A stretch of 64,000 bases of DNA from Streptococcus sp. Marseille-P6264. Lineage in GTDB: Bacteria; Bacillota; Bacilli; Lactobacillales; Streptococcaceae. This document shows positions 1 to 64,000 of this stretch, piece after piece (position 1 is the first letter of the stretch; each line of letters begins with the position of its first letter). A program made the translations under genes and the position numbers. Location of the stretch: assembly GCF_902460355.1 (NCBI RefSeq), contig NZ_CABPTO010000008.1, forward strand, positions 1 to 64,000, given 5' to 3'. A model generated the notes under the pieces. The model was not told the DNA's origin and did not search any database. It was given only the letters and a program-made list of their open reading frames with translations.

Positions 1-50
<50 letters not shown>

Positions 51-53
51 TTT

Positions 54-126
54 GGCTCGGTAGCTCAGTTGGTAGAGCAATGGATTGAAGCTCCATGTGT
101 CGGCGGTTCGATTCCGTCTCGCGCCA
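54..126 (+). tRNA. tRNA-Phe (GAA)
   Basis: Cloverleaf of 73 nt. The D arm is GCTC/GAGC, the anticodon stem ATGGA/TCCAT has loop TTGAAGC (anticodon GAA), and the T arm is GGCGG/CCGTC. The acceptor GGCTCGG pairs with TCGCGCC except for one T-C mismatch at pair 4-69 and a terminal wobble. CCA is not encoded. It lies 3 nt after tRNA-Met in a tight cluster. Confidence 0.95.
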
Positions 127-141
127 TACGGGATCTAATAT

Positions 142-212
142 GCGGGTGTAGTTTAGTGGTAAAACTACAGCCTTCCAAGCTGTTGTCGCGAGTTCGATTC
201 TCGTCACCCGCT
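142..212 (+). tRNA. tRNA-Gly (TCC)
   Basis: Cloverleaf of 71 nt with acceptor GCGGGTG/CACCCGC, anticodon stem ACAGC/GCTGT and loop CTTCCAA (anticodon TCC), and T arm GCGAG/CTCGT. The discriminator is T and no CCA is encoded. Confidence 0.95.
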
Positions 213-247
213 TTGAACAGAAGTTCATACCAAGTTTTTTATAACTT

Positions 248-321
<74 letters not shown>

Positions 322-332
322 TTAAGTATATT

Positions 333-420
333 GGAGAATTACTCAAGAGGCTGAAGAGGACGGTTTGCTAAATCGTTAGGTCGGGTAACCGGCGCGGGGG
401 TTCGAATCCCCCATTCTCCG
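333..420 (+). tRNA. tRNA-Ser (GCT)
   Basis: Class II tRNA of 88 nt with acceptor GGAGAAT/ATTCTCC, anticodon loop TTGCTAA (anticodon GCT), a long variable arm and T arm GGGGG/CCCCC. It is the last tRNA of the cluster and is followed at once by a terminator. Confidence 0.95.
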
Positions 421-425
421 TAAAT

Positions 426-457
426 AAGGGAGTTTAGCGTTTGCTATCTCCTTTTCT
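426..457 (+). terminator. terminator of the tRNA cluster
   Basis: An imperfect stem (GGAG..TAGC with GCTA..CTCC) closes just after tRNA-Ser and is followed by a T-rich run. Its position fits the end of an rRNA/tRNA transcript. Confidence 0.6.
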
Positions 458-503
458 TGTTTTATAATGTTTTTATTTTGTAGAATTGTTTTTTATTGTT
501 TAT

Positions 504-532
504 TTGAACTCGGTTGGTTGAATTGTTATAGT
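504..532 (+). promoter_or_regulatory. promoter for mreCD
   Basis: TTGAAC (504-509), a 17-bp spacer and TATAGT (527-532) lie about 55 bp upstream of the chosen mreC start. This is inferred from consensus only. Confidence 0.5.
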
Positions 533-587
533 CTGATCTGGTTTCATATAAGCATTTTTTAGGGATTTGCTGATTTCGGAGATTGGA

Positions 588-1403
588 ATGAATAAATTAA
601 AGATGTCTAAATTTTTGATTTCTATTTTGCTATTGGGAATTGTCATGGTGAGCTTGATACTTTCTCCTCTTTCATCATGGGTCGTTTCTGTAACTGGTGA
701 TTTTTTGTCCAGTGTTGATCGGGTAGTTGCTATTCCTTTTAGCTATCTTGCTAAGGAAAAGAAAAAGGTTGTTCAGTTAATAGAGACCTATCAAGAAAAT
801 GAAACCCTGAAAGCAACAATTTACAATCTTGAAGAGAAAGCAAATAATTCTGATGCCTTAAAATTGGAGAATGAGCAGTTGCGTTCTCTCTTAGAGTTAC
901 GTAGTAATGATCAAAGTGCTGTTAAGATTACTGCAGAAGTTATCTCTCGCTCTCCATCTACTTGGAAAAATGAATTAACTCTTGATAAGGGACAGTCAAG
1001 CAATGTGACAACCTCTATGCTGGCTATTTCTAACGGTGGTTTGATCGGAGCGGTTACTAGTGTTTCTGATTCTTCCAGTGTCGTTAGTCTACTTACAAAT
1101 GAAAAGAATGATAGTTCTATTGCCATTAAAATTCAGACAAAAACTGGTTTTGCCTATGGCATCATTGTTGGTTTTGACACTGAAAAGTCAGCTTTTATCG
1201 TCAGCCAGCTAAATACGGCGGATGGAATTGAAGAAGGAGCAACCGTTACGACAAGTGGTCTCGGCTCTTATAATGCTGAGAATGTTTTGGTTGGTCAGGT
1301 TTTATCAATATCAGCTGGTAAGGACCAATTAAACAAGGAAGTTTTGGTGAAGCCTGCTGCGGATTTGTCTGATATTCAAGCGGTTCTGTTGGTGAGAAAT
1401 TAG
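588..1403 (+). CDS. mreC: rod shape-determining protein MreC
   Basis: A 271-aa bitopic membrane protein of the peripheral cell-wall elongation machinery. It has a short cytoplasmic tail, one N-terminal membrane helix (about residues 6-27), a Lys/Glu-rich coiled coil (about 55-105) and an extracellular MreC beta domain. The ATG at 588 is preferred over an in-frame codon at 567 because GGAG lies 6 nt upstream of it. The gene is followed 1 nt later by mreD, forming the conserved mreCD pair, and MreB is typically absent in streptococci. Family and context agree well. Confidence 0.92.
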   Translation: MNKLKMSKFLISILLLGIVMVSLILSPLSSWVVSVTGDFLSSVDRVVAIPFSYLAKEKKKVVQLIETYQENETLKATIYNLEEKANNSDALKLENEQLRSLLELRSNDQSAVKITAEVISRSPSTWKNELTLDKGQSSNVTTSMLAISNGGLIGAVTSVSDSSSVVSLLTNEKNDSSIAIKIQTKTGFAYGIIVGFDTEKSAFIVSQLNTADGIEEGATVTTSGLGSYNAENVLVGQVLSISAGKDQLNKEVLVKPAADLSDIQAVLLVRN

Positions 1404-1404
1404 T

Positions 1405-1905
1405 ATGAAAATTCTAAGAGGAACTTTTTTTACAGCTTTGTTTCTATTTCTGATCTTCTTCATTGATGGTCAATTATCAAGAAGTCTTGTAGATCTTTTT
1501 GCTGAGAAGTGGCATCCGGCAAGTCATATTTTATTGTTCTTTACAGTTTTCTTATTTTTAAACTTTTCAAAGGAATATATTTTTTTCCTCTTCTTCACTC
1601 TAGGCCTTTTTTACGATGTTTATTATCTACATGTGATTGGGCTTTTCACCTTCATCTTGCCTCTACTGACAGTTGTCATCTATCATTTTCTTTCTGTATT
1701 TTTGCTAAATCGTTGGACCCGCGTTTTGGCCATTATTACGATTGTTTTCTTTTTTGAAATGATCAGCTTTGTTTCTGCATCATTCTTGCACCTAGCGAGC
1801 TTTACATTCCCTGATTTTATTATCTATGCTTTGGTGCCAACTTTAGTATTTAATGCCTTTCTTTTCCTATTGTTACAGCCTTTGTTTGAAAAAGTCTATT
1901 TATGA
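1405..1905 (+). CDS. mreD: rod shape-determining protein MreD
   Basis: A 166-aa, very hydrophobic protein with about five predicted membrane helices, the normal size for MreD. It partners MreC in organising peripheral peptidoglycan synthesis. The start lies one base after the mreC stop, so the two are co-transcribed and probably translationally coupled. Position and hydropathy carry the assignment, since MreD sequences are poorly conserved. Confidence 0.88.
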   Translation: MKILRGTFFTALFLFLIFFIDGQLSRSLVDLFAEKWHPASHILLFFTVFLFLNFSKEYIFFLFFTLGLFYDVYYLHVIGLFTFILPLLTVVIYHFLSVFLLNRWTRVLAIITIVFFFEMISFVSASFLHLASFTFPDFIIYALVPTLVFNAFLFLLLQPLFEKVYL

Positions 1906-1922
1906 TAAATTAGAAATAGAAA

Positions 1923-1973
1923 TGTAACGAATGCGTAATATATAGCCAGAATTTTTTTGATATACTATATAAT
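1923..1973 (+). promoter_or_regulatory. WalR (VicR) box and pcsB promoter
   Basis: TGTAAC-GAATG-CGTAAT (1923-1939) matches the two half-sites of the WalR motif (TGTWAH-N5-TGTWAH) with one mismatch. A TATAAT -10 lies at 1968-1973 with no good -35, as expected for an activated promoter. pcsB is an established WalRK target in streptococci. Confidence 0.75.
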
Positions 1974-2003
1974 GTCTTAGTAAGAAGGAGTGTTAATATT
2001 TTT

Positions 2004-3206
2004 ATGAAGAAAAAGCTACTTACATCAGTTTTATTGAGTGCTGTGATCCTTTCTCAAGGTGCTGCGCTAGTAAATGTTAAAGCTGATAGTACAGATGATA
2101 AAATTGCAGCTCAAAATAGTAAAATTGACAGTTTAACAAATCAACAAAAAGCGGCACAAGCACAAGTTGATGAAATTCAAAAACAAGTTTCAGCTATTCA
2201 AAAGCAACAAGAAGAGCTTCAAGCAGAAAATGAAAAATTGAATGCTGAATCTGCGAAACTTACTGCTGAAATTGAAGAGTTATCAAAGAATATTGTTGCT
2301 CGTAATGAGTCTCTTGCAAATCAAGCACGTAGTGCTCAAACAAATGGTACGGCAACAAGCTATATCAACACAATCATCAACTCTGCTTCCATCACTGAAG
2401 CTATCTCTCGTGTAGCAGCGATGAGCGAAATCGTTTCGGCTAACAACAAAATGCTGGAACAACAAAAAGAAGATAAAGAAAAGATTGCTGAAAAACAAGT
2501 TGCTAACAATGAAGCTATCAATACAGTCATTGCAAACCAACAAAAACTTGCAGACGATGCTCAAACGTTGACAACTAAGCAGGCTGAACTCAAGGTTGCT
2601 CAACTGAACCTTGAAGCTGAAAAAGCAACTGCTGAAAATGAGAAAAATAGTCTCTTAGAACAAAAAGCAGCAGCTGAAAAAGCGGCGGCTGAGGCAGCAG
2701 CGGCAGAAGCAGCATATAAGAATCAGCAACAAGCGCAACAACAAGCGATCCTTGCTTCAGGAAATACAAGCTTCGCAGCACAAGTTCAAGCTGTAAATAA
2801 TACAGGTGGAACCCCTGCAGCAGAAGCAGCAGTTGCTACATCAGGAGCAGTTGTTGCAACTCCATCATATAGCCTTTCAGCATCAACTTATCCTGTAGGT
2901 CAATGTACTTGGGGTGCTAAGACTTTGGCACCATGGGCTGGCGACTACTGGGGTAATGGTGGGCAATGGGCAGCTAGTGCAGCAGCAGCAGGCTTCCGTA
3001 CAGGATCACAACCACAAGTTGGAGCAATCGCATGTTGGAACGACGGTGGCTACGGACACGTTGCAGTTGTAACAGCAGTTCAATCTGCTAACAACATTCA
3101 AGTATCAGAAGCAAACTATGCTGGTAACCAATCAATCGGTAATCACCGTGGATGGTTTGACCCAACAAATGCACAAGGATACGTAACATACATCTATCCA
3201 AACTAA
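2004..3206 (+). CDS. pcsB: secreted CHAP-domain peptidoglycan hydrolase PcsB
   Basis: A 400-aa secreted protein needed for septal splitting in streptococci, where it works with the FtsEX complex. A Sec signal peptide ends near residue 27 (NVKA/DS). A long Gln/Glu/Ala-rich coiled coil follows (about 30-250), then an Ala-rich linker and a C-terminal CHAP amidase domain (296-400) with Cys301 in GQCTWG and His352 in GYGHV. AAGGAG precedes the ATG. The CHAP domain closely resembles that of the protein encoded at 10488-12434. A WalR box lies upstream and a repeat element downstream. Confidence 0.95.
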
Positions 3207-3218
3207 TGAAATATGAAG

Positions 3219-3390
3219 GAGGCTGGGACAAAAGTCCTAGCCTCTTAATTGTCTTTGGATTGTTGAGCAAGATGCAGTGATTGAGTGGGCTCTACTACGC
3301 TGATTCCATCAGCTTTTACAGTCCTACTCAACTGTCGGAGGTGGGACGACGAAATCGAATTCTTACGAATTACCGATTTCTGTCCCACTC
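3219..3390 (-). repeat. three-hairpin intergenic repeat, copy 1
   Basis: Copy in minus orientation of a ~172-bp element also present at 32066, 53252 and 61995. It consists of hairpin A (GTGGGAC..GTCCCAC with an inner GAAATCG..CGATTTC), hairpin B (GTTGAGT..ACTCAAC with an inner GCTGAT..ATCAGC) and hairpin C (GAGGCTGGGAC / GTCCTAGCCTC, 3219-3244). Hairpin C lies 12 bp after pcsB and could act as its terminator. Short open frames inside are by-products of the repeat. Confidence 0.88.
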
Positions 3391-3406
3391 TCCCTTTTAT
3401 TTTTTA

Positions 3407-3435
3407 TTGAAAAATTGCTGGAAAAGCGTTACAAT
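3407..3435 (+). promoter_or_regulatory. promoter for prs
   Basis: TTGAAA (3407-3412), 17 bp, then TACAAT (3430-3435), upstream of prs and just beyond repeat copy 1. Confidence 0.5.
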
Positions 3436-3495
3436 GGTAGGTAGGACAAATGCAATTGGTTACAATAAAAGACGATTTAGAATCTGGAGGGAATC

Positions 3496-4464
3496 ATGTC
3501 TTTTTCTGATTTAAAGCTCTTTGCTCTTTCTTCTAATCAAGAATTAGCGAAACGTGTTGCAAAAGAGATTGGTATACCGCTTGGGAAGTCAACGGTTCGT
3601 CAATTTTCTGATGGAGAAATTCAAGTAAACATCGAAGAATCGATCCGTGGTAAGCACGTTTTTATCTTGCAGTCGACTAGCTCACCTGTCAATGACAATC
3701 TGATGGAAATTTTGATCATGGTGGATGCCTTGAAGCGGGCTAGTGCGGAGTCTATCAATGTGGTGATGCCTTACTATGGCTATGCTAGACAGGACCGAAA
3801 AGCTCGTGCTCGTGAGCCGATTACATCTAAATTAGTGGCTAATCTGATGGAGATTGCTGGGGTTGACCGCCTATTGACCATTGATTTGCATGCTGCTCAG
3901 ATCCAAGGTTTCTTTGACATTCCTGTCGATCATTTGATGGGAGCGCCTTTGATTGCTGATTATTTTGAGCGTCGGGGCATGGTTGGTAGCGACTATGTGG
4001 TTGTTAGCCCAGACCACGGTGGTGTCAGCCGCGCTCGTAAGTTGGCCGAATTTCTCAAGACTTCGATTGCGATTATCGACAAACGTCGCAGCGTTGATAA
4101 GATGAATACCAGTGAAGTCATGAATATCATTGGTAAGGTGGAAGGTAAGACCTGTATTCTGATAGATGATATGATTGATACGGCGGGGACCATTTGTCAT
4201 GCGGCAGATGCGCTGGCAGAGTCCGGTGCTGTGGAAGTCTATGCGAGCTGTACTCACCCAGTCTTGTCAGGGCCAGCTATGGAAAATATCCAAAAATCAG
4301 CTATTAAAAAATTAGTGGTTTTAGATACCATCTACCTTTCAGAGGACAGATTAATCGATAAGATTGAGCAGATTTCTATCGCTCATCTCTTGGCAGAAGC
4401 CATCGTTCGAATCCATGAAAAACGTCCACTTTCCCCTCTTTTTGAAGTAGCAAAAAAGGCTTAA
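3496..4464 (+). CDS. prs: ribose-phosphate pyrophosphokinase
   Basis: A 322-aa PRPP synthase that makes phosphoribosyl pyrophosphate from ribose 5-phosphate and ATP for nucleotide, His and Trp synthesis. Recognisable are [16 protein letters not shown] near the N-terminus, the catalytic-loop region [16 protein letters not shown], and the PRPP-binding motif [13 protein letters not shown]. Length is normal. GGAGGGAATC precedes the ATG. It is transcribed alone. Confidence 0.95.
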
Positions 4465-4492
4465 AAGTGCCTTGATCAAGTTTTTTTTAGCA
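4456..4492 (+). terminator. terminator after prs
   Basis: AAGGC..GCCTT followed by the self-complementary CTTGATCAAG and eight Ts. The exact fold is ambiguous. Confidence 0.5.
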
Positions 4493-4498
4493 AAAGAC

Positions 4499-4548
4499 TT
4501 GACAATTTAAAGAATATTTCATATACTATACATAGTAACGATAGTTAC
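4499..4548 (+). promoter_or_regulatory. consensus promoter with downstream dyad
   Basis: TTGACA (4499-4504), 17 bp, then TATACT (4522-4527). At the expected start site lies the perfect inverted repeat GTAAC-GATA-GTTAC (4535-4548), which could be an operator or a 5' hairpin. The same -35/-10 hexamers and spacing recur at 6211-6239 before the other small secreted protein gene of this locus. Confidence 0.7.
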
Positions 4549-4588
4549 CAAATAAAAAATGTTTTTTATATAAAAAAGGAGAAAACAA

Positions 4589-5221
4589 ATGAAAAAAGTT
4601 GTACTTTCTAGCGTAGTAGCTCTTTCATTGTTCGCATTAGCAGTACCAGCGTTTGCACAAGGTGAAAATGCTGAATCATCAAACCAATTGAACCAAAAGA
4701 AATACGTTTCTGAACGTGACGTTGCTGATGAAGCAAACACTCAAGTAGCTGCTCACGAAGCTGAAATCAATGCTGAAGCTGAAAAAAATGCAGCAGTTGT
4801 AGCTGCTAAGGCTGCTCTTGAACAATACGGTTCAGGTCATGAGTATGGTAAATATGCAGAAAAAGTTGAGGAAGCTCGTGTAGCGGCTCGTAATGAAGTT
4901 CGTAATGAATATGTTAAGAACCTTCAAAAAACTTACCGTAATGGTGCTAAAACACAAGGTAACTACTGGAATGACCCAACTGGTGTAGAAGATAACAAAC
5001 CTAACGATGTTCGTATCAAAGAAGACCAAGAACGTCAAGGTCAAGCTGGTCAAGCAGGCCAAAACGGTCAAGCTGGTGAAAATGGAAAAGCTGGTGAAAA
5101 CGGTCAAAAACCTGCATCTGCAGCAGAAGCTAAAGCTTCAGAAGCTAAAGGTGCTAAAGGTGCTAAAGCTGGACAAAAAGCAGCTGGTAAAGCTCTTCCA
5201 AAAACATCTGCAGTTAAATAA
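4589..5221 (+). CDS. small secreted protein with collagen-like stretch and C-terminal LPKTS
   Basis: A 210-aa protein of unknown function. A signal peptide ends at AFA/QG (residue 23). An Ala/Glu-rich, probably helical segment covers about 40-120. Residues 151-174 are eight Gly-X-Y triplets (GQA, GQN, GEN, GKA, GQK types), a short collagen-like run. An Ala/Lys-rich tail ends in LPKTSAVK. LPKTS resembles a sortase motif, but no hydrophobic helix or charged tail follows, and the next in-frame codon is a clean TAA. A class B sortase is encoded 92 bp downstream, past a hairpin terminator. A link to that sortase is inference. Start and Shine-Dalgarno (AAGGAG) are clear. Confidence 0.8.
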   Translation: MKKVVLSSVVALSLFALAVPAFAQGENAESSNQLNQKKYVSERDVADEANTQVAAHEAEINAEAEKNAAVVAAKAALEQYGSGHEYGKYAEKVEEARVAARNEVRNEYVKNLQKTYRNGAKTQGNYWNDPTGVEDNKPNDVRIKEDQERQGQAGQAGQNGQAGENGKAGENGQKPASAAEAKASEAKGAKGAKAGQKAAGKALPKTSAVK

Positions 5222-5252
5222 TTTGTTTTAAACAATTGTACTAACGCAATTT

Positions 5253-5287
5253 ATATCACTGGACCTCTGGTTCAGTGATATTTTTTA
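5253..5287 (+). terminator. terminator between the collagen-like gene and the sortase gene
   Basis: ATATCACTG..CAGTGATAT with an inner ACC/GGT and a run of Ts. The sortase gene has no clear promoter of its own, so partial read-through could set its level well below that of the secreted protein. Confidence 0.8.
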
Positions 5288-5312
5288 GAAAGATTTTATA
5301 GGATTTTTATCT

Positions 5313-6143
5313 ATGAGAAGAAGAAGACAAAAACGACAGCAGAAAAATTGGAAGATTTTTGGTGGTTTAGGAGCTTTATTTGTTGCTATTTTAGCAGGGA
5401 TTTTTCTCCTCCAACAGGTAAATTCTTCGAATTCTGCTGCTAAATCATCCACTAGTCAGGTAGGTAAGGTAACTTATACACCAAGTAAGGAAGAAAAGGA
5501 ATACCTAACTAATCGTTTTAATGGTTTGAAAGCGATCAATCCTGAAACGGTGGCCTATGTCTATGCTCCTGGTACAGAATTGGACGAGCCAGTTGTACAG
5601 ACGGGCGACAACTCAACTTACTTGGATAAGACCTTTGAAGGTGGAAACGAGCCTTATCTGGGGACTGTTTTCATGGACACTGAAAACAAAAAAGACTTTA
5701 GTGACCGTTTGACTTGGCTCTTTGGGCATGCTCGTGGAAGTCAGGTTGGTGACCACCGCATGTTTAATGATGTGAACTACTATGATAAACAGGAATACTT
5801 AGATAAGCATAAGTATGTTGTCATTGAAACACCAGAGCGTAAGCTTTACTATCAGGTAATGGGCTTGGTGATCGTGCCAGAAGAGACTGCTTTTTATCGG
5901 ATTAAGTTTGATGATGATAAGGATTTTGAAACACAGCTTAAGAATATCTATGAAGCTGCCCGTACCAAAGATCCAAAAATTAAGATTAAGGCTAGCGATA
6001 AGTACGTTGTTCTGTCAACTTGTCGTGAAGAGGACGAGACGATTCGTTCTAACCTCTATCTGCGTCAAATTCCAGACTCTGAACTACAGGATTTCCTAGC
6101 TAAACATGGGAATGAGCTTACTTATAAAGCAACTCGTGAATAA
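5313..6143 (+). CDS. class B-type sortase
   Basis: A 276-aa membrane-anchored transpeptidase. It has a very basic N-terminus (MRRRRQKRQQK), one membrane helix (about 14-33) and an extracellular sortase domain with His139 in FGHARG, Cys237 in LSTC and Arg245, the full catalytic triad. The motif spacing and the long helix before the Cys fit class B better than class A or C. Sortase B enzymes usually handle one or two neighbouring substrates, but neither flanking protein has a canonical sorting signal. The exact subfamily is uncertain. It ends in its own terminator. Confidence 0.88.
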   Translation: MRRRRQKRQQKNWKIFGGLGALFVAILAGIFLLQQVNSSNSAAKSSTSQVGKVTYTPSKEEKEYLTNRFNGLKAINPETVAYVYAPGTELDEPVVQTGDNSTYLDKTFEGGNEPYLGTVFMDTENKKDFSDRLTWLFGHARGSQVGDHRMFNDVNYYDKQEYLDKHKYVVIETPERKLYYQVMGLVIVPEETAFYRIKFDDDKDFETQLKNIYEAARTKDPKIKIKASDKYVVLSTCREEDETIRSNLYLRQIPDSELQDFLAKHGNELTYKATRE

Positions 6144-6169
6144 AAATCAGGATTTTTCCTGATTTTTTT
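6143..6169 (+). terminator. terminator after the sortase gene
   Basis: AAAATCAGGA-TTTT-TCCTGATTTT followed by Ts. The sequence is repeated exactly at 7124-7150. Confidence 0.9.
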
Positions 6170-6210
6170 GTTACCTAAGGGCTCATATGAGATTGAATTG
6201 GAGTAAATAC

Positions 6211-6239
6211 TTGACAAACGCTATATGTATATATATACT
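6211..6239 (+). promoter_or_regulatory. promoter for the RFG-repeat secreted protein
   Basis: TTGACA (6211-6216), 17 bp, TATACT (6234-6239): the same hexamers and spacing as at 4499-4527. Confidence 0.8.
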
Positions 6240-6290
6240 AGAGTAGTATGGATTTTCCATAAAATTAATTCTAAATAAAGGAGATAAAAC

Positions 6291-7097
6291 ATGAAAAAAG
6301 TTTTATTGCTTAGTGTATTAGGTCTTTCTGCAGTTGCTAGTGTAGCTTATGCAGCAACTGGTGTGCCTGCTATTCCAGGAGTTACAGCACCTGCTACATC
6401 AGCTGTGACAAAAGTGAACGAAAAAGGTAACCACAATAACCGCTTTGGTTACGGAGTTTCACCAGAGAATAAGACATATGGATATAGCTTTTCAGGTGCA
6501 GCTACTTACCCAGTAGTACCAGCAGCAGGAACAGCAGATGGTAAGCCTTTGGACGACGCAACTCGTGGTAAGTTTGCTCACAATGCTCGTTTTGGTGCAG
6601 GATTCAAGAAAAACGTAGGTACTTTCCCAACAGCACCAGCAGTAAATCCATCAATGCCAGCTACACCAGCGGCTCCATCAACACCTGCTACTCCAGCTAC
6701 ACCAGCGGCTCCATCAACGCCTGCTACTCCAGCAGCACCATCAACACCTGCAGCTTCAGCGGCTCTACCAGCTATTACAGTTAAAAAGCCAGTTGGAGCT
6801 CCAGCAGCAGCAGACCTTCCTTCACAAGCGAACGTTACAGGAACTACAAATGCACGTTTTGGTGCTGCAGCTCAAGAAGATCGTGACAATAATAAAGTAG
6901 CTTATGATGCAGTTTACCAAGCAGGAACATATCCAGTAGCTCCAGCAGCAGGAACAGCAGATGGTCTACCATTAAACGATGCAAAACGTAATTTTGGTGA
7001 TAACACACGTTTTGGTGCTGCAGGACAAGATACTAATCTTAAAGCAGCTACAACATTTGAAAACACAAACTATTCAGCTGTAGTAAACGGTAACTAA
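6291..7097 (+). CDS. secreted protein with duplicated RFG/TYPV module around a Pro-rich linker
   Basis: A 268-aa protein of unknown function. The signal peptide ends at AYA/AT (residue 21). A module with N-x-RFG, ATYPV-x-PAAGTADG and PL-x-DA elements occurs at about residues 49-103 and again at 187-243. Between them is a Pro/Ala/Ser/Thr linker (about 118-160) made of PATPAAPST-type repeats. There is no LPXTG motif, membrane helix or cysteine, so it is released or bound non-covalently. It has its own consensus promoter and terminator. Context suggests a role with the adjacent sortase locus, but nothing in the sequence gives a biochemical function. Confidence 0.8.
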   Translation: MKKVLLLSVLGLSAVASVAYAATGVPAIPGVTAPATSAVTKVNEKGNHNNRFGYGVSPENKTYGYSFSGAATYPVVPAAGTADGKPLDDATRGKFAHNARFGAGFKKNVGTFPTAPAVNPSMPATPAAPSTPATPATPAAPSTPATPAAPSTPAASAALPAITVKKPVGAPAAADLPSQANVTGTTNARFGAAAQEDRDNNKVAYDAVYQAGTYPVAPAAGTADGLPLNDAKRNFGDNTRFGAAGQDTNLKAATTFENTNYSAVVNGN

Positions 7098-7123
7098 TTT
7101 ATTTTTAGTGATATTTATATTAA

Positions 7124-7150
7124 AAAATCAGGATTTTTCCTGATTTTTTT
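7124..7150 (+). terminator. terminator, identical to the one at 6143
   Basis: AAAATCAGGA-TTTT-TCCTGATTTT plus T run, identical in sequence to the terminator on the other side of this gene. Confidence 0.9.
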
Positions 7151-7179
7151 GTTTTTCTATCCATAAATCAGATGGATTT

Positions 7180-7208
7180 TTGCGCAGGTGCTGCATTTAT
7201 AGTATAAT
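7180..7208 (+). promoter_or_regulatory. promoter for araT-recO-plsX-acpP
   Basis: TTGCGC (7180-7185), 17 bp, TATAAT (7203-7208), ahead of GGAGG and the araT start. Confidence 0.6.
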
Positions 7209-7235
7209 AGTTCTATTAGATTATCGGAGGCGGCT

Positions 7236-8408
7236 ATGGATTTGATTAAGAAATTTAATAAGAATTTAGATAAAATTGAAGTGTCTCTGATTCGTCAGTT
7301 TGACCAGTCTATTTCTACGATTCCAGGTGTTCTGCGGCTGACCTTGGGCGAGCCAGACTTTCCGACACCGGATCATATCAAGGAGGCGGCCAAGGCAGCT
7401 ATTGATGCCAACCAGAGCCACTATACAGGAATGAGCGGGCTTTTGGAGCTGCGGCAGGCTGCGGCTGACTTTGTCAAGGAGAAGTACCATCTGAACTATC
7501 GCCCAGAAGATGAAGTCTTAGTTACTATTGGGGCAACCGAGGCTCTGTCTGCGACTCTGACGGCTATTCTGGAGGAAGGCGACAAGGTCTTGCTGCCAGC
7601 GCCAGCTTATCCAGGCTATGAGCCGATTGTCAATTTGGTCGGGGCAGAGATTGTCGAGATTGATACGACAGAAAACGACTTTGTCTTGACCCCTGAGATG
7701 CTAGAGCAGGCTATCTTGGAACAGGGGGATGCGCTCAAGGCGGTTATTCTCAACTATCCGGCCAATCCAACTGGCGTGACTTATTCGCGGGCGCAGATTG
7801 AGGCTTTGGCAGCAGTATTGCGCAAGTATGAAGTTTTTGTCGTTTGTGATGAGGTTTATTCTGAGTTGACCTATACGGAGCAGGGGCACGTTTCTCTGGC
7901 AGAATATTTGCCCGAGCAGACCATCGTCATCAATGGCTTATCCAAGTCTCATGCTATGACGGGCTGGCGACTAGGTTTTATCTTTGCTCCTGCTGCTTTT
8001 ACGGCTCAATTGATCAAGAGCCATCAGTATCTGGTGACGGCAGCCAACACTATGGCTCAATATGCAGCTATTGAGGCCTTGACGGCTGGTAAGGATGATG
8101 CTCAACCCATGAAGACGGAATACATCCAGCGGCGGGATTATATTATCGAAAAAATGACAGAGCTGGGCTATCAGATTATCAAGCCAGATGGCGCTTTCTA
8201 TATTTTTGCCAAAATTCCAGCAGGCTACAATCAAGATTCTTTTGCTTTTTTGCAGGATTTTGCTGAGAAGAAGGCTGTGGCCTTTATCCCAGGAGCGGCC
8301 TTTGGCCAGTACGGAGAAGGCTATATCCGCCTGTCTTATGCAGCTAGCATGGAAACCATCAAGGAAGCTTTGAGACGGCTCAAGGAGTACATGGAAGACC
8401 ATGCTTAG
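7236..8408 (+). CDS. araT: PLP-dependent aminotransferase, AraT-like
   Basis: A 390-aa fold-type I aminotransferase (class I/II). Visible residues include NPTG at 177-180, Asp205 in CDEVYS, the Schiff-base Lys237 in [10 protein letters not shown] and an Arg-containing C-terminal domain (GYIRLSYA). Streptococcal araT, an aromatic amino acid aminotransferase, sits directly upstream of recO, as here. Substrate preference is inferred from that synteny. GGAGG precedes the ATG, and the gene overlaps recO by 8 bp. Confidence 0.85.
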
Positions 8409-9198
8409 ACCGTTAACGAGCAAGAGTTTGATTCTCTATAATCGGAATTTCCGAGAAGATGATAAGCTGGTCAAGATTTTTACGGAACAGGCTGGCAAGC
8501 GAATGTTTTTCGTGAAACATGCTGGAAAATCCAAGCTGGCACCAGTCATCCAGCCTCTGACGACGGCAGAACTCTTGATGAAAATCAATGACGACGGGCT
8601 CAGCTATATCGAAGATTATCAAGCTGTGGAAAGTTACGGGCAAATCAAGGGCGATCTCTTTGTCATGGCTTATGCCAGCTATGTGGCAGCCCTAGCAGAT
8701 GCTAGTATTCAGGACAATCAGCCAGATCCAGCCCTCTTTGTCTTCCTGCAAAAGACACTGGATTTGATGAATCAAGGGCTGGATTATGAGGTTTTGACAA
8801 ATATCTTTGAAATTCAGATTTTATCTCGCTTTGGCGTTTCTCTGAATTTCCATGACTGTGTTTTTTGTCATCGGACAGGTCTGCCTTTTGATTTTTCCTT
8901 TCAATATGGCGGGGTGCTCTGTCCAGAGCATTATTACAAGGATGCTCATCGCAGTCATCTTAATCCCAATATTCCTTTTTTGCTCAATCAGTTTCAGGCG
9001 GTTCAGTTTAGTGAGTTGGAGACAATTTCGCTTAAGCCGAAAATCAAGCGACAGATAAGGGATTTTATGGATCAACTCTATGATGAATACGTGGGCATTC
9101 ATCTCAAATCAAAGAAATTTATCGACTCTCTGGGCGACTGGGGCAGTATTTTACAAGACAAACATGAGGAAGAACAGCATGAAAAAAATAGCTATTGA
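8401..9198 (+). CDS. recO: DNA repair protein RecO
   Basis: A 265-aa recombination mediator that helps load RecA through RecFOR and anneals single strands. It has an N-terminal OB fold (about 1-80) and a C-terminal helical region with a zinc-site remnant ([14 protein letters not shown]). It overlaps araT by 8 bp upstream and plsX by 20 bp downstream, indicating a compact operon. Confidence 0.93.
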
Positions 9199-10183
9199 TG
9201 CCATGGGCGGAGACAATGCCCCTCAGGCTTTAGTCGAAGGTGCCAATCAGGCTCTGAGAGACTTCTCGGATATTGAGATTGTTCTCTATGGGGATGAGGC
9301 CAAGATTAAACCTCTGTTGACAGCGACAGAGCGCGTCAGCATCGTTCATACAGATGAAAAGATTGACTCGGATGATGAGCCGACCAAAGCTATTCGTAAG
9401 AAGAAGCAGGCCAGCATGGTTTTGGCAGCCAAGGCAGTCAAGGATGGAGAAGCAGATGCGGTCCTGTCTGCTGGTAACACAGGGGCGCTTTTGGCAGCGG
9501 GCTTCTTTATCGTCGGACGGATCAAAAATATTGACCGACCAGGACTTTTGTCCACTTTACCGACTGGAGATGGCCGAGGCTTTGATATGCTGGATCTGGG
9601 GGCAAATGCTGAAAATACCCCTCACCATCTGCATCAATATGCTATCCTAGGTTCTTTTTATGCGGAAAATGTTCGTGGCATTCAGCAGCCACGGGTTGGT
9701 TTGCTCAATAATGGAACTGAAGCCAGCAAGGGAGACCCTCTGCGTAAGGAAACCTATGCCTTGCTGGCGGCGGATGACAAGTTGAACTTCATCGGCAATA
9801 TAGAGGCTCGTGACCTTATGGATGGAGTAGCAGATGTTGTCGTAGCAGATGGCTTTACGGGCAATGCCGTGCTCAAGTCTATCGAAGGAACGGCCATTAG
9901 CATCCTAGGTCAGCTTAAAAAGGCTGTGCTAGGTGGTGGTCTTAAGGCTAAACTAGGGGCTTTGTTGCTCAAAGATAGCCTACAAGAGATGCGCAAGAGT
10001 CTGGACTATTCCAGTGCCGGTGGGGCCGTTCTCTTTGGTCTTAAGGCGCCAGTGGTCAAGACGCATGGTTCAAGTGATGCCAAGGCCGTATATAGTACTA
10101 TTCGTCAGATTCGGACCATGCTGGAGACAGATGTTGTCGGAAAATCTGTGGTAGAATTTTCAAAAGAGGTGGAAAGAGAATGA
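9179..10183 (+). CDS. plsX: phosphate acyltransferase PlsX
   Basis: A 334-aa peripheral membrane enzyme that converts acyl-ACP to acyl-phosphate for phosphatidic acid synthesis. It starts [15 protein letters not shown], the family's N-terminal signature. The ATG at 9179 is used because GAGGA lies upstream and this motif sits right at the start. It overlaps recO by 20 bp and acpP by 4 bp (ATGA), so it is coupled to the carrier protein that supplies its substrate. Confidence 0.95.
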
Positions 10184-10422
10184 ATCAAGAACAAATTTAT
10201 CAAAAAGTAACAGAAATTATCCAAGAACGTCAGGGAGAGGACTTTGTGGTCCAGCCAACTTTGGGCTTAAAAGATGATTTAGGCGCTGATTCTGTTGACT
10301 TAATGGAATTTATCCTGACTTTGGAGGATGAGTTTGCGATTGAAATTTCAGATGAGGATGTTGATCGCTTTGAAAATGTCGCAGATATTGTTGCCTATTT
10401 GGAAAAGAAACTAGCGAAGTAA
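10180..10422 (+). CDS. acpP: acyl carrier protein
   Basis: An 80-aa acidic four-helix carrier. Ser38 in [10 protein letters not shown] is the phosphopantetheine attachment site. Its ATG overlaps the plsX stop. Streptococci usually have a second ACP in the fab cluster, and this copy belongs to the plsX operon. Confidence 0.93.
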
Positions 10423-10447
10423 GAAATCGACTTTGATTTGAATAGAG

Positions 10448-10480
10448 AAAAACCTTGGTTTACAAAACCAAGGTTTTTTT
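10448..10480 (+). terminator. terminator between acpP and the convergent CHAP gene
   Basis: Long stem AACCTTGGTTT/AAACCAAGGTT with A-rich and T-rich flanks on both sides, so it can serve both converging transcripts. Confidence 0.92.
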
Positions 10481-10487
10481 AGTGGAT

Positions 10488-12434
10488 TTATTTTGGATAG
10501 ATATAGCTAACAGCTCCTTGACCGGCGGCGTAAGGATTGAACCAGCCACGGAAGTTGCCAATGTATTGTTTGCCCGCATAGTTGGATTCTTTGATTTGGA
10601 TGCGGGTATTGGATTCGACATGGGTGACAACACCGACATGCCCATAACCGCCATCGGTCCAGCAAATGATGGCTCCGACTTGTGGGGTGCTTCCTGTTCG
10701 GAAACCAGCTGCGCGTGCGCTAGCTGCCCATTGGCCACCGTTGCCCCAGTAAGGACCAGCCCAAGGAGCCAGTACTTTTGCTCCCCAAGTACACTGGCCA
10801 TGAGGATAAGAGGAGGCTCCAGCATAATCAGGGGTGTAGAGGGTTGGCTCAGGCGTAGTTGGTTTATCAACCTGATAGCTGGTGCCTGTAAGTCCAGTCA
10901 TCTGTCCATTGAGATTACGGTAAACATGGGTATGGAAGAGTCCATTTCCAGCATGCTGTTGCGTATTGATGGTAAATTTATACAGGCCATTGCCCACTTT
11001 GTTAGCAGTGTACCATTTGATGTCATCCTGGCCATTGGCCTCTGACCAAGTTGGTAGAGAAATGGTTCCTGGTCCGAAAGCATCGGAAACGGTCACTTCG
11101 TAATTGTAGGTAGAGATTTTATTGACAGAAACCTTGGCTTTGATATTTTCAGCGGAGAGGGTGACGCTGTCTGTCGCATAGTTATGCTCGCTACCATCTT
11201 TGTACTTAATGTAGATATGATTGGTGTAGCTTCCAGATAAGGCTTGGTGGTTACGGATATTGAATTGTGCAGTAAAAGTCCCATCTCCATTATTACTTGC
11301 CTCATACCACTTGATATTACTTTGATTCTGGGTACTCCAAATAGGGACACGGACGGATTGAATTGCCTTAGATGCGGCAGTTTCAGTGACTTTTACAGTG
11401 TAGGTTCCCTCTTCCTGATTGATGTTTTCAACAGAGAAAAGCGGTTTTTGGTCTTTTTGAGAAGGTATTTTTCCAGCATCTATTGTAGCAGTCGCTCCTG
11501 CTAAACATGTAAAGGCTGGATTGACATAGCTTTCGCCATAGAGATGGATATGGTAGGTTCCGGTATCGTAATTGTGCTTCTTCAGCTCGACTCTGACGCT
11601 ATAACTGCCATCAGGATTTTTCCTTGCTTGATACCATTGTAAATCATCTTGTCCCTTATTTTCAGACCAGGTTGGGACAGTGACCTTATACATGGATTCA
11701 GGAAGATTTTTGATAAGGATTTCCATAATGCCAGGTTCAGGGAAGCTTGTCTGAATGGTCGGATTAGGTTTTTCTAGATGGAAAGTAGTGCCCGATTGGT
11801 AAATCATTTTGCCATTTTTATTTTCATAAGTATCTACGAAATATTTTCCATAACCTTTGTGTTTAGAAAAGTTAAATTCAGTACTCTCTTGCCCAGCTTC
11901 ATACCAATTAAGATCATCGCCACCATTTTCATCAGACCAAACTGCATGGACAATTTTTGAGTTCCTTTGGTCTTTATTTCGCGTAAAATTGATGCGGCCG
12001 GTTTGTCCAGATGTTGTGACGCTTGTCTTGCTAGCAGGCTTATTAACAGTGAAGGTTGTACCATTCAAGCCTATCATTTTACCGTTAATATTAATGTAAG
12101 TGTGCACATGGAAGGTGCCATAGCCAGCGTGCTGCCGGAGGTCAATGGCTGTGCTGGTTGTCTGAGGCGTGGTGTACCATTTCAAATCATCCTGTCCGTT
12201 TTCGTCGGACCAGACTGCGTGGGAAATGGTATAGGGAACCTGAGCCTTGGAGCGGGCATAATGAATCTGTGCTGTATCTCCAGTGACATTGACGGTCACA
12301 TTGCTGGCACGATCAGTGGGGCCTAGGACTTTGTTTCTAGCTTCAGTCGATGTAACAGCTTGAGCTGTGGAATGACTGGCAAATAGCCCAAGGACTGCTC
12401 CGGATAATAAAAACAGCTTCTGATATTTTTTCAT
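10488..12434 (-). CDS. secreted CHAP protein with five Bsp-like repeats
   Basis: A 648-aa protein. The start is placed at MKKYQKL because GGAG lies 7 nt upstream; a longer in-frame N-terminus lacks both a Shine-Dalgarno and a signal peptide. The signal peptide ends near TAQA/VT. Five ~90-residue repeats follow, each with a W-S-x-x-N-G-Q-D-D-L-x-W-Y core and H-x-Y later, resembling the GBS Bsp-like repeat family. The C-terminal CHAP domain (543-648) has Cys548 and His599. It probably cleaves peptidoglycan, with the repeats binding the cell surface. The CHAP domain closely resembles that of PcsB. It sits alone between acpP and purD. Confidence 0.9.
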
Positions 12435-12691
12435 AAATCTCCTTTGAATAAGTAATTTGGATGATTCCATTTAGATTATTCGGGAAAAAATATAAAAAAA
12501 AGAAAAATTTTAAAAGATGTTGAAACTTGAATTTCTAATTTATTTTAGTTTTATGAAATTTTTGATATTTGAAATAAAAGTAATGAAATAGTCAAAATAC
12601 AAAAAATAATATAGGTAGATTTTATTTTTCAGAGATGGATATTCCTAACAAAAATAGATATTTCTCTTCTTTCCCTACTTAGAATAGAATA
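12435..12691. other. AT-rich spacer between divergent CHAP and purD genes
   Basis: About 260 bp, very AT-rich. It must hold the CHAP gene promoter on the minus strand, but no confident -35/-10 pair could be picked. No open frame or repeat was recognised. Confidence 0.4.
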
Positions 12692-12780
12692 AAACGAACG
12701 ATTATGATATAATTTAGATGAATGATTCGTAAAAATGGCAATGGTTTTTACGTGATGTGTTGGCTTGGTGCGTAAGCACC
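12692..12780 (+). promoter_or_regulatory. purD promoter with PurBox-like site and hairpin leader
   Basis: AAAACGAACGATT (12692-12704) resembles the PurBox (AWWWCCGAACWWT) with imperfect fit. TATAAT lies at 12708-12713. The leader then contains two hairpins: CGTAAAAA/TTTTTACG (12728-12752) and GGTGC-GTAA-GCACC (12767-12780). A PurR-activated promoter is likely from the family; the role of the hairpins is unknown. Confidence 0.45.
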
Positions 12781-12810
12781 TATGATGATGGATGTTGAGG
12801 TATCTTAGCT

Positions 12811-14073
12811 ATGAAGCTTTTAGTTGTTGGTTCGGGCGGTCGTGAGCATGCGATTTCCAAGAAGTTGTTGGAGTCTCAGGGTGTGGAGCAGGTCTTTGTC
12901 GCACCTGGAAATGATGGCATGACCTTGGATGGGCTAGACTTGGTGAATATTGGAATTTCCGAACATTCTAAATTGATTGAGTTCGCAAAGGCGAACGATA
13001 TTGCTTGGTCTTTTATTGGCCCGGATGATGCCCTGGCAGCTGGAATTGTGGATGATTTTAACCAAGCTGGACTCAAGGCTTTCGGCCCATCTCGTTTAGC
13101 TGCGGAGCTGGAATGGTCCAAGGATTTTGCTAAGGAAATCATGGTTAAATACGGCGTTCCGACAGCAGCCTATGGCACATTTTCCGACTTTGAGGAAGCC
13201 AAATCCTACATAGAAAAGCAAGGGGCGCCTATCGTAGTAAAGGCGGACGGCCTAGCTCTAGGCAAGGGCGTGGTCGTAGCAGAGACCGTAGAGCAGGCAG
13301 TCGAGGCAGCTCATGAGATGCTCTTGGACAATAAATTTGGTGATTCAGGTGCGCGCGTGGTTATCGAGGAGTTTCTGGACGGCGAGGAGTTCTCCCTCTT
13401 TGCCTTTGTCAATGGCGACAAGTTTTACATCATGCCGACGGCTCAGGATCACAAGCGTGCCTATGATGGTGACAAGGGTCCCAATACAGGTGGGATGGGT
13501 GCTTATGCGCCAGTTCCACACTTGCCACAGAGCGTGGTTGACACAGCGGTTGACACGATTGTCAAGCCAGTCCTTGAGGGGATGATTAAAGAAGGTCGCC
13601 CTTATTTGGGCGTGCTCTACGCGGGCTTGATTCTGACAGCAGACGGGCCTAAGGTCATCGAGTTCAACGCTCGCTTTGGCGACCCAGAGACCCAGATTAT
13701 CCTGCCTCGCCTAACGTCTGATTTTGCGCAAAATATCACGGACATCCTTGATGGCAAGGAGCCGAGCATTACTTGGACAGACAAGGGTGTGACTCTGGGC
13801 GTGGTTGTCGCATCTAATGGCTATCCGCTAGATTATGACAAGGGTGTCGAGTTGCCAGCCAAAACCGATGGCGATATCATCACTTACTATGCAGGAGCTA
13901 AGTTTGCGGAAAATAGCAGAGCACTGCTATCAAACGGCGGACGTGTCTACATGCTCGTCACCACAGCAGATACCGTCAAAGAAGCCCAAGACACCATATA
14001 TAGCGAACTTAACAAACAAAACACAGAAGGTCTCTTTTACCGAACAGATATCGGAAGCAAGGCTATTCGATAA
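12811..14073 (+). CDS. purD: phosphoribosylamine-glycine ligase
   Basis: A 420-aa ATP-grasp enzyme joining phosphoribosylamine and glycine to give GAR, step 2 of IMP synthesis. It begins with the Rossmann-like GSGGREHAI. The ATP-grasp region includes VKADGLALGKGV and the metal-site motif EFNARFGDPETQ. Start is set by GAGG upstream. purE follows 191 bp later, an unusual gap filled by a structured RNA element. Confidence 0.95.
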   Translation: MKLLVVGSGGREHAISKKLLESQGVEQVFVAPGNDGMTLDGLDLVNIGISEHSKLIEFAKANDIAWSFIGPDDALAAGIVDDFNQAGLKAFGPSRLAAELEWSKDFAKEIMVKYGVPTAAYGTFSDFEEAKSYIEKQGAPIVVKADGLALGKGVVVAETVEQAVEAAHEMLLDNKFGDSGARVVIEEFLDGEEFSLFAFVNGDKFYIMPTAQDHKRAYDGDKGPNTGGMGAYAPVPHLPQSVVDTAVDTIVKPVLEGMIKEGRPYLGVLYAGLILTADGPKVIEFNARFGDPETQIILPRLTSDFAQNITDILDGKEPSITWTDKGVTLGVVVASNGYPLDYDKGVELPAKTDGDIITYYAGAKFAENSRALLSNGGRVYMLVTTADTVKEAQDTIYSELNKQNTEGLFYRTDIGSKAIR

Positions 14074-14087
14074 AGATATAAGAAAAA

Positions 14088-14239
14088 GCGACGAAGTCGC
14101 CAAGTACGATAATGGTCGCCGTGGTGAAAAGACCAGAACAATTTCTGTTCTGGTCTAGGGAAACTTTGAGACCTTAGGCTCAGAGTTTAGGAATGAAACC
14201 GAAGGTTTGCTTCCGTCCCCACCACCTAAGACCATTATC
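14088..14239 (+). ncRNA. candidate structured RNA between purD and purE
   Basis: A small hairpin GCGAC-GAA-GTCGC (14088-14100) precedes a closed multi-branch fold. P1 is GATAATGGTC (14108-14117) with GACCATTATC (14230-14239). P2 is GTGGTG (14121-14126) with CACCAC (14220-14225). Inside are three hairpins: GACCAGAACA/TGTTCTGGTC (14131-14155), AAACTTTGAG/CTCAGAGTTT (14161-14188) and GGAA..AAACC-GAA-GGTTT..TTCC (14190-14214). All pairs were read by eye. It could be a cis-regulator of purE, an mRNA-processing or stability element, or a mobile small repeat. I do not recognise an Rfam family. Confidence 0.65.
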
Positions 14240-14264
14240 AAAAAAGAAGAAAAAAGGAAAAATC

Positions 14265-14756
14265 ATGACTAAACCAATTGTTTCCATCATCATGGGCTCA
14301 AAATCTGACTGGGCCACCATGCAAAAAACAGCTGAAATCCTAGACCGCTTTGGTGTAGCCTACGAAAAGAAAGTCGTCTCTGCTCACCGTACACCAGACC
14401 TCATGTTCAAACATGCTGAAGAAGCCCGTAGCCGTGGCATCAAGGTTATCATCGCTGGTGCTGGAGGTGCAGCCCATTTACCAGGAATGGTAGCTGCCAA
14501 AACAACCCTTCCAGTCATTGGTGTGCCTGTCAAGTCTCGTGCCCTTAGTGGCGTGGACTCGCTCTACTCTATCGTACAGATGCCGGGCGGTGTGCCTGTT
14601 GCGACAATGGCTATCGGTGAAGCGGGTGCGACAAACGCAGCCCTGACTGCCCTTCGGATCTTGGCCATTGAAGACCAAGACCTGGCAGCAGCGCTAGCGG
14701 ATTTTGCTGAAGAACAAGGAAAAATCGCTGAGGAGTCTACGAATGAGCTCATCTAA
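14265..14756 (+). CDS. purE: N5-carboxyaminoimidazole ribonucleotide mutase PurE
   Basis: A 163-aa class I PurE that converts N5-CAIR to CAIR in purine synthesis. The N-terminal MGSKSDW loop, VSAHRTPD and the [11 protein letters not shown] motif are present. ATG 14265 is preferred over an upstream in-frame codon because it follows AAGGAAAAATC and matches family N-termini. It overlaps purK by 14 bp. Confidence 0.95.
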
Positions 14757-15834
14757 AACTATCGGAATTATCGGTGGCGGGCAGCTGGGTCAGATGATGG
14801 CTATTTCTGCTATCTATATGGGCCACAAGGTTATCGCGCTGGATCCTGCGGCGGATTGCCCTGCCTCTCGCGTGGCGGAAATCATCGTGGCACCTTATAA
14901 TGATGTGGAGGCCCTCCGTCAGTTGGCGGAGCGTTGTGATGTTCTCACCTATGAGTTTGAAAATGTCGATGCTGACGGTTTGGATGCGGTTATCAAGGAT
15001 GGACAACTCCCTCAAGGGACAGATCTGCTCCGCATTTCCCAAAATCGCATTTCTGAAAAGGACTTTCTTTCAAACAAGGCTCAAGTCACTGTGGCACCCT
15101 ACAAGGTCGTGACTTCAAGCCAAGACTTAGCAGATATCGACCTCTCTAAAAACTATGTCCTCAAGACTGCGACCGGTGGCTATGATGGCCATGGTCAAAA
15201 GGTTATTCGCTCGGAAGTAGACTTAGAAGAAGCCTATGCGCTAGCGGATTCAGCAGATTGCGTTTTGGAGGAATTTGTCAACTTCGACCTTGAGATTTCC
15301 GTCATCGTGTCAGGAAATGGCAAGGACGTCACAGTTTTCCCGGTTCAGGAAAATATCCACCGCAACAATATCCTGTCTAAGACCATCGTACCAGCCCGCA
15401 TTTTAGAAAGTCTAGCTGACAAGGCCAAAGCCATGGCGGTGCGAATCGCAGACCAGCTTAAGCTATCTGGAACTCTCTGTGTGGAAATGTTTGCGACAGC
15501 TGACGACATCATTGTTAATGAAATTGCTCCACGGCCACACAACTCTGGGCATTACTCAATTGAAGCCTGTGACTTCTCCCAGTTTGACACGCATATTTTG
15601 GGTGTTCTCGGAGCACCATTGCCAGCTATTAAACTACATGCGCCTGCTGTTATGCTCAATGTTCTCGGCCAACACGTCGAGGCCGCTGAAAAATTTGTCA
15701 CAGAAAATCCAAACGCCCACCTCCACATGTATGGTAAAATAGAAGCAAAGCACAACCGCAAGATGGGACATGTGACTTTGTGTAGTGATGCGCCGGATGA
15801 GGTGGAGGAGTTTGGAGAAGGGATTGATTTTTAG
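14743..15834 (+). CDS. purK: 5-(carboxyamino)imidazole ribonucleotide synthase PurK
   Basis: A 363-aa ATP-grasp carboxylase forming N5-CAIR from AIR, bicarbonate and ATP. It has the N-terminal [16 protein letters not shown]-binding [13 protein letters not shown] and [18 protein letters not shown] precedes ATG 14743 and the gene overlaps purE. Its last ~35 codons (15712-15816) have a diverged second copy at 19223-19327, beyond an AT-rich island. Confidence 0.95.
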
Positions 15835-16421
15835 TGGATAAGTTTTTTACAAATGAACACGGTTATTTTAATTGGCAATCTGTATTAGCGATTGTAGGGG
15901 TTTTTGGCTTTGTTTTGGGGGATTTATATCTATGTTGATAAACGAAAATCGAAGATACAAGAACGAAAAATACAAAGTCAAGTACAAAAACAAGAAAAAT
16001 TAACGGAACCTTATAACGAGTTAATCAGGATAATATCTTTATTTCCAAATAGAACTCCATATGATGTCATGACTCTATTATCATATGGACCTAACTTTTA
16101 TTCAGAAAACTTTGATACGGTGAATGGAATTTTGGAAATTCAGATTAAGGAAGATTATCAAAAGCGATTAGAGCGAAAAGGTCTTATTTATCAAGATGAA
16201 GAAGATATCAAAACAGGAATAGAGAATATTATATCAAGGAAATAGAAAAAATCAAAAATCAGTATTTTTTAGCTAAGAAAGAATATGAACGATTTAGAAG
16301 TACCGATAAGATTATTGAATTGTATGCCAATCAAGACGTAAAAAATTGCTTAGTCAAGTTTGATGTTACTTGGCACAACGCTTTTATTGCATGTACTTTA
16401 ATGATAATCAGAAATTTATAA
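15834..16421 (+). pseudogene. frameshifted small membrane-anchored protein
   Basis: A GTG overlaps the purK stop and opens a frame reading [15 protein letters not shown] and a membrane helix. That frame stops soon after a GGGGG run at 15917-15921. Reading four Gs instead joins it in frame to IYIYVDKRKSK and a charged ~110-residue domain. A second shift near 16230 would join a further segment (KEIEKIKNQYFLAKKEY) ending at TAA 16419-16421. The likely ancestor was a ~195-aa protein with one N-terminal helix. Function unknown. Sequencing error at the G run cannot be excluded. Confidence 0.6.
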
Positions 16422-16453
16422 GTCATAAAGGAGAATAGTTAAGTTAAACAGAG

Positions 16454-17356
16454 ATGAGTGAGAAAAAGAAAAAATGTATAATTTGTGCTATTAAAAAATC
16501 GGAAAATGATTTTAAAACAGAACATATAATACTTGAGAGTTTAGGGGGAAATAGACAACCAGAGAATACGCTTAAAGATATATGTGTGGATTGTAATTCA
16601 AATTTAGGAAGGCATGTTGATTCGATATTTGTAAATAGTCCATTATTAGAGTTTATTCGAAATAGGAAAGGTATTAAAGGAAAAAATGGAGTTCCGGGTT
16701 TAGATAAATTGGATTTTCCTTTTTGGATTCCAGAAATTACGGGAAATTTGATGACAAATAAGAAGACTGGAGATATAACAGGCTTTAGAGCAAATTATGG
16801 AAAAAGCGAAAATTTTATTTTTGCTCCTAAAAATGTTAACTTAGGATATTTTAAAAAGCATATAGAATCTTATAGTGATGATGAGATAAGAGATAGAATT
16901 ATTGATTTTGATAAAGTAAAACTTTTTCCACGACTTGATGGTGTTGAGCTTCATCAGGAAGTAGTAGAGTATTATCTAAAGTATGTATTCTTTCCTTTGT
17001 CAATAAAAATATCATTTGAATACGCATATAAATATCTTGGAAGTTCATGGTTAAAACAAAGTATCTCAAAAGACATAAAGGAAGTTTTATTTCAATTATG
17101 TCAAGGTAGTAAGTTAATTAAAATACCTGCAGATACTGAGTTATACATGGGAGATAAGCTTTCAAATGAAATAATAGTAGAGCTTGAGCAAGAGAAAAAT
17201 AAAATCTACGTGAGAATTGATATTTTTGGTATTTTTAATTCTAAGATGTTAATAAGTTATGAAAATTCACTTACAGGGCTGGAATGTGAGTATTTAAAGT
17301 TGAAAATTGATGTAAGCAATTCTAATACGAAAGACTTTGATATTAAATATATATGA
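16454..17356 (+). CDS. HNH-type endonuclease-like protein
   Basis: A 300-aa protein with an N-terminal zinc-supported HNH signature: Cys8-x2-Cys11, Glu23-His24, Cys44-x2-Cys47-Asn48, and His54. The remaining ~240 residues are not recognised. Such proteins cut nucleic acid and often sit in restriction or phage-defence islands. The gene is AT-rich and lies in an island between purK and purB, next to a HEPN-motif protein. The HNH call is motif-based; any defence role is inferred. Confidence 0.7.
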   Translation: MSEKKKKCIICAIKKSENDFKTEHIILESLGGNRQPENTLKDICVDCNSNLGRHVDSIFVNSPLLEFIRNRKGIKGKNGVPGLDKLDFPFWIPEITGNLMTNKKTGDITGFRANYGKSENFIFAPKNVNLGYFKKHIESYSDDEIRDRIIDFDKVKLFPRLDGVELHQEVVEYYLKYVFFPLSIKISFEYAYKYLGSSWLKQSISKDIKEVLFQLCQGSKLIKIPADTELYMGDKLSNEIIVELEQEKNKIYVRIDIFGIFNSKMLISYENSLTGLECEYLKLKIDVSNSNTKDFDIKYI

Positions 17357-17458
17357 AGTCAGAAAGTTTAAATATTAGTTGACTATAGAGTTAAATGAAA
17401 ATACTGAAGTGTTTGAATATAGACATTCTTTGGAATCTTACAAAGAATATAATTACAA

Positions 17459-17507
17459 AAGGAACAAGAGTACCGTATCTTCTAAAATGAATACGGGTTA
17501 CAGACTT
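17459..17507 (+). repeat. 49-bp imperfect direct repeat, copy A
   Basis: Matches 17610-17658 at roughly 40 of 49 positions (core TGAATACGGG-y-TAC-r-GACTT). Each copy can form a hairpin from CGTAT..TTC and GAA..TACG. The surrounding 300 bp (17357-17668) shows no convincing gene. Confidence 0.6.
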
Positions 17508-17609
17508 CTTTGGACTAAAATTTTAGATAAAAGAAAGGAGAAGAGCGAAAGTTCAAGTATTTAAACTCGGGCTAAAAGTGCCCTTCTTCCTGTAAAATAT
17601 ATACATAGA

Positions 17610-17658
17610 AAGGAATAAGAGCCTCGTATATTCTTAACTGAATACGGGCTACGGACTT
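17610..17658 (+). repeat. 49-bp imperfect direct repeat, copy B
   Basis: Second copy of the repeat at 17459. A GGGC-taaaagt-GCCC hairpin lies between the copies, near 17568-17583. Copy B ends just before the small broken gene at 17669. Confidence 0.6.
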
Positions 17659-17668
17659 GGTCATTACT

Positions 17669-17901
17669 ATGATTCAAATAATAGTTAATAGTTTTGTTGA
17701 GAAGGATAAGACTGGAGCAGTCGTTGAAGTCTTATTTGCAAGTGCTAACTATGATAAGGTGCAAGCTAAATATGATGAATTAGTTGTCCAATACCCTGAA
17801 AACTATTTAGCTATCTATGATCTACCGCGCTGGATACGGATTTGAATACACTAGATCACTATCCATCTGTATGGATTGGGAAAGAGGAGTTTGAGGAATA
17901 A
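17669..17901 (+). pseudogene. frameshifted small conserved-type protein
   Basis: Reads MIQIIVNSFVEKDKTGAVVE and on to YLAIYDLP, then stops. Removing two bases from the CGCG at about 17826-17830 continues the frame as LDTDLNTLDHYPSVWIGKEE to TAA 17899-17901, giving a ~76-aa acidic protein. A 2-bp CG duplication is the simplest explanation. No function recognised. Confidence 0.55.
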
Positions 17902-17922
17902 GTAGAATTTTAGGGGATAGAT

Positions 17923-19080
17923 ATGGAATTTGGGGTGGAATTATTAACTAAAAATAGTAGTATGACTAAACTTGATAAACTATTTCTTAATTCAGAAATA
18001 ATAGATATTACTTCTACTAATAAATATAAAGTTGGGGATAAGTTTGTAGAAGGATATTTAGCTAAATATAAGTGTACTTTTGAAGGTGACGACTTTAAAA
18101 TAAATACCCGACAATTTCGAAGTGGAATAGTCGAAATTTCACTTAGCTATGAATATAGTAATTCTAAATTGAAGTCAGCAAAAAAGTTTGGGGATTTCCT
18201 TTCAAAGTTTAGAGAATTTTTAGGAAAAAATCATTTGAAATATTCAATTCTATCTAATAGTTTATCTATGTATTTTTTGCAAAGGCTTTATCCTAAATTT
18301 CAAACATATGAATCGTTATTACGAAAAATTTTTGCATTAGCTTTGTCTCCGTTGGAAGATGAGAATATCATAAGAATCATCAAGGAACAGACTAATTATA
18401 AATTAGATTTATCAAAAATTCATACAATGGAGCATATTGAAAGATTGCAAATGGCTGAACTCCATACGTTGATATTTGAATTAAATATAAATCCAGTTAA
18501 TAATTTAACTATTCATTTTAAAGGTTTTCAAAATAAAGATAAATGTAGTCTGAAAGAAATGATAAGAAATTCGCTACCAATCACTATATGGGAAAAGCAT
18601 TTTGCACCATTTACTGGTAGCGAGAAAGTAGACGTACTCAAAAATAACTATGATGACATTAGAGAGTATAGAAATGATGTTATGCATTTTCACATGCTAA
18701 CCTATGGACGATATAAAAAAATAGATTTACTGTTATCAGCTGTAAATAAAGAATTAAAAGAGCTTGAGTATAACATGCTTAAGAAATGGGATGTTGAAGC
18801 AACTAGGAAACTTGTCAATGATATCTCTAATCAAGAACTTTTAGTTAGTTTAGCAAAAACAGTATCAAAAGTTGTTAAACCAGCTATGGATAGGTTTTAT
18901 GTTAACGATGTTAATTTTAACAAGTCATTAAAATCCATGATGGAAGCTTTCTATAGTATTCAAGCACCTAAAATAGATCCTGAAGTATTAAAGTCTATTC
19001 AAGGTATATCTGATACTATGAGACATTTAGGTTTACCATATACCTTTAATGAACCAAACAGTGAAGAGGATGATGAATGA
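17923..19080 (+). CDS. HEPN-motif protein, candidate abortive-infection RNase
   Basis: A 385-aa AT-rich gene. Residues 249-255 read YRNDVMH, giving the R-N-x3-H motif (Arg250, His255) typical of HEPN ribonucleases. A helical segment with YESLLRKIFALALSPL (about 129-144) fits a HEPN-like bundle. The N-terminal ~100 residues and acidic C-terminus are unassigned. HEPN proteins commonly act as toxins or abortive-infection effectors. There is no obvious antitoxin partner, though the broken small gene just upstream is a candidate. Not recognised as a named family. Confidence 0.6.
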   Translation: MEFGVELLTKNSSMTKLDKLFLNSEIIDITSTNKYKVGDKFVEGYLAKYKCTFEGDDFKINTRQFRSGIVEISLSYEYSNSKLKSAKKFGDFLSKFREFLGKNHLKYSILSNSLSMYFLQRLYPKFQTYESLLRKIFALALSPLEDENIIRIIKEQTNYKLDLSKIHTMEHIERLQMAELHTLIFELNINPVNNLTIHFKGFQNKDKCSLKEMIRNSLPITIWEKHFAPFTGSEKVDVLKNNYDDIREYRNDVMHFHMLTYGRYKKIDLLLSAVNKELKELEYNMLKKWDVEATRKLVNDISNQELLVSLAKTVSKVVKPAMDRFYVNDVNFNKSLKSMMEAFYSIQAPKIDPEVLKSIQGISDTMRHLGLPYTFNEPNSEEDDE

Positions 19081-19222
19081 ACCTATCAAATTTGAAACAC
19101 AAAATTTAAGATTAGAAGTAAATCTAACAAAATCGAAGAAAAGTTGAGAAAAGAGAAAGTTTCGAGGAATTGAGTTTAGGATGAGGGCGTTTGTCTTTTG
19201 ATAAATATAGAAATAAAGAACA

Positions 19223-19327
19223 AGCACCCATCTCCAATTATATGATAAACTAGAATCAAAGCACAACCGCAAGATGGGACACGTGACTTTGTTTAGTGAT
19301 GTGCCAGATAGTGTGGATGAGTTTTAG
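19223..19327 (+). pseudogene. detached second copy of the purK 3' end
   Basis: In frame it reads [20 protein letters not shown], then TLFSDVPDSVDEF and a stop. Intact purK has [21 protein letters not shown], then [13 protein letters not shown]. Nucleotide identity over the last ~75 bp is roughly 85% by eye. It lies at the far side of the AT-rich island, immediately before the ribosome-binding site of the next gene, so the island is bracketed by two purK ends. Confidence 0.85.
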
Positions 19328-19340
19328 GCAGGAGGAAAGT

Positions 19341-20408
19341 TTGAACATTGTAGAACAATTAGTACAGGAAATTAAATTATTACCAAAAAAAATAAAACAA
19401 TTTTTCAAAAGTAGAACAATTGATGCTGAACACATCATTGGTTATTGCTATTTGATGTTATATATGCTTCCGTTTCTTGTAAATGGGATGTTATTTATAG
19501 TATTGGGGGTAATTTTAAATGAAATACCATTTTTAAGCTTTTTACCCCCTATCATTATTTGCTTTATAAACGGTTTTTTTCTATTTTACTTCACTAAAAG
19601 AATTGTTGCTTATATTAAACAAAAGAGATTTTTACTCAGTTTAATATTAATTTATATTGTATTGTCATTTTTGAGAGCATTTATTTTTTGGATAGGAACT
19701 ATATTTTTAAATATTACTGTTATGTTTGCCATGATAAATCCTAACAGTCTTAGTAAAAATGAGTTGTTTGATTTAATTTCTAAGTATAGCTATGGTTACC
19801 AAACTATGATAAATAGTTTTGAAGGTTATTTAAGAGTAGTTGTTCCATTTATTCAAATTTTAGGATTCTCATATTTTCTAAATTTATTTGTTCCACCAAA
19901 ATATCAGAATATTGACATACCAATCAATAAAAAAATTATCCGCATTTTTATAAAAGTAATTTATCTGATACTTCCAATAGTATTCTTTCTTATTTTTTCA
20001 ATAGTCGATAAAGATTCTTACACAGTTATTGCAGGAATAGGTTTACTAATTATTTGGTTTTCTCAACCTAACAATATAATTAGCCTATTAGATCGTAGCA
20101 TCATTATTAGTGATGAAGATGTTAAACCTGAGGTAATCAACAGGATTAAAATTTTACAATTATTTTTAACATTAATTGAAATATCATGGGGGATTAGTGT
20201 TTATTTTCTTGCTAATTATAGTGCTACTGAAAGATTATATATTACTTTAGGTATACTTTTTATCGGTCTTATTTTATTAATTATTTGGCAAAAGTATATA
20301 AAAGCTCATCAAACTCAATGGTTAGAGAATACATTGAAGAAAGAATCGGCTCAGAAAATTCTTGATCACATTCAAACAGACAAAACAGAAGGAGAAGACA
20401 AACTATGA
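19341..20408 (+). CDS. multi-pass membrane protein, coupled to purB
   Basis: A 355-aa hydrophobic protein with about eight predicted membrane helices from residue ~30 to ~330 and a charged C-terminal tail. The start is placed at TTG 19341, since GGAGG lies 6 nt upstream; an in-frame ATG at 19296 falls inside the purK remnant. It ends in ATGA overlapping the purB start. No family recognised. It may be a transporter or membrane-remodelling protein of purely local distribution. Confidence 0.75.
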
Positions 20409-21700
20409 TCAACCGTTACTCTCGCCCCGAAATGGCGAACATTTGGACTGAGGAAAATAAGTACAAGGCTTGGCTGGAAGTTGAGATTCTGGCTGATGAG
20501 GCCTGGGCTGAGTTGGGTGAGATTCCCAAGGAAGATGTGGCCTTGATTCGTGAGAAGGCAGGCTTTGACATCGATCGCATCTTGGAGATTGAGCAGGAGA
20601 CGCGCCACGATGTGGTGGCCTTCACGCGGGCGGTTTCTGAGACGCTGGGCGAGGAGCGCAAGTGGGTGCACTACGGCCTGACCTCGACTGACGTGGTGGA
20701 TACGGCCTACGGCTACCTTTACAAGCAGGCCAATGACATCATCCGTGAGGATCTGCGTCGCTTCACCGACATCATTGCGGAGCGGGCGCGGGAGCACAAG
20801 TTCACCATCATGATGGGCCGGACCCACGGGGTGCATGCGGAGCCGACGACTTTCGGACTTAAGCTCGCGACTTGGTACAGCGAAATGAAGCGCAACATCG
20901 AGCGTTTCGAGATTGCGGCTGCGGGTGTGGAAGCTGGGAAAATTTCTGGTGCGGTTGGGAACTTTGCCAACATTCCGCCATTTGTGGAAAGCTATGTCTG
21001 TGAGAAACTAGGCATCCGTCCGCAGGAGATTTCGACCCAAGTCCTGCCACGTGACCTCCACGCTGAATACTTCTCGGCCTTGGCCTTGATTGCGACGTCT
21101 ATCGAGCGCATGGCGACTGAGATTCGTGGTTTGCAAAAGTCTGAGCAGCGCGAAGTGGAAGAGTTCTTTGCTAAAGGTCAAAAAGGCTCTTCAGCAATGC
21201 CTCACAAGCGCAACCCTATCGGTTCTGAAAACATGACTGGTCTGGCGCGTGTCATTCGTGGCCACATGGTGACAGCCTTTGAGAATGTCTCTCTCTGGCA
21301 TGAGCGCGACATTTCCCACTCATCAGCTGAGCGGATTATCGCACCGGACACGACCATTCTCATCGATTACATGCTCAACCGCTTCGGTAATATCGTCAAG
21401 AACTTGACGGTCTTCCCAGAAAACATGATCCGCAACATGAACTCGACCTTTGGTCTTATCTTCAGCCAGCGGGCTATGTTGACCTTGATTGAAAAAGGCA
21501 TGACACGGGAGCAGGCTTATGACTTGGTGCAGCCAAAGACCGCCCAGTCTTGGGACAATCAAGTAGACTTCAAGCCCCTGCTCGAAGCGGATCCAGAGGT
21601 TACATCACGCCTCACTCAAGAGGAAATCGACGAAATCTTCAATCCTACTTACTACACTAAGCGCGTGGATGAAATCTTCAAGCGCGTGGGCTTAGATTAA
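20405..21700 (+). CDS. purB: adenylosuccinate lyase
   Basis: A 431-aa fumarase/aspartase-superfamily enzyme that releases fumarate from SAICAR and adenylosuccinate. The signature [11 protein letters not shown] and the [11 protein letters not shown] loop are present. It is separated from purK by the island, so its expression now depends on the upstream membrane-protein transcript or an unseen promoter. Confidence 0.96.
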
Positions 21701-21706
21701 ATATAG

Positions 21707-21736
21707 AAATAGGCGCTTCTTACGAAGTGCCTATTT
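21707..21736. terminator. bidirectional terminator purB / oxidoreductase
   Basis: AAATAGGC-g-CTTC-ttac-GAAG-t-GCCTATTT lies between converging genes and is flanked by A/T runs. Confidence 0.85.
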
Positions 21737-21744
21737 GCTTGTTC

Positions 21745-22311
21745 TTAAATTTGACTGGCCAGTTGCCCGATTTTCTTGAGCATTTCTTGGCGTTGTTGGT
21801 CTGTTTTGCGTTCTACCCCGCTGAGCTCTGTCAGTTTGACTGGAGAAATACCGCAAGGTTTCAGGATTTGATTTTTAAGTACCTTGCCATAGTCTTGGAC
21901 GAAAGGCAGGGCAAAACCTGGAGTATTGTGGCTGACGATAATCCAGCCGGTCTTGCCTTGTAGGTGGCCTTGGAGTCCGACTTTCTTATAAGAGTAGGCG
22001 AAATCAGCCACAAAGACACAATCAATAAAGCCTTTGAGAATAGCAGGCATACCGCTCCACCAGATAGGGAAAATGAAAATCAGATGCTCTGCCCAAGTAA
22101 TCAAATCGCGGTATTTTGCCATTTCAGGGTCTTTGTGCAGGTCACGGCGTCTATGTTCTTGGTCAAAGCGCAAGATTGGGTCAAAATTTTCAGTATACAA
22201 GTCCAAGGTTTTCACTTCGTGGTTCTTAGAAATGTTGCTTTGAACTTCTTTGAGAATAGCAGCATTGAAGCCAGTTGGGCTGGGGTGGGTGTAAATAATC
22301 AAGGTTTTCAT
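21745..22311 (-). CDS. flavodoxin-fold NAD(P)H quinone oxidoreductase
   Basis: A 188-aa protein of the Flavodoxin_2 family. The FMN-phosphate loop is at YTHPSPTGFN, with the family core FIFPIWWSGMPAILKGFID and a later GKTGWIIVSHNTPG segment. It likely reduces quinones or electrophiles with NAD(P)H. Its ATG overlaps the stop of an upstream TetR gene by 4 bp, forming a two-gene operon in which the repressor probably senses the enzyme's substrate. Confidence 0.88.
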   Translation of the reverse strand: MKTLIIYTHPSPTGFNAAILKEVQSNISKNHEVKTLDLYTENFDPILRFDQEHRRRDLHKDPEMAKYRDLITWAEHLIFIFPIWWSGMPAILKGFIDCVFVADFAYSYKKVGLQGHLQGKTGWIIVSHNTPGFALPFVQDYGKVLKNQILKPCGISPVKLTELSGVERKTDQQRQEMLKKIGQLASQI

Positions 22312-22904
22312 GATCGTTCTCCTTTGATATAAATGTCAAGCATATGCTCGATTGTGTTTTGGATGGCTTGAGGATCAAGGTCTTGTCCGATAGGACTGTT
22401 GGTCAGAACGGCTAGACCTGTGATAAAGCTCCAAAAGTGAAAAAGGCTTTCTGCTTCGCTATTGCTAAAATTTTCCTCCTCGCGAAGCTTTAAAACAAGC
22501 TCCTTAAATTTATCAAATCCAGGCAAGTCAGACTCCAAGAGAATGGTGTTCTGCGTCACCTTCATATATTTAAAAGGGAATTTGATAAAGAGAGCTTCGA
22601 AAAAATGAGGGTAAGTCTTGGCAAAAATAATGAAATTAAGTCCAAGCTGGGTCAGTTGCTCACGCGCAGAAGTTGTCGCATCAATGCTCTGATTGATTTC
22701 CTGATTTAGAAACTGCGAAAGCTGACCTAAAACCACCTTGAGGTAGCCTTCCTTGCTCTCAAAATGGCGGTATGGAGTGCCGTGAGTTACACCGCAGGCC
22801 TTGGCAACAGTCCTGAGCGAGAGCTGCTCAATTCCATGTTTTCCGATTTCGTCAATCCCCGTTTGAATGAGCTGTTCTTTCAGCTGGGCACTATTGCGTT
22901 TCAT
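22308..22904 (-). CDS. TetR-family regulator
   Basis: A 198-aa regulator. The N-terminal HTH (about 10-55) contains LSLRTVAKACGVTHGTPYRHF, typical of TetR proteins. The C-terminal ligand domain is unassigned. AGGAG precedes the ATG. Two 18-bp direct repeats in its promoter are probable operators, so it should repress itself and the downstream oxidoreductase. Confidence 0.9.
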   Translation of the reverse strand: MKRNSAQLKEQLIQTGIDEIGKHGIEQLSLRTVAKACGVTHGTPYRHFESKEGYLKVVLGQLSQFLNQEINQSIDATTSAREQLTQLGLNFIIFAKTYPHFFEALFIKFPFKYMKVTQNTILLESDLPGFDKFKELVLKLREEENFSNSEAESLFHFWSFITGLAVLTNSPIGQDLDPQAIQNTIEHMLDIYIKGERS

Positions 22905-22918
22905 TCATCTCCTCCAAA

Positions 22919-22975
22919 AGTATACACTGTCTACTTATCTATCTTTAGTATACGCTGTCTACTTTTTCTTGTCAA
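22919..22975 (-). promoter_or_regulatory. tetR promoter with twin operator-like repeats
   Basis: On the minus strand TTGACA (22970-22975), 17 bp, TATACT (22947-22952). The repeats AGTATACACTGTCTACTT (22919-22936) and AGTATACGCTGTCTACTT (22947-22964) start 28 bp apart, differ at one base and have AGTA/TACT ends. One covers the -10 and the other the region after the start site, an arrangement for repression. Confidence 0.78.
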
Positions 22976-23054
22976 CTAATTTAATGCTTTCTTCTATTCT
23001 AGGATGTGGCAGAATTTGCTTTCGGTAAGATAAAATGTTAAAATAATATTAAAA

Positions 23055-23068
23055 TGATAGCGCTTTCT
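23055..23068 (+). promoter_or_regulatory. cre-like site before dhaK
   Basis: TGATAGCGCTTTCT resembles the CcpA-binding consensus TGWAANCGNTNWCA, 52 bp before the dhaK start. Confidence 0.55.
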
Positions 23069-23119
23069 TTTAGGGCGAATTGCTCATTTTAGAGAAGCAC
23101 TGAGAAACGGAGGACACCT

Positions 23120-24109
23120 ATGAAAAAAATTATCAACGATCCAACAGCAGTTGTGGACGAAATGCTGGACGGCTTAGCCTATATTCACAGCGATTTGGTT
23201 TATCGGGTGGAGGGCTTTGATATCATTGCCCGCAAGAGTGAGAAGACAGGCAAGGTCGGCCTGATTTCTGGTGGTGGCAGTGGTCATGAGCCTTCCCACG
23301 CTGGCTTTGTCGGTGAGGGCATGCTGTCGGCCGCTATTTGCGGAGCGGTCTTTACTTCACCAACACCTGATCAGGTCTTGCAGGCTATCAAGGAAGCAGA
23401 TGAGGGAGCTGGGGTCTTCATGGTAATCAAGAATTACTCCGGTGACATCATGAACTTTGAAATGGCTCAGGAAATGGCCCAGATGGAAGGGATTGAGGTG
23501 GCTAGTGTCGTCATAGATGACGATATCGCAGTGGAAGACAGCCTTTATACGCAAGGTCGCCGCGGAGTGGCTGGTACCATTCTTGTCCATAAGATTCTAG
23601 GGGATGCGGCGCGCGCAGGCAAATCTCTGACTGAAATCAAGGCACTGGCTGATGAGCTGCTCAAACATATTCACACGGTCGGTTTGGCTCTGAGCGGGGC
23701 AACCGTACCGGAAGTCGGCAAGCCTGGTTTTGTTTTGGCTGATGATGAGATAGAGTTCGGCATTGGTATCCATGGTGAGCCAGGCTATCGCAAGGAAAAG
23801 ATGCAGCCGTCTAAGGACTTAGCCAAGGAATTAGTCGAAAAGCTCAGTCAGTCCTTTGAGCTCAAATCTGGTAAGAAAATCGGCATTCTCATCAATGGTA
23901 TGGGTGCAACACCGCTCATGGAGCAGTATGTCTTTGCGGCAGATGTAGCAAATCTCCTGGCAGATGCTGGAGTTGAAGTTGTCTATAAAAAGTTGGGTAA
24001 TTACATGACTTCCATTGATATGGCAGGGATTTCTCTGACCTTTATCCAGCTGGAACAGCCAGACTGGCTGACAGCTCTCAACAGTTCTGTCACGACAGCC
24101 GCTTGGTAA
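23120..24109 (+). CDS. dhaK: dihydroxyacetone kinase subunit DhaK
   Basis: A 329-aa substrate-binding subunit of the PTS-dependent dihydroxyacetone kinase. GGGSGHEPSHAGFVG carries the substrate-site residues, and the His that binds dihydroxyacetone covalently is expected in the GIHGEPG region. GGAGG precedes the start. dhaL and dhaM follow closely, completing the phosphotransferase system. Confidence 0.94.
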   Translation: MKKIINDPTAVVDEMLDGLAYIHSDLVYRVEGFDIIARKSEKTGKVGLISGGGSGHEPSHAGFVGEGMLSAAICGAVFTSPTPDQVLQAIKEADEGAGVFMVIKNYSGDIMNFEMAQEMAQMEGIEVASVVIDDDIAVEDSLYTQGRRGVAGTILVHKILGDAARAGKSLTEIKALADELLKHIHTVGLALSGATVPEVGKPGFVLADDEIEFGIGIHGEPGYRKEKMQPSKDLAKELVEKLSQSFELKSGKKIGILINGMGATPLMEQYVFAADVANLLADAGVEVVYKKLGNYMTSIDMAGISLTFIQLEQPDWLTALNSSVTTAAW

Positions 24110-24119
24110 GGAGGTGCTT

Positions 24120-24698
24120 ATGGACGCAGCAAGAGCAAAAAAATGGATGCAGTTGTTCAACGAGAAGATCCAGGACCAGAAAGCCTATCTGTCTGATCTT
24201 GATACTCCCATCGGCGATGGCGATCATGGCGCCAATATGGCTAGGGGAATGGCGGCAGCAGTAGAGAGTCTAGCTGCTAAGGACTTTGCCAGTGCGGCTG
24301 AGGTTTTTCAGGCTGTTTCTATGCAGCTGATTAGCAAGGTTGGCGGTGCTTCAGGCCCTCTATATGGCTCAGCTTTCATGGGCATGGCCAAAGCTGAAAA
24401 AGACGGCAAAGACTTGCTAGAAGTCATCCAAGCTGGGCTGGACATGATTCAGAAGCGGGGCAAGGCTGTGCCTGGTGAGAAAACCATGGTGGATGTCTGG
24501 TCGGGGATTCCTGTTTCTCTGCAGTCTGGAGACTTGACGCGTGAAAAGATTGGTTCTCTAGTGGAAGCGACCAAAGATCTGAAAGCGACCAAGGGGCGGG
24601 CTTCCTATGTCGGTGAGCGCTCTATAGGCCATATCGATCCTGGTTCGGCTTCATCTGGTCTCCTCTTTGAGGCTCTTCTAGAAACGGAGGCAGGCTGA
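24120..24698 (+). CDS. dhaL: dihydroxyacetone kinase subunit DhaL
   Basis: A 192-aa ADP-binding subunit. The motif DTPIGDGDHGANMARG supplies the Asp residues that coordinate Mg-ADP, followed by KVGGASGPLYGSAFM and GKAVPGEKTMVD. AAGGAGG ends 5 nt before the ATG at 24120. DhaL phosphorylates the dihydroxyacetone held by DhaK and is recharged by DhaM. Confidence 0.94.
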   Translation: MDAARAKKWMQLFNEKIQDQKAYLSDLDTPIGDGDHGANMARGMAAAVESLAAKDFASAAEVFQAVSMQLISKVGGASGPLYGSAFMGMAKAEKDGKDLLEVIQAGLDMIQKRGKAVPGEKTMVDVWSGIPVSLQSGDLTREKIGSLVEATKDLKATKGRASYVGERSIGHIDPGSASSGLLFEALLETEAG

Positions 24699-25072
24699 TG
24701 GCAGATACTGGCATTCTTATCGTTTCCCATTCCAAAAATCTGGCCCAAGGCTTGTTTGATCTCATCTCGCAGGTGGCGGCAGATGTGGCCATCAGCTATG
24801 TGGGCGGGTTGGACGACGGTAGCATCGGGACGAGCTTTGAAGGTATTCAGGCGGCTTTAGATGCCAATGACAAGGACACTATTTTGGCCTTTTTCGATCT
24901 GGGCTCAGCTCGCATGAATCTCGAAATGGTCGCAGACTTTTCTGACAAGGAAATCATTATCAATAATGTTCCTTTGGTAGAGGGAGCCTATACGGCTGCT
25001 GCTCTTCTTCAGGCCGGGGCAGATTTGTCTAATGTTTTGCTTCAGGTTCGTGAATTAGAAATAAAGAAATAG
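24698..25072 (+). CDS. dhaM: DhaM, EIIA-type phosphoryl donor of dihydroxyacetone kinase
   Basis: A 124-aa protein with only the mannose-type EIIA domain, as in other Firmicutes, rather than the three-domain enterobacterial form. The phospho-acceptor is His11 in IVSHSKNLAQG. It passes phosphate from HPr to ADP on DhaL. It overlaps dhaL by one base and ends the operon. Confidence 0.92.
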   Translation: MADTGILIVSHSKNLAQGLFDLISQVAADVAISYVGGLDDGSIGTSFEGIQAALDANDKDTILAFFDLGSARMNLEMVADFSDKEIIINNVPLVEGAYTAAALLQAGADLSNVLLQVRELEIKK

Positions 25073-25132
25073 CAGGTTTTCTAAAGACTTGATAAACGAT
25101 TTCATTTGAAAAATAAAGAACATTTTATATCA

Positions 25133-25161
25133 AAAAACTGGGATTGAATCCCAGCTTTTTT
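25133..25161 (+). terminator. terminator of dhaKLM
   Basis: CTGGGATT-g-AATCCCAG followed by CTTTTTT. Confidence 0.9.
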
Positions 25162-25309
25162 GCTTTATCATTATACCAATTTTCAGGGGAATAGCCAGTG
25201 TTTCTTATTTTTTCTTCCTTAGGATAATTGAAAAACAGGACAAATTAATAGGCCCTGTTTACTTTTTGACACAATTCACTTTTTAATGAACAAAAGTTCT
25301 TAGAATGTC

Positions 25310-25399
25310 TTGCAAATTGGTATAGATAGGTTTATAATAATGATAGGCTAGTTGGTCAGGAAATGAAAAACGACAGCTCATGAGAACCATCGTTTTTCA
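25310..25399 (+). ncRNA. candidate small RNA after dhaM
   Basis: TTGCAA (25310-25315), 17 bp, TATAAT (25333-25338) gives a plus-strand promoter with no gene after it. A hairpin TGAAAAACGA / TCGTTTTTCA (25364-25399) ends the region 2 bp before the gntR stop. The predicted transcript is about 55 nt. The hairpin may equally be just the terminator of the convergent gntR gene, with the promoter coincidental. Confidence 0.4.
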
Positions 25400-25401
25400 G
25401 A

Positions 25402-26118
25402 TTAATGATCGCGACTAGAAGAAATAAATTTGATTTTGAAGAAATCACCACGCTTGTAGGTTTCGCTGTACTCTAGGATTTGTCCGGTATTTTCCAGTTT
25501 TGTGATCTTGACTTGATGCACAGTTGGGAAGTTTGGATCAATTTCTAAGGTCTTGGCAATGTCTTTTGGCGTTGGAAAGACGATTTCGTTGGTTTCTTCG
25601 AAATACTCGTCATTCATGTGGATGTGATAATCCGTCTTGAAGCGATTGTAGATCGAGCTGTAGTAGTCCAAATCTGGATAGTTTGGATTGATGTACTGTT
25701 CAGGAATGTAGGTTTGGTGATAGATATAGACTTTATCGCCTGTCCTTCTGATACGGTCAATCTTGTAGTAGAACTGGGACGGTGTTAGTTCTAGTTTTTC
25801 CAAGATTCTCAATTCATTTCCACGTTCGATGGACAGAACAGTCACCTTATCCTTTTGGATAGGGAAAGTTTCGATATCAGAGAATTCCACACGCTTGTGT
25901 TTTCTTGCGCGTGAAACAAACGTTCCCTTCCCTTGCTGACGGATGATGTAGCCATCATTCGCAAGTTCGTTCAAAGCGCGGACAACGGTGATGGAACTAA
26001 CGTTGAACATCTTGATTAATTCAGCTTCTGTGTAGAATCTATCACCGTTTTCAAAGTTACCAGAAATGATTTGTTGTTTTAAATCATCTTTGATTTGTTG
26101 ATATTTAGGAATAGCCAT
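25402..26118 (-). CDS. GntR/HutC-family regulator of the galactoside locus
   Basis: A 238-aa protein with an N-terminal winged HTH (MAIPKYQQIKDDLKQQI..FNVSSITVVRALNEL) and a C-terminal UTRA ligand domain. The start is moved to MAIPKY at 26118, which follows GGTGAG; the longer frame adds 26 non-conserved residues. It is divergent from bgaC and the PTS genes, as in S. pneumoniae, so it likely senses a sugar phosphate from this pathway and controls them. Confidence 0.88.
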   Translation of the reverse strand: MAIPKYQQIKDDLKQQIISGNFENGDRFYTEAELIKMFNVSSITVVRALNELANDGYIIRQQGKGTFVSRARKHKRVEFSDIETFPIQKDKVTVLSIERGNELRILEKLELTPSQFYYKIDRIRRTGDKVYIYHQTYIPEQYINPNYPDLDYYSSIYNRFKTDYHIHMNDEYFEETNEIVFPTPKDIAKTLEIDPNFPTVHQVKITKLENTGQILEYSETYKRGDFFKIKFISSSRDH

Positions 26119-26181
26119 TGTGCTCACCTCTCTTTTTTTATCCCTCTCTATATTGATTTTAACATATTTTTTAAAAAAATG

Positions 26182-26239
26182 TTGACATTTATGCAAAAGT
26201 TTATTATATTAATATTAATAAGAAATGAAAGCGTTTTAA
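26182..26239 (+). promoter_or_regulatory. bgaC operon promoter and cre-like site
   Basis: TTGACA (26182-26187), 17 bp, TATATT (26205-26210), then TGAAAGCGTTTTAA (26226-26239) matching most of the cre consensus just downstream of the start site. AT-rich near-palindromic sequence around the -10 (TATTAATATTAATA) may hold the GntR operator. Confidence 0.7.
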
Positions 26240-26258
26240 ATCTAGGAGGAATAGGGAG

Positions 26259-28046
26259 ATGAAGAGATTTGAAATAGGCTCTTCTTTCTACTTGGATGGT
26301 CAGGAGTTTAAGATTTTGTCGGGAGCGATTCACTATTTTCGGATTCAGCCGGAAGACTGGTATCACTCGCTCTATAATCTGAAAGCCCTAGGCTTCAATA
26401 CAGTTGAGACCTATGTTCCTTGGAACATGCACGAGCCAAAGAAAGGCCAGTTTGACTTTCAAGGGATTTTAGATATTGAGAAGTTTCTTCAGATTGCTCA
26501 AGATTTAGGATTATATGCCATCGTTCGCCCTTCGCCCTTTATCTGTGCGGAGTGGGAATTTGGCGGCATGCCAGCCTGGCTCTTGACTGAGGATATGAGA
26601 ATCCGTTCTTCTGATGCTTCCTATCTTCAGGCTGTTGCAGACTACTATGATGAGTTGCTTCCTCGCTTGGTTCCAAGGCTCTTGGAAAAGGGCGGGAATA
26701 TCCTCATGATGCAAGTGGAAAATGAATATGGCTCTTACGGGGAGGATAAAGACTACCTGAGAGCGATTCGGCAGATGATGTTGGATCGAGGCCTTGATTG
26801 CCCGCTCTTTACATCGGATGGTCCTTGGCGGGCGACGCTGAAAGCTGGCACGCTGATTGAGGAAGATTTATTTGTTACAGGAAATTTCGGCTCCAAGGCA
26901 GATTATAATTTTGCCCAGATGCAGGAATTCTTTGATGAGCATGGCAAAAAATGGCCGCTCATGTGTATGGAGTTTTGGGATGGTTGGTTCAATCGTTGGA
27001 AAGAACCGATTATCAAAAGGGATCCTGAGGAACTGGCTCAAGCTGTCCATGAGGTTCTGAAACAAGGCTCTATCAACCTCTATATGTTTCACGGCGGCAC
27101 CAATTTTGGCTTCATGAATGGCTGCTCGGCCAGAGGTGTGACGGATTTACCACAGGTGACTTCGTATGATTACGATGCCCTGCTTGATGAACAGGGAAAT
27201 CCAACTCCGAAATATTTTGCAGTGCAAAAAATGATGGAGACCTACTATCCTGAGTACCCACAAATGAAACCGCTCACAAAAGAATCTTTTGAACTGAGAG
27301 ATATTGCTCTGAGTGAGAAAGTGAGTTTGTTTGAGACATTAGCTGATTTGGCTCAGCCAGTAGAGAGTCTCTATCCTGTCAAAATGGAGGATTTGGGGCA
27401 GAGCTATGGCTACTTACTTTACCGTACAGAAGCCAGCTGGGATGCGGATGAGGAAAAAATTCGGGTGATTGATGGGCGAGACCGGATGCAGCTCTTTGTG
27501 GACGGCAAGCTTATGGCAACCCAGTATCAAGCAGAGATTGGTCAAGATATCTTTGTTGCTGGAGAAAAGAAAGTCACCCACCGTATTGACATCCTGATGG
27601 AAAACATGGGGCGGGTCAACTACGGGCATAAGTTCTTGGCAGATACTCAGCGAAAAGGGATTCGGACGGGCGTTTGCAAGGATTTGCACTTCTTGCTGAA
27701 TTGGCAACAGTATCCACTTTCTTTTGAAAACACAGAAAACATCGATTTTTCAAAAGGATGGCAGCCAGAGCAACCAGCTTTCTACGCTTTTGACTTTGAA
27801 ATAAAAGCGCTTAAAGATACTTATTTAGACTTGTCCGGTTTTGGAAAGGGCCTTGCCTTTGTAAATGGCGTTAACATCGGCCGTTTCTGGAATGTCGGAC
27901 CAACCTTATCACTTTATATTCCGCATAGCCTTCTGAAAGAAGGACATAACCGAATCATCATTTTTGAGACGGAAGGGGAATATGAAGAATCAATTAACTT
28001 AGTTAACCAACCTACATTTAAAACAATAAAGGGGGAAAATTTATGA
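26259..28046 (+). CDS. bgaC: GH35 beta-galactosidase, BgaC-like
   Basis: A 595-aa glycoside hydrolase family 35 enzyme. The likely acid/base is Glu156 in VENEYGSYG and the nucleophile Glu238 in MEFWDGWF. The C-terminus has galactose-binding-like beta domains. There is no signal peptide or sorting signal. In pneumococcus the equivalent enzyme releases beta-1,3-linked galactose from host glycans. It overlaps the EIIB gene by 4 bp, so hydrolysis and uptake are tied together. Confidence 0.92.
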   Translation: MKRFEIGSSFYLDGQEFKILSGAIHYFRIQPEDWYHSLYNLKALGFNTVETYVPWNMHEPKKGQFDFQGILDIEKFLQIAQDLGLYAIVRPSPFICAEWEFGGMPAWLLTEDMRIRSSDASYLQAVADYYDELLPRLVPRLLEKGGNILMMQVENEYGSYGEDKDYLRAIRQMMLDRGLDCPLFTSDGPWRATLKAGTLIEEDLFVTGNFGSKADYNFAQMQEFFDEHGKKWPLMCMEFWDGWFNRWKEPIIKRDPEELAQAVHEVLKQGSINLYMFHGGTNFGFMNGCSARGVTDLPQVTSYDYDALLDEQGNPTPKYFAVQKMMETYYPEYPQMKPLTKESFELRDIALSEKVSLFETLADLAQPVESLYPVKMEDLGQSYGYLLYRTEASWDADEEKIRVIDGRDRMQLFVDGKLMATQYQAEIGQDIFVAGEKKVTHRIDILMENMGRVNYGHKFLADTQRKGIRTGVCKDLHFLLNWQQYPLSFENTENIDFSKGWQPEQPAFYAFDFEIKALKDTYLDLSGFGKGLAFVNGVNIGRFWNVGPTLSLYIPHSLLKEGHNRIIIFETEGEYEESINLVNQPTFKTIKGENL

Positions 28047-28519
28047 CAATAGTAGGTGCACGTATCGATGGACGTTTGATCCATGGACAGGTAGCCAATC
28101 TCTGGACTACCAAGCTCAACATTTCACGCATTATGGTGATTGACGATGAGGTAGCTGAAAATGCTATCGAAAAGAGTGGACTTAAGTTGGCAACGCCACC
28201 AGGAGTGAAGCTCAGCATTTTGCCAATCGCTAAGGCAGCAGAAAACATCTTGGCTGGTAAGTATGACTCACAACGACTCTTTATCGTTGCTCGTAAACCA
28301 GACCGATTCCTTCGTTTGGTAGAAGCTGGCGTTCCACTGGAAACACTGAACGTCGGAAATATGTCTCAGTCAGACGAAACTCGTCCCATCACTCGCTCTA
28401 TCAATGTGGTTGATGCGGATGTGGAAGCTTTCCAAAAGTTGCATGAAAAAGGGGTGAAGCTGACAGCTCAGATGGTTCCAAATGATCCGGTCGCGGATTT
28501 TATGAATTTGTTAAAATAA
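28043..28519 (+). CDS. PTS EIIB, mannose/fructose/sorbose family
   Basis: A 158-aa cytoplasmic EIIB. His14 in RIDGRLIHGQVA is the phosphorylation site. It relays phosphate from EIIA to the sugar imported by IIC/IID. It overlaps bgaC (ATGA-type junction) and precedes EIIC by 26 bp. Confidence 0.94.
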   Translation: MTIVGARIDGRLIHGQVANLWTTKLNISRIMVIDDEVAENAIEKSGLKLATPPGVKLSILPIAKAAENILAGKYDSQRLFIVARKPDRFLRLVEAGVPLETLNVGNMSQSDETRPITRSINVVDADVEAFQKLHEKGVKLTAQMVPNDPVADFMNLLK

Positions 28520-28545
28520 GGAAAAATTTTTAGGAGGTCATTGTC

Positions 28546-29460
28546 ATGATACAATGGTGGCAAATTTTACTACTCACTCTGTACTCAGCTTATCAAATCT
28601 GTGATGAGTTGACGATCGTTTCTTCAGCAGGTTCACCTGTATTTGCTGGATTTATCACAGGTCTCATTATGGGAGATTTACCTACAGGTCTATTGATTGG
28701 TGCCAACCTTCAATTGGTAGTACTCGGTGTTGGTACCTTCGGTGGTGCGTCTCGTATTGATGCTACTTCTGGTGCGGTTCTCGCAACTGCCTTCTCAGTA
28801 GCTCAAGGGCTTGACCCAGAGCTTGCTATTGCTACAATCGCTGTGCCGGTAGCAACTTTGTTGACATACTTCGATATCCTTGGTCGTATGACTACAACTT
28901 ACTTCGCTCACCGTGTGGATGCTGCGATTGAACGCTTTGACTACAAAGGCATCGAACGCAACTATCTCCTTGGTGCGATTCCTTGGGCTCTTTCTCGTGC
29001 CCTACCAGTCTTCTTTGCCCTTGCCTTTGGTGGAGCTTTTGTAGAAACTGTTGTTACAGGTCTCGGTAATGTACAATGGTTGGCAAACGGTCTAAAACTT
29101 GCAGGTCAAATGCTTCCAGGTCTTGGATTTGCAATCTTGCTTCGTTATCTCCCAGTGAAACGCAACCTTCACTATTTGGCACTTGGATTTGGCTTGACAG
29201 CTATGTTGACAGTGCTTTACAGTAATGTTCAAAGCCTTGGTGCTGCAGTGTCTAGCATTGTTGGTTCTGAAGTGTTCTCTAAACTTCCAAAAGAACAAGC
29301 TATTACTTTTGTTAACAACTTCAAGAGTGTATCTATGATTGGTATCGCCATCATCGGTGTCTTCCTTGCGGTACAACACTTCAAAAACAGCCAACGTACA
29401 GTCGTAGCTGCTCCAGTAACTGAATCAGAAAGCGGGGAAATTGAAGATGACGAATTCTAA
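28546..29460 (+). CDS. PTS EIIC, mannose-family permease
   Basis: A 304-aa integral membrane subunit with several hydrophobic helices and the family-typical GASRIDATSGAVLATAFS region. Together with IID it forms the translocation channel. The acidic C-terminus (ESGEIEDDEF) overlaps the EIID start. GGAGG lies upstream. Confidence 0.93.
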   Translation: MIQWWQILLLTLYSAYQICDELTIVSSAGSPVFAGFITGLIMGDLPTGLLIGANLQLVVLGVGTFGGASRIDATSGAVLATAFSVAQGLDPELAIATIAVPVATLLTYFDILGRMTTTYFAHRVDAAIERFDYKGIERNYLLGAIPWALSRALPVFFALAFGGAFVETVVTGLGNVQWLANGLKLAGQMLPGLGFAILLRYLPVKRNLHYLALGFGLTAMLTVLYSNVQSLGAAVSSIVGSEVFSKLPKEQAITFVNNFKSVSMIGIAIIGVFLAVQHFKNSQRTVVAAPVTESESGEIEDDEF

Positions 29461-30265
29461 TTACAAACTAACAAAAGAAGATTTTAAACAGATTAACAAA
29501 CGTAGCTTATTTACCTTCCAATTGGGTTGGAACTATGAGCGTATGCAGGCTTCTGGTTACCTTTACATGATTTTGCCACAATTGCGCAAAATGTATGGAG
29601 ACGGTACACCTGAACTAAAAGAAATGATGAAATTGCATACGCAATTCTTCAATACTTCACCATTCTTCCACACCATTATCACTGGTTTTGACCTTGCTTT
29701 GGAAGAAAAAGATGGTGTGAAATCAAAAGATGCGGTCAATGGTATCAAGACAGGTCTCATGGGGCCATTCGCTCCTCTTGGAGACTCAATCTTTGGATCA
29801 TTGGTACCAGCTATTATGGGTTCAATCGCAGCAACTTTGGCTGTTGCGGGAAACCCAGCCGGTATCTTCCTATGGATCGCTGTTGCGGTTGCTTATGACA
29901 TTTTCCGTTGGAAACAATTGGAATTTGCCTATAAAGAAGGGGTTAACCTCGTCAACAATATGCAAAGTACTTTGACAGCTTTGATTGATGCTGCATCCGT
30001 ACTTGGTGTCTTCATGGTTGGTGCCCTGATTGCCAGCATGATTGGTGTTGAAGTTTCTTGGGCTCCACACATCGGGAAAAAAGCTATCGATATCCAAGAC
30101 ATGCTTAACTTGGTCTTCCCACGCTTGGTACCAGCTATCATCACAGGTGTAATCTTCTGGTTGCTTGGACGTAAGGGTATGAACTCTACAAAAGCTATCT
30201 TGCTCATCATTCTTGCAGCGATTGCTTTCTCAGCGTTTGGTCACTTCTTCTTTGGAATGGCATAA
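29447..30265 (+). CDS. PTS EIID, mannose-family permease
   Basis: A 272-aa integral membrane subunit. The N-terminal FQLGWNYERMQASGYLYMILP and GPFAPLGDSIFGSLVPA are family signatures. ATG 29447 is chosen; an upstream TTG in frame adds two residues. It overlaps EIIC by 14 bp. Sugar specificity is probably galactose or N-acetylgalactosamine-type sugars, judged from BgaC and AgaS. Confidence 0.93.
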   Translation: MTNSNYKLTKEDFKQINKRSLFTFQLGWNYERMQASGYLYMILPQLRKMYGDGTPELKEMMKLHTQFFNTSPFFHTIITGFDLALEEKDGVKSKDAVNGIKTGLMGPFAPLGDSIFGSLVPAIMGSIAATLAVAGNPAGIFLWIAVAVAYDIFRWKQLEFAYKEGVNLVNNMQSTLTALIDAASVLGVFMVGALIASMIGVEVSWAPHIGKKAIDIQDMLNLVFPRLVPAIITGVIFWLLGRKGMNSTKAILLIILAAIAFSAFGHFFFGMA

Positions 30266-30276
30266 TGGTGTAAATT

Positions 30277-30681
30277 ATGAGCAAACAGTTAATTTTGATT
30301 AGCCACGGTCGCTTTTGTGAAGAGCTGAAAACAACGACTGAGATGATTATGGGACCTCAAGCGGATATCCATGCCGTTGCCTTGTTACCAGAGGAGGGAC
30401 CAGATGATTTCACAGCTAAGTTCTTAGACACAGTCAAGGATTTTGATGACTATATTGTCTTTGCAGATCTTTTGGGAGGCACACCATGTAATGTAGTCAG
30501 CCGCCTTATTTTAGAAGGTAAGGATATTGACTTGTACGCCGGCATGAATTTGCCAATGGTGATTGAGTTTCTCAATGCTTCTCTGACAGGAGCTGATGTT
30601 GACTATCCGAAAAAAGCAGTCGAAAATATCGTTAAGGTTAATGATATCTTAGCAGGCTTATCAGATGATGAGGATGAGTAG
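30277..30681 (+). CDS. PTS EIIA, mannose family
   Basis: A 134-aa EIIA. His10 in LISHGRFCEEL receives phosphate from HPr. The later FADLLGGTPCN motif is also typical. It ends in an acidic tail. A hairpin follows before agaS. Confidence 0.93.
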   Translation: MSKQLILISHGRFCEELKTTTEMIMGPQADIHAVALLPEEGPDDFTAKFLDTVKDFDDYIVFADLLGGTPCNVVSRLILEGKDIDLYAGMNLPMVIEFLNASLTGADVDYPKKAVENIVKVNDILAGLSDDEDE

Positions 30682-30708
30682 GACTGTTTTGTAAGGAAAA
30701 AAGAAATG

Positions 30709-30744
30709 AAGGGGAGTGGGGAATTTTCCCATTCCCTCTTTTAA
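30709..30744 (+). terminator. hairpin between EIIA and agaS
   Basis: AGGGGAGTGGG pairs with CCCATTCCCT (including G-T wobbles) ahead of TTTT. It may reduce read-through into agaS or stabilise the PTS mRNA. Confidence 0.6.
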
Positions 30745-30788
30745 AAGAAAATAACTAATATATCGATGTTTATTTTGAAAGGACTACC

Positions 30789-31952
30789 ATGCTAGATTAT
30801 TCAAAAGAGAAACTGGTTGAATTGGGCGCGGAAATCACCACGCGTGAAATCTACCAACAGCCAGATGTTTGGCAGACAGCTTTTAATACTTACAAGGCTC
30901 AAGCTGACCAAATCGCTGCTTTTCTAAAAGGTATCGAAGAAAAGCATGATTATGTAAAAGTTATCTTTACAGGTGCGGGAACTTCGGCTTATGTGGGCGA
31001 TACGCTATTGCCATATTTCAGAAAGCTTTATAATGAGCGCCAATGGAATTTTAATTCGGTTGCGACGACTGATATTGTGGCGAATCCTGAAGTGCATCTG
31101 CACAAGGAAATTCCAACGGTTCTCGTTTCTTTTGCCCGCAGTGGTAATTCGCCAGAAAGTGTTGCGACAGTGGACTTAGCCAAGCAGCTGGTTGATGAGC
31201 TTTATCAAGTGACCATTACCTGTGCTGCAGAGGGGAAATTGGCTCAGCAGGCGCATGGTGATGAGCGGAATCTCCTCTTATTGCAACCAGCTCCATCAAA
31301 TGATGCTGGCTTTGCTATGACTTCCAGTTTCACCTCCATGATGTTGACAGCTCTCTTGGTCTTTGATCCAGCGGATTTGGCTCAAAAAGAAGCAAGAGTA
31401 GCTGAGTTGATTGCCTTGAGTCAAAAGGTTTTGGCAGATGTAGCTGACGTTCAGGCTTTGACAGAATTAGACTTTAACCGGGTCATTTATCTTGGAGCAG
31501 GGCCGTTCTTTGGTCTGGCGCACGAAGCTCAACTGAAAATTTTGGAGTTGACCGCGGGGAAGGTTGCGACTATGTATGAAAGCCCAGTTGGTTTCCGTCA
31601 TGGACCAAAATCCCTGATTAACGAAGAAACGCTTGTGCTGGTATTTGGCTCAAGGGATGCATACACCAAACGTTACGACTTGGATTTGGTGCGTGAAGTG
31701 GCAGGAGATCAGATTGCTCGCAAGGTGGTCTTCTTTACAGAGCACAGAGAAGACTTGGAAAATGTTGAGCAAGTGGTTCTTGAAAGTGATATCTTGGAAG
31801 ATAGCTATCGAGCCTTCCCTTACATCGTCTATGCTCAGCTTTTCTCTCTCTTAACTTCTTTGAAAGTAAAAAATCGACCAGATACACCGTCTCCGACAGG
31901 TACGGTCAATCGGGTCGTTCAGGGAGTTATCATCCACCCTTTCCAGCAGTAG
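30789..31952 (+). CDS. agaS: SIS-domain sugar isomerase AgaS-like
   Basis: A 387-aa protein with two SIS domains: FTGAGTSAYVGDT with SFARSGNSPES in the first, and YLGAGPFFGLAHEAQLKILELTAG in the second. AgaS proteins deaminate/isomerise galactosamine 6-phosphate. With BgaC and the PTS this fits use of galactose and amino sugars from host O-glycans. AAAGGA precedes the ATG. Confidence 0.88.
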   Translation: MLDYSKEKLVELGAEITTREIYQQPDVWQTAFNTYKAQADQIAAFLKGIEEKHDYVKVIFTGAGTSAYVGDTLLPYFRKLYNERQWNFNSVATTDIVANPEVHLHKEIPTVLVSFARSGNSPESVATVDLAKQLVDELYQVTITCAAEGKLAQQAHGDERNLLLLQPAPSNDAGFAMTSSFTSMMLTALLVFDPADLAQKEARVAELIALSQKVLADVADVQALTELDFNRVIYLGAGPFFGLAHEAQLKILELTAGKVATMYESPVGFRHGPKSLINEETLVLVFGSRDAYTKRYDLDLVREVAGDQIARKVVFFTEHREDLENVEQVVLESDILEDSYRAFPYIVYAQLFSLLTSLKVKNRPDTPSPTGTVNRVVQGVIIHPFQQ

Positions 31953-32018
31953 GAATCTAAATATGGAAAAGTCAAACATTAGTCATGGGAAAGCTAGTTA
32001 TTAAAAAGACTTTCGGAT

Positions 32019-32041
32019 AAAAAGGATGGCCTTCCATCCTT
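32019..32041 (+). terminator. hairpin after agaS
   Basis: AAGGATGG-cctt-CCATCCTT, with only a weak T run. It lies just upstream of repeat copy 2. Confidence 0.5.
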
Positions 32042-32065
32042 GTCCCTTGACTAAGTCAAGAAAGA

Positions 32066-32238
32066 GAGTGGGACAGAAATCGGTAATTCGTTAGAATTCG
32101 ATTTCATCGTCCCACCTCCGCACAGTTGAGTAGGGCTGTAAAAGCTGATGAAGTCAGCGTAGTAGAGCCCACTCAACCACTGCGTCTTGCTCGACAATCC
32201 AAAGACAATTGAGAGGCTAGGACTTTTGTCCCAGACTC
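32066..32238 (+). repeat. three-hairpin intergenic repeat, copy 2
   Basis: Plus-orientation copy between agaS and galM with hairpins A, B and C as in copy 1. Hairpin C ends GTCCCAGACTC, a change that weakens its outer stem. It ends about 5 bp before the galM ribosome-binding site, so it is transcribed as galM leader if the operon continues. Confidence 0.9.
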
Positions 32239-32256
32239 GAGACAGAGGGAGATTGT

Positions 32257-33294
32257 ATGAAATCTTATCAAGAATCCATTTTTGGTACTTTTAAAGGACA
32301 GGATGTCTTAGCCTACACCTTTGAAAATAAGCTAGGCTATCGCTTCAAGGTCATGAACTATGGCGCAACGATTTTAGAATATCGGACGCCGGATAAAAAT
32401 GGTGATTTTGCCAATATTATTCTAGGCTTTGAGCGTTTTGATGATTACGTTGGCAATAGTCCTAAGCATGGGGCCAGCGTGGGGCCAGTTGCAGGGCGGA
32501 TTGCAAATGCTAGCTTTGAGCTGAATGGGCAGTCCTACCAGCTGGAAGTCAATAATGGCCAGAATTGCAACCACAGTGGCTCTACTAGCTGGGATGGTGT
32601 GATTTTCCAGACGGAGGAAGTCACAAACGAGGGCGTCACATTTTATACAGAGCGCCCAGACGGGACGGGTGGTTTTCCAGGAAATTTGAAAATCTGGATT
32701 TCCTATTCCTTGTCGGAAAAAGGGGAGATTGAGATTTCCTATCAAGTCCAGACAGATCAGGATAGTCTGGTTAATCCGACCAACCACAGCTATTTCAATC
32801 TGTCAGGTGATTTCAGTCAGCCGATTGATCAGCATGTCCTCCAGCTGCATACCAAAGGAGTGTATCCGATTGCTCCTGACGGTTTGCCAGCAAAAGAAGT
32901 GGATGCAGATCGTGGCTTTGTCAAAGGTCTACAAAAAGGTCTGGCGCTGAAAGAAATTTTTGCAGACCAAGACGAGCAAATTCAGGTCGTGTCAGGGCTG
33001 GATCATCCATTTGCTCTTGATAAAGAGCAGGAAGAGGCAGGTTGCCTTTATGATCCGGCATCAGGTCGCTACCTGACTTTCCGTACGGATGCTCCTTGTG
33101 TCGTGACTTATTCGGCAAATTTTGTCGATGAGTCAGTCATCATCAATGGACAGCCAATGATTCAGCATAATGGTCTGGCATTGGAGGCACAGGCCTTGCC
33201 TGATGCGATTCATAGTGACTTGAAAGATCAGGTCATTCTCAAGGCAGGAAGCCTCTTCACCAGCACCACCGTTTATTTCGCAGGAGTGAGATAA
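32257..33294 (+). CDS. galM: aldose 1-epimerase
   Basis: A 345-aa mutarotase that interconverts alpha and beta forms of galactose and other aldoses. Recognisable are GASVGPVAGRIANASFEL, the catalytic-His region NPTNHSYFNLSG and the C-terminal LALEAQALPDA carrying the catalytic Glu. It completes the galactoside locus, in the same order as in pneumococcus. GGGAG precedes the ATG. Confidence 0.93.
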   Translation: MKSYQESIFGTFKGQDVLAYTFENKLGYRFKVMNYGATILEYRTPDKNGDFANIILGFERFDDYVGNSPKHGASVGPVAGRIANASFELNGQSYQLEVNNGQNCNHSGSTSWDGVIFQTEEVTNEGVTFYTERPDGTGGFPGNLKIWISYSLSEKGEIEISYQVQTDQDSLVNPTNHSYFNLSGDFSQPIDQHVLQLHTKGVYPIAPDGLPAKEVDADRGFVKGLQKGLALKEIFADQDEQIQVVSGLDHPFALDKEQEEAGCLYDPASGRYLTFRTDAPCVVTYSANFVDESVIINGQPMIQHNGLALEAQALPDAIHSDLKDQVILKAGSLFTSTTVYFAGVR

Positions 33295-33356
33295 ACGGCA
33301 AACTTGCTTCATTTGAAGTGTATCTCACATGGCGATACTAGCCTCAGATACAAGAA

Positions 33357-33381
33357 AACGGCAGATTCCCCCTCTGCCGTT
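33357..33381. terminator. terminator between galM and the convergent YiaAB gene
   Basis: AACGGCAGA-ttccccc-TCTGCCGTT, a 9-bp perfect stem between converging genes. Confidence 0.8.
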
Positions 33382-33394
33382 CTTACTATTTATT

Positions 33395-33658
33395 TTATTT
33401 GTTATCTAAGTCTTGTGGTTGGAAAAATTGATTGTAACGTTCTTCGTCTTCTTGGTTATCACGGATAACTTTTGCAAGAGTGAATGAAGAAGAAATCAGT
33501 CCGACAGAACCCATGAGATAGTATCCTTTAACCATCAAAGGTTCTTTCAAAGTATAGAGTCCGACGAGAACAAGAGTCACAAAGAAGGCGAATGAGCCCC
33601 AAGCCATAAACATAAAGGCTGGTGTATTCCGATAAGTTTTCTTTTTAAGGTTGTTCAT
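33395..33658 (-). CDS. YiaAB two-helix membrane protein
   Basis: An 87-aa protein with two membrane helices (about 13-35 and 43-62) and an acidic C-terminal tail. It fits the YiaA/YiaB two-helix domain family of unknown function. The start at MNNLKKK is supported by GGAG upstream; the longer frame overlaps promoter-like sequence. Confidence 0.78.
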   Translation of the reverse strand: MNNLKKKTYRNTPAFMFMAWGSFAFFVTLVLVGLYTLKEPLMVKGYYLMGSVGLISSSFTLAKVIRDNQEDEERYNQFFQPQDLDNK

Positions 33659-33815
33659 ATCTAAAATCTCCTTTTCGATTTTTTTCATTGTATCATGAGT
33701 TTTTGAGACAGTCAATGAAATAGAGGCTATTTTAATCAGACTGAACAATTCATATTAGTTTGTATCATCTTACTAAGATATCTAAAAGTATTTTATTTTT
33801 AAAAAATATTTTTTC

Positions 33816-33848
33816 TTTAAGCAAATTTTAAGATAAGGACGTTATACT
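33816..33848 (+). promoter_or_regulatory. CiaR-dependent promoter
   Basis: TTTAAG-CAAAT-TTTAAG (33816-33832) is an exact CiaR direct repeat (TTTAAG-N5-TTTAAG). It lies 10 bp before TATACT (33843-33848), the spacing reported for CiaR-activated promoters. Confidence 0.92.
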
Positions 33849-33854
33849 AATACC

Positions 33855-33950
33855 ATCAAATGAAGACCTCCTAACTTTATTTGATAGAAATCCTAAAACT
33901 TTTTCATAATAATCTCCCATAAGAGCCACCAAATTCGGTGGCTTTTTTTG
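33855..33950 (+). ncRNA. CiaR-dependent small RNA (csRNA)
   Basis: About 95 nt from the predicted start. A 5' stem ATCAAAT/ATTTGAT (33855-33885) presents the loop sequence ACCTCCTAAC, complementary to Shine-Dalgarno regions, as in known streptococcal csRNAs. A linker and the intrinsic terminator GCCACC-aaattc-GGTGGC plus seven Ts (33923-33949) follow. csRNAs repress translation of targets such as competence and transport genes in related species. Which numbered csRNA this is cannot be told here. Confidence 0.9.
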
Positions 33951-33994
33951 TGCTCAGAAGCGGGTCGGATTACTTCCTCTGCCCTATTTTTTGC

Positions 33995-34006
33995 TATAAT
34001 AGTTCT
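33995..34006 (+). promoter_or_regulatory. extended -10 of ruvB, leaderless arrangement
   Basis: TGCTATAAT, with the hexamer at 33995-34000, is followed by exactly 6 nt and then ATG. Transcription should start at or next to the A of the start codon. There is no Shine-Dalgarno. The same layout occurs at 35727, 58172 (minus) and 58247. Confidence 0.7.
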
Positions 34007-35005
34007 ATGAGTAGAATTTTAGACAATGAATTAATGGGTGATGAGGAATTGGTGGAGCGCACCTTGCGTCCCCAGTATTTACAGGAGTATATCGGTCAGG
34101 ATAAGGTTAAGGAACAGCTGAAGATTTTTACTGAAGCGGCTAAGCTGAGGGATGAGGCGCTGGACCACACCCTGCTTTTTGGCCCTCCAGGTCTGGGGAA
34201 GACGACTATGGCCTTTGTCATTGCCAATGAACTAGGCGTTAATCTCAAGCAGACTTCAGGTCCGGTGATTGAGAAATCTGGTGATTTGGTTGCGATCTTA
34301 AATGACCTTGAGCCGGGTGATGTCCTCTTTATCGATGAGATTCACCGTTTGCCTATGGCGGTAGAGGAAGTGCTATACAGCGCCATGGAGGACTTTTACA
34401 TTGACATTATGATTGGGACTGGCGAAACCAGTCGCAGCGTCCATCTGGAATTGCCGCCTTTCACATTAATTGGGGCGACCACTCGGGCGGGCATGCTGTC
34501 CAATCCTCTGCGGGCTCGTTTTGGGATTACCGGTCACATGGAGTATTATGAAGCCAGCGATCTGACCGAAATCGTCGAGCGGACGGCTGAGATTTTTGAG
34601 ATGGATATTACTCACGAGGCTGCTCGTGAGCTGGCTCTGCGTAGCCGAGGAACGCCGCGGATTGCCAATCGTCTGCTCAAGCGGGTGCGAGACTACGCGC
34701 AAATTATGGGCAATGGCTTGATTGATGATAAGATAACCGACCAGGCTCTCTCCATGCTGGATGTGGACCAGGAAGGGCTGGACTATGTGGATCAGAAAAT
34801 CCTACGAACCATGATTGAAGTTTATGGTGGTGGTCCAGTGGGGCTGGGAACCCTCTCAGTCAATATTGCCGAGGAACGTGAAACAGTGGAGGATATGTAT
34901 GAGCCTTACCTGATTCAGAAGGGCTTTGTCATGCGGACTCGGACTGGGCGCGTGGCGACTCGTAAAGCTTATGAGCATCTGGGATATGAGTATATGAAGG
35001 AATGA
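34007..35005 (+). CDS. ruvB: Holliday junction helicase RuvB
   Basis: A 332-aa AAA+ motor that drives RuvAB branch migration. Walker A GPPGLGKT (59-66), Walker B with DEIHR, sensor region GATTRAG, and a C-terminal winged helix are visible. Start ATG 34007 matches the family N-terminus; the longer frame overlaps the csRNA terminator. It appears leaderless. It overlaps the next gene by 4 bp. Confidence 0.95.
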
Positions 35006-35577
35006 AGACAGATCTGGAGATTTTAGAGAGACTGGGTCAGGATCGGGATATCCGAGCGATTCTGGAAATAATCCGCAATCTGCAGCTAGAGGACTCTTGG
35101 CTGGCTGCGGGTAGTGTCAGAAATTTTATTTGGAATATCTTGTCTGGCAAGTCGGGCTTTGATGCTGAAACGGATGTGGATGTCATATTCTTTGATCCAA
35201 CTGTGTCTTATGAGAAAACTTTGCAGCTGGAGATGGAGTTGAGAAAAGCTTTTCCCGCTTATTCTTGGGAGCTGAAAAATCAAGTCTATATGCATAGTCA
35301 TAGTCCCAACACCCAGCCCTATACTAGCTCGAAAGATGCCATGAGCAAGTATCCTGAGTGCTGCACAGCTATCGGTCTTCGATTGCTGGAAAATGATAAG
35401 CTAGAGCTTTTTGCACCCTATGGCTTGGCAGATATTCGAGCATTTCAGGTTCGACCAACACCGCATTTTTTAGCGGATGCGGATCGAAAGAAGCTTTATA
35501 GGCAAAGAATCCGCAAGAAAAACTGGCAGGCTAAATGGCCACAATTAAGTTTTGAATATCTTTCTGAAGAAAAGTAA
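35002..35577 (+). CDS. nucleotidyltransferase-fold protein (DUF925/NTP_transf_6-like)
   Basis: A 191-aa protein. [16 protein letters not shown] and [10 protein letters not shown] give the G-S-x-R and D-x-D pattern of minimal nucleotidyltransferases, and [24 protein letters not shown] is typical of this family. Substrate unknown. Its start overlaps the ruvB stop (ATGA), so it is coupled to ruvB. Confidence 0.82.
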
Positions 35578-35726
35578 AGTTGAATCTGGTGCAAGCTAGA
35601 TTGAGTGGATTACCGCCTCAATGATCTGCACTTTTATGTAAGTCGGTATAATTAGCTGTTTTTCAGAGTCCGCTTCCGCTGTCACAGAATAATCAAGAAA
35701 GCTCCGCAGTTTTCTTTTTATTCTGG

Positions 35727-35738
35727 TATAATAGATCT
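35727..35738 (+). promoter_or_regulatory. extended -10, leaderless arrangement, tyrosine phosphatase gene
   Basis: TGGTATAAT with the hexamer at 35727-35732, 6 nt, then ATG at 35739 with no Shine-Dalgarno. Confidence 0.7.
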
Positions 35739-36161
35739 ATGAAGAAAATTGTATTTGTTTGTTTAGGAAATATCTGCCGCAGTCCGATGGCAGAGTTTGT
35801 TATGAAAAGTCTGACCGATGACCTACATATTGAGAGTCGTGCAACGTCTAGCTGGGAGCATGGAAACCCTATACATCAGGGGACTCAGGCTATTTTTAAG
35901 AAACATGCGATTTCTTATGACAAAGGAAAGACTTCTCAGCAGATTTCAGCGCAAGATTTTGCAGAATTTGATTATATCATCGGCATGGATGAAGCCAATA
36001 TTCGAGATTTGAAGAAAATGGCGCCAGTGGATTTTCAGGATAAAATCTACCAGTTTGCTGGTATCGGTGTGCCGGATCCTTGGTACACAGGTGATTTCGA
36101 TGAGACTTATGAGCTGATTTTGGCTGGTTGCCACAAGTGGCTAGAACGCTTAAATGGATGA
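35739..36161 (+). CDS. low-molecular-weight protein tyrosine phosphatase
   Basis: A 140-aa LMW-PTP. The P-loop is CLGNICRS with Cys8 and Arg14, and the general-acid loop contains VPDPWYTGDFDETY. It dephosphorylates phosphotyrosine proteins, in streptococci possibly the capsule/polysaccharide or cell-wall regulators. It is followed 3 bp later by the MORN gene and then the acyltransferase, suggesting one transcript. Confidence 0.9.
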   Translation: MKKIVFVCLGNICRSPMAEFVMKSLTDDLHIESRATSSWEHGNPIHQGTQAIFKKHAISYDKGKTSQQISAQDFAEFDYIIGMDEANIRDLKKMAPVDFQDKIYQFAGIGVPDPWYTGDFDETYELILAGCHKWLERLNG

Positions 36162-36164
36162 AAA

Positions 36165-36578
36165 ATGGATAAAATAAAAGAATTTTACGATAAATATAAA
36201 ATCTATCTGACCCGTCAGAATCTAGAAATCTTGGCTGTGACTGTAATTGCCTTGTCAGCAATTTTAGTGTTTACCTCTAATATCCCTAGCAAGGGTGCGC
36301 TAACGCTGGATCAAGGTAAAATAAAATATGAAGGCAGTCTAGTTCACGGAAAAATGAACGGCGAAGGTACCCTGACTTTTAAAAATGGGGATAGCTATAA
36401 AGGGTATTTCAAAAATGGTACTTTTGATGGTAAGGGTACTTTTACATCGAAGGCTGGTTGGAAATATGAAGGTGAGTTTGCCAACGGTCAAGCCAATGGT
36501 AAAGGAAAACTGACGACAGAAAGTAATGTCGTCTATGAAGGAACGTTCAAGCAAGGAATTTATCAAAATGCGCATTAG
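36165..36578 (+). CDS. membrane-anchored MORN-repeat protein
   Basis: A 137-aa protein with a membrane helix at about 23-42 and then three to four MORN repeats (YEGSLVHGKMNGEGTL, YKGYFKNGTFDGKGTF, YEGEFANGQANGKGKL, YEGTFKQG) facing outward. Function unknown. The end overlaps the acyltransferase start, so the two may work together at the membrane. Confidence 0.85.
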   Translation: MDKIKEFYDKYKIYLTRQNLEILAVTVIALSAILVFTSNIPSKGALTLDQGKIKYEGSLVHGKMNGEGTLTFKNGDSYKGYFKNGTFDGKGTFTSKAGWKYEGEFANGQANGKGKLTTESNVVYEGTFKQGIYQNAH

Positions 36579-38382
36579 ATGGTTTTCACTGGTTCGGATT
36601 ACTGGACTGGTCTTGGTGTTACTCTATCATTACTTTCAGGGAGTTTTTCCTGGAGGTTTTATTGGAGTGGACATCTTTTTCACTTTTTCAGGATTTTTGA
36701 TTACTTCATTATTGATTGATGAGTTTACAAGAAGTCGGACGATTGATATTATGGGCTTTCTGAAACGGCGCTTTTATCGTATCGTTCCTCCGCTCGTTTT
36801 TATGATTTTGGTCATCATGCCTTTTACTTTATTGATCCGTCGGGATTTTGTAGCAGGTATCGGGACGCAGATTGCAGCTGCTTTTGGCTTTGTGACCAAT
36901 TTTTATGAAATGATGTCGGGCGGCAGTTATGAAAGCCAGTTTGTACCGCATTTGCTGATTCACACTTGGAGTTTAGCACTGGAAGTGCATTACTATATCC
37001 TCTGGGGCTTGGCTGCTTGGGGAATTAGCAAGATTAGCAAGTCAGTTGCTCAGTATCGGGGGCTGATTTCTCTGACTTCAATTGCTCTGTTTCTGTTCAG
37101 TTTCTTGGCTATGTTTATCGGAGCCTTTTTCAGCAAGAATTACTCCAATATTTATTTCTCAAGTTTGACCCATGTCTTTCCTTTCTTTGCTGGGACAGTG
37201 CTAGCGACTTTCTCTGGAGTCGGAAATGTGGGCGTTCAGATGAAGAAACTGGAAGAAAAGGTCGAAATCAAGCAAGTCTTGATCGCTTTAGCTGGCAGTT
37301 TTGTTCTTCTTCTTTTGCTCAGTTTTATTTTGAAATTTGACAGCCTGTGGACTTATTTATTTGGTTTCTTGATTTCAACGCTTTTGGCTTGTGTCATGAT
37401 AGCAGCAACTCGCATCTTGCACGATAAATTGCCAAATATTAAGGAGCCTAGTCCTCTCAACTTTATTGCAGACACTAGCTATGGAGTTTACCTCTTCCAT
37501 TGGCCTTTCTATATTATTTTTACTCAGTTGATGAGCAATGGATGGGCTGTGCTTTTGACTACAATCTTGAGTTTTGGTTTCGCGGCTCTTTCCTTCTATA
37601 TTTTAGAGCCGACTTTAGCTGGACGGAAGCCTCGGATTTTTGGCAAGGATATGAATGTGAGTTCCATCACCAAGCCGATTTTCTACAGTTTCATTCCGCT
37701 GACATTTATCTTGCTTATTATCACCATCACAGCTCCGTCTGTTGGTGCCTTTGAGGAAAGCCTGATTGTCAATTCTTTGAACCAATCCGATACGAAAATG
37801 CAGACAACCCGTAAGCACGCAGACCAGAAAACTGCAACAAATTATAACGTGGCAGAGGGAACGACTGTTATCGGTGATTCGGTCACCTTGCGCTCTGCTG
37901 AATGGATCCAAGAGGCTATACCTGACGCTCAAGTCGATGCAGTTGTTAGTCGTAATTTAGTGTCTGGTCTGGAATTTTTCAAGAACGATATTGCTAACCA
38001 AACACTGCTTCAAAACGTCGTCTTGGCATTGGGAACCAATCCAGTTGACAATTATGAAGAATTGCTGGATCAGTATATCGAGCTCTTGCCAAAAGGCCAT
38101 CGCTTGATTTTAGTCACGCCATATGATGGCCGGACAGCCAATGATCCAAGTAGTATTCCTGTTAAGATGCGACAATACGAACTTGAACTTGCTAAGAAAT
38201 ACGATTTTGTATATGTAGCAGACTGGTATCAGGTAGCGATTAATAATCCGCAGATTTGGATTGGAACAGACTATGTCCATTATGGGGCAGATTCAGAGTC
38301 TATGGCAGAGGGAGGTAAACTCTACTCTAACATGATAAAAGAGGCTTTGGCTGCCGCTTCAAATGGCAGTGTTAAGCCATAA
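36568..38382 (+). CDS. acyltransferase-3/SGNH protein, OatA-like
   Basis: A 604-aa membrane protein. An N-terminal acyltransferase-3 domain with about ten helices (about 5-390) is followed by an extracellular SGNH-type domain with GDSVTLRS near residue 446 and a late D-x-x-H-like WIGTDYVHYG. Such proteins O-acetylate peptidoglycan or other wall polymers. The ATG at 36568 overlaps the MORN gene and follows AAGGA. Whether it is the peptidoglycan O-acetyltransferase proper is not certain. Confidence 0.85.
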   Translation: MRIRWFSLVRITGLVLVLLYHYFQGVFPGGFIGVDIFFTFSGFLITSLLIDEFTRSRTIDIMGFLKRRFYRIVPPLVFMILVIMPFTLLIRRDFVAGIGTQIAAAFGFVTNFYEMMSGGSYESQFVPHLLIHTWSLALEVHYYILWGLAAWGISKISKSVAQYRGLISLTSIALFLFSFLAMFIGAFFSKNYSNIYFSSLTHVFPFFAGTVLATFSGVGNVGVQMKKLEEKVEIKQVLIALAGSFVLLLLLSFILKFDSLWTYLFGFLISTLLACVMIAATRILHDKLPNIKEPSPLNFIADTSYGVYLFHWPFYIIFTQLMSNGWAVLLTTILSFGFAALSFYILEPTLAGRKPRIFGKDMNVSSITKPIFYSFIPLTFILLIITITAPSVGAFEESLIVNSLNQSDTKMQTTRKHADQKTATNYNVAEGTTVIGDSVTLRSAEWIQEAIPDAQVDAVVSRNLVSGLEFFKNDIANQTLLQNVVLALGTNPVDNYEELLDQYIELLPKGHRLILVTPYDGRTANDPSSIPVKMRQYELELAKKYDFVYVADWYQVAINNPQIWIGTDYVHYGADSESMAEGGKLYSNMIKEALAAASNGSVKP

Positions 38383-38386
38383 AACT

Positions 38387-38415
38387 AGCTCGGTTATTTA
38401 GCCGAGCTCATTTTA
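38387..38415 (+). terminator. terminator after the acyltransferase gene
   Basis: AGCTCGG-ttatttag-CCGAGCT with a T-rich end. Confidence 0.85.
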
Positions 38416-38424
38416 TAACAAAAA

Positions 38425-38610
38425 AGAAAGCGCTAACACATTTTTAAGGAAAAGTATGTGAAATTTTCGAAAATAATATAGAGACTTTTGTAAAAAAGCC
38501 TGAAATATCAGTGTTTAAAAAATAATCCCTAAAAAGTTTGTGAACTTTTGTTGAAAGTGTTTACAAATTTGTGGGAATAGAGTATAATTATATTGTGAAA
38601 TAATTAACAA
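38425..38610 (+). promoter_or_regulatory. adhE promoter with cre-like and Rex-like sites
   Basis: AGAAAGCGCTAACA (38425-38438) resembles cre. The promoter is TTTACA (38560-38565), 17 bp, TATAAT (38583-38588). TTGTGAAATAATTAACAA (38593-38610) matches the Rex operator TTGTGAAW4TTCACAA at all but one or two positions and overlaps the transcription start. A second, weaker Rex-like sequence lies near 38538. The redox ratio NADH/NAD would thus control adhE. Confidence 0.75.
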
Positions 38611-38660
38611 AGGTTGAAATCTCTATTTAACCTTTTGGCAGAAACCATTGGAGGACTATA

Positions 38661-41315
38661 ATGGCTGATAAGAAGAAAACTGTTGAACAAGAAGATAAAG
38701 TGCTAGCGGCAGAAAAACATGTTGACGAGCTTGTGCAAAAAGGTCTCCTAGCTCTTGAAGAAATGAGAAAACTGAATCAAGAGCAAGTAGATTACATCGT
38801 AGCAAAAGCTTCAGTTGCAGCTCTTGATGCGCACGGGATCCTTGCTCAACATGCGGTTGAAGAAACTGGTCGTGGTGTATTTGAAGACAAGGCAACGAAA
38901 AACCTCTTTGCCTGTGAGCATGTTGTCAACAACATGCGTGGTGTGAAGACTGTTGGTGTTATCGAAGATGATCCTGTTACTGGATTGACAAAGATTGCTG
39001 AGCCTGTCGGAGTTATTTGTGGTATCACTCCAACGACGAACCCAACATCAACAGCAATTTTTAAAGCATTGATTGCCTTGAAGACACGTAATCCAATCGT
39101 TTTTGCCTTCCACCCATCTGCTCAAGAGTCATCTGCTCATGCAGCGCAAATTGTTCGTGATGCAGCAATTGCAGCTGGCGCACCTGAAAACTGTGTGCAA
39201 TGGATCACTCAGCCATCTATGGAAGCAACAGCGGCTTTGATGAACCACGATGGTATTGCAACAATTCTTGCAACTGGTGGTAATGCCATGGTTAAAGCTG
39301 CTTATTCTTGCGGAAAACCAGCTCTTGGGGTAGGTGCCGGAAACGTACCAGCTTACATCGAAAAATCTGCTGACCTTCGCCAAGCAGCTCATGATATCGT
39401 AATGTCTAAATCATTTGACAATGGTATGGTCTGCGCATCTGAGCAAGCGGTAATCATTGACAAGGAAGTGTATGACGAATTTGTAGAAGAATTCAAGTCA
39501 TACCACACTTATTTTGTAAACAAAAAAGAAAAAGCTCTTCTTGAAGAATTCTGCTTTGGCGCTAAAGCAAACAGCAAGAACTGTGCTGGTGCTAAACTGA
39601 ATGCAAACATCGTTGGTAAACCAGCCGCATGGATTGCAGAACAAGCAGGCTTTAAAGTACCAGAAGGTACAAACATCTTGGCTGCAGAATGTGCTGAAGT
39701 AGGTCCAAATGAGCCATTGACTCGCGAAAAATTGTCACCAGTTATCGCTGTCTTGAAAGCTGAAGATAGAGAAGACGGTCTTAAAAAAGCTCGTCAAATG
39801 GTTGAATTTAACGGACTTGGTCACTCAGCAGCTATCCATACAAAAGACGAAGAATTGGCTAAACGCTTTGGTACTGAAATCAAAGCGATGCGGATTATCT
39901 GGAACTCTCCATCTACTTTCGGTGGTATCGGGGACGTATATAATGCCTTCATTCCATCCTTGACACTTGGATGTGGTTCATACGGACGTAACTCAGTTGG
40001 TGATAACGTGAGCGCTATTAACCTTCTAAACATCAAGAAAGTAGGGAAACGTAGAAATAATATGCAATGGTTTAAAGTTCCTTCAAAAATTTACTTCGAG
40101 CGCAACTCTATCCAATACCTTCAAACATGTGAAGATATTGAACGCGTTATGATCGTTACAGACAAATCTATCGAAAAACTTGGCTTTGTTCAACGTGTGA
40201 TCAATCAATTGAACGCACGTAGCAACCGTGTCACTATCCAAGTCTTCTCAGATGTTGAACCAGATCCAGACATCACAACTGTAGAACGTGGTGCTGAAGT
40301 GATGAAAGCATTTGAACCAGATACAATCATTGCTCTTGGTGGTGGATCTCCAATGGACGCGGCCAAAGTAATGTGGCTCTTCTATGAGCAACCAGAAATC
40401 GACTTCCGTGACCTGGTTCAAAAATTCATGGATATCCGTAAACGTGCCTTCCGCTTCCCATCACTTGGTAAGAAAGCGAAATACATCGGTATCCCAACGA
40501 CTTCAGGTACAGGTTCAGAAGTAACACCATTTGCTGTTATCTCTGATAAGAAAAACAACCGCAAATACCCATTGGCTGACTACTCATTGACACCAACTAT
40601 TGCGATTGTTGACCCTGCTTTGGTTGAATCCGTTCCAGACTTTATCGCAGCTGATACAGGTATGGACGTCTTGACTCACGCGACTGAAGCCTACACTTCA
40701 AACTTTGCTAACGACTACACAGACGGTATTGCGCTTCAAACTATCAAGCTTGTCTTTGAATGGTTGGAAAAATCTGTTAAGACAGCTGACCCAGAAGCAC
40801 GTGAAAAAATGCATAATGCGTCTACAATGGCTGGTATGGCCTTCGCCAATGCCTTTCTTGGTATGAGCCACTCAATGGCCCACAAGATTGGTGGTGTTCA
40901 CCATACTGTTCACGGACGTACAAATGCTATCTTGCTTCCATACGTCATCCGTTACAACGGTACTCGTCCATCTAAGACAACTACATGGCCTAAGTACAAC
41001 TACTGGAAAGCTGATGAGAAATTCCAAGACATCGCGAAAATGCTTGGCTTGCCTCACTCAACTCCAGAAGAAGCGGTTGAAGCGTATGCCAAAGCAGTTT
41101 ACGATCTTGGTGAAGCAGTTGGAATCACAATGAACTTCAAAGGCTTTGGAATCGATGAAAAAGCTTGGAAAGACAGCTTGCATGAAATTGCCTTGCTAGC
41201 TTATGAAGACCAATGTTCACCTGCTAACCCACGCTTGCCAATGGTAGCCGACATGGAAGAAATCATGGCAGATGCTTACTATGGTTACGGAGAACGTCCA
41301 GGACGTCGTAAATAA
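38661..41315 (+). CDS. adhE: bifunctional acetaldehyde-CoA/alcohol dehydrogenase
   Basis: An 884-aa fusion enzyme turning acetyl-CoA to acetaldehyde and then ethanol with two NADH. The N-terminal aldehyde dehydrogenase half has the catalytic-Cys region FDNGMVCASEQAV. The C-terminal iron-dependent alcohol dehydrogenase half has GGGSPMDAAKVMW and the metal-binding HSMAHKIGGVHH. Length is normal and the gene is intact. GGAGG precedes the ATG. Confidence 0.97.
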   Translation: MADKKKTVEQEDKVLAAEKHVDELVQKGLLALEEMRKLNQEQVDYIVAKASVAALDAHGILAQHAVEETGRGVFEDKATKNLFACEHVVNNMRGVKTVGVIEDDPVTGLTKIAEPVGVICGITPTTNPTSTAIFKALIALKTRNPIVFAFHPSAQESSAHAAQIVRDAAIAAGAPENCVQWITQPSMEATAALMNHDGIATILATGGNAMVKAAYSCGKPALGVGAGNVPAYIEKSADLRQAAHDIVMSKSFDNGMVCASEQAVIIDKEVYDEFVEEFKSYHTYFVNKKEKALLEEFCFGAKANSKNCAGAKLNANIVGKPAAWIAEQAGFKVPEGTNILAAECAEVGPNEPLTREKLSPVIAVLKAEDREDGLKKARQMVEFNGLGHSAAIHTKDEELAKRFGTEIKAMRIIWNSPSTFGGIGDVYNAFIPSLTLGCGSYGRNSVGDNVSAINLLNIKKVGKRRNNMQWFKVPSKIYFERNSIQYLQTCEDIERVMIVTDKSIEKLGFVQRVINQLNARSNRVTIQVFSDVEPDPDITTVERGAEVMKAFEPDTIIALGGGSPMDAAKVMWLFYEQPEIDFRDLVQKFMDIRKRAFRFPSLGKKAKYIGIPTTSGTGSEVTPFAVISDKKNNRKYPLADYSLTPTIAIVDPALVESVPDFIAADTGMDVLTHATEAYTSNFANDYTDGIALQTIKLVFEWLEKSVKTADPEAREKMHNASTMAGMAFANAFLGMSHSMAHKIGGVHHTVHGRTNAILLPYVIRYNGTRPSKTTTWPKYNYWKADEKFQDIAKMLGLPHSTPEEAVEAYAKAVYDLGEAVGITMNFKGFGIDEKAWKDSLHEIALLAYEDQCSPANPRLPMVADMEEIMADAYYGYGERPGRRK

Positions 41316-41324
41316 TGTAGAATC

Positions 41325-41350
41325 AATCCCTCACTAAGTGGGGGATTTTT
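41325..41350 (+). terminator. terminator after adhE
   Basis: AATCCC-t-CAC-taa-GTG-g-GGGATT followed by Ts. Confidence 0.85.
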
Positions 41351-41414
41351 CTTTCTTTAAAATGTATGAAATAGACGACTTTCTAAAAAACTAGGGAAAA
41401 TAGGCCAGAAAGCT

Positions 41415-41436
41415 TTTTTGAAACTAGTTTCAAAAA
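41415..41436. promoter_or_regulatory. 22-bp palindrome before the esterase gene
   Basis: A perfect palindrome with core TTGAAACTAGTTTCAA. A related sequence, CTGAAAGTAGTTTCAG, lies at 42670-42685 before nanE. Both precede sialic acid genes, so these are candidate operators for the local RpiR regulator. Confidence 0.5.
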
Positions 41437-41558
41437 GAAAAAGAATCATAGCAAAAACAGAAACTAAAATCTTAATATTGTAAAGGATTGAAAAAGGAAA
41501 GGTGCTGTGCTATTATTTCGTAAGGGTTTACAAAAAAACAATATTGTTGGAGGATAAG

Positions 41559-42557
41559 ATGCGCAATCCAGATTTATTAGCAGAAGCAAAAGATTATAGA
41601 GGCAGAGATGAAGTTCCAGCAGATTTTGATGCTTTTTGGGATCGTCAGATTAGCAGTTTGAGTGGCTTGCCGGACTATCAGCTGATTGAAAAAGACTTTC
41701 AAATCGCTGGGGTGACCTGCCATGAGCTAGTTTTTGAGGGGACGAATCAAGGGCGAACCTATGCTCGTATAGTCCTTCCCAAATCGAGTAAAAAAGTTCC
41801 GATTATCTTTCATTTCCACGGTTATATGGGGCGTGGCTGGGATTGGTCCGATATGCTAGCTTATACGGTTGCTGGCTATGGTGTTGTATCTATGGATGTA
41901 CGCGGCCAGTCAGGCTATTCCTTGGATGGAGGGGCGCCTGTAAGGGGCAATACGGTCAAGGGTCAGATTATCCGTGGGGCAGTGGATGGACCAGAGCGTC
42001 TCTTTTATAAAGATGTCTATCTAGATATTTACAGCTTGATTGAGATTGTGGCGAGTTTGGACCTTGTGGACGAGGAACGTTTATCCAGTTATGGGGCTTC
42101 TCAAGGGGGAGCCTTGGCTTTGGTGGCAGCGGCTCTCAATCCGCGCATTAAGCAGACAGTGGCTATCTATCCTTTCTTGTCAGATTTCCGGCGGGTGCTG
42201 GAGATTGGCAATACCAGCGAGGCCTATGATGAGCTCTTTCGTTATTTTAAGTTCCACGATCCTTTCCACGAAACGGAGGATGAGATTATCCAGACCTTGT
42301 CCTATATCGATGTGAAAAATATGGCTCACCGCATTCAAGGGAGCGTGCGGATGATAACCGGACTGGCTGACGATGTTTGCTATCCGATTACCCAGTTTGC
42401 GATTTACAACCGGCTGGAGTGTACTAAGGAGCACCATCTCATGCCAGAGTACGAGCATGAAGCCATGAATGTCTATGTCAATGATAAAGTTTTCAACTGG
42501 CTTTGCGGCTCAAAGATTAACCATCCTTCTTTGTTGGAAGCTTTTAAAGACTGGTAA
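41559..42557 (+). CDS. acetyl xylan esterase-like hydrolase, probable sialate O-acetylesterase role
   Basis: A 332-aa alpha/beta hydrolase of the acetyl xylan esterase/cephalosporin C deacetylase family. The nucleophile is Ser181 in YGASQGGALAL, and HFHGYMGRGWDW forms the oxyanion region. No signal peptide, so cytoplasmic. GGAGG precedes ATG 41559. Its place at the head of the sialic acid genes, as in pneumococcus, suggests it removes O-acetyl groups from imported sialic acid. Confidence 0.85.
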   Translation: MRNPDLLAEAKDYRGRDEVPADFDAFWDRQISSLSGLPDYQLIEKDFQIAGVTCHELVFEGTNQGRTYARIVLPKSSKKVPIIFHFHGYMGRGWDWSDMLAYTVAGYGVVSMDVRGQSGYSLDGGAPVRGNTVKGQIIRGAVDGPERLFYKDVYLDIYSLIEIVASLDLVDEERLSSYGASQGGALALVAAALNPRIKQTVAIYPFLSDFRRVLEIGNTSEAYDELFRYFKFHDPFHETEDEIIQTLSYIDVKNMAHRIQGSVRMITGLADDVCYPITQFAIYNRLECTKEHHLMPEYEHEAMNVYVNDKVFNWLCGSKINHPSLLEAFKDW

Positions 42558-42669
42558 AAATAGATAGTAGCAAGAAAGAAACTAAGTCTGAGGTTAGCAT
42601 AATCTCAGGCTTTTTATGATAAATATTCAAAAATCTATAGTAACTTTTTTTGTAGAAACACTTCTAATC

Positions 42670-42768
42670 CTGAAAGTAGTTTCAGCTTTTAAGAAAGGAA
42701 GTCGGTTTTTAGAAACTAAAATCTAAATCTCAAAACGCATTGAAAGCGCTTTATTTTTTGTATATAAT
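42670..42768 (+). promoter_or_regulatory. nanE promoter with operator-like and cre-like sites
   Basis: TTGAAA (42740-42745), 17 bp, TATAAT (42763-42768). The cre-like TGAAAGCGCTTTAT (42741-42754) covers the -35 itself, so CcpA binding would block it. The palindrome CTGAAAGTAGTTTCAG (42670-42685) lies upstream. Confidence 0.7.
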
Positions 42769-42816
42769 GACATTATAAAAAGAACGGAGAAAACATAGAA
42801 AAAGGAGAGATTATTT

Positions 42817-43515
42817 ATGTCACAGATTAGCAAAGATCAATTAATTGCAAAAATCAAAGATGGCATTATCGTTTCCTGTCAAGCTCTGCCGCATGAGCCC
42901 CTCTATACGGAGGTGGGCGGTGTCATACCTCTCTTGGTCAGGGCGGCTGAAGAGGGCGGAGCGGTTGGTATTCGAGCCAACAGCGTGCGAGACATCAAGG
43001 AGATTAAGGAAGTAACCGAGCTCCCGATTATTGGGATTATCAAACGGGACTATCCACCACAGGAGCCTTTTATCACTGCGACCATGCGGGAAGTGGATGA
43101 GCTGGCTGCCCTTGATATCGAGGTCATCGCTCTGGACTGCACCCAGCGGGAACGCTATGATGGTTTGAAGGTTGAGGACTTTATCCGCCAAGTCAAGGAG
43201 AAATATCCGCAGCAACTGCTGATGGCTGACATTAGTACCTTTGAGGAAGGCGTGGCAGCTGTAGCATCTGGCGTTGACTTTGTCGGTACAACCTTATCAG
43301 GCTACACGTCCTACAGTCCTAAGGTAGACGGCCCAGACTTTGAACTGGTCAAGAAGCTCTGTGATGCGGGAGTAGATGTGATTGCTGAGGGCAAGATTCA
43401 CTATCCAGATCAAGCCAAGCAAATCCATGATTTAGGTGTCCGCGGTATTGTAGTAGGCGGGGCTATTACTCGACCAAAGGAAATCACCGAGCGTTTCGTT
43501 GCAGCAGTAAAATAA
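42817..43515 (+). CDS. nanE: N-acetylmannosamine-6-phosphate 2-epimerase
   Basis: A 232-aa TIM-barrel enzyme converting ManNAc-6-P to GlcNAc-6-P in sialic acid breakdown. The Lys in [20 protein letters not shown], and the phosphate-binding [11 protein letters not shown] are family signatures. AAGGAGAG precedes the ATG. It opens the transporter operon. Confidence 0.94.
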
Positions 43516-43529
43516 AGTGAGGTAAAGCA

Positions 43530-44666
43530 ATGACGACCTTGAAGTTAAATAAGCTCTACAAAAAATATCCTAATAGTGATTTCTACTCTGTAGAAAATTT
43601 CGACTTGCAAATCAAAGACAAAGAATTTATCGTCTTTGTTGGTCCTTCTGGATGTGGGAAATCGACGACCTTACGCATGATTGCAGGACTGGAGGACATC
43701 ACTGAGGGCGAGCTCTATATCGATGAGACACTAGTCAATGATATTGCTCCCAAGGATCGTGATATTGCCATGGTCTTCCAGAACTATGCTCTCTATCCGC
43801 ACATGACAGTCTATGACAACATGGCTTTCGGGCTCAAACTTCGCAAGTATAGCAAGGAAGATATTGACAAGCGGGTTCATGAAGCAGCTGAAATTCTTGG
43901 TTTGAAAGAATTTTTAGACCGCAAACCAGCGGACTTGTCTGGCGGTCAACGTCAGCGGGTTGCCATGGGACGGGCCATTGTCCGAGATGCCAAGGTCTTC
44001 CTGATGGATGAGCCTTTGTCAAACTTGGATGCGAAACTACGGGTATCCATGCGTGCTGAGATTGCTAAGATCCACCGCCGTATCGGAGCGACCACTATCT
44101 ACGTTACCCACGACCAAACCGAGGCAATGACCTTGGCCGACCGCATTGTTATCATGTCAGCGACGAAAAATGAAGCAGGCACGGGGACCATCGGTCGAAT
44201 CGAGCAAGTCGGAACTCCGCAAGAGCTTTACAATGAACCAGCGAATAAGTTTGTTGCAGGCTTTATCGGCAGTCCAGCTATGAACTTCTTTGAAGTGATG
44301 GTATCTGGTCATCAACTGACTGATGGTGACCAACTCAATCTTACCCTGACAGGTGGTCAAGAGAAGCTTTTGACAGAGAAAGGCTACCAAGGTAAGAAAG
44401 TCATCTTGGGTATCCGACCAGAGGATATCTCAGCGGACTTGATTGTAGAAGATACCTTCCCTGGCGACGTAGTAGATGCGGAAGTTGTCGTGTCAGAGTT
44501 GCTGGGTAGTGACTCAGTGCTCTACTGTAAGGTGGGCAGCCAAGAGTTTTCAGCTAAGGTAGATGCTTCCAATTATCTGGAGCCGGGTTCGAAGCTTCGC
44601 TTCACTTTCAAATTACCTAAGAGTCATCTGTTTGACAGTGAGACTCAAAAACGAATTACTTTGTAA
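43530..44666 (+). CDS. ABC transporter ATPase, MsmK/UgpC type
   Basis: A 378-aa carbohydrate ABC ATPase with Walker A GPSGCGKST (38-46), signature LSGGQRQR, Walker B VFLMDEP and a C-terminal regulatory TOBE region. It energises CUT1 sugar transporters. In pneumococcus the sialic acid transporter lacks its own ATPase and borrows MsmK from elsewhere, so its presence inside this locus is notable. It may be the genome's shared MsmK. Confidence 0.92.
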   Translation: MTTLKLNKLYKKYPNSDFYSVENFDLQIKDKEFIVFVGPSGCGKSTTLRMIAGLEDITEGELYIDETLVNDIAPKDRDIAMVFQNYALYPHMTVYDNMAFGLKLRKYSKEDIDKRVHEAAEILGLKEFLDRKPADLSGGQRQRVAMGRAIVRDAKVFLMDEPLSNLDAKLRVSMRAEIAKIHRRIGATTIYVTHDQTEAMTLADRIVIMSATKNEAGTGTIGRIEQVGTPQELYNEPANKFVAGFIGSPAMNFFEVMVSGHQLTDGDQLNLTLTGGQEKLLTEKGYQGKKVILGIRPEDISADLIVEDTFPGDVVDAEVVVSELLGSDSVLYCKVGSQEFSAKVDASNYLEPGSKLRFTFKLPKSHLFDSETQKRITL

Positions 44667-46227
<1,561 letters not shown>

Positions 46228-46243
46228 GCAAGTTTAAAATCCG

Positions 46244-46284
46244 CCCCTTTTTCTGTTGTCAGTCTCTAAAAATAGAAAAAGGGG
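46244..46284 (+). terminator. hairpin between binding protein and permease genes
   Basis: CCCCTTTTTCT / AGAAAAAGGGG, 11 perfect pairs and a 19-nt loop. There is no strong T run, so it is probably a 3'-end stabiliser or partial terminator. Confidence 0.75.
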
Positions 46285-46322
46285 TATTTTGTTAGAAAAT
46301 CTTGAAAGAGGGGTACCTCATT

Positions 46323-47210
46323 GTGAAAGTCAATAAAATCAGAATGAAAGAAACCCTAATATCATATGCGTTTTTAGCTCCAATTCTTATATTCTTTACA
46401 GTATTTGTTTTGGCGCCTATGATAATGGGATTTATCACTAGTTTCTTTAATTATACAATGACCTCATTTACATTCGTTGGGTTTGATAACTACATTCGGA
46501 TGTTCAATGATCCAGTTTTTGTTAAGTCACTCATTAATACAGTTATTATTGTAATCGGCTCTGTGCCAGTAGTTGTGCTCTTCTCTTTGTTTGTGGCTTC
46601 ACAGACCTATGAGATGAATGCTGTTTCTCGCTCTTTCTACCGTTTTGTCTTCTTCCTACCGGTTGTTACAGGTAGTGTTGCCGTGACAGTCGTGTGGAAG
46701 TGGATCTACGATCCCCTATCTGGTATTTTGAACTTTGTTTTGAAATCTGGCCATATCATCAACCAAAACATTTCTTGGTTGGGAGACAAACAGTGGGCCT
46801 TGGCTGCTATCATTGTTATTTTGCTGACAACATCTGTCGGTCAGCCCATCATTCTCTACATTGCAGCTATGGGAAATATAGATAATTCTCTAGTTGAGGC
46901 CGCGCGTGTGGATGGGGCGACAGAGATGCAAGTTTTTTGGAAAATCAAATGGCCGAGCCTTTTGCCAACGACACTTTATATCGCTATCATCACAACTATT
47001 AACTCATTCCAATGTTTTGCCTTGATTCAGCTGTTGACATCAGGTGGACCAAACTATTCAACGAGTACGCTTATGTACTATCTATATGAAAAAGCCTTCA
47101 AGCTATCTGAATATGGCTATGCAAACACCATGGGAGTCTTTCTGGCGATTATGATTGCGATTATCAGTTTCGCCCAGTTCAAGATCCTCGGTAACGATGT
47201 GGAATATTAA
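46323..47210 (+). CDS. satB: sugar ABC transporter permease, sialic acid type
   Basis: A 295-aa MalF-type permease with six helices and the EAA loop VEAARVDGATEMQVFWKIKWPSL-like segment that contacts the ATPase. GTG 46323 is taken as the start because GAGGGG sits 9 nt upstream; an in-frame TTG at 46302 has no ribosome-binding site. Confidence 0.88.
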   Translation: MKVNKIRMKETLISYAFLAPILIFFTVFVLAPMIMGFITSFFNYTMTSFTFVGFDNYIRMFNDPVFVKSLINTVIIVIGSVPVVVLFSLFVASQTYEMNAVSRSFYRFVFFLPVVTGSVAVTVVWKWIYDPLSGILNFVLKSGHIINQNISWLGDKQWALAAIIVILLTTSVGQPIILYIAAMGNIDNSLVEAARVDGATEMQVFWKIKWPSLLPTTLYIAIITTINSFQCFALIQLLTSGGPNYSTSTLMYYLYEKAFKLSEYGYANTMGVFLAIMIAIISFAQFKILGNDVEY

Positions 47211-47226
47211 AGAAAGGAGCAGGAAT

Positions 47227-48057
47227 ATGAAACCAAAAAAATTTAATTCATTTAAAGTGTTCTCATCTGTTATTTTAGCACTTTTGACCGTGCTCTTTGT
47301 CTTTCCATTCTACTGGATTCTGACTGGAGCTTTTAAATCTCAGCCGGATACAATTATGATTCCGCCTCAATGGTGGCCACAAAACCCGACAACAGAGAAC
47401 TTCCAGCAATTAGCCGTTCAAAACCCAGCTTTACAATGGATGTGGAACAGTGTCTTCATTTCTCTTGCGACTATGTTCTTGGTTTGTGCGACGTCATCCC
47501 TAGCTGGTTATGTTTTGGCTAAGAAACGCTTTTATGGGCAACGGATTCTCTTTGCTATCTTTATCGCGGCTATGGCCTTGCCTAAGCAGGTTGTCCTAGT
47601 ACCTCTAGTGCGGATTGTCAATTTCATGGGAATCCACGATACCCTTTGGGCAGTTATTTTACCTTTAGTTGGCTGGCCGTTCGGGGTCTTCCTTATGAAG
47701 CAGTTTAGTGAAAATATCCCGACAGAGCTTCTGGAATCAGCTAAGATCGACGGTTGTGGTGAAATCCGGACCTTCTGGAGTGTAGCTTTCCCTATCGTCA
47801 AACCCGGCTTTGCTGCTCTGGCTATCTTCACCTTTATCAATACTTGGAATGACTACTTCATGCAGCTCGTAATGTTGACCTCGCGGAACAATCTGACGAT
47901 TTCGTTAGGGGTTGCGACTATGCAGGCTGAGATGGCAACCAACTACGGTCTGATTATGGCCGGTGCTGCTTTGGCGGCGGTGCCAATCGTAGCAGTCTTC
48001 CTCATCTTCCAAAAATCCTTTACCCAAGGGATTACTATGGGAGCTGTCAAAGGATAA
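47227..48057 (+). CDS. satC: sugar ABC transporter permease, sialic acid type
   Basis: A 276-aa MalG-type permease with six helices and the EAA loop ESAKIDGCGEIRTFWSVAFP. AAAGGAGC precedes ATG 47227. Together with the preceding permease it forms the membrane channel of the transporter. Confidence 0.9.
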   Translation: MKPKKFNSFKVFSSVILALLTVLFVFPFYWILTGAFKSQPDTIMIPPQWWPQNPTTENFQQLAVQNPALQWMWNSVFISLATMFLVCATSSLAGYVLAKKRFYGQRILFAIFIAAMALPKQVVLVPLVRIVNFMGIHDTLWAVILPLVGWPFGVFLMKQFSENIPTELLESAKIDGCGEIRTFWSVAFPIVKPGFAALAIFTFINTWNDYFMQLVMLTSRNNLTISLGVATMQAEMATNYGLIMAGAALAAVPIVAVFLIFQKSFTQGITMGAVKG

Positions 48058-48082
48058 GGCACTCAATAGAGGAAATAAAACT

Positions 48083-48535
48083 ATGATTTTTGATGATTTA
48101 AAAAATGTGACTCGTTACAAGGGCCTTCATCCGAACCTGGATAAAGCGATTGATTATCTCTATGAGCACCGCAAAGACAGCTTTGACTTGGGACGCTATG
48201 AAGTGGATGGAGATAAGGTCTTTCTCTTGGTTCAGGAAAACACGCTCAATCAAGAGGCCAATGATCAATTTGAATATCATAAAAAATATGCAGATTTTCA
48301 TCTGCTAGTAGCAGGGCATGAGTATTCGGCCTATGGTAGCCAGATGGTCGATGAGGCAGTAGCTTTTGATGAAGAGGCAGATATCGGCTTTGTTCATTGT
48401 CAAAATCGTTATCCTCTCTTGTTGGGTTATCATAATTTTGCGATTTTCTTTCCAGGAGAAGCTCATCAGCCGAATGGCTATGCGGGTCTGGAAGAAAATG
48501 TTAGAAAGTATCTTTTTAAAGTTTTAATAGACTAG
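48083..48535 (+). CDS. YhcH/YjgK/YiaL-family protein
   Basis: A 150-aa cupin-like protein. Members in sialic acid loci (NanQ) speed up conversion between sialic acid anomers. The YHKKYADFHLLVAGHE segment carries likely metal ligands, and FFPGEAHQPN is typical. Placed between transporter and nanA genes, it fits this role. Confidence 0.88.
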   Translation: MIFDDLKNVTRYKGLHPNLDKAIDYLYEHRKDSFDLGRYEVDGDKVFLLVQENTLNQEANDQFEYHKKYADFHLLVAGHEYSAYGSQMVDEAVAFDEEADIGFVHCQNRYPLLLGYHNFAIFFPGEAHQPNGYAGLEENVRKYLFKVLID

Positions 48536-48590
48536 CCCTAGGTGAGCGAGATTTTTGAGTGTGCCAGGCTAGCAGAGAAAGGAGAGACTT

Positions 48591-49241
48591 ATGTCAGATA
48601 AGGGAACAGGACTCATCAGAGCTATATTTGATACGGATAATTTCTTCATGCAAATCTGTGAGAAAATCCTAGATTTGATAACGGTCAATCTCCTCTTTCT
48701 CTTGTCTTGCCTGCCTTTGGTGACCATTGGGATTGCCAAGCTCAGTCTCTATCAGACACTTTTTGAAATCAAGGGAAACCGTCGGGTAAAAGTAATCAGA
48801 ACATACACTCGAATCTTTCGAGAAAATTGGAAGCAAGGACTCAAACTGGGCTTGCTGGAATTGGCTTTAGTCGGTATCAGTCTCTTTGACCTCCTGCTTT
48901 TTCGGACGCAGGAAGCCTTGCCTTTCCAAGTTTTAAAGGCGGTTTGTTTTGGAATTATTATTTTTACAATCCTGCTTTCTCTTTGCGTCTATCCCTTGGC
49001 TGGTAAGTTTCTCATGTCTTTTAGAGACCTTTTACAGACTAGCCTAGTGATTGTAAGTCTGAATTTTCCTTGGTTCTTTGTTATGATGGCGGTTATAGCC
49101 GCGATCCTTGTCATCATCTATAGTTCAGGCTTTGTGTTGCTGTTAGGATTTTCCCTCTTTGCCTTTATCGGCTTTGCAGGTCTGGCTTATTTGCATCTTC
49201 CTATTTTGGAAAAAATCTTCGCTAAATACAGCAGTCTATAA
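48591..49241 (+). CDS. YesL-like DUF624 membrane protein
   Basis: A 216-aa protein with five predicted membrane helices. NLLFLLSCLPLVTIGIAKLSLYQ near the N-terminus is characteristic of the YesL/DUF624 family, common in sugar-uptake operons of Gram-positives. Function unknown. AAGGAGAG precedes the ATG. Confidence 0.82.
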   Translation: MSDKGTGLIRAIFDTDNFFMQICEKILDLITVNLLFLLSCLPLVTIGIAKLSLYQTLFEIKGNRRVKVIRTYTRIFRENWKQGLKLGLLELALVGISLFDLLLFRTQEALPFQVLKAVCFGIIIFTILLSLCVYPLAGKFLMSFRDLLQTSLVIVSLNFPWFFVMMAVIAAILVIIYSSGFVLLLGFSLFAFIGFAGLAYLHLPILEKIFAKYSSL

Positions 49242-49273
49242 TCTAGAATTAATACATTGGAGAAAATTTGAAA

Positions 49274-50191
49274 ATGAAAGATTTAAAGAAATATCACGGT
49301 GTCATCCCAGCTTTTTATGCTTGTTATGACGAGGAGGGTGAAATCAGCCCGGAGCGGACTCGCGCTTTGGTGGAGTATTTCATCGACAAGGGCGTGCAAG
49401 GTCTCTATGTCAATGGCTCGTCAGGAGAATGTATCTACCAGAGCGTGGCCGACAGAAAAGTAATTTTGGAAGAAGTAATGAAAGTTGCTAAGGGCAAACT
49501 GACCATCATTGCTCACGTAGCCTGCAACAATACTAAGGACAGTATCGAGTTGGCAAAACATGCGGAAGCTTTAGGAGTTGATGCTATTGCGGCTATTCCG
49601 CCGATTTATTTTCGACTGCCAGAGTATTCGGTTGCTCAGTACTGGAATGATATCAGTGCGGCTGCCCCACATACTGATTTTGTGATTTATAATATTCCGC
49701 AATTGGCTGGTGCAGCGCTGACTCCGAGTCTTTATAAGGAAATGCTCAAGAATGAGCGCGTGATTGGGGTGAAAAATTCCTCTATGCCAGTTCAGGATAT
49801 CCAGACTTTTGCAGCACTTGGTGGCAGTGACCATTTGGTCTTTAACGGTCCAGATGAGCAGTTCTTGGGTGGCCGTCTTATGGGTGCTGCAGCCGGTATC
49901 GGTGGTACATACGGAGCTATGCCAGAGCTCTTCCTCAAACTCAATCAACTGATTACTGACAAGGAACTAGAAAGAGCTAAAGAGTTGCAGTTTGCCATTA
50001 ACGACATTATCGGCAAGCTAACCAGTGCTCACGGCAATATGTATGCTGTTATCAAAGAAGTTCTCAAGCTCAACGAAGGACTGGCTATCGGCTCTGTCCG
50101 TGCTCCTTTGACACCAGTCGTAGAAGCAGACCGTCCAGTCGTAAAAGCAGCAGCGGCCTTGATCCAAGAAACTAAGGAGCGCTTCCTCTAA
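49274..50191 (+). CDS. nanA: N-acetylneuraminate lyase
   Basis: A 305-aa aldolase splitting sialic acid into ManNAc and pyruvate. The Schiff-base Lys167 lies in GVKNSSM, Tyr139 in FVIYNIPQ, and the carboxylate-binding GSSGE motif at 48-52. ATG 49274 is used; an in-frame TTG at 49268 is closer to GGAGA and cannot be excluded. Not to be confused with the sialidase also called NanA. Confidence 0.93.
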   Translation: MKDLKKYHGVIPAFYACYDEEGEISPERTRALVEYFIDKGVQGLYVNGSSGECIYQSVADRKVILEEVMKVAKGKLTIIAHVACNNTKDSIELAKHAEALGVDAIAAIPPIYFRLPEYSVAQYWNDISAAAPHTDFVIYNIPQLAGAALTPSLYKEMLKNERVIGVKNSSMPVQDIQTFAALGGSDHLVFNGPDEQFLGGRLMGAAAGIGGTYGAMPELFLKLNQLITDKELERAKELQFAINDIIGKLTSAHGNMYAVIKEVLKLNEGLAIGSVRAPLTPVVEADRPVVKAAAALIQETKERFL

Positions 50192-50208
50192 AAGAAAGAA
50201 GGATGCTT

Positions 50209-51093
50209 ATGGGAAATTATGTTACGATTGACATTGGCGGTACCAATATCAAATACGGCCTGATAGACGACCAAGAAACGCTAGTAGAAGCCCATGAAAT
50301 ACCTACGGAAGCCCATAAGGGCGGTCCAGAGATTATGCGTAAGGTTCAAAAGATAGTTGCTGATTATGTGCAGGCTGGTTCAATTGAGGGGATTTGTATC
50401 TCCTCAGCTGGCATGGTCGATCCAGACAAGGGAGAAATCTTTTACGCTGGCCCTCAGATTCCTAACTATGCTGGGACGCAATTTAAGAAGGTCTTGGAGG
50501 AGGAATTTTCCATTCCTTGCGAGATTGAGAATGACGTCAACTGTGCCGGTCTGGCTGAGGTCATGTCTGGCCATGGTAAGGGAGCAAAAATTGCGGTCTG
50601 TCTGACAATTGGGACAGGGATTGGTGGCTGTCTAGTAGCGGATGGGCAAGTTTTTCACGGCTTTAGCAACTCAGCCTGCGAAGTAGGCTATCTGCACCTG
50701 CCGGACGGAGCCTTTCAGGATGTAGCTTCGACCACAGCCTTGGTTCAATATGTTGCTGACTTGCACGGAGAAGATCCCTCTCTCTGGAATGGTCGCAGGA
50801 TTTTCAAAGAAGCGACCGAGGGCAATACCTTCTGTATCAAAGGAATTGACCGCATGGTAGGCTATCTGGGTCAAGGAATTGCCAATATCTGCTATGTCGT
50901 CAATCCGGAAATCGTCGTCTTAGGCGGTGGTATTATGGGGCAAGAGGCCATTCTCCGACCGCGGATCCAAGCGGCTCTCAAGGATGCTCTGGTGCCGAGT
51001 ATAGCTGAGAAGACCAAACTAGCCTTTGCCTATCACCAAAATACGGCGGGCATGTTTGGAGCTTACTACCACTTTAAAAATAAACATCAGTAA
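50209..51093 (+). CDS. nanK: ROK-family kinase, probable N-acetylmannosamine kinase
   Basis: A 294-aa sugar kinase. The N-terminal phosphate loop is TIDIGGTNIKYG, and GTGIGGCLVADG is the second ATP motif. The cysteine cluster CxCGxxGCxE that binds zinc in most ROK proteins is absent; only ACEVGYLHL remains in that position. It should phosphorylate ManNAc made by NanA to feed NanE. AGAAGGA precedes ATG 50209. Confidence 0.88.
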   Translation: MGNYVTIDIGGTNIKYGLIDDQETLVEAHEIPTEAHKGGPEIMRKVQKIVADYVQAGSIEGICISSAGMVDPDKGEIFYAGPQIPNYAGTQFKKVLEEEFSIPCEIENDVNCAGLAEVMSGHGKGAKIAVCLTIGTGIGGCLVADGQVFHGFSNSACEVGYLHLPDGAFQDVASTTALVQYVADLHGEDPSLWNGRRIFKEATEGNTFCIKGIDRMVGYLGQGIANICYVVNPEIVVLGGGIMGQEAILRPRIQAALKDALVPSIAEKTKLAFAYHQNTAGMFGAYYHFKNKHQ

Positions 51094-51100
51094 TCCAAGT

Positions 51101-51127
51101 AAACCTGGGGAGTGACCTCAGGTTTCT
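51101..51127 (+). terminator. terminator of the sialic acid operon
   Basis: AAACCTG..CAGGTTT with inner GG/CC pairs, followed by TTTC. Confidence 0.75.
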
Positions 51128-51339
51128 TGCTTCTAGAAAAACTGCTTCTGTAGATGGACAGATAGTATTTTAGAAGAAGTTGAAATGACAGGAAAAATTC
51201 GGTGGATAGAACTAAATTTTCAAAAATTTAACTTTGCTCACCTATCTTTAGAAGTAGATTTAAAAAGTTGCACAAGACTTTTAAGAAGTACCAGCCCTTT
51301 GAGGTTGAGCAATCAGTAACCCATCAAGGAGTTAAAAAT

Positions 51340-51365
51340 AAGGCCAGGATTTTTGTCCTAGCCTT
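51340..51365 (-). terminator. terminator of the RpiR gene
   Basis: AAGGCCAGGA-ttttttg-type loop-TCCTAGCCTT directly after the stop codon. Its sequence resembles hairpin C of the three-hairpin repeat and may be a relic of one. Confidence 0.75.
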
Positions 51366-52211
51366 TTATTGATGCCTACGGTAATAGCCGTTAAGTTTGT
51401 GATTTTCCCAGTAACTATTGAAGATTTTTTCCTTTCTCTCTCGGTCAATTTCTAGGAAAAAGGCATAAAGTATGTCAATCATCAGCAGCATTGGGAACTG
51501 AGCTGAGATTCGTTGGATGAACTGAGGTTTACTTTGCATTGCAACTGGGATGATTTCTGAAAAGTCTTCTTTAATCAAATCAGGCTGGCCAGTGATTAAT
51601 ACGGTCTTGGCTCCCATGCCCTTGGCATCAATCAGGCTGTCAATAATGGATGGGGTTTGACCTGAAAGAGAAAAGCCGATAACTAGGCAGTTTTTGTCTA
51701 AAATGCTCGTTGTCCAAGCAAAGCCATCCGCATCTGTCAGAGCTTCACAAATAACCCCTAAGCGCATGAAGCGCAGTTTCATATCGCGAGCGACGAGCCC
51801 CGAGCTTCCCGTGCCAAAAAAATAGACACGATCTGCTTTTTCAATCAGCTGGGCTACGCGCTCCAACCTTTTTTCGTCAATCAAGTCCTCGGTTTGTTGC
51901 CGAATTTGAATATAGTTGCGTAGCACCTGGCGGGACGAATCATTTTTCAGATTTGTATGCTCCGTTTTGCTGATTTTCAGCTGTTGGAGATATTGGAAGT
52001 TGAACTCCCGATAGCCCTTAAAGCCACATTTTTTTGCAAAACGGGTCAAGGCCGCCTGTGAGATGTGCAAAGTTTGAGCTACTTCGAGGGAGGACAGATC
52101 CCCTTCTATCTCTGTCGGAGTCAAAAAATAGTCGGCAATCTGTTTTTCGACATCGGTCATAGTGTCGTAACAGCTTTCGATGATGGCCAAGATATTTTGC
52201 TGGTGTCTCAT
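51366..52211 (-). CDS. nanR: RpiR-family regulator of sialic acid genes
   Basis: A 281-aa regulator. The N-terminal HTH_6 domain includes LSSLEVAQTLHISQAALTRF, and the SIS domain (about 120-250) has FFGTGSSGLVARDMKLRFMR and GFSLSGQTPSI. RpiR proteins in nan loci sense ManNAc-6-P or related sugars. It converges on nanK. The symbol rests on context. Confidence 0.88.
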   Translation of the reverse strand: MRHQQNILAIIESCYDTMTDVEKQIADYFLTPTEIEGDLSSLEVAQTLHISQAALTRFAKKCGFKGYREFNFQYLQQLKISKTEHTNLKNDSSRQVLRNYIQIRQQTEDLIDEKRLERVAQLIEKADRVYFFGTGSSGLVARDMKLRFMRLGVICEALTDADGFAWTTSILDKNCLVIGFSLSGQTPSIIDSLIDAKGMGAKTVLITGQPDLIKEDFSEIIPVAMQSKPQFIQRISAQFPMLLMIDILYAFFLEIDRERKEKIFNSYWENHKLNGYYRRHQ

Positions 52212-52280
52212 GATGGGTCACTTTCTTTGGTCAAAATAATAAAACATAATTTCATTATAACATAGTTTAGAGGGAATAAA

Positions 52281-52424
52281 GTGTTTTCACAGCCAAGAAT
52301 TATCAGACCTTACTTTCCATTGGAGTATGAGCGGTCAGTAGTTTCAGTATTTCCTGATAACATGACGGTCTTTCTTTCTGAGCAGCTATTTCCTAAAGAT
52401 TGTGTCGGGTACAGGAAAAAGTGA
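52281..52424 (+). CDS. possible 47-aa small protein
   Basis: GTG preceded by AGAGGG (6-nt spacing) opens a frame reading VFSQPRIIRPYFPLEYERS on to FPKDCVGYRKK and TGA. It is soluble, rich in Phe, Pro and Tyr, and follows the divergent RpiR promoter region. Codon usage looks gene-like, but there is no recognised family, and it could be a remnant of a longer gene. Confidence 0.35.
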   Translation: MFSQPRIIRPYFPLEYERSVVSVFPDNMTVFLSEQLFPKDCVGYRKK

Positions 52425-52430
52425 TATAAT
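52425..52430 (+). promoter_or_regulatory. -10 for the GNAT gene
   Basis: TATAAT overlaps the end of the possible small protein. It gives a ~105-nt leader before the acetyltransferase gene. No good -35 seen. Confidence 0.4.
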
Positions 52431-52544
52431 TTACACAAGTAATGTTCCAAGTTTGGATCTGAAGCAAGGGAGATAGGAGCCACTGTCCATTGCAGCTTCC
52501 AATTCTTATTTTGGAAATCAGTAAAGCTAGATTGTGAGGTTTTT

Positions 52545-53240
52545 ATGCGAATCAATGAACTAGGCCAGCCTATTGGAGAGGCTCTGCCAGATTTTAAGCC
52601 GGGGGACTTGCCTAACTTGGAGCGAATTGAAGGACAGTATGTTATTATCGAGCGGTTGTCCAAGGACAAGCATGGAGCAGATTTATATGAAGTATATGGT
52701 CCGGATTCACCTGCTGACATGTGGACCTATCTCTTTCAAAATGCTGCTCAGAGTCAGGAGAAGTGGGAAAGCGTGCTGGATCGGATGCTGGCAGCTCAGG
52801 ATCGTTTCCACCATGCCATTGTGGACAAGGAGAGTGGCAAGGCGCTGGGAACCTTTGCATTAATGAGGATTGACCGAGGCAACCGTGTCATTGAAGTAGG
52901 CGCTGTGACCTATTCACCGCAGCTGAAGCGCACCAGACTGGCTACAGAAGCCCAGTACTTACTGGCACGCTATGTCTTTGAAGAGCTGGAGTATCGCCGC
53001 TACGAATGGAAGTGCGATGCGCTCAATCAGCCCTCAAGGCGAGCGGCAGAGCGGCTTGGCTTTACCTACGAAGGTAGGTTCCGTCAGGCGGTCGTCTATA
53101 AGGGGCGTAACCGAGACACTGATTGGCTCTCCATGATTGACAGCGATTGGCCTGCCGTCAAGAGTCGTTTGGAGAAATGGCTGAGCCCAGACAATTTCGA
53201 TGAAAAGGGACAGCAAATAAAAGCCTTGTCTGAGTTTTGA
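52545..53240 (+). CDS. GNAT acetyltransferase, RimJ/RimL type
   Basis: A 231-aa N-acetyltransferase. The acceptor region VIEVGAVTYSPQLKRTRLATEAQYLL leads to the acetyl-CoA binding helix, and YEWKCDALNQPSRRAAERLGFTYEGRFRQ is typical of RimJ/RimL-like proteins that acetylate ribosomal proteins, amino acids or small amines. Substrate unknown. GTGAGG precedes the ATG. Confidence 0.88.
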   Translation: MRINELGQPIGEALPDFKPGDLPNLERIEGQYVIIERLSKDKHGADLYEVYGPDSPADMWTYLFQNAAQSQEKWESVLDRMLAAQDRFHHAIVDKESGKALGTFALMRIDRGNRVIEVGAVTYSPQLKRTRLATEAQYLLARYVFEELEYRRYEWKCDALNQPSRRAAERLGFTYEGRFRQAVVYKGRNRDTDWLSMIDSDWPAVKSRLEKWLSPDNFDEKGQQIKALSEF

Positions 53241-53251
53241 CATTTGATTGA

Positions 53252-53422
53252 GAGTGGGCCAGAAATCGGTAATTCGTTAGAATTCGATTTCGTCGTCCCA
53301 CCTCCGCACAGTTGAGTAGGGCTGTAAAAGCTGATGAAATCAGCGTAGTAGAGCCCACTCAACCACTGCGTCTTGCTTGACATCCAAAGACAATTGAGAG
53401 CTAGGACTTTTGTCCCAGACTC
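53252..53422 (+). repeat. three-hairpin intergenic repeat, copy 3
   Basis: Plus-orientation copy after the acetyltransferase gene. Hairpin A has one mismatch (GTGGGCC), one base is lost in GACATCC, and hairpin C is weakened (GAGAGCTAGGAC / GTCCCAGACTC). It is followed by TTTTTG, so it may work as the terminator of the upstream gene. Confidence 0.9.
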
Positions 53423-53471
53423 TTTTTGCTTTTTAATTTTGATAAAAAGCGAGAATTTTCTGATAAATTTT

Positions 53472-53480
53472 GGTATAATA
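53472..53480 (+). promoter_or_regulatory. extended -10 of thrC
   Basis: TGGTATAAT ends at 53480. Unlike the leaderless genes, it is followed by a ~30-nt leader with a purine-rich ribosome-binding region. Confidence 0.55.
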
Positions 53481-53510
53481 AAACGAACTACAGATAAAGG
53501 ATGAGAGAGA

Positions 53511-54995
53511 ATGACCTTAGTTTATCAATCAACACGCGATGAAAAGAATAAAGTAACAGCTAGCCAGGCGATTCTGCAAGGTTTGGCGACAGACGGCGGT
53601 CTGTTTACGCCCATTACCTATCCGCAGGTCGATTTGGACTTTGCCAAGCTCAAAGACGCTTCTTATCAGGAAGTAGCCAAGCTGGTTTTGTCTGCTTTTT
53701 TGGATGATTTTTCTGAAGCGGAGCTGGATCACTGTATCAACCATGCCTATGACAGCAAGTTTGATGATGCGGCTATTGCTCCTTTGATCAAGCTGGATGG
53801 TCAGTATAATCTAGAACTTTTCCATGGGGCGACCATTGCCTTTAAGGACATGGCTTTGTCCATCCTGCCTCACTTGATGACAACCGCAGCCAAAAAGCAT
53901 GGCTTGGAAAACAAAATTGTCATTTTGACAGCAACTTCTGGTGATACAGGCAAGGCGGCTATGGCAGGCTTTGCGGACGTCCCTGGGACTGAAATCATCG
54001 TCTTTTATCCGAAAGATGGTGTCAGCAAGGTTCAAGAGCTGCAAATGACGACGCAGACAGGTGCCAATACGCATGTTGTTGCCATTGATGGCAACTTTGA
54101 TGATGCCCAGACCAATGTTAAGCACATGTTCAACGATACAGACCTACGGGCTCGTCTCCTGGAGCATAAACTCCAGTTTTCATCAGCTAACTCCATGAAT
54201 ATCGGCCGTTTAGTGCCTCAGATTGTCTACTATGTCTACGCTTATGCTCAGTTGGTGAAGACTGGGGAAATCGCAGCAGGCGACAAGGTCAACTTTACCG
54301 TTCCGACTGGTAATTTTGGAAATATCCTGGCGGCCTACTATGCCAAGCAAATCGGTCTGCCGGTTGGCAAGCTAATCTGTGCATCGAATGAGAACAATGT
54401 CCTGACCGACTTCTTCAAGACTCAGGTTTATGATAAGAAGCGGAGCTTCAAGGTGACGACTAGCCCGTCCATGGATATTCTGGTCTCTTCTAACTTAGAG
54501 CGCTTGATTTTCCATCTGTCTGGTAACAGCGCTGAGAAAACAGCAGCCCTAATGGCGGCTCTCAATGAGTATGGACAGTATGAATTGACGGACTTTGACG
54601 CTGAGATTTTAGAGCTCTTTGCAGCTGACTATGCGACAGAGGCAGAGACAGCAGCTGAAATCAAGCGGGTCTATCAAACGTCTGACTATATCGAAGACCC
54701 TCATACAGCCGTTGCGTCTGCTGTTTATCAAAAATATCTGGTAGAGACAGGCGATCAACGCAAGACTATTATCGCATCTACCGCTAGTCCTTATAAATTC
54801 CCAGTCGTGGCCGTTGAAGCTGTGACTGGTCAGTCAGGACTTAGTGACTTCGAGGCTTTGGACCAACTGCACGAACTTTCTGGCGTAGCCCTGCCACCAG
54901 CTGTGGACGGTTTAGAAACAGCACCAGTTCGCCACAAAACGACGGTCGCTGCAGACCAAATGCAGGCAGCAGTCGAAGATTACTTGGAATTGTAA
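53511..54995 (+). CDS. thrC: threonine synthase
   Basis: A 494-aa PLP enzyme that converts O-phosphohomoserine to threonine. Lys112 in HGATIAFKDMALS is the cofactor lysine. TATSGDTGKAAMAGF and the phosphate-binding VPTGNFGN are present. Length fits the longer bacterial/fungal class. No T-box leader is visible; repeat copy 3 lies just upstream. Confidence 0.95.
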   Translation: MTLVYQSTRDEKNKVTASQAILQGLATDGGLFTPITYPQVDLDFAKLKDASYQEVAKLVLSAFLDDFSEAELDHCINHAYDSKFDDAAIAPLIKLDGQYNLELFHGATIAFKDMALSILPHLMTTAAKKHGLENKIVILTATSGDTGKAAMAGFADVPGTEIIVFYPKDGVSKVQELQMTTQTGANTHVVAIDGNFDDAQTNVKHMFNDTDLRARLLEHKLQFSSANSMNIGRLVPQIVYYVYAYAQLVKTGEIAAGDKVNFTVPTGNFGNILAAYYAKQIGLPVGKLICASNENNVLTDFFKTQVYDKKRSFKVTTSPSMDILVSSNLERLIFHLSGNSAEKTAALMAALNEYGQYELTDFDAEILELFAADYATEAETAAEIKRVYQTSDYIEDPHTAVASAVYQKYLVETGDQRKTIIASTASPYKFPVVAVEAVTGQSGLSDFEALDQLHELSGVALPPAVDGLETAPVRHKTTVAADQMQAAVEDYLEL

Positions 54996-55013
54996 AAATG
55001 GCTTAGAAAGCCT

Positions 55014-55043
55014 AAAATCAGCTGGATATCTAGCTGATTTTTT
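55014..55043 (+). terminator. terminator after thrC
   Basis: AAAATCAGCT-ggatatct-AGCTGATTTTTT. Confidence 0.9.
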
Positions 55044-55103
55044 CTTAGGATATCCAATGAAAGAAAGAGAAGTAGCTGATGCTTAAGAGGGAGAATTTTC
55101 TCT

Positions 55104-56381
55104 ATGACAACTTATAAAAAAATCATGAATATCGCCTTGCCGGCTATGGCGGAGAACTTCTTACAGATGCTAATGGGGATGGTCGACAGCTATCTGGTGG
55201 CCAGTCTTGGGCTGATTGCGATTTCCGGTGTCTCGGTGGCCGGAAACATCATTACCATTTATCAGGCAATCTTTATCGCGCTGGGAGCTGCTATTTCCAG
55301 CCTCATCTCTAAGACTCTGGCTCAAGGAGACAAGGAGCGTTTGGCCTATCATACAGCCGAGGCTATCAAGCTGACTTTACTTCTGAGTCTTCTGTTGGGG
55401 CTGATTTCCCTGATCTTTGGCAGGCAGATGTTGGATCTTCTGGGGACGGAAAAAGCGGTGGCTGAAGCAGGCGGTCTCTATCTGGCTTTGGTTGGTGGGA
55501 CCATTGTCCTGCTGGGCTTGATGACTTCCTTTGGAGCTTTAGTGCGGGTCACGCGCAATCCTAGATTTCCCATGTATGTCAGCCTTCTGACCAATGTCCT
55601 CAATGCCCTTTTTTCAGCTCTGGGCATTTATGTCTTTCGGCTTGGTGTTGTCGGTGTAGCATTGGGAACGGTGCTGGCTCGTTTGGTCGGTGTGGTCATT
55701 CTCTGGCGGGAGCTGGATTTGTCTACGATTCGTTGGAGCTGGGGTTTAGATGGAGAGCTCTTGCGCCTGTCTCTGCCGGCTGCTGGAGAGCGGCTCATGA
55801 TGCGGGCGGGTGATGTGGTGATCATCGCCATTGTGGTCGTCTTTGGGACGGATGCAGTAGCGGGGAATGCCATCGGTGAAGTCCTGACTCAGTTTAACTA
55901 CATGCCAGCTTTCGGGGTCGCGACAGCAACAGTCATGCTGGTAGCCCATGCGGTTGGCGAGGGAGAGATGCAAGCGGTCAGTCTGATTCGTCAGCGGGCC
56001 TTCTGGCTGTCTTTTGCTTGCATGCTGCCCTTGGCTTTAGGGATTTTCACCCTTGGTCGACCGCTGACCTTGCTCTATACGGACAATAGCGGAGCGATCA
56101 CAGCCAGTCTTTCAGTCATCCTCTTCTCCCTGCTGGGAACTCCCATGGCAGTGGGAACCGTTATTTATACAGCGGTTTGGCAGGGGCTGGGCAATGCCAG
56201 ACTACCCTTTTATGCCACGACTATTGGCATGTGGCTGATTCGCATCATTGCGGGTTATGTACTGGGAGTGACTTGTGGCTTGGGTCTGCCAGGAGTCTGG
56301 GCTGGGACGCTCTTGGACAATGGCTTCCGCTGGCTATTTTTAAAGGTTTTATTTGACAGAAAAATGAGGGAAATCGCATGA
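55104..56381 (+). CDS. MATE-family efflux transporter
   Basis: A 425-aa protein with twelve predicted membrane helices in two related halves, typical of the MATE/DinF superfamily of cation-coupled drug exporters. The N-terminal ALPAMAENFLQMLMGMVDSYLV is characteristic. Substrate unknown. It overlaps the following HAD phosphatase gene by 4 bp (ATGA). Confidence 0.9.
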   Translation: MTTYKKIMNIALPAMAENFLQMLMGMVDSYLVASLGLIAISGVSVAGNIITIYQAIFIALGAAISSLISKTLAQGDKERLAYHTAEAIKLTLLLSLLLGLISLIFGRQMLDLLGTEKAVAEAGGLYLALVGGTIVLLGLMTSFGALVRVTRNPRFPMYVSLLTNVLNALFSALGIYVFRLGVVGVALGTVLARLVGVVILWRELDLSTIRWSWGLDGELLRLSLPAAGERLMMRAGDVVIIAIVVVFGTDAVAGNAIGEVLTQFNYMPAFGVATATVMLVAHAVGEGEMQAVSLIRQRAFWLSFACMLPLALGIFTLGRPLTLLYTDNSGAITASLSVILFSLLGTPMAVGTVIYTAVWQGLGNARLPFYATTIGMWLIRIIAGYVLGVTCGLGLPGVWAGTLLDNGFRWLFLKVLFDRKMREIA

Positions 56382-56992
56382 CAAAAGCTTTTATTTGGGA
56401 TTTGGACGGCACCTTGCTGGATTCCTACGATGCTATTTTGGCAGGGATTGAGGAAACCTACGCTCACTATGGTCTGGACTTTGATAGAGCCAGTATTCAC
56501 AGCTATATCCTAAAGCACTCTGTCCAGAAGCTCTTGGAGGAAGTAGCGTCTGAGAAAGGCCTGGATGCTGCCGAGATGAATACCTTTCGTGGAGCAAGTC
56601 TGAAGGAAAAGAACGCTCAGGTCCATCTGATGGAAGGGGCGGCAGAGATTCTAGCCTGGGCTGAGGAGCAGGGCATTGCCCAGTTCGTCTATACCCACAA
56701 GGGACTCAATGCCCATCAAATCTTGCAAGACTTGGGTATCCATGATTATTTTACAGAAATTATCACAACAGCCAACGGCTTTGAGCGCAAGCCCCATCCA
56801 GAAGGTGTCGACTATCTGGTCGAGAAATACGGTCTGGACAAGCAAGAAACCTACTATATCGGCGATCGGACGCTGGATGTGGATGTCGCGGTCAACAGTG
56901 GCATCCAGAGCATTAACTTCTGTGACTACCGACCAGAAATCAATCAAAAAATCGAGAAATTGGTGAATATCAAGCAATTATTTACAAGATAA
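56378..56992 (+). CDS. HAD-superfamily phosphatase
   Basis: A 204-aa HAD hydrolase. Motif I is WDLDGTLLDSYD with the nucleophile Asp near residue 8, motif II VYTHKG, and motif IV YYIGDRTLDVDVA. A helical cap at about 15-80 resembles phosphoglycolate phosphatases. The substrate is not known. Translation is coupled to the MATE gene. Confidence 0.88.
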   Translation: MTKAFIWDLDGTLLDSYDAILAGIEETYAHYGLDFDRASIHSYILKHSVQKLLEEVASEKGLDAAEMNTFRGASLKEKNAQVHLMEGAAEILAWAEEQGIAQFVYTHKGLNAHQILQDLGIHDYFTEIITTANGFERKPHPEGVDYLVEKYGLDKQETYYIGDRTLDVDVAVNSGIQSINFCDYRPEINQKIEKLVNIKQLFTR

Positions 56993-57036
56993 AAAGCAGA
57001 CCAGAACTGATCTACTGTCAGTCTAGCCTGCTTTTT
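56991..57036. terminator. bidirectional terminator HAD / YcxB
   Basis: A long imperfect stem with AAAAAGCAG / CTGCTTTTT at its base, between converging genes. Confidence 0.75.
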
Positions 57037-57039
57037 CTT

Positions 57040-57525
57040 TTACATATGCTCAATGTGAAGTTCGAGCAAGAACTCAAGCGCTTCGGGAGAACAGTTCTTT
57101 TTTTCAATAGGGAAGCCGACATTTGGCCCCAACATGATATAAAAATCATCCTTAGTATGAAAAACTTTGACGATGTCATCATAGCTATAAAGAAACTCTC
57201 CTCGTTTGCTTTTCACAGAAAATTTATCTTTCTCAAATATAAGAGTTTGCTCCATATCCTTCCAGAAAGGAGTTTTTTGATAGGCTTTCTTTATCTGAAA
57301 GTCCGTGCCAAAGTACATTACTGGGAATATAATCAAAGATGTAAATAGCACGATAAAGAAAGAAAAACGCCTCAGGTTTTCAGGTAGGAAGGTTAGATAG
57401 AGAGCCAGGATTCCTATCAAAATGAACAGATTCAGCAAAAATATTTTCCCGCGTAAGAAAACAGACCATGCAAATCGTTGATAGACTTCCTCAGTCACAA
57501 GAGTTGGAATGGTTATTGGGAACAT
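57040..57525 (-). CDS. YcxB-like membrane protein
   Basis: A 161-aa protein with two adjacent membrane helices (about 27-70) and a C-terminal soluble domain with YSYDDIVKVFHTKDDFYIML, the pattern of YcxB-family proteins of unknown function. AGGAGG precedes the ATG. Confidence 0.75.
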   Translation of the reverse strand: MFPITIPTLVTEEVYQRFAWSVFLRGKIFLLNLFILIGILALYLTFLPENLRRFSFFIVLFTSLIIFPVMYFGTDFQIKKAYQKTPFWKDMEQTLIFEKDKFSVKSKRGEFLYSYDDIVKVFHTKDDFYIMLGPNVGFPIEKKNCSPEALEFLLELHIEHM

Positions 57526-57617
57526 GCTTCACCTCCTAGTTTTTATTATTATACCATAGAAGAGCGATAAGATATAGCTGGCTCTTGCTAGGCGATACGA
57601 GGCAAGGTAGATTTCTT

Positions 57618-58160
57618 TTAGAGAAGGCGAGAGATATTCCCATTTTTATCTAAAACCAGTACATCTGGCATACTTAGGCTGAGCCAGAAGTCATAATCAA
57701 TGCTGGAGTCAAATGCACTCAGCAAGATGCAAATCAGATTGCCGTGGGAACTGATGATAATTTCTTCATCTTGATGCTTGCTTTCTAGCTCATGAAGAAG
57801 AGCTAAAGCACGCTGTTGAGCTTGTTGATTGGACTCACCATCAACAAGTGAAAATGCTGGCTGTGACCAAAGTTGCATGAGGCATTGTTCAAAATCTTGG
57901 TCAGCAATCGCTTGACTGCTTAGCTTTCGCTCTATTAGCCGTTTGTCGGTTTGAATAGCGAGTTTTAGACTCTGAGCCAAAGGCTTGACCGTTTGGATGG
58001 CTCTGCAGTAGGGGCTAGAATAAATGGCGGTAATGGATTTGTCTGCTAAAAATTCAAGCTGCGCCAAGGATGCTTGCCCTTTGTCTGATAAAGGTCGGTT
58101 GATTTCATCAGGTGTATAGTTAGAATGAGCATGACGGATAAAATAGTAGGTGTTGTTCAT
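57618..58160 (-). CDS. histidine phosphatase-family protein
   Basis: A 180-aa phosphoglycerate-mutase-like phosphatase. The catalytic RHAHS motif carries Arg9 and His10, and the second catalytic His lies in IISSHGN. Substrate unknown. The start is set at MNNTYYF because the promoter -10 is 6 nt upstream, giving a leaderless transcript; the longer frame would run through that promoter. Confidence 0.85.
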   Translation of the reverse strand: MNNTYYFIRHAHSNYTPDEINRPLSDKGQASLAQLEFLADKSITAIYSSPYCRAIQTVKPLAQSLKLAIQTDKRLIERKLSSQAIADQDFEQCLMQLWSQPAFSLVDGESNQQAQQRALALLHELESKHQDEEIIISSHGNLICILLSAFDSSIDYDFWLSLSMPDVLVLDKNGNISRLL

Positions 58161-58258
58161 AAGATGATTATAGCAAAATTTAAATCTCAATTCATTTTCT
58201 ACCTATTTTCCACGCCGCATTTTCTGTCTTTGTCTGCCTTTCGTGTTATAATAAACCT
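58161..58258. promoter_or_regulatory. divergent promoters, histidine phosphatase and polA
   Basis: In 98 bp there are two extended -10 elements, TGCTATAAT on the minus strand (hexamer 58167-58172) and TGTTATAAT on the plus strand (58247-58252). Each is exactly 6 nt from its ATG. Neither gene has a Shine-Dalgarno. Confidence 0.72.
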
Positions 58259-60901
58259 ATGGAAAAAAAGAACAAATTACTATTAATTGACGGTTCGTCC
58301 GTTGCTTTTCGCGCTTTTTTTGCGCTTTATAATCAAATCGACCGTTTCAAGAGTCCATCTGGTCTGCACACCAATGCTATTTATGGCTTCCACCTCATGC
58401 TCAATCATCTCTTGGAGCGTGTGCAGCCGACCCATGTCCTAGTAGCTTTTGATGCTGGTAAGACGACCTTTCGGACTGAGATGTACGCCGACTATAAGGC
58501 TGGTCGGGCCAAGACACCAGATGAATTTCGTGAGCAGCTGCCCTTTATCCGTGAAATGTTGGACTACTTAGGCATCCGCTACTATGATCTGGCTCAGTAC
58601 GAGGCGGACGACATCATCGGAACCTTGGACAAGATGGCTGAAAAGACGGCTGTGCCTTACGATGTGACCATTGTCAGCGGCGATAAAGATTTGATTCAGC
58701 TGACGGATGATAATACCGTGGTGGAAATTTCCAAGAAAGGCGTGGCCGAGTTCGAGGAGTTTACCCCAGCCTACCTCATGGAAAAGATGGGTATCACGCC
58801 AGAGCAGTTCATTGACCTCAAGGCGCTGATGGGCGATCAGTCGGATAATATCCCTGGCGTGACCAAGATTGGTGAGAAGACCGGTCTCAAGCTCCTCTTG
58901 GAGTATGGTTCTTTGGAAAATCTCTATGAAAATATCGACCAGCTCAAGGCTTCCAAGATGAAGGAAAATCTAATCAATGACAAGGACAAGGCTTTCTTAT
59001 CAAAAACTCTAGCCACCATCAATACTCAGGCTCCGATTGAAATCGGGCTGGATGATTTGGTTTATAAGGGTCCGCAGATAGAGGCCCTGAGCAAGTTCTA
59101 CGACGAGATGGGCTTCAAGCAGCTCAAGGCTCAGCTAGGAACAGCTCAGGATTCTGTAGAAGTCAAACCAATTGAATTTACTAAAGTGACTGAGGTCACA
59201 GAGGATATGCTGGCACCAGAGCAATTCTTCTATTTTGAAATCTTGGGTGACAACTACCACAAGGAAGAGATTGTTGGTCTTGCCTGGGGCGATAGCCGTC
59301 AGATTTATGTCGGCTCCAGCGATTTATTGCAACAGCCTCTCTTTCAGGAATCTTTGACAAAAACAGCTCTGAAAACCTATGACCTCAAGCGGACCAAGGT
59401 ACTGCTCAGTCATTATGGCATCGAACTGCCAGCAGTATCCTTTGATGCGCGCCTAGCCAAGTATCTGCTTTCGACGGTCGAGGACAATGAGCTGGCGACT
59501 ATTGCTCGCCTCTACGGTCAAACGATTTTGCCGACGGATGATGAGGTTTATGGCAAGGGAGCCAAGCGTGCTTTGCCAGAACAAGAGCAGCTCTTTGAGC
59601 ATCTAGCTCGTAAGGTCCAAGTACTGCTGGAAACAGAAGAACCGATGCTGGAACAGCTCCGCGCCCACGATCAGCTGGATTTGTTGCTTGAAATGGAGCA
59701 GCCGCTGGCTTTTGTCTTAGCCAAGATGGAGATTGCGGGAATCAAGGTTGAGCGGGAAACCCTGCGGGGCATGCAGGCGGAAAATGAAAAGACGCTGGAA
59801 AGTCTGACCCAAGAGATTTATGATCTGGCTGGTCAGGAGTTTAATATTAACTCGCCAAAACAGCTGGGAACTATTCTCTTTGAGGATATGGGGTTGCCGC
59901 TGGAGTACACCAAAAAGACCAAGACGGGCTACTCGACAGCGGTAGATGTTCTGGAGCGTTTAGCACCGATAGCACCGATTGTATCTAAGATTCTGGAATA
60001 CCGTCAAATCAGCAAGCTCCAGTCCACTTATATCATCGGACTGCAGGAGGCGATTGCGGCTGACGGCAAGATTCACACTCGCTATGTTCAGGATTTGACT
60101 CAGACGGGCCGCCTGTCCTCGGTTGACCCGAACCTGCAGAATATCCCCGTTCGCTTAGAGCAGGGGCGCCTGATTCGCAAGGCCTTTGTGCCGGAATGGG
60201 CAGACAGCGTGCTACTCAGCTCGGATTATTCCCAGATTGAGCTGCGGGTGCTGGCTCACATTTCGCAGGACGAGCATCTGATTGCTGCCTTTCAGCATGG
60301 GGAAGACATCCACACGGCAACAGCTATGCGGGTCTTTGGCATCGAGAAGGCAGAGGATGTAACGCCTAATGACCGCCGTAATGCCAAGGCTGTCAACTTC
60401 GGAGTGGTCTATGGAATTTCCGACTTCGGATTGGCTAATAATCTGGGAATTTCCCGCAAGGCTGCCAAAGATTATATTCAGACTTATTTTGAGCGCTTCC
60501 CTGGGATCAAGAATTATATGGAAACCATCGTCCGAGAAGCGCGTGATAAGGGTTATGTAGAGACCATTTACCATCGTCGTCGCTCCTTGCCAGACATCAA
60601 TTCCCGCAACTTTAATATCCGAAATTTTGCGGAGCGCACAGCTATTAACAGCCCGATCCAAGGATCGGCCGCAGACATTCTCAAAGTCGCTATGATCAAT
60701 CTGGACCGAGCTCTGACAGAGAAGAATTTCAAGTCTCGCATGCTCTTGCAGGTTCACGATGAAATCGTGCTAGAAGTGCCAAATGACGAGCTAACAGCCG
60801 TCCGCCAGCTGGTCAAAGAGACCATGGAAGCTGCGATTGAGCTGGCCGTTCCGCTAGTAGCTGATGAAAATGCCGGCCGAACTTGGTACGAGGCGAAATA
60901 A
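58259..60901 (+). CDS. polA: DNA polymerase I
   Basis: An 880-aa repair and Okazaki-processing polymerase. The N-terminal 5'-3' nuclease domain (about 1-290) starts LLLIDGSSVAFRAFFAL and includes DYKAGRAKTPDEF and GVTKIGEKTG. The middle 3'-5' exonuclease-like domain lacks clear catalytic acids, as usual in Firmicutes. The polymerase domain has DYSQIELRVLAH and VHDE. The gene appears leaderless. Confidence 0.96.
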   Translation: MEKKNKLLLIDGSSVAFRAFFALYNQIDRFKSPSGLHTNAIYGFHLMLNHLLERVQPTHVLVAFDAGKTTFRTEMYADYKAGRAKTPDEFREQLPFIREMLDYLGIRYYDLAQYEADDIIGTLDKMAEKTAVPYDVTIVSGDKDLIQLTDDNTVVEISKKGVAEFEEFTPAYLMEKMGITPEQFIDLKALMGDQSDNIPGVTKIGEKTGLKLLLEYGSLENLYENIDQLKASKMKENLINDKDKAFLSKTLATINTQAPIEIGLDDLVYKGPQIEALSKFYDEMGFKQLKAQLGTAQDSVEVKPIEFTKVTEVTEDMLAPEQFFYFEILGDNYHKEEIVGLAWGDSRQIYVGSSDLLQQPLFQESLTKTALKTYDLKRTKVLLSHYGIELPAVSFDARLAKYLLSTVEDNELATIARLYGQTILPTDDEVYGKGAKRALPEQEQLFEHLARKVQVLLETEEPMLEQLRAHDQLDLLLEMEQPLAFVLAKMEIAGIKVERETLRGMQAENEKTLESLTQEIYDLAGQEFNINSPKQLGTILFEDMGLPLEYTKKTKTGYSTAVDVLERLAPIAPIVSKILEYRQISKLQSTYIIGLQEAIAADGKIHTRYVQDLTQTGRLSSVDPNLQNIPVRLEQGRLIRKAFVPEWADSVLLSSDYSQIELRVLAHISQDEHLIAAFQHGEDIHTATAMRVFGIEKAEDVTPNDRRNAKAVNFGVVYGISDFGLANNLGISRKAAKDYIQTYFERFPGIKNYMETIVREARDKGYVETIYHRRRSLPDINSRNFNIRNFAERTAINSPIQGSAADILKVAMINLDRALTEKNFKSRMLLQVHDEIVLEVPNDELTAVRQLVKETMEAAIELAVPLVADENAGRTWYEAK

Positions 60902-61048
60902 GATATCAAGGGCGTAAAACACAAAGTGAAAATATAAAGCTGACATAGCATTCGATGAATGCGAGGAAAAATATCTTTTTTGCACCGCATTCAGCTAAGA
61001 TATCATTGTTAAAAAGTTAAAAATTATATATAAAACAGGAGGAAGCTT
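60902..61048 (+). other. structured spacer between polA and the CoA-binding gene
   Basis: GCATTC-gat-GAATGC (60948-60962) forms a hairpin, but its 3' arm could pair instead with GCATTC at 60987-60992. AGCTGA (60938) with TCAGCT (60991) and GATATC (60902) with GATATC (60999) could close the region. Alternative folds are possible. No T run suggests this is a leader rather than a terminator. Confidence 0.4.
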
Positions 61049-61486
61049 ATGACTTACCATTTTCAAAATCCCAGTGATGGCGTTGTCAAGCGCTATCTAG
61101 AAACGAGCAAGGTGATTGCCGTTGTCGGTCTGTCTGACCGTGAGGAAACAACCAGTAACCGTGTGTCCAAGGAAATGCAAGCGCGAGGCTATCGTATTAT
61201 TCCAGTCAATCCGCGAGCAGCGGGCAGTCAGATTTTTGGTGAAACGGTTTATGCCAGTCTCAAAGACATTCCTTTCCCAGTGGATATTGTCGATGTTTAC
61301 CGTCGTAGCGAGTTTTTGCCAGATGTGGCGCGTGACTTTCTGGAAGCAGACGCCAAGATTTTCTGGGCTCAGTTGGGCTTGGAAAATGAAGAAGCTGAGC
61401 AGATTTTGCGGGAGGCTGGTCACGACGATATCGTCATGGATCGCTGCATTAAACGCGAGCATACCCGCTTGATTCTAGGCCAATAA
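61049..61486 (+). CDS. CoA-binding domain protein
   Basis: A 145-aa single-domain protein of the CoA_binding_2 family. The Rossmann motif IAVVGLSDREETTSNRVSKEM, RGYRIIPVNPRAAG and the C-terminal MDRCIKREH are typical. The role is unknown; family members may bind CoA or NAD. GGAGGAAG precedes the ATG. It abuts the next gene with no gap. Confidence 0.88.
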   Translation: MTYHFQNPSDGVVKRYLETSKVIAVVGLSDREETTSNRVSKEMQARGYRIIPVNPRAAGSQIFGETVYASLKDIPFPVDIVDVYRRSEFLPDVARDFLEADAKIFWAQLGLENEEAEQILREAGHDDIVMDRCIKREHTRLILGQ

Positions 61487-61984
61487 ATGGCCAAGTTAGT
61501 CATCATTCGTGGCAATTCCGGCTCTGGCAAGTCGAGTCTGGCTAAGAAACTGCAGGCACACTATGGTCGAGGGACTCTTTTGATTGCGCAGGACACAGTT
61601 AGACGGGGCATGCTCAAGGAAAAAGTCGAGCCGGGCAACCTATCTATTGATTTGACGGAAAGCCTAGCTCATTTTGGTTACGAGCATGACTTGCTAGTCT
61701 TGGTAGAAGGTTTCTACGAGACAGATATTTATGGCCACATGCTGGAGCGGTTGCGGACTTTGTTTGGTCCTCAGACCCTAGCCTATTACTATGATTTGAC
61801 TTTTGAAGAAACCGTCCGCCGCCATCAGACCAGAGCCAAGCAAGAAGAATTTACCCCAGCCGACATGAGGCGCTGGTGGAAAGACCGAGACTTCTTAGGC
61901 TGGGAAGAGGAATCGTTCTTTAGGTACGAAGATTCTCTAGAAGCAGCCTTTGAGCGGATCGTTCAGGATTTAGAGAAAATTTGA
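61487..61984 (+). CDS. P-loop kinase-like protein
   Basis: A 165-aa small NTPase with Walker A RGNSGSGKSS at residues 8-17, an LLIAQDTVRRGML lid-like segment and a C-terminal helical part. It resembles uncharacterised AAA_33/zeta-type or nucleoside-kinase-like proteins. It starts immediately after the CoA-binding gene. Substrate unknown. Confidence 0.82.
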   Translation: MAKLVIIRGNSGSGKSSLAKKLQAHYGRGTLLIAQDTVRRGMLKEKVEPGNLSIDLTESLAHFGYEHDLLVLVEGFYETDIYGHMLERLRTLFGPQTLAYYYDLTFEETVRRHQTRAKQEEFTPADMRRWWKDRDFLGWEEESFFRYEDSLEAAFERIVQDLEKI

Positions 61985-61994
61985 AATGAAGCGA

Positions 61995-62167
61995 GAGTGG
62001 GACAGAAATCGGTAATTCGTTAGAATTCGATTTCGTCGTCCCACCTCCGCACAGTTGAGTAGGGCTGTAAAAGCTGATGAAATCAGCGTAATAGAGCCCA
62101 CTCAACCACTGCGCCTTGCTCGACAATCCAAAAACAATTGAGAGGCTAGGACTTTTGTCCCAGCCTC
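61995..62167 (+). repeat. three-hairpin intergenic repeat, copy 4
   Basis: The best-preserved plus-orientation copy. Hairpin C (GAGGCTAGGAC-tttt-GTCCCAGCCTC) is followed by GTTTTTG, giving a good intrinsic terminator for the kinase gene. Hairpins A and B are intact. Confidence 0.92.
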
Positions 62168-62297
62168 GTTTTTGCATCAAAAAGGCATTTTCATAAATTG
62201 CAGATAAATTTTGAAAAAAATACCACACAAAATATTGACAAAATTATTTCATGGGATTACAAAATGTTTCTTTTGTTACAAATAAGGAGATTCCATT

Positions 62298-62939
62298 ATG
62301 AAACGTAGTAAACTTATTTTATTGACAGCCACTGCCTTGTGCTCTGCTTTCCCGCTCGCAGCCTGTAGCTCTAAACCTTCCACGGAGGCTAGCGGTTCTA
62401 CTACTCAGAGTTCTAAGATTAGCAATTCTAGCAAGACTTCGACCAAACCGTCAGCTAAGCAAAGTTCTGCTTCCAACGAAGCAAAAGCATCCTCTACTAA
62501 CAAGCCTTCTAGCGACTAGAGTGTTTCCAGTCAAGCTGAGAAGCCCGTGGACAATAAGACTTCAGCAGATTCGAATACTCCAACAACTTCCGGTATGGAT
62601 GTCAATGCTCTAGCAAATGGCGATTTCTCTAGCATTGCTGGTACTTGGCAAGACGATTTGGGCAACCAATTAGTCTTTGATGCAAATGGCTTAGTAACAT
62701 TGCAACGTAATAATGGTGAGACATTGAACCATAACGTTATTTATAATGGTCATGTAGAAGGAGATAAGTTTAGAGCTGATTTTGGTTATAATGGAGCAGG
62801 CAGTAGTGATCCTTTGTTCGCTGTTCCAGTGGGCGTAGCATTGCCACTTAATGGTGCTCCAGCGCCTAAAGAACAAATCATGCTTGGAAGTGATGCAATC
62901 TCTTCTGCACAACATCCCTACTATCGCGTAGCAAATTGA
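62298..62939 (+). pseudogene. DUF6287-like lipoprotein with amber stop
   Basis: The frame runs the same 213 codons as the intact paralogue downstream but has TAG at codon 74 (62517-62519), where the paralogue has CAG. The N-terminus has a lipobox (LAAC, Cys23) and a Ser/Thr/Lys linker. After the stop come the conserved NALANGDFSSIAGTWQDDLG and a C-terminal part that differs from the paralogue. As read, only a short lipopeptide would be made unless the stop is suppressed or the base is an error. Confidence 0.85.
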
Positions 62940-62962
62940 TGATAAACTGATAAGGAGATTCC

Positions 62963-63604
62963 ATGATGAAACGTAGTAAATTTATCTTATTGACAGCCAC
63001 TGCCTTGTGCTCTGCTTTCCTGCTCGCAGCCTGTAGCTCTAAACCTTCCACGGAGGCTAGCAGTTCTACTACTCAGAGTTCTAAGATTAGCAGTTCTAGC
63101 AAGACTTCGACCAAACCATCAGCTAAGCAAAGTTCTGCTTCTAGCTCTGTGACAGCCTCTTCAACTTCTCAGACATCTAGCGATCAGAGTGTTTCCAGCC
63201 AGGCTGAGAAGCCCGTGGAAAACAAGACTTCAGCAGATTCGAACACTCCAACAACTTCCGGTATGGATGTCAATGCTCTAGCAAATGGCGATTTCTCTAG
63301 CATTGCTGGTACTTGGCAAGACGATTTAGGCAACCAATTAGTATTTGATGCAAATGGCTTGCTGTCCCATACTTACAGAGGAAATGAGTCAAGCGACTAC
63401 ACTTTGACAAATAGTCAAGTATATGAAGGTAAGTTTGGAGCGTTTTTAACTCATAAATCAGGGGATGAAGTGGCCTCCTTCACAGCCATTCCTAAAGGAG
63501 CTCGTCTTTATGATACTGGAAGTGAAAATCCGAAAGAACGCATTTTAGTGGGGCAAGATTTCACTTACGCATCTCAACATCCCTACTATCGAGTAGCGAA
63601 TTGA
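62963..63604 (+). CDS. DUF6287-like lipoprotein
   Basis: A 213-aa lipoprotein. The lipobox LLAAC gives Cys24 as the anchor. A Ser-rich spacer (about 25-95) leads to the GMDVNALANGDFSSIAGTW domain, seen in several streptococcal lipoproteins, and a C-terminal beta-rich part ending QHPYYRVAN. ATG ATG is present; the second start removes one residue. It is a tandem duplicate of the upstream gene, 23 bp away. Function unknown. Confidence 0.85.
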   Translation: MMKRSKFILLTATALCSAFLLAACSSKPSTEASSSTTQSSKISSSSKTSTKPSAKQSSASSSVTASSTSQTSSDQSVSSQAEKPVENKTSADSNTPTTSGMDVNALANGDFSSIAGTWQDDLGNQLVFDANGLLSHTYRGNESSDYTLTNSQVYEGKFGAFLTHKSGDEVASFTAIPKGARLYDTGSENPKERILVGQDFTYASQHPYYRVAN

Positions 63605-63674
63605 TGTGTTGAATGATGAGAATCGTGGTGCGTGTGGCGTTCCGAGATGCTCGTCATGCTGACAATATAAAAAC

Positions 63675-63705
63675 AAGGAACAGAATTGCTTGCTGTTCCT
63701 TTTTC
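63675..63705 (+). terminator. terminator after the lipoprotein pair
   Basis: AAGGAACAG-aattgcttg-CTGTTCCTT followed by Ts. Confidence 0.9.
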
Positions 63706-63795
63706 TCTGTTTTATGGGGAAAGATTCCTCGTAGGACTGTTTTGGATTATTTTTTGTAAAATGGCTCTTTCTTCTCAAAAAATTGGTACAATAAA

Positions 63796-63809
63796 AGAAA
63801 GCGTTTTAA
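63796..63809 (+). promoter_or_regulatory. cre-like site before the fucosidase gene
   Basis: AGAAAGCGTTTTAA, close to the site before bgaC, lies just after a TGGTACAAT extended -10 (hexamer 63786-63791). CcpA binding here would block the promoter. Confidence 0.65.
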
Positions 63810-63829
63810 TCGAATAATGAGGTATAGCG

Positions 63830-64000
63830 ATGAAAATATCTTTAGAAGAAATTCAAAGAGTTGCCAACCAAGGTCCTTTCTATCCAGACTGGGATTCTCT
63901 TGCGGCCTATCAAGTTCCCTGCTGGTTCAAAAGGGCTAAGTTTGGGATTTTTATCCACTGGGGACTTTACAGCCTTCCTGCTTTTGGGAGCGAGTGGTAT
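63830..64000 (+). CDS. alpha-L-fucosidase (GH29), 5' part
   Basis: The first 57 codons only; the gene runs off the window. [21 protein letters not shown] is the N-terminal signature of GH29 fucosidases, which remove fucose from host glycans. There is no signal peptide, so a cytoplasmic enzyme acting on imported oligosaccharides is likely. GAGG precedes the ATG. Confidence 0.88.

Follow-up and report, generated by a model that had tools for sequence, protein, structure and literature searches.

An abpA–srtB pair of an oral Streptococcus, most probably an operon with a separate gene inserted behind it

A class B sortase gene lying between the genes of two short secreted proteins raises the question of whether the three form a single surface-anchoring system. 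Such a locus occupies positions 4465–7150 of the window, by which we mean the whole stretch of DNA analysed here, 64,000 nucleotides in length (Streptococcus sp. Marseille-P6264, assembly GCF_902460355.1, contig NZ_CABPTO010000008.1, positions 1 to 64,000, forward strand). The Streptococcus genome that holds it is 2.04 Mb in size, and the nearest named relative found was S. cristatus A52, whose gene order is identical to that of the window. The explanation that we favour, with a probability of about 0.9, is that the locus consists of an abpA–srtB operon of an oral Streptococcus near S. cristatus and a separate gene inserted behind it. The features of the locus are the following:

4499..4527, + strand: promoter-like TTGACA-17-TATACT before abpA, an exact consensus match (predicted)
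4589..5221, + strand: abpA, amylase-binding adhesin, 210 aa (NF040523, PF22224; solved relatives 2nd4 and 2mxx)
about residues 1–23 of AbpA: signal peptide
5039–5110, + strand: Gly-X-Y stretch of abpA, residues 151–174
5195..5218, + strand: LPKTSAVK, C-terminal sorting signal of AbpA (NF040524; function known from homologues, PMC4974636)
5253..5286, + strand: likely leaky terminator in the abpA–srtB gap, a hairpin with a 13-bp stem followed by a T-run
5313..6143, + strand: srtB, class B sortase specific for LPKTxAVK, 276 aa (NF040525, TIGR03064, catalytic triad)
6142..6172, + strand: terminator-like 31-bp repeat behind srtB, copy 1, identical to 7123–7153
6211..6239, + strand: promoter-like TTGACA-17-TATACT before the third gene, an exact consensus match (predicted)
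6291..7097, + strand: third gene, a separate transcription unit for a secreted protein of 268 aa in which a Pro/Ala-rich linker separates two RFG modules
6399..6632, + strand: RFG module 1 of the third protein (profile A1, E 9.8e-30, the row itself being in the profile)
6813..7088, + strand: RFG module 2 of the third protein, ending in TTFENTNYS (profile A1, E 9.0e-33, the row itself being in the profile)
7123..7153, + strand: terminator-like 31-bp repeat behind the third gene, copy 2, identical to 6142–6172

The first protein scored above the cut-offs of NF040523 (amylase-binding adhesin AbpA; 206 bits, cut-off 150), PF22224 (65.7 bits, cut-off 27) and NF040524 (LPKTxAVK-anchored surface protein; 25.9 bits, cut-off 20), and the second above those of NF040525 (class B sortase specific for LPKTxAVK; 453.2 bits, cut-off 200) and TIGR03064 (230.6 bits, cut-off 153.75). 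As sequence comparisons, these matches are beyond chance; the solved structures 2nd4 and 2mxx are related to AbpA. The first-pass annotation had described a complete sortase triad, eight Gly-X-Y triplets in the first protein and an LPKTSAVK end without a membrane tail, and these features were recovered in the open reading frames: His139 (FGHARG), Cys237 (STCREE) and Arg245 are present in the sortase, the eight triplets are consecutive (AbpA residues 151–174), and the 4589–5221 frame ends in KALPKTSAVK with no membrane tail, 91 bp before the start of srtB. The Gly-X-Y stretch, which comprises eight triplets only, reached 13.3 bits with Pfam Collagen, below its gathering score of 27.2. Nothing was found against the assignment of the pair to AbpA and SrtB. 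The Sortase B of Staphylococcus aureus and Bacillus anthracis has the class B family and the catalytic triad in common with the streptococcal SrtB (TIGR03064, 230.6 bits; PDB 1ng5, 1qwz, 1rz2), but differs from it in substrate motif and architecture. Ordinary sortase substrates carry LPXTG or NPQTN followed by a hydrophobic helix and a charged tail.

The abpA–srtB pair is the published system by which mouth streptococci bind salivary amylase. According to Liang et al. (2016, PMC4974636), SrtB cleaves LPKTS between T and S and anchors AbpA, and the anchoring of AbpA to the wall as well as its role as an amylase receptor were shown for the homologues of S. parasanguinis and S. gordonii. In that paper, whose results come mainly from S. 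parasanguinis, AbpA was lost from the wall of a srtB mutant (also seen in S. gordonii), amylase binding required the L, P and T of the motif plus the final AVK, and the C-terminal KAGKALPKTSAVK was sufficient to anchor GFP; S. aureus SrtB failed as a substitute for the streptococcal enzyme. Two further papers describe abpA–srtB in S. cristatus and other species, suggesting a horizontally acquired island (PMC5399409), and the cotranscription of the two genes (PMC12650345). The window resembles the S. gordonii and S. parasanguinis loci in gene order, the LPKTSAVK end, a sortase subfamily score over the cut-off and prs upstream, and differs by the separate third gene between srtB and the aminotransferase gene. 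The tail-less sorting signal is real and unusual, and it is already in the literature and in curated databases: NCBIfam models exist for both AbpA and its sortase, and a search of the open-access literature on LPKTS together with sortase found PMC4974636 alone. The non-canonical sortase accepting a tail-less C-terminal motif, as proposed in the first-pass annotation, was therefore correct but had been published for homologues in 2016 (PMC4974636). By homology, AbpA would be secreted via its signal peptide, SrtB would cut between T and S of its C-terminal LPKTSAVK and join it to the cell wall, and the wall-joined protein would serve as a salivary amylase receptor on the cell surface.

The third protein gave no family over the cut-off in NCBIfam and Pfam, and no match to NF040524 was reported. 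A duplicated module around a Pro-rich linker and the lack of a sorting signal had been noted for it at first sight, and both hold: profile matches at 6399–6632 and 6813–7088 flank a Pro/Ala-rich linker, and the protein ends in TTFENTNYSAVVNGN. The repeat unit reads N(N/A)RFG ... RFG ... T(F/Y)xNTNYS, its last part occurring in some copies only, and the shared module is a short stretch of low complexity. Structure prediction from two sequences gave an uninformative model with a mean pLDDT of 35; the module profile matched nothing among solved structures, nor did the protein match anything in a plasmid collection. When the third protein was searched at E up to 1e-3, 34 genomes responded, seven with stand-alone homologues and seven others through the tail of AbpB; the 20 left over, classed together as Pro-rich or weak matches, were not taken further.

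AbpB-like C69 dipeptidases, among them the one from the genome to which the window belongs (L126), can likewise have RFG...RFG...NTNYS as their C-terminal tail. The link was tested blind: a profile built on 10 stand-alone rows placed every one of the 10 RFG-tailed AbpB proteins examined above each of 1,080 shuffled sequences (weakest AbpB, E 1.8e-4; best shuffle, 0.24). The link was weaker with a profile of the eight closest stand-alone rows, which put eight of the 10 RFG-tailed AbpB higher than any shuffle; two, at E 0.023 and 0.14, ranked below the best shuffle (0.0032). In the reverse direction, a profile from three AbpB tails found the third protein at E 7.5e-10 and the stand-alone homologue of G235 at 1.9e-6, the best shuffle lying at 0.017. 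For none of the profiles did any of the 14 LPSTG tails appear among the best 40 rows. The 31 AbpB orthologues compared, a count that leaves out one partial, masked copy in G126, were 83–100% identical to the AbpB body of the window's genome; the RFG module closes 17 of them and a long linker with an LPSTG anchor the other 14, and those read never had both. On the tree of AbpB bodies, a single change separates the two forms (support 94/81), which indicates one exchange of tails and not many. The tail of the amylase-binding C69-family dipeptidase AbpB (17/31 orthologues) is similar to the third protein's modules. Only this tail is common to both; the third protein lacks a peptidase domain (no C69 match was reported by NCBIfam or Pfam). 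In searches of the open-access literature, the motif led to one unrelated paper, no title or opening of an abstract described such a tail of AbpB, and its relation to the third protein was likewise not found.

Among 284 Streptococcus genomes, one per species, the module was present in 20 at E below 1e-5 (the profile search matched 29 genomes, and nine with E 0.007–0.05 were dropped), while an order-wide sample of 276 genomes from 69 genera gave eight matches, all within the window's genus. All 20 module genomes contain SrtB, compared with 109/284 overall (hypergeometric p 1.5e-9, a value that ignores relatedness). The sortase is also found in 13 of the 14 genomes with an LPSTG-tailed AbpB, so the association of module and SrtB may reflect AbpB or the oral lineages that bind amylase rather than the module itself; a linkage of AbpB with SrtB probably accounts for part of it.

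Judged from these sequence relationships, the third protein is unlikely to be a sortase substrate; an accessory role as a secreted protein of the same saliva-facing, amylase-rich niche is probable, and it is plausible that the protein is amylase-related. A more tentative reading is that RFG...RFG...NTNYS represents a saliva-facing binding module not described before, perhaps for salivary amylase, and that the locus may encode two amylase-related proteins that are displayed differently. In this reading, the module is found in amylase-binding streptococci both as the tail of AbpB and as a small stand-alone secreted protein, whose gene would here be a cassette inserted at the terminator of srtB. 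It is possible, if doubtful, that the third protein itself binds amylase, RFG...NTNYS being a linear amylase-binding motif shared with AbpB. That the module is shared with the tail of a known amylase-binding protein speaks for such a motif, as does the AbpA-specific sortase in all 20 module genomes of the 284, but this sortase is nearly as constant where AbpB carries LPSTG (13/14). In PMC5399409, amylase overlays detect binding after SDS-PAGE, which would suit a linear motif, but the novel amylase-binding bands of 26–28 kDa in S. cristatus CR3 and CC5A, strains that may or may not carry the third gene, are assigned to a peptidoglycan-binding protein and not to one like the third protein; moreover, in PMC4297671, AbpB was not detected in amylase precipitates, contrary to earlier studies. 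Equally possible, and equally doubtful, is a role of the module in non-covalent surface retention or wall binding, as a tail which would replace the LPSTG anchor in AbpB and hold the third protein on the cell. The mutually exclusive ends of AbpB (17/31 and 14/31) are consistent with this role, but the AbpB body tree requires one change only (94/81) and not repeated replacement, and AbpB of S. gordonii, which may have either tail, occurs in culture supernatants according to PMC4297671.

To return to the accessory, saliva-facing protein that we consider probable, its gene has its own promoter-like sequence and lies between two identical copies of a 31-bp terminator-like sequence. Since the copy behind srtB is exactly repeated behind the third gene, the inserted unit measures 981 bp. 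When the flanks of the window were joined at the repeat, the resulting 239 bp aligned without gaps and with 97.5% identity to the srtB–aminotransferase junction of a relative (L185, G026), which represents an empty site holding one copy of the repeat core; in a second relative (L180, G025), the alignment fell into two pieces with a different spacer. A homologue of the third gene was found in only three of 81 srtB loci, namely the window, L187 (G023, in the same place) and L159 (G235, upstream of abpA), and, outside the 81, near abpA–srtB in G150 (L041). The own promoter, the duplicated terminators, the empty site and the occurrence in 3/81 loci and G150 speak against grouping the third protein with the system, and we conclude from this genomic arrangement that the third gene is not part of the abpA–srtB operon but a separate neighbour, which would have entered at the srtB terminator as a separate transcription unit. 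The tail-less sortase system of the first-pass annotation thus stands, while its grouping of the third protein in the same system is unsupported; independent inheritance, which it had named beforehand as speaking against its reading, is what the empty site and the 3/81 loci revealed for the third gene. That the three genes nevertheless form one system, with the third protein as a second SrtB substrate or partner, is improbable: the gene adjoins the pair in the window as it does in S. cristatus A52 (L065), and lies upstream of abpA in the genomes of L040 and L041, but no LPxT motif occurs near the C-terminus of its product, it has its own promoter and terminator, L185 lacks it, it accompanies few srtB loci (3/81), and in G066, G067 and G071 the homologue is elsewhere in the genome, beside a putative choline-binding amidase (read from translation). 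These three genomes also carry the sortase and the LPKTxAVK end. The twin TTGACA-17-TATACT hexamers and their spacing, pointed out in the first-pass annotation, are exact matches from 4499 and 6211. A third exact match lies on the minus strand within the 64 kb, so the pattern would be an ordinary strong promoter and not a signature of abpA and the third gene; shared regulation through identical hexamers is unsupported.

For the abpA–srtB pair itself, co-occurrence did not point to independent inheritance. In the 284 genomes, the sortase model matched 109 at E up to 1e-30, of which 108 exceeded the cut-off, and none of 14 control genomes; the LPKTxAVK end was found in 91 at E up to 0.01, 88 of them above the cut-off, and 89 of these 91 possess the sortase. 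The 20 sortase genomes without an LPKTxAVK match at E 0.01 include some with divergent ends such as LPNTAAIK. The srtB loci of 81 of the 109 genomes were read (the window and 80 further stretches; 28 genomes lie outside), and 76 of them had an upstream frame within 400 bp ending in LP(K/N)Tx(A/V)xK, most commonly LPKTSAVK (43) or LPKTHAAK (14). Among the five exceptions, L177 has a srtB with an internal stop and an LPKTSAVK protein further upstream; the other four showed no such end within 400 bp upstream, L227 having a more distant upstream frame that ends in LPNTSALPE. Ordinary sortase substrates carry a membrane tail, but a decaying locus with AbpA as a truncated LPXTG protein is ruled out by the conservation of the short end (76/81 loci), the neighbouring frames displayed for the five exceptional loci included no LPXTG followed by a membrane tail, and the short end was enough to anchor GFP in a homologue (PMC4974636).

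A hairpin followed by a T-run separates the substrate and sortase genes in 73 of the 76 loci, or in 74 by other criteria, these loci being related and not independent. TCACTGA or TCACTGG occurs in 60/76, the inner stem varies with complementary changes, and a few loci have an unrelated hairpin in the same interval; the exact pattern is found once in the window's own genome. As a likely leaky terminator, the hairpin would set how much AbpA is made relative to SrtB, and it would probably stop most transcripts after abpA, yielding much substrate and little enzyme.

Leaky termination at the hairpin, if it occurs, would account for plentiful substrate and scarce enzyme from a single operon. The module shared by the third protein and AbpB would provide a short candidate region for where AbpB binds amylase, and the third protein may offer a stand-alone version of this module for testing amylase binding by AbpB and its two forms.

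The gap between abpA, the gene of the LPKTSAVK-ending amylase-binding adhesin, and srtB, its class B sortase gene, holds a hairpin followed by a T-run, and related loci carry one at the equivalent position.

5253-5286, hairpin and T-run between abpA and srtB
2004-3206, + strand, secreted protein on one side of the abpA-srtB locus
10488-12470, - strand, secreted protein on the opposite side
L126:1034-3004 (contig 2 of the same genome), AbpB, the amylase-binding C69-family dipeptidase, with 30 orthologues besides

Such an intergenic hairpin with a T-run was found in 73-74 of the 76 loci whose substrate frame ends in LP(K/N)Tx(A/V)xK, and its exact pattern occurs once in the own genome; the element is likely a leaky terminator. 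Compared by eye, the two flanking secreted proteins are very similar in a C-terminal stretch (QCTWGAK..GNGGQW), which we take to be CHAP-like.

The LPKTxAVK-specific sortase model was matched twice per genome in 5/109 genomes (G224, G009, G086, G110, and G137), and in G224 (L231) both sortases flank an LPKTSAVK protein within a single locus. A 188-aa ORF lying about 400-970 bp upstream of srtB in L227 (G139) ends in LPNTSALPE, not LPKTSAVK, and is possibly a divergent substrate.

The AbpB proteins (n = 31) end either in the RFG module (17/31) or in an LPSTG anchor (14/31), and a single change on the tree divides the two forms.
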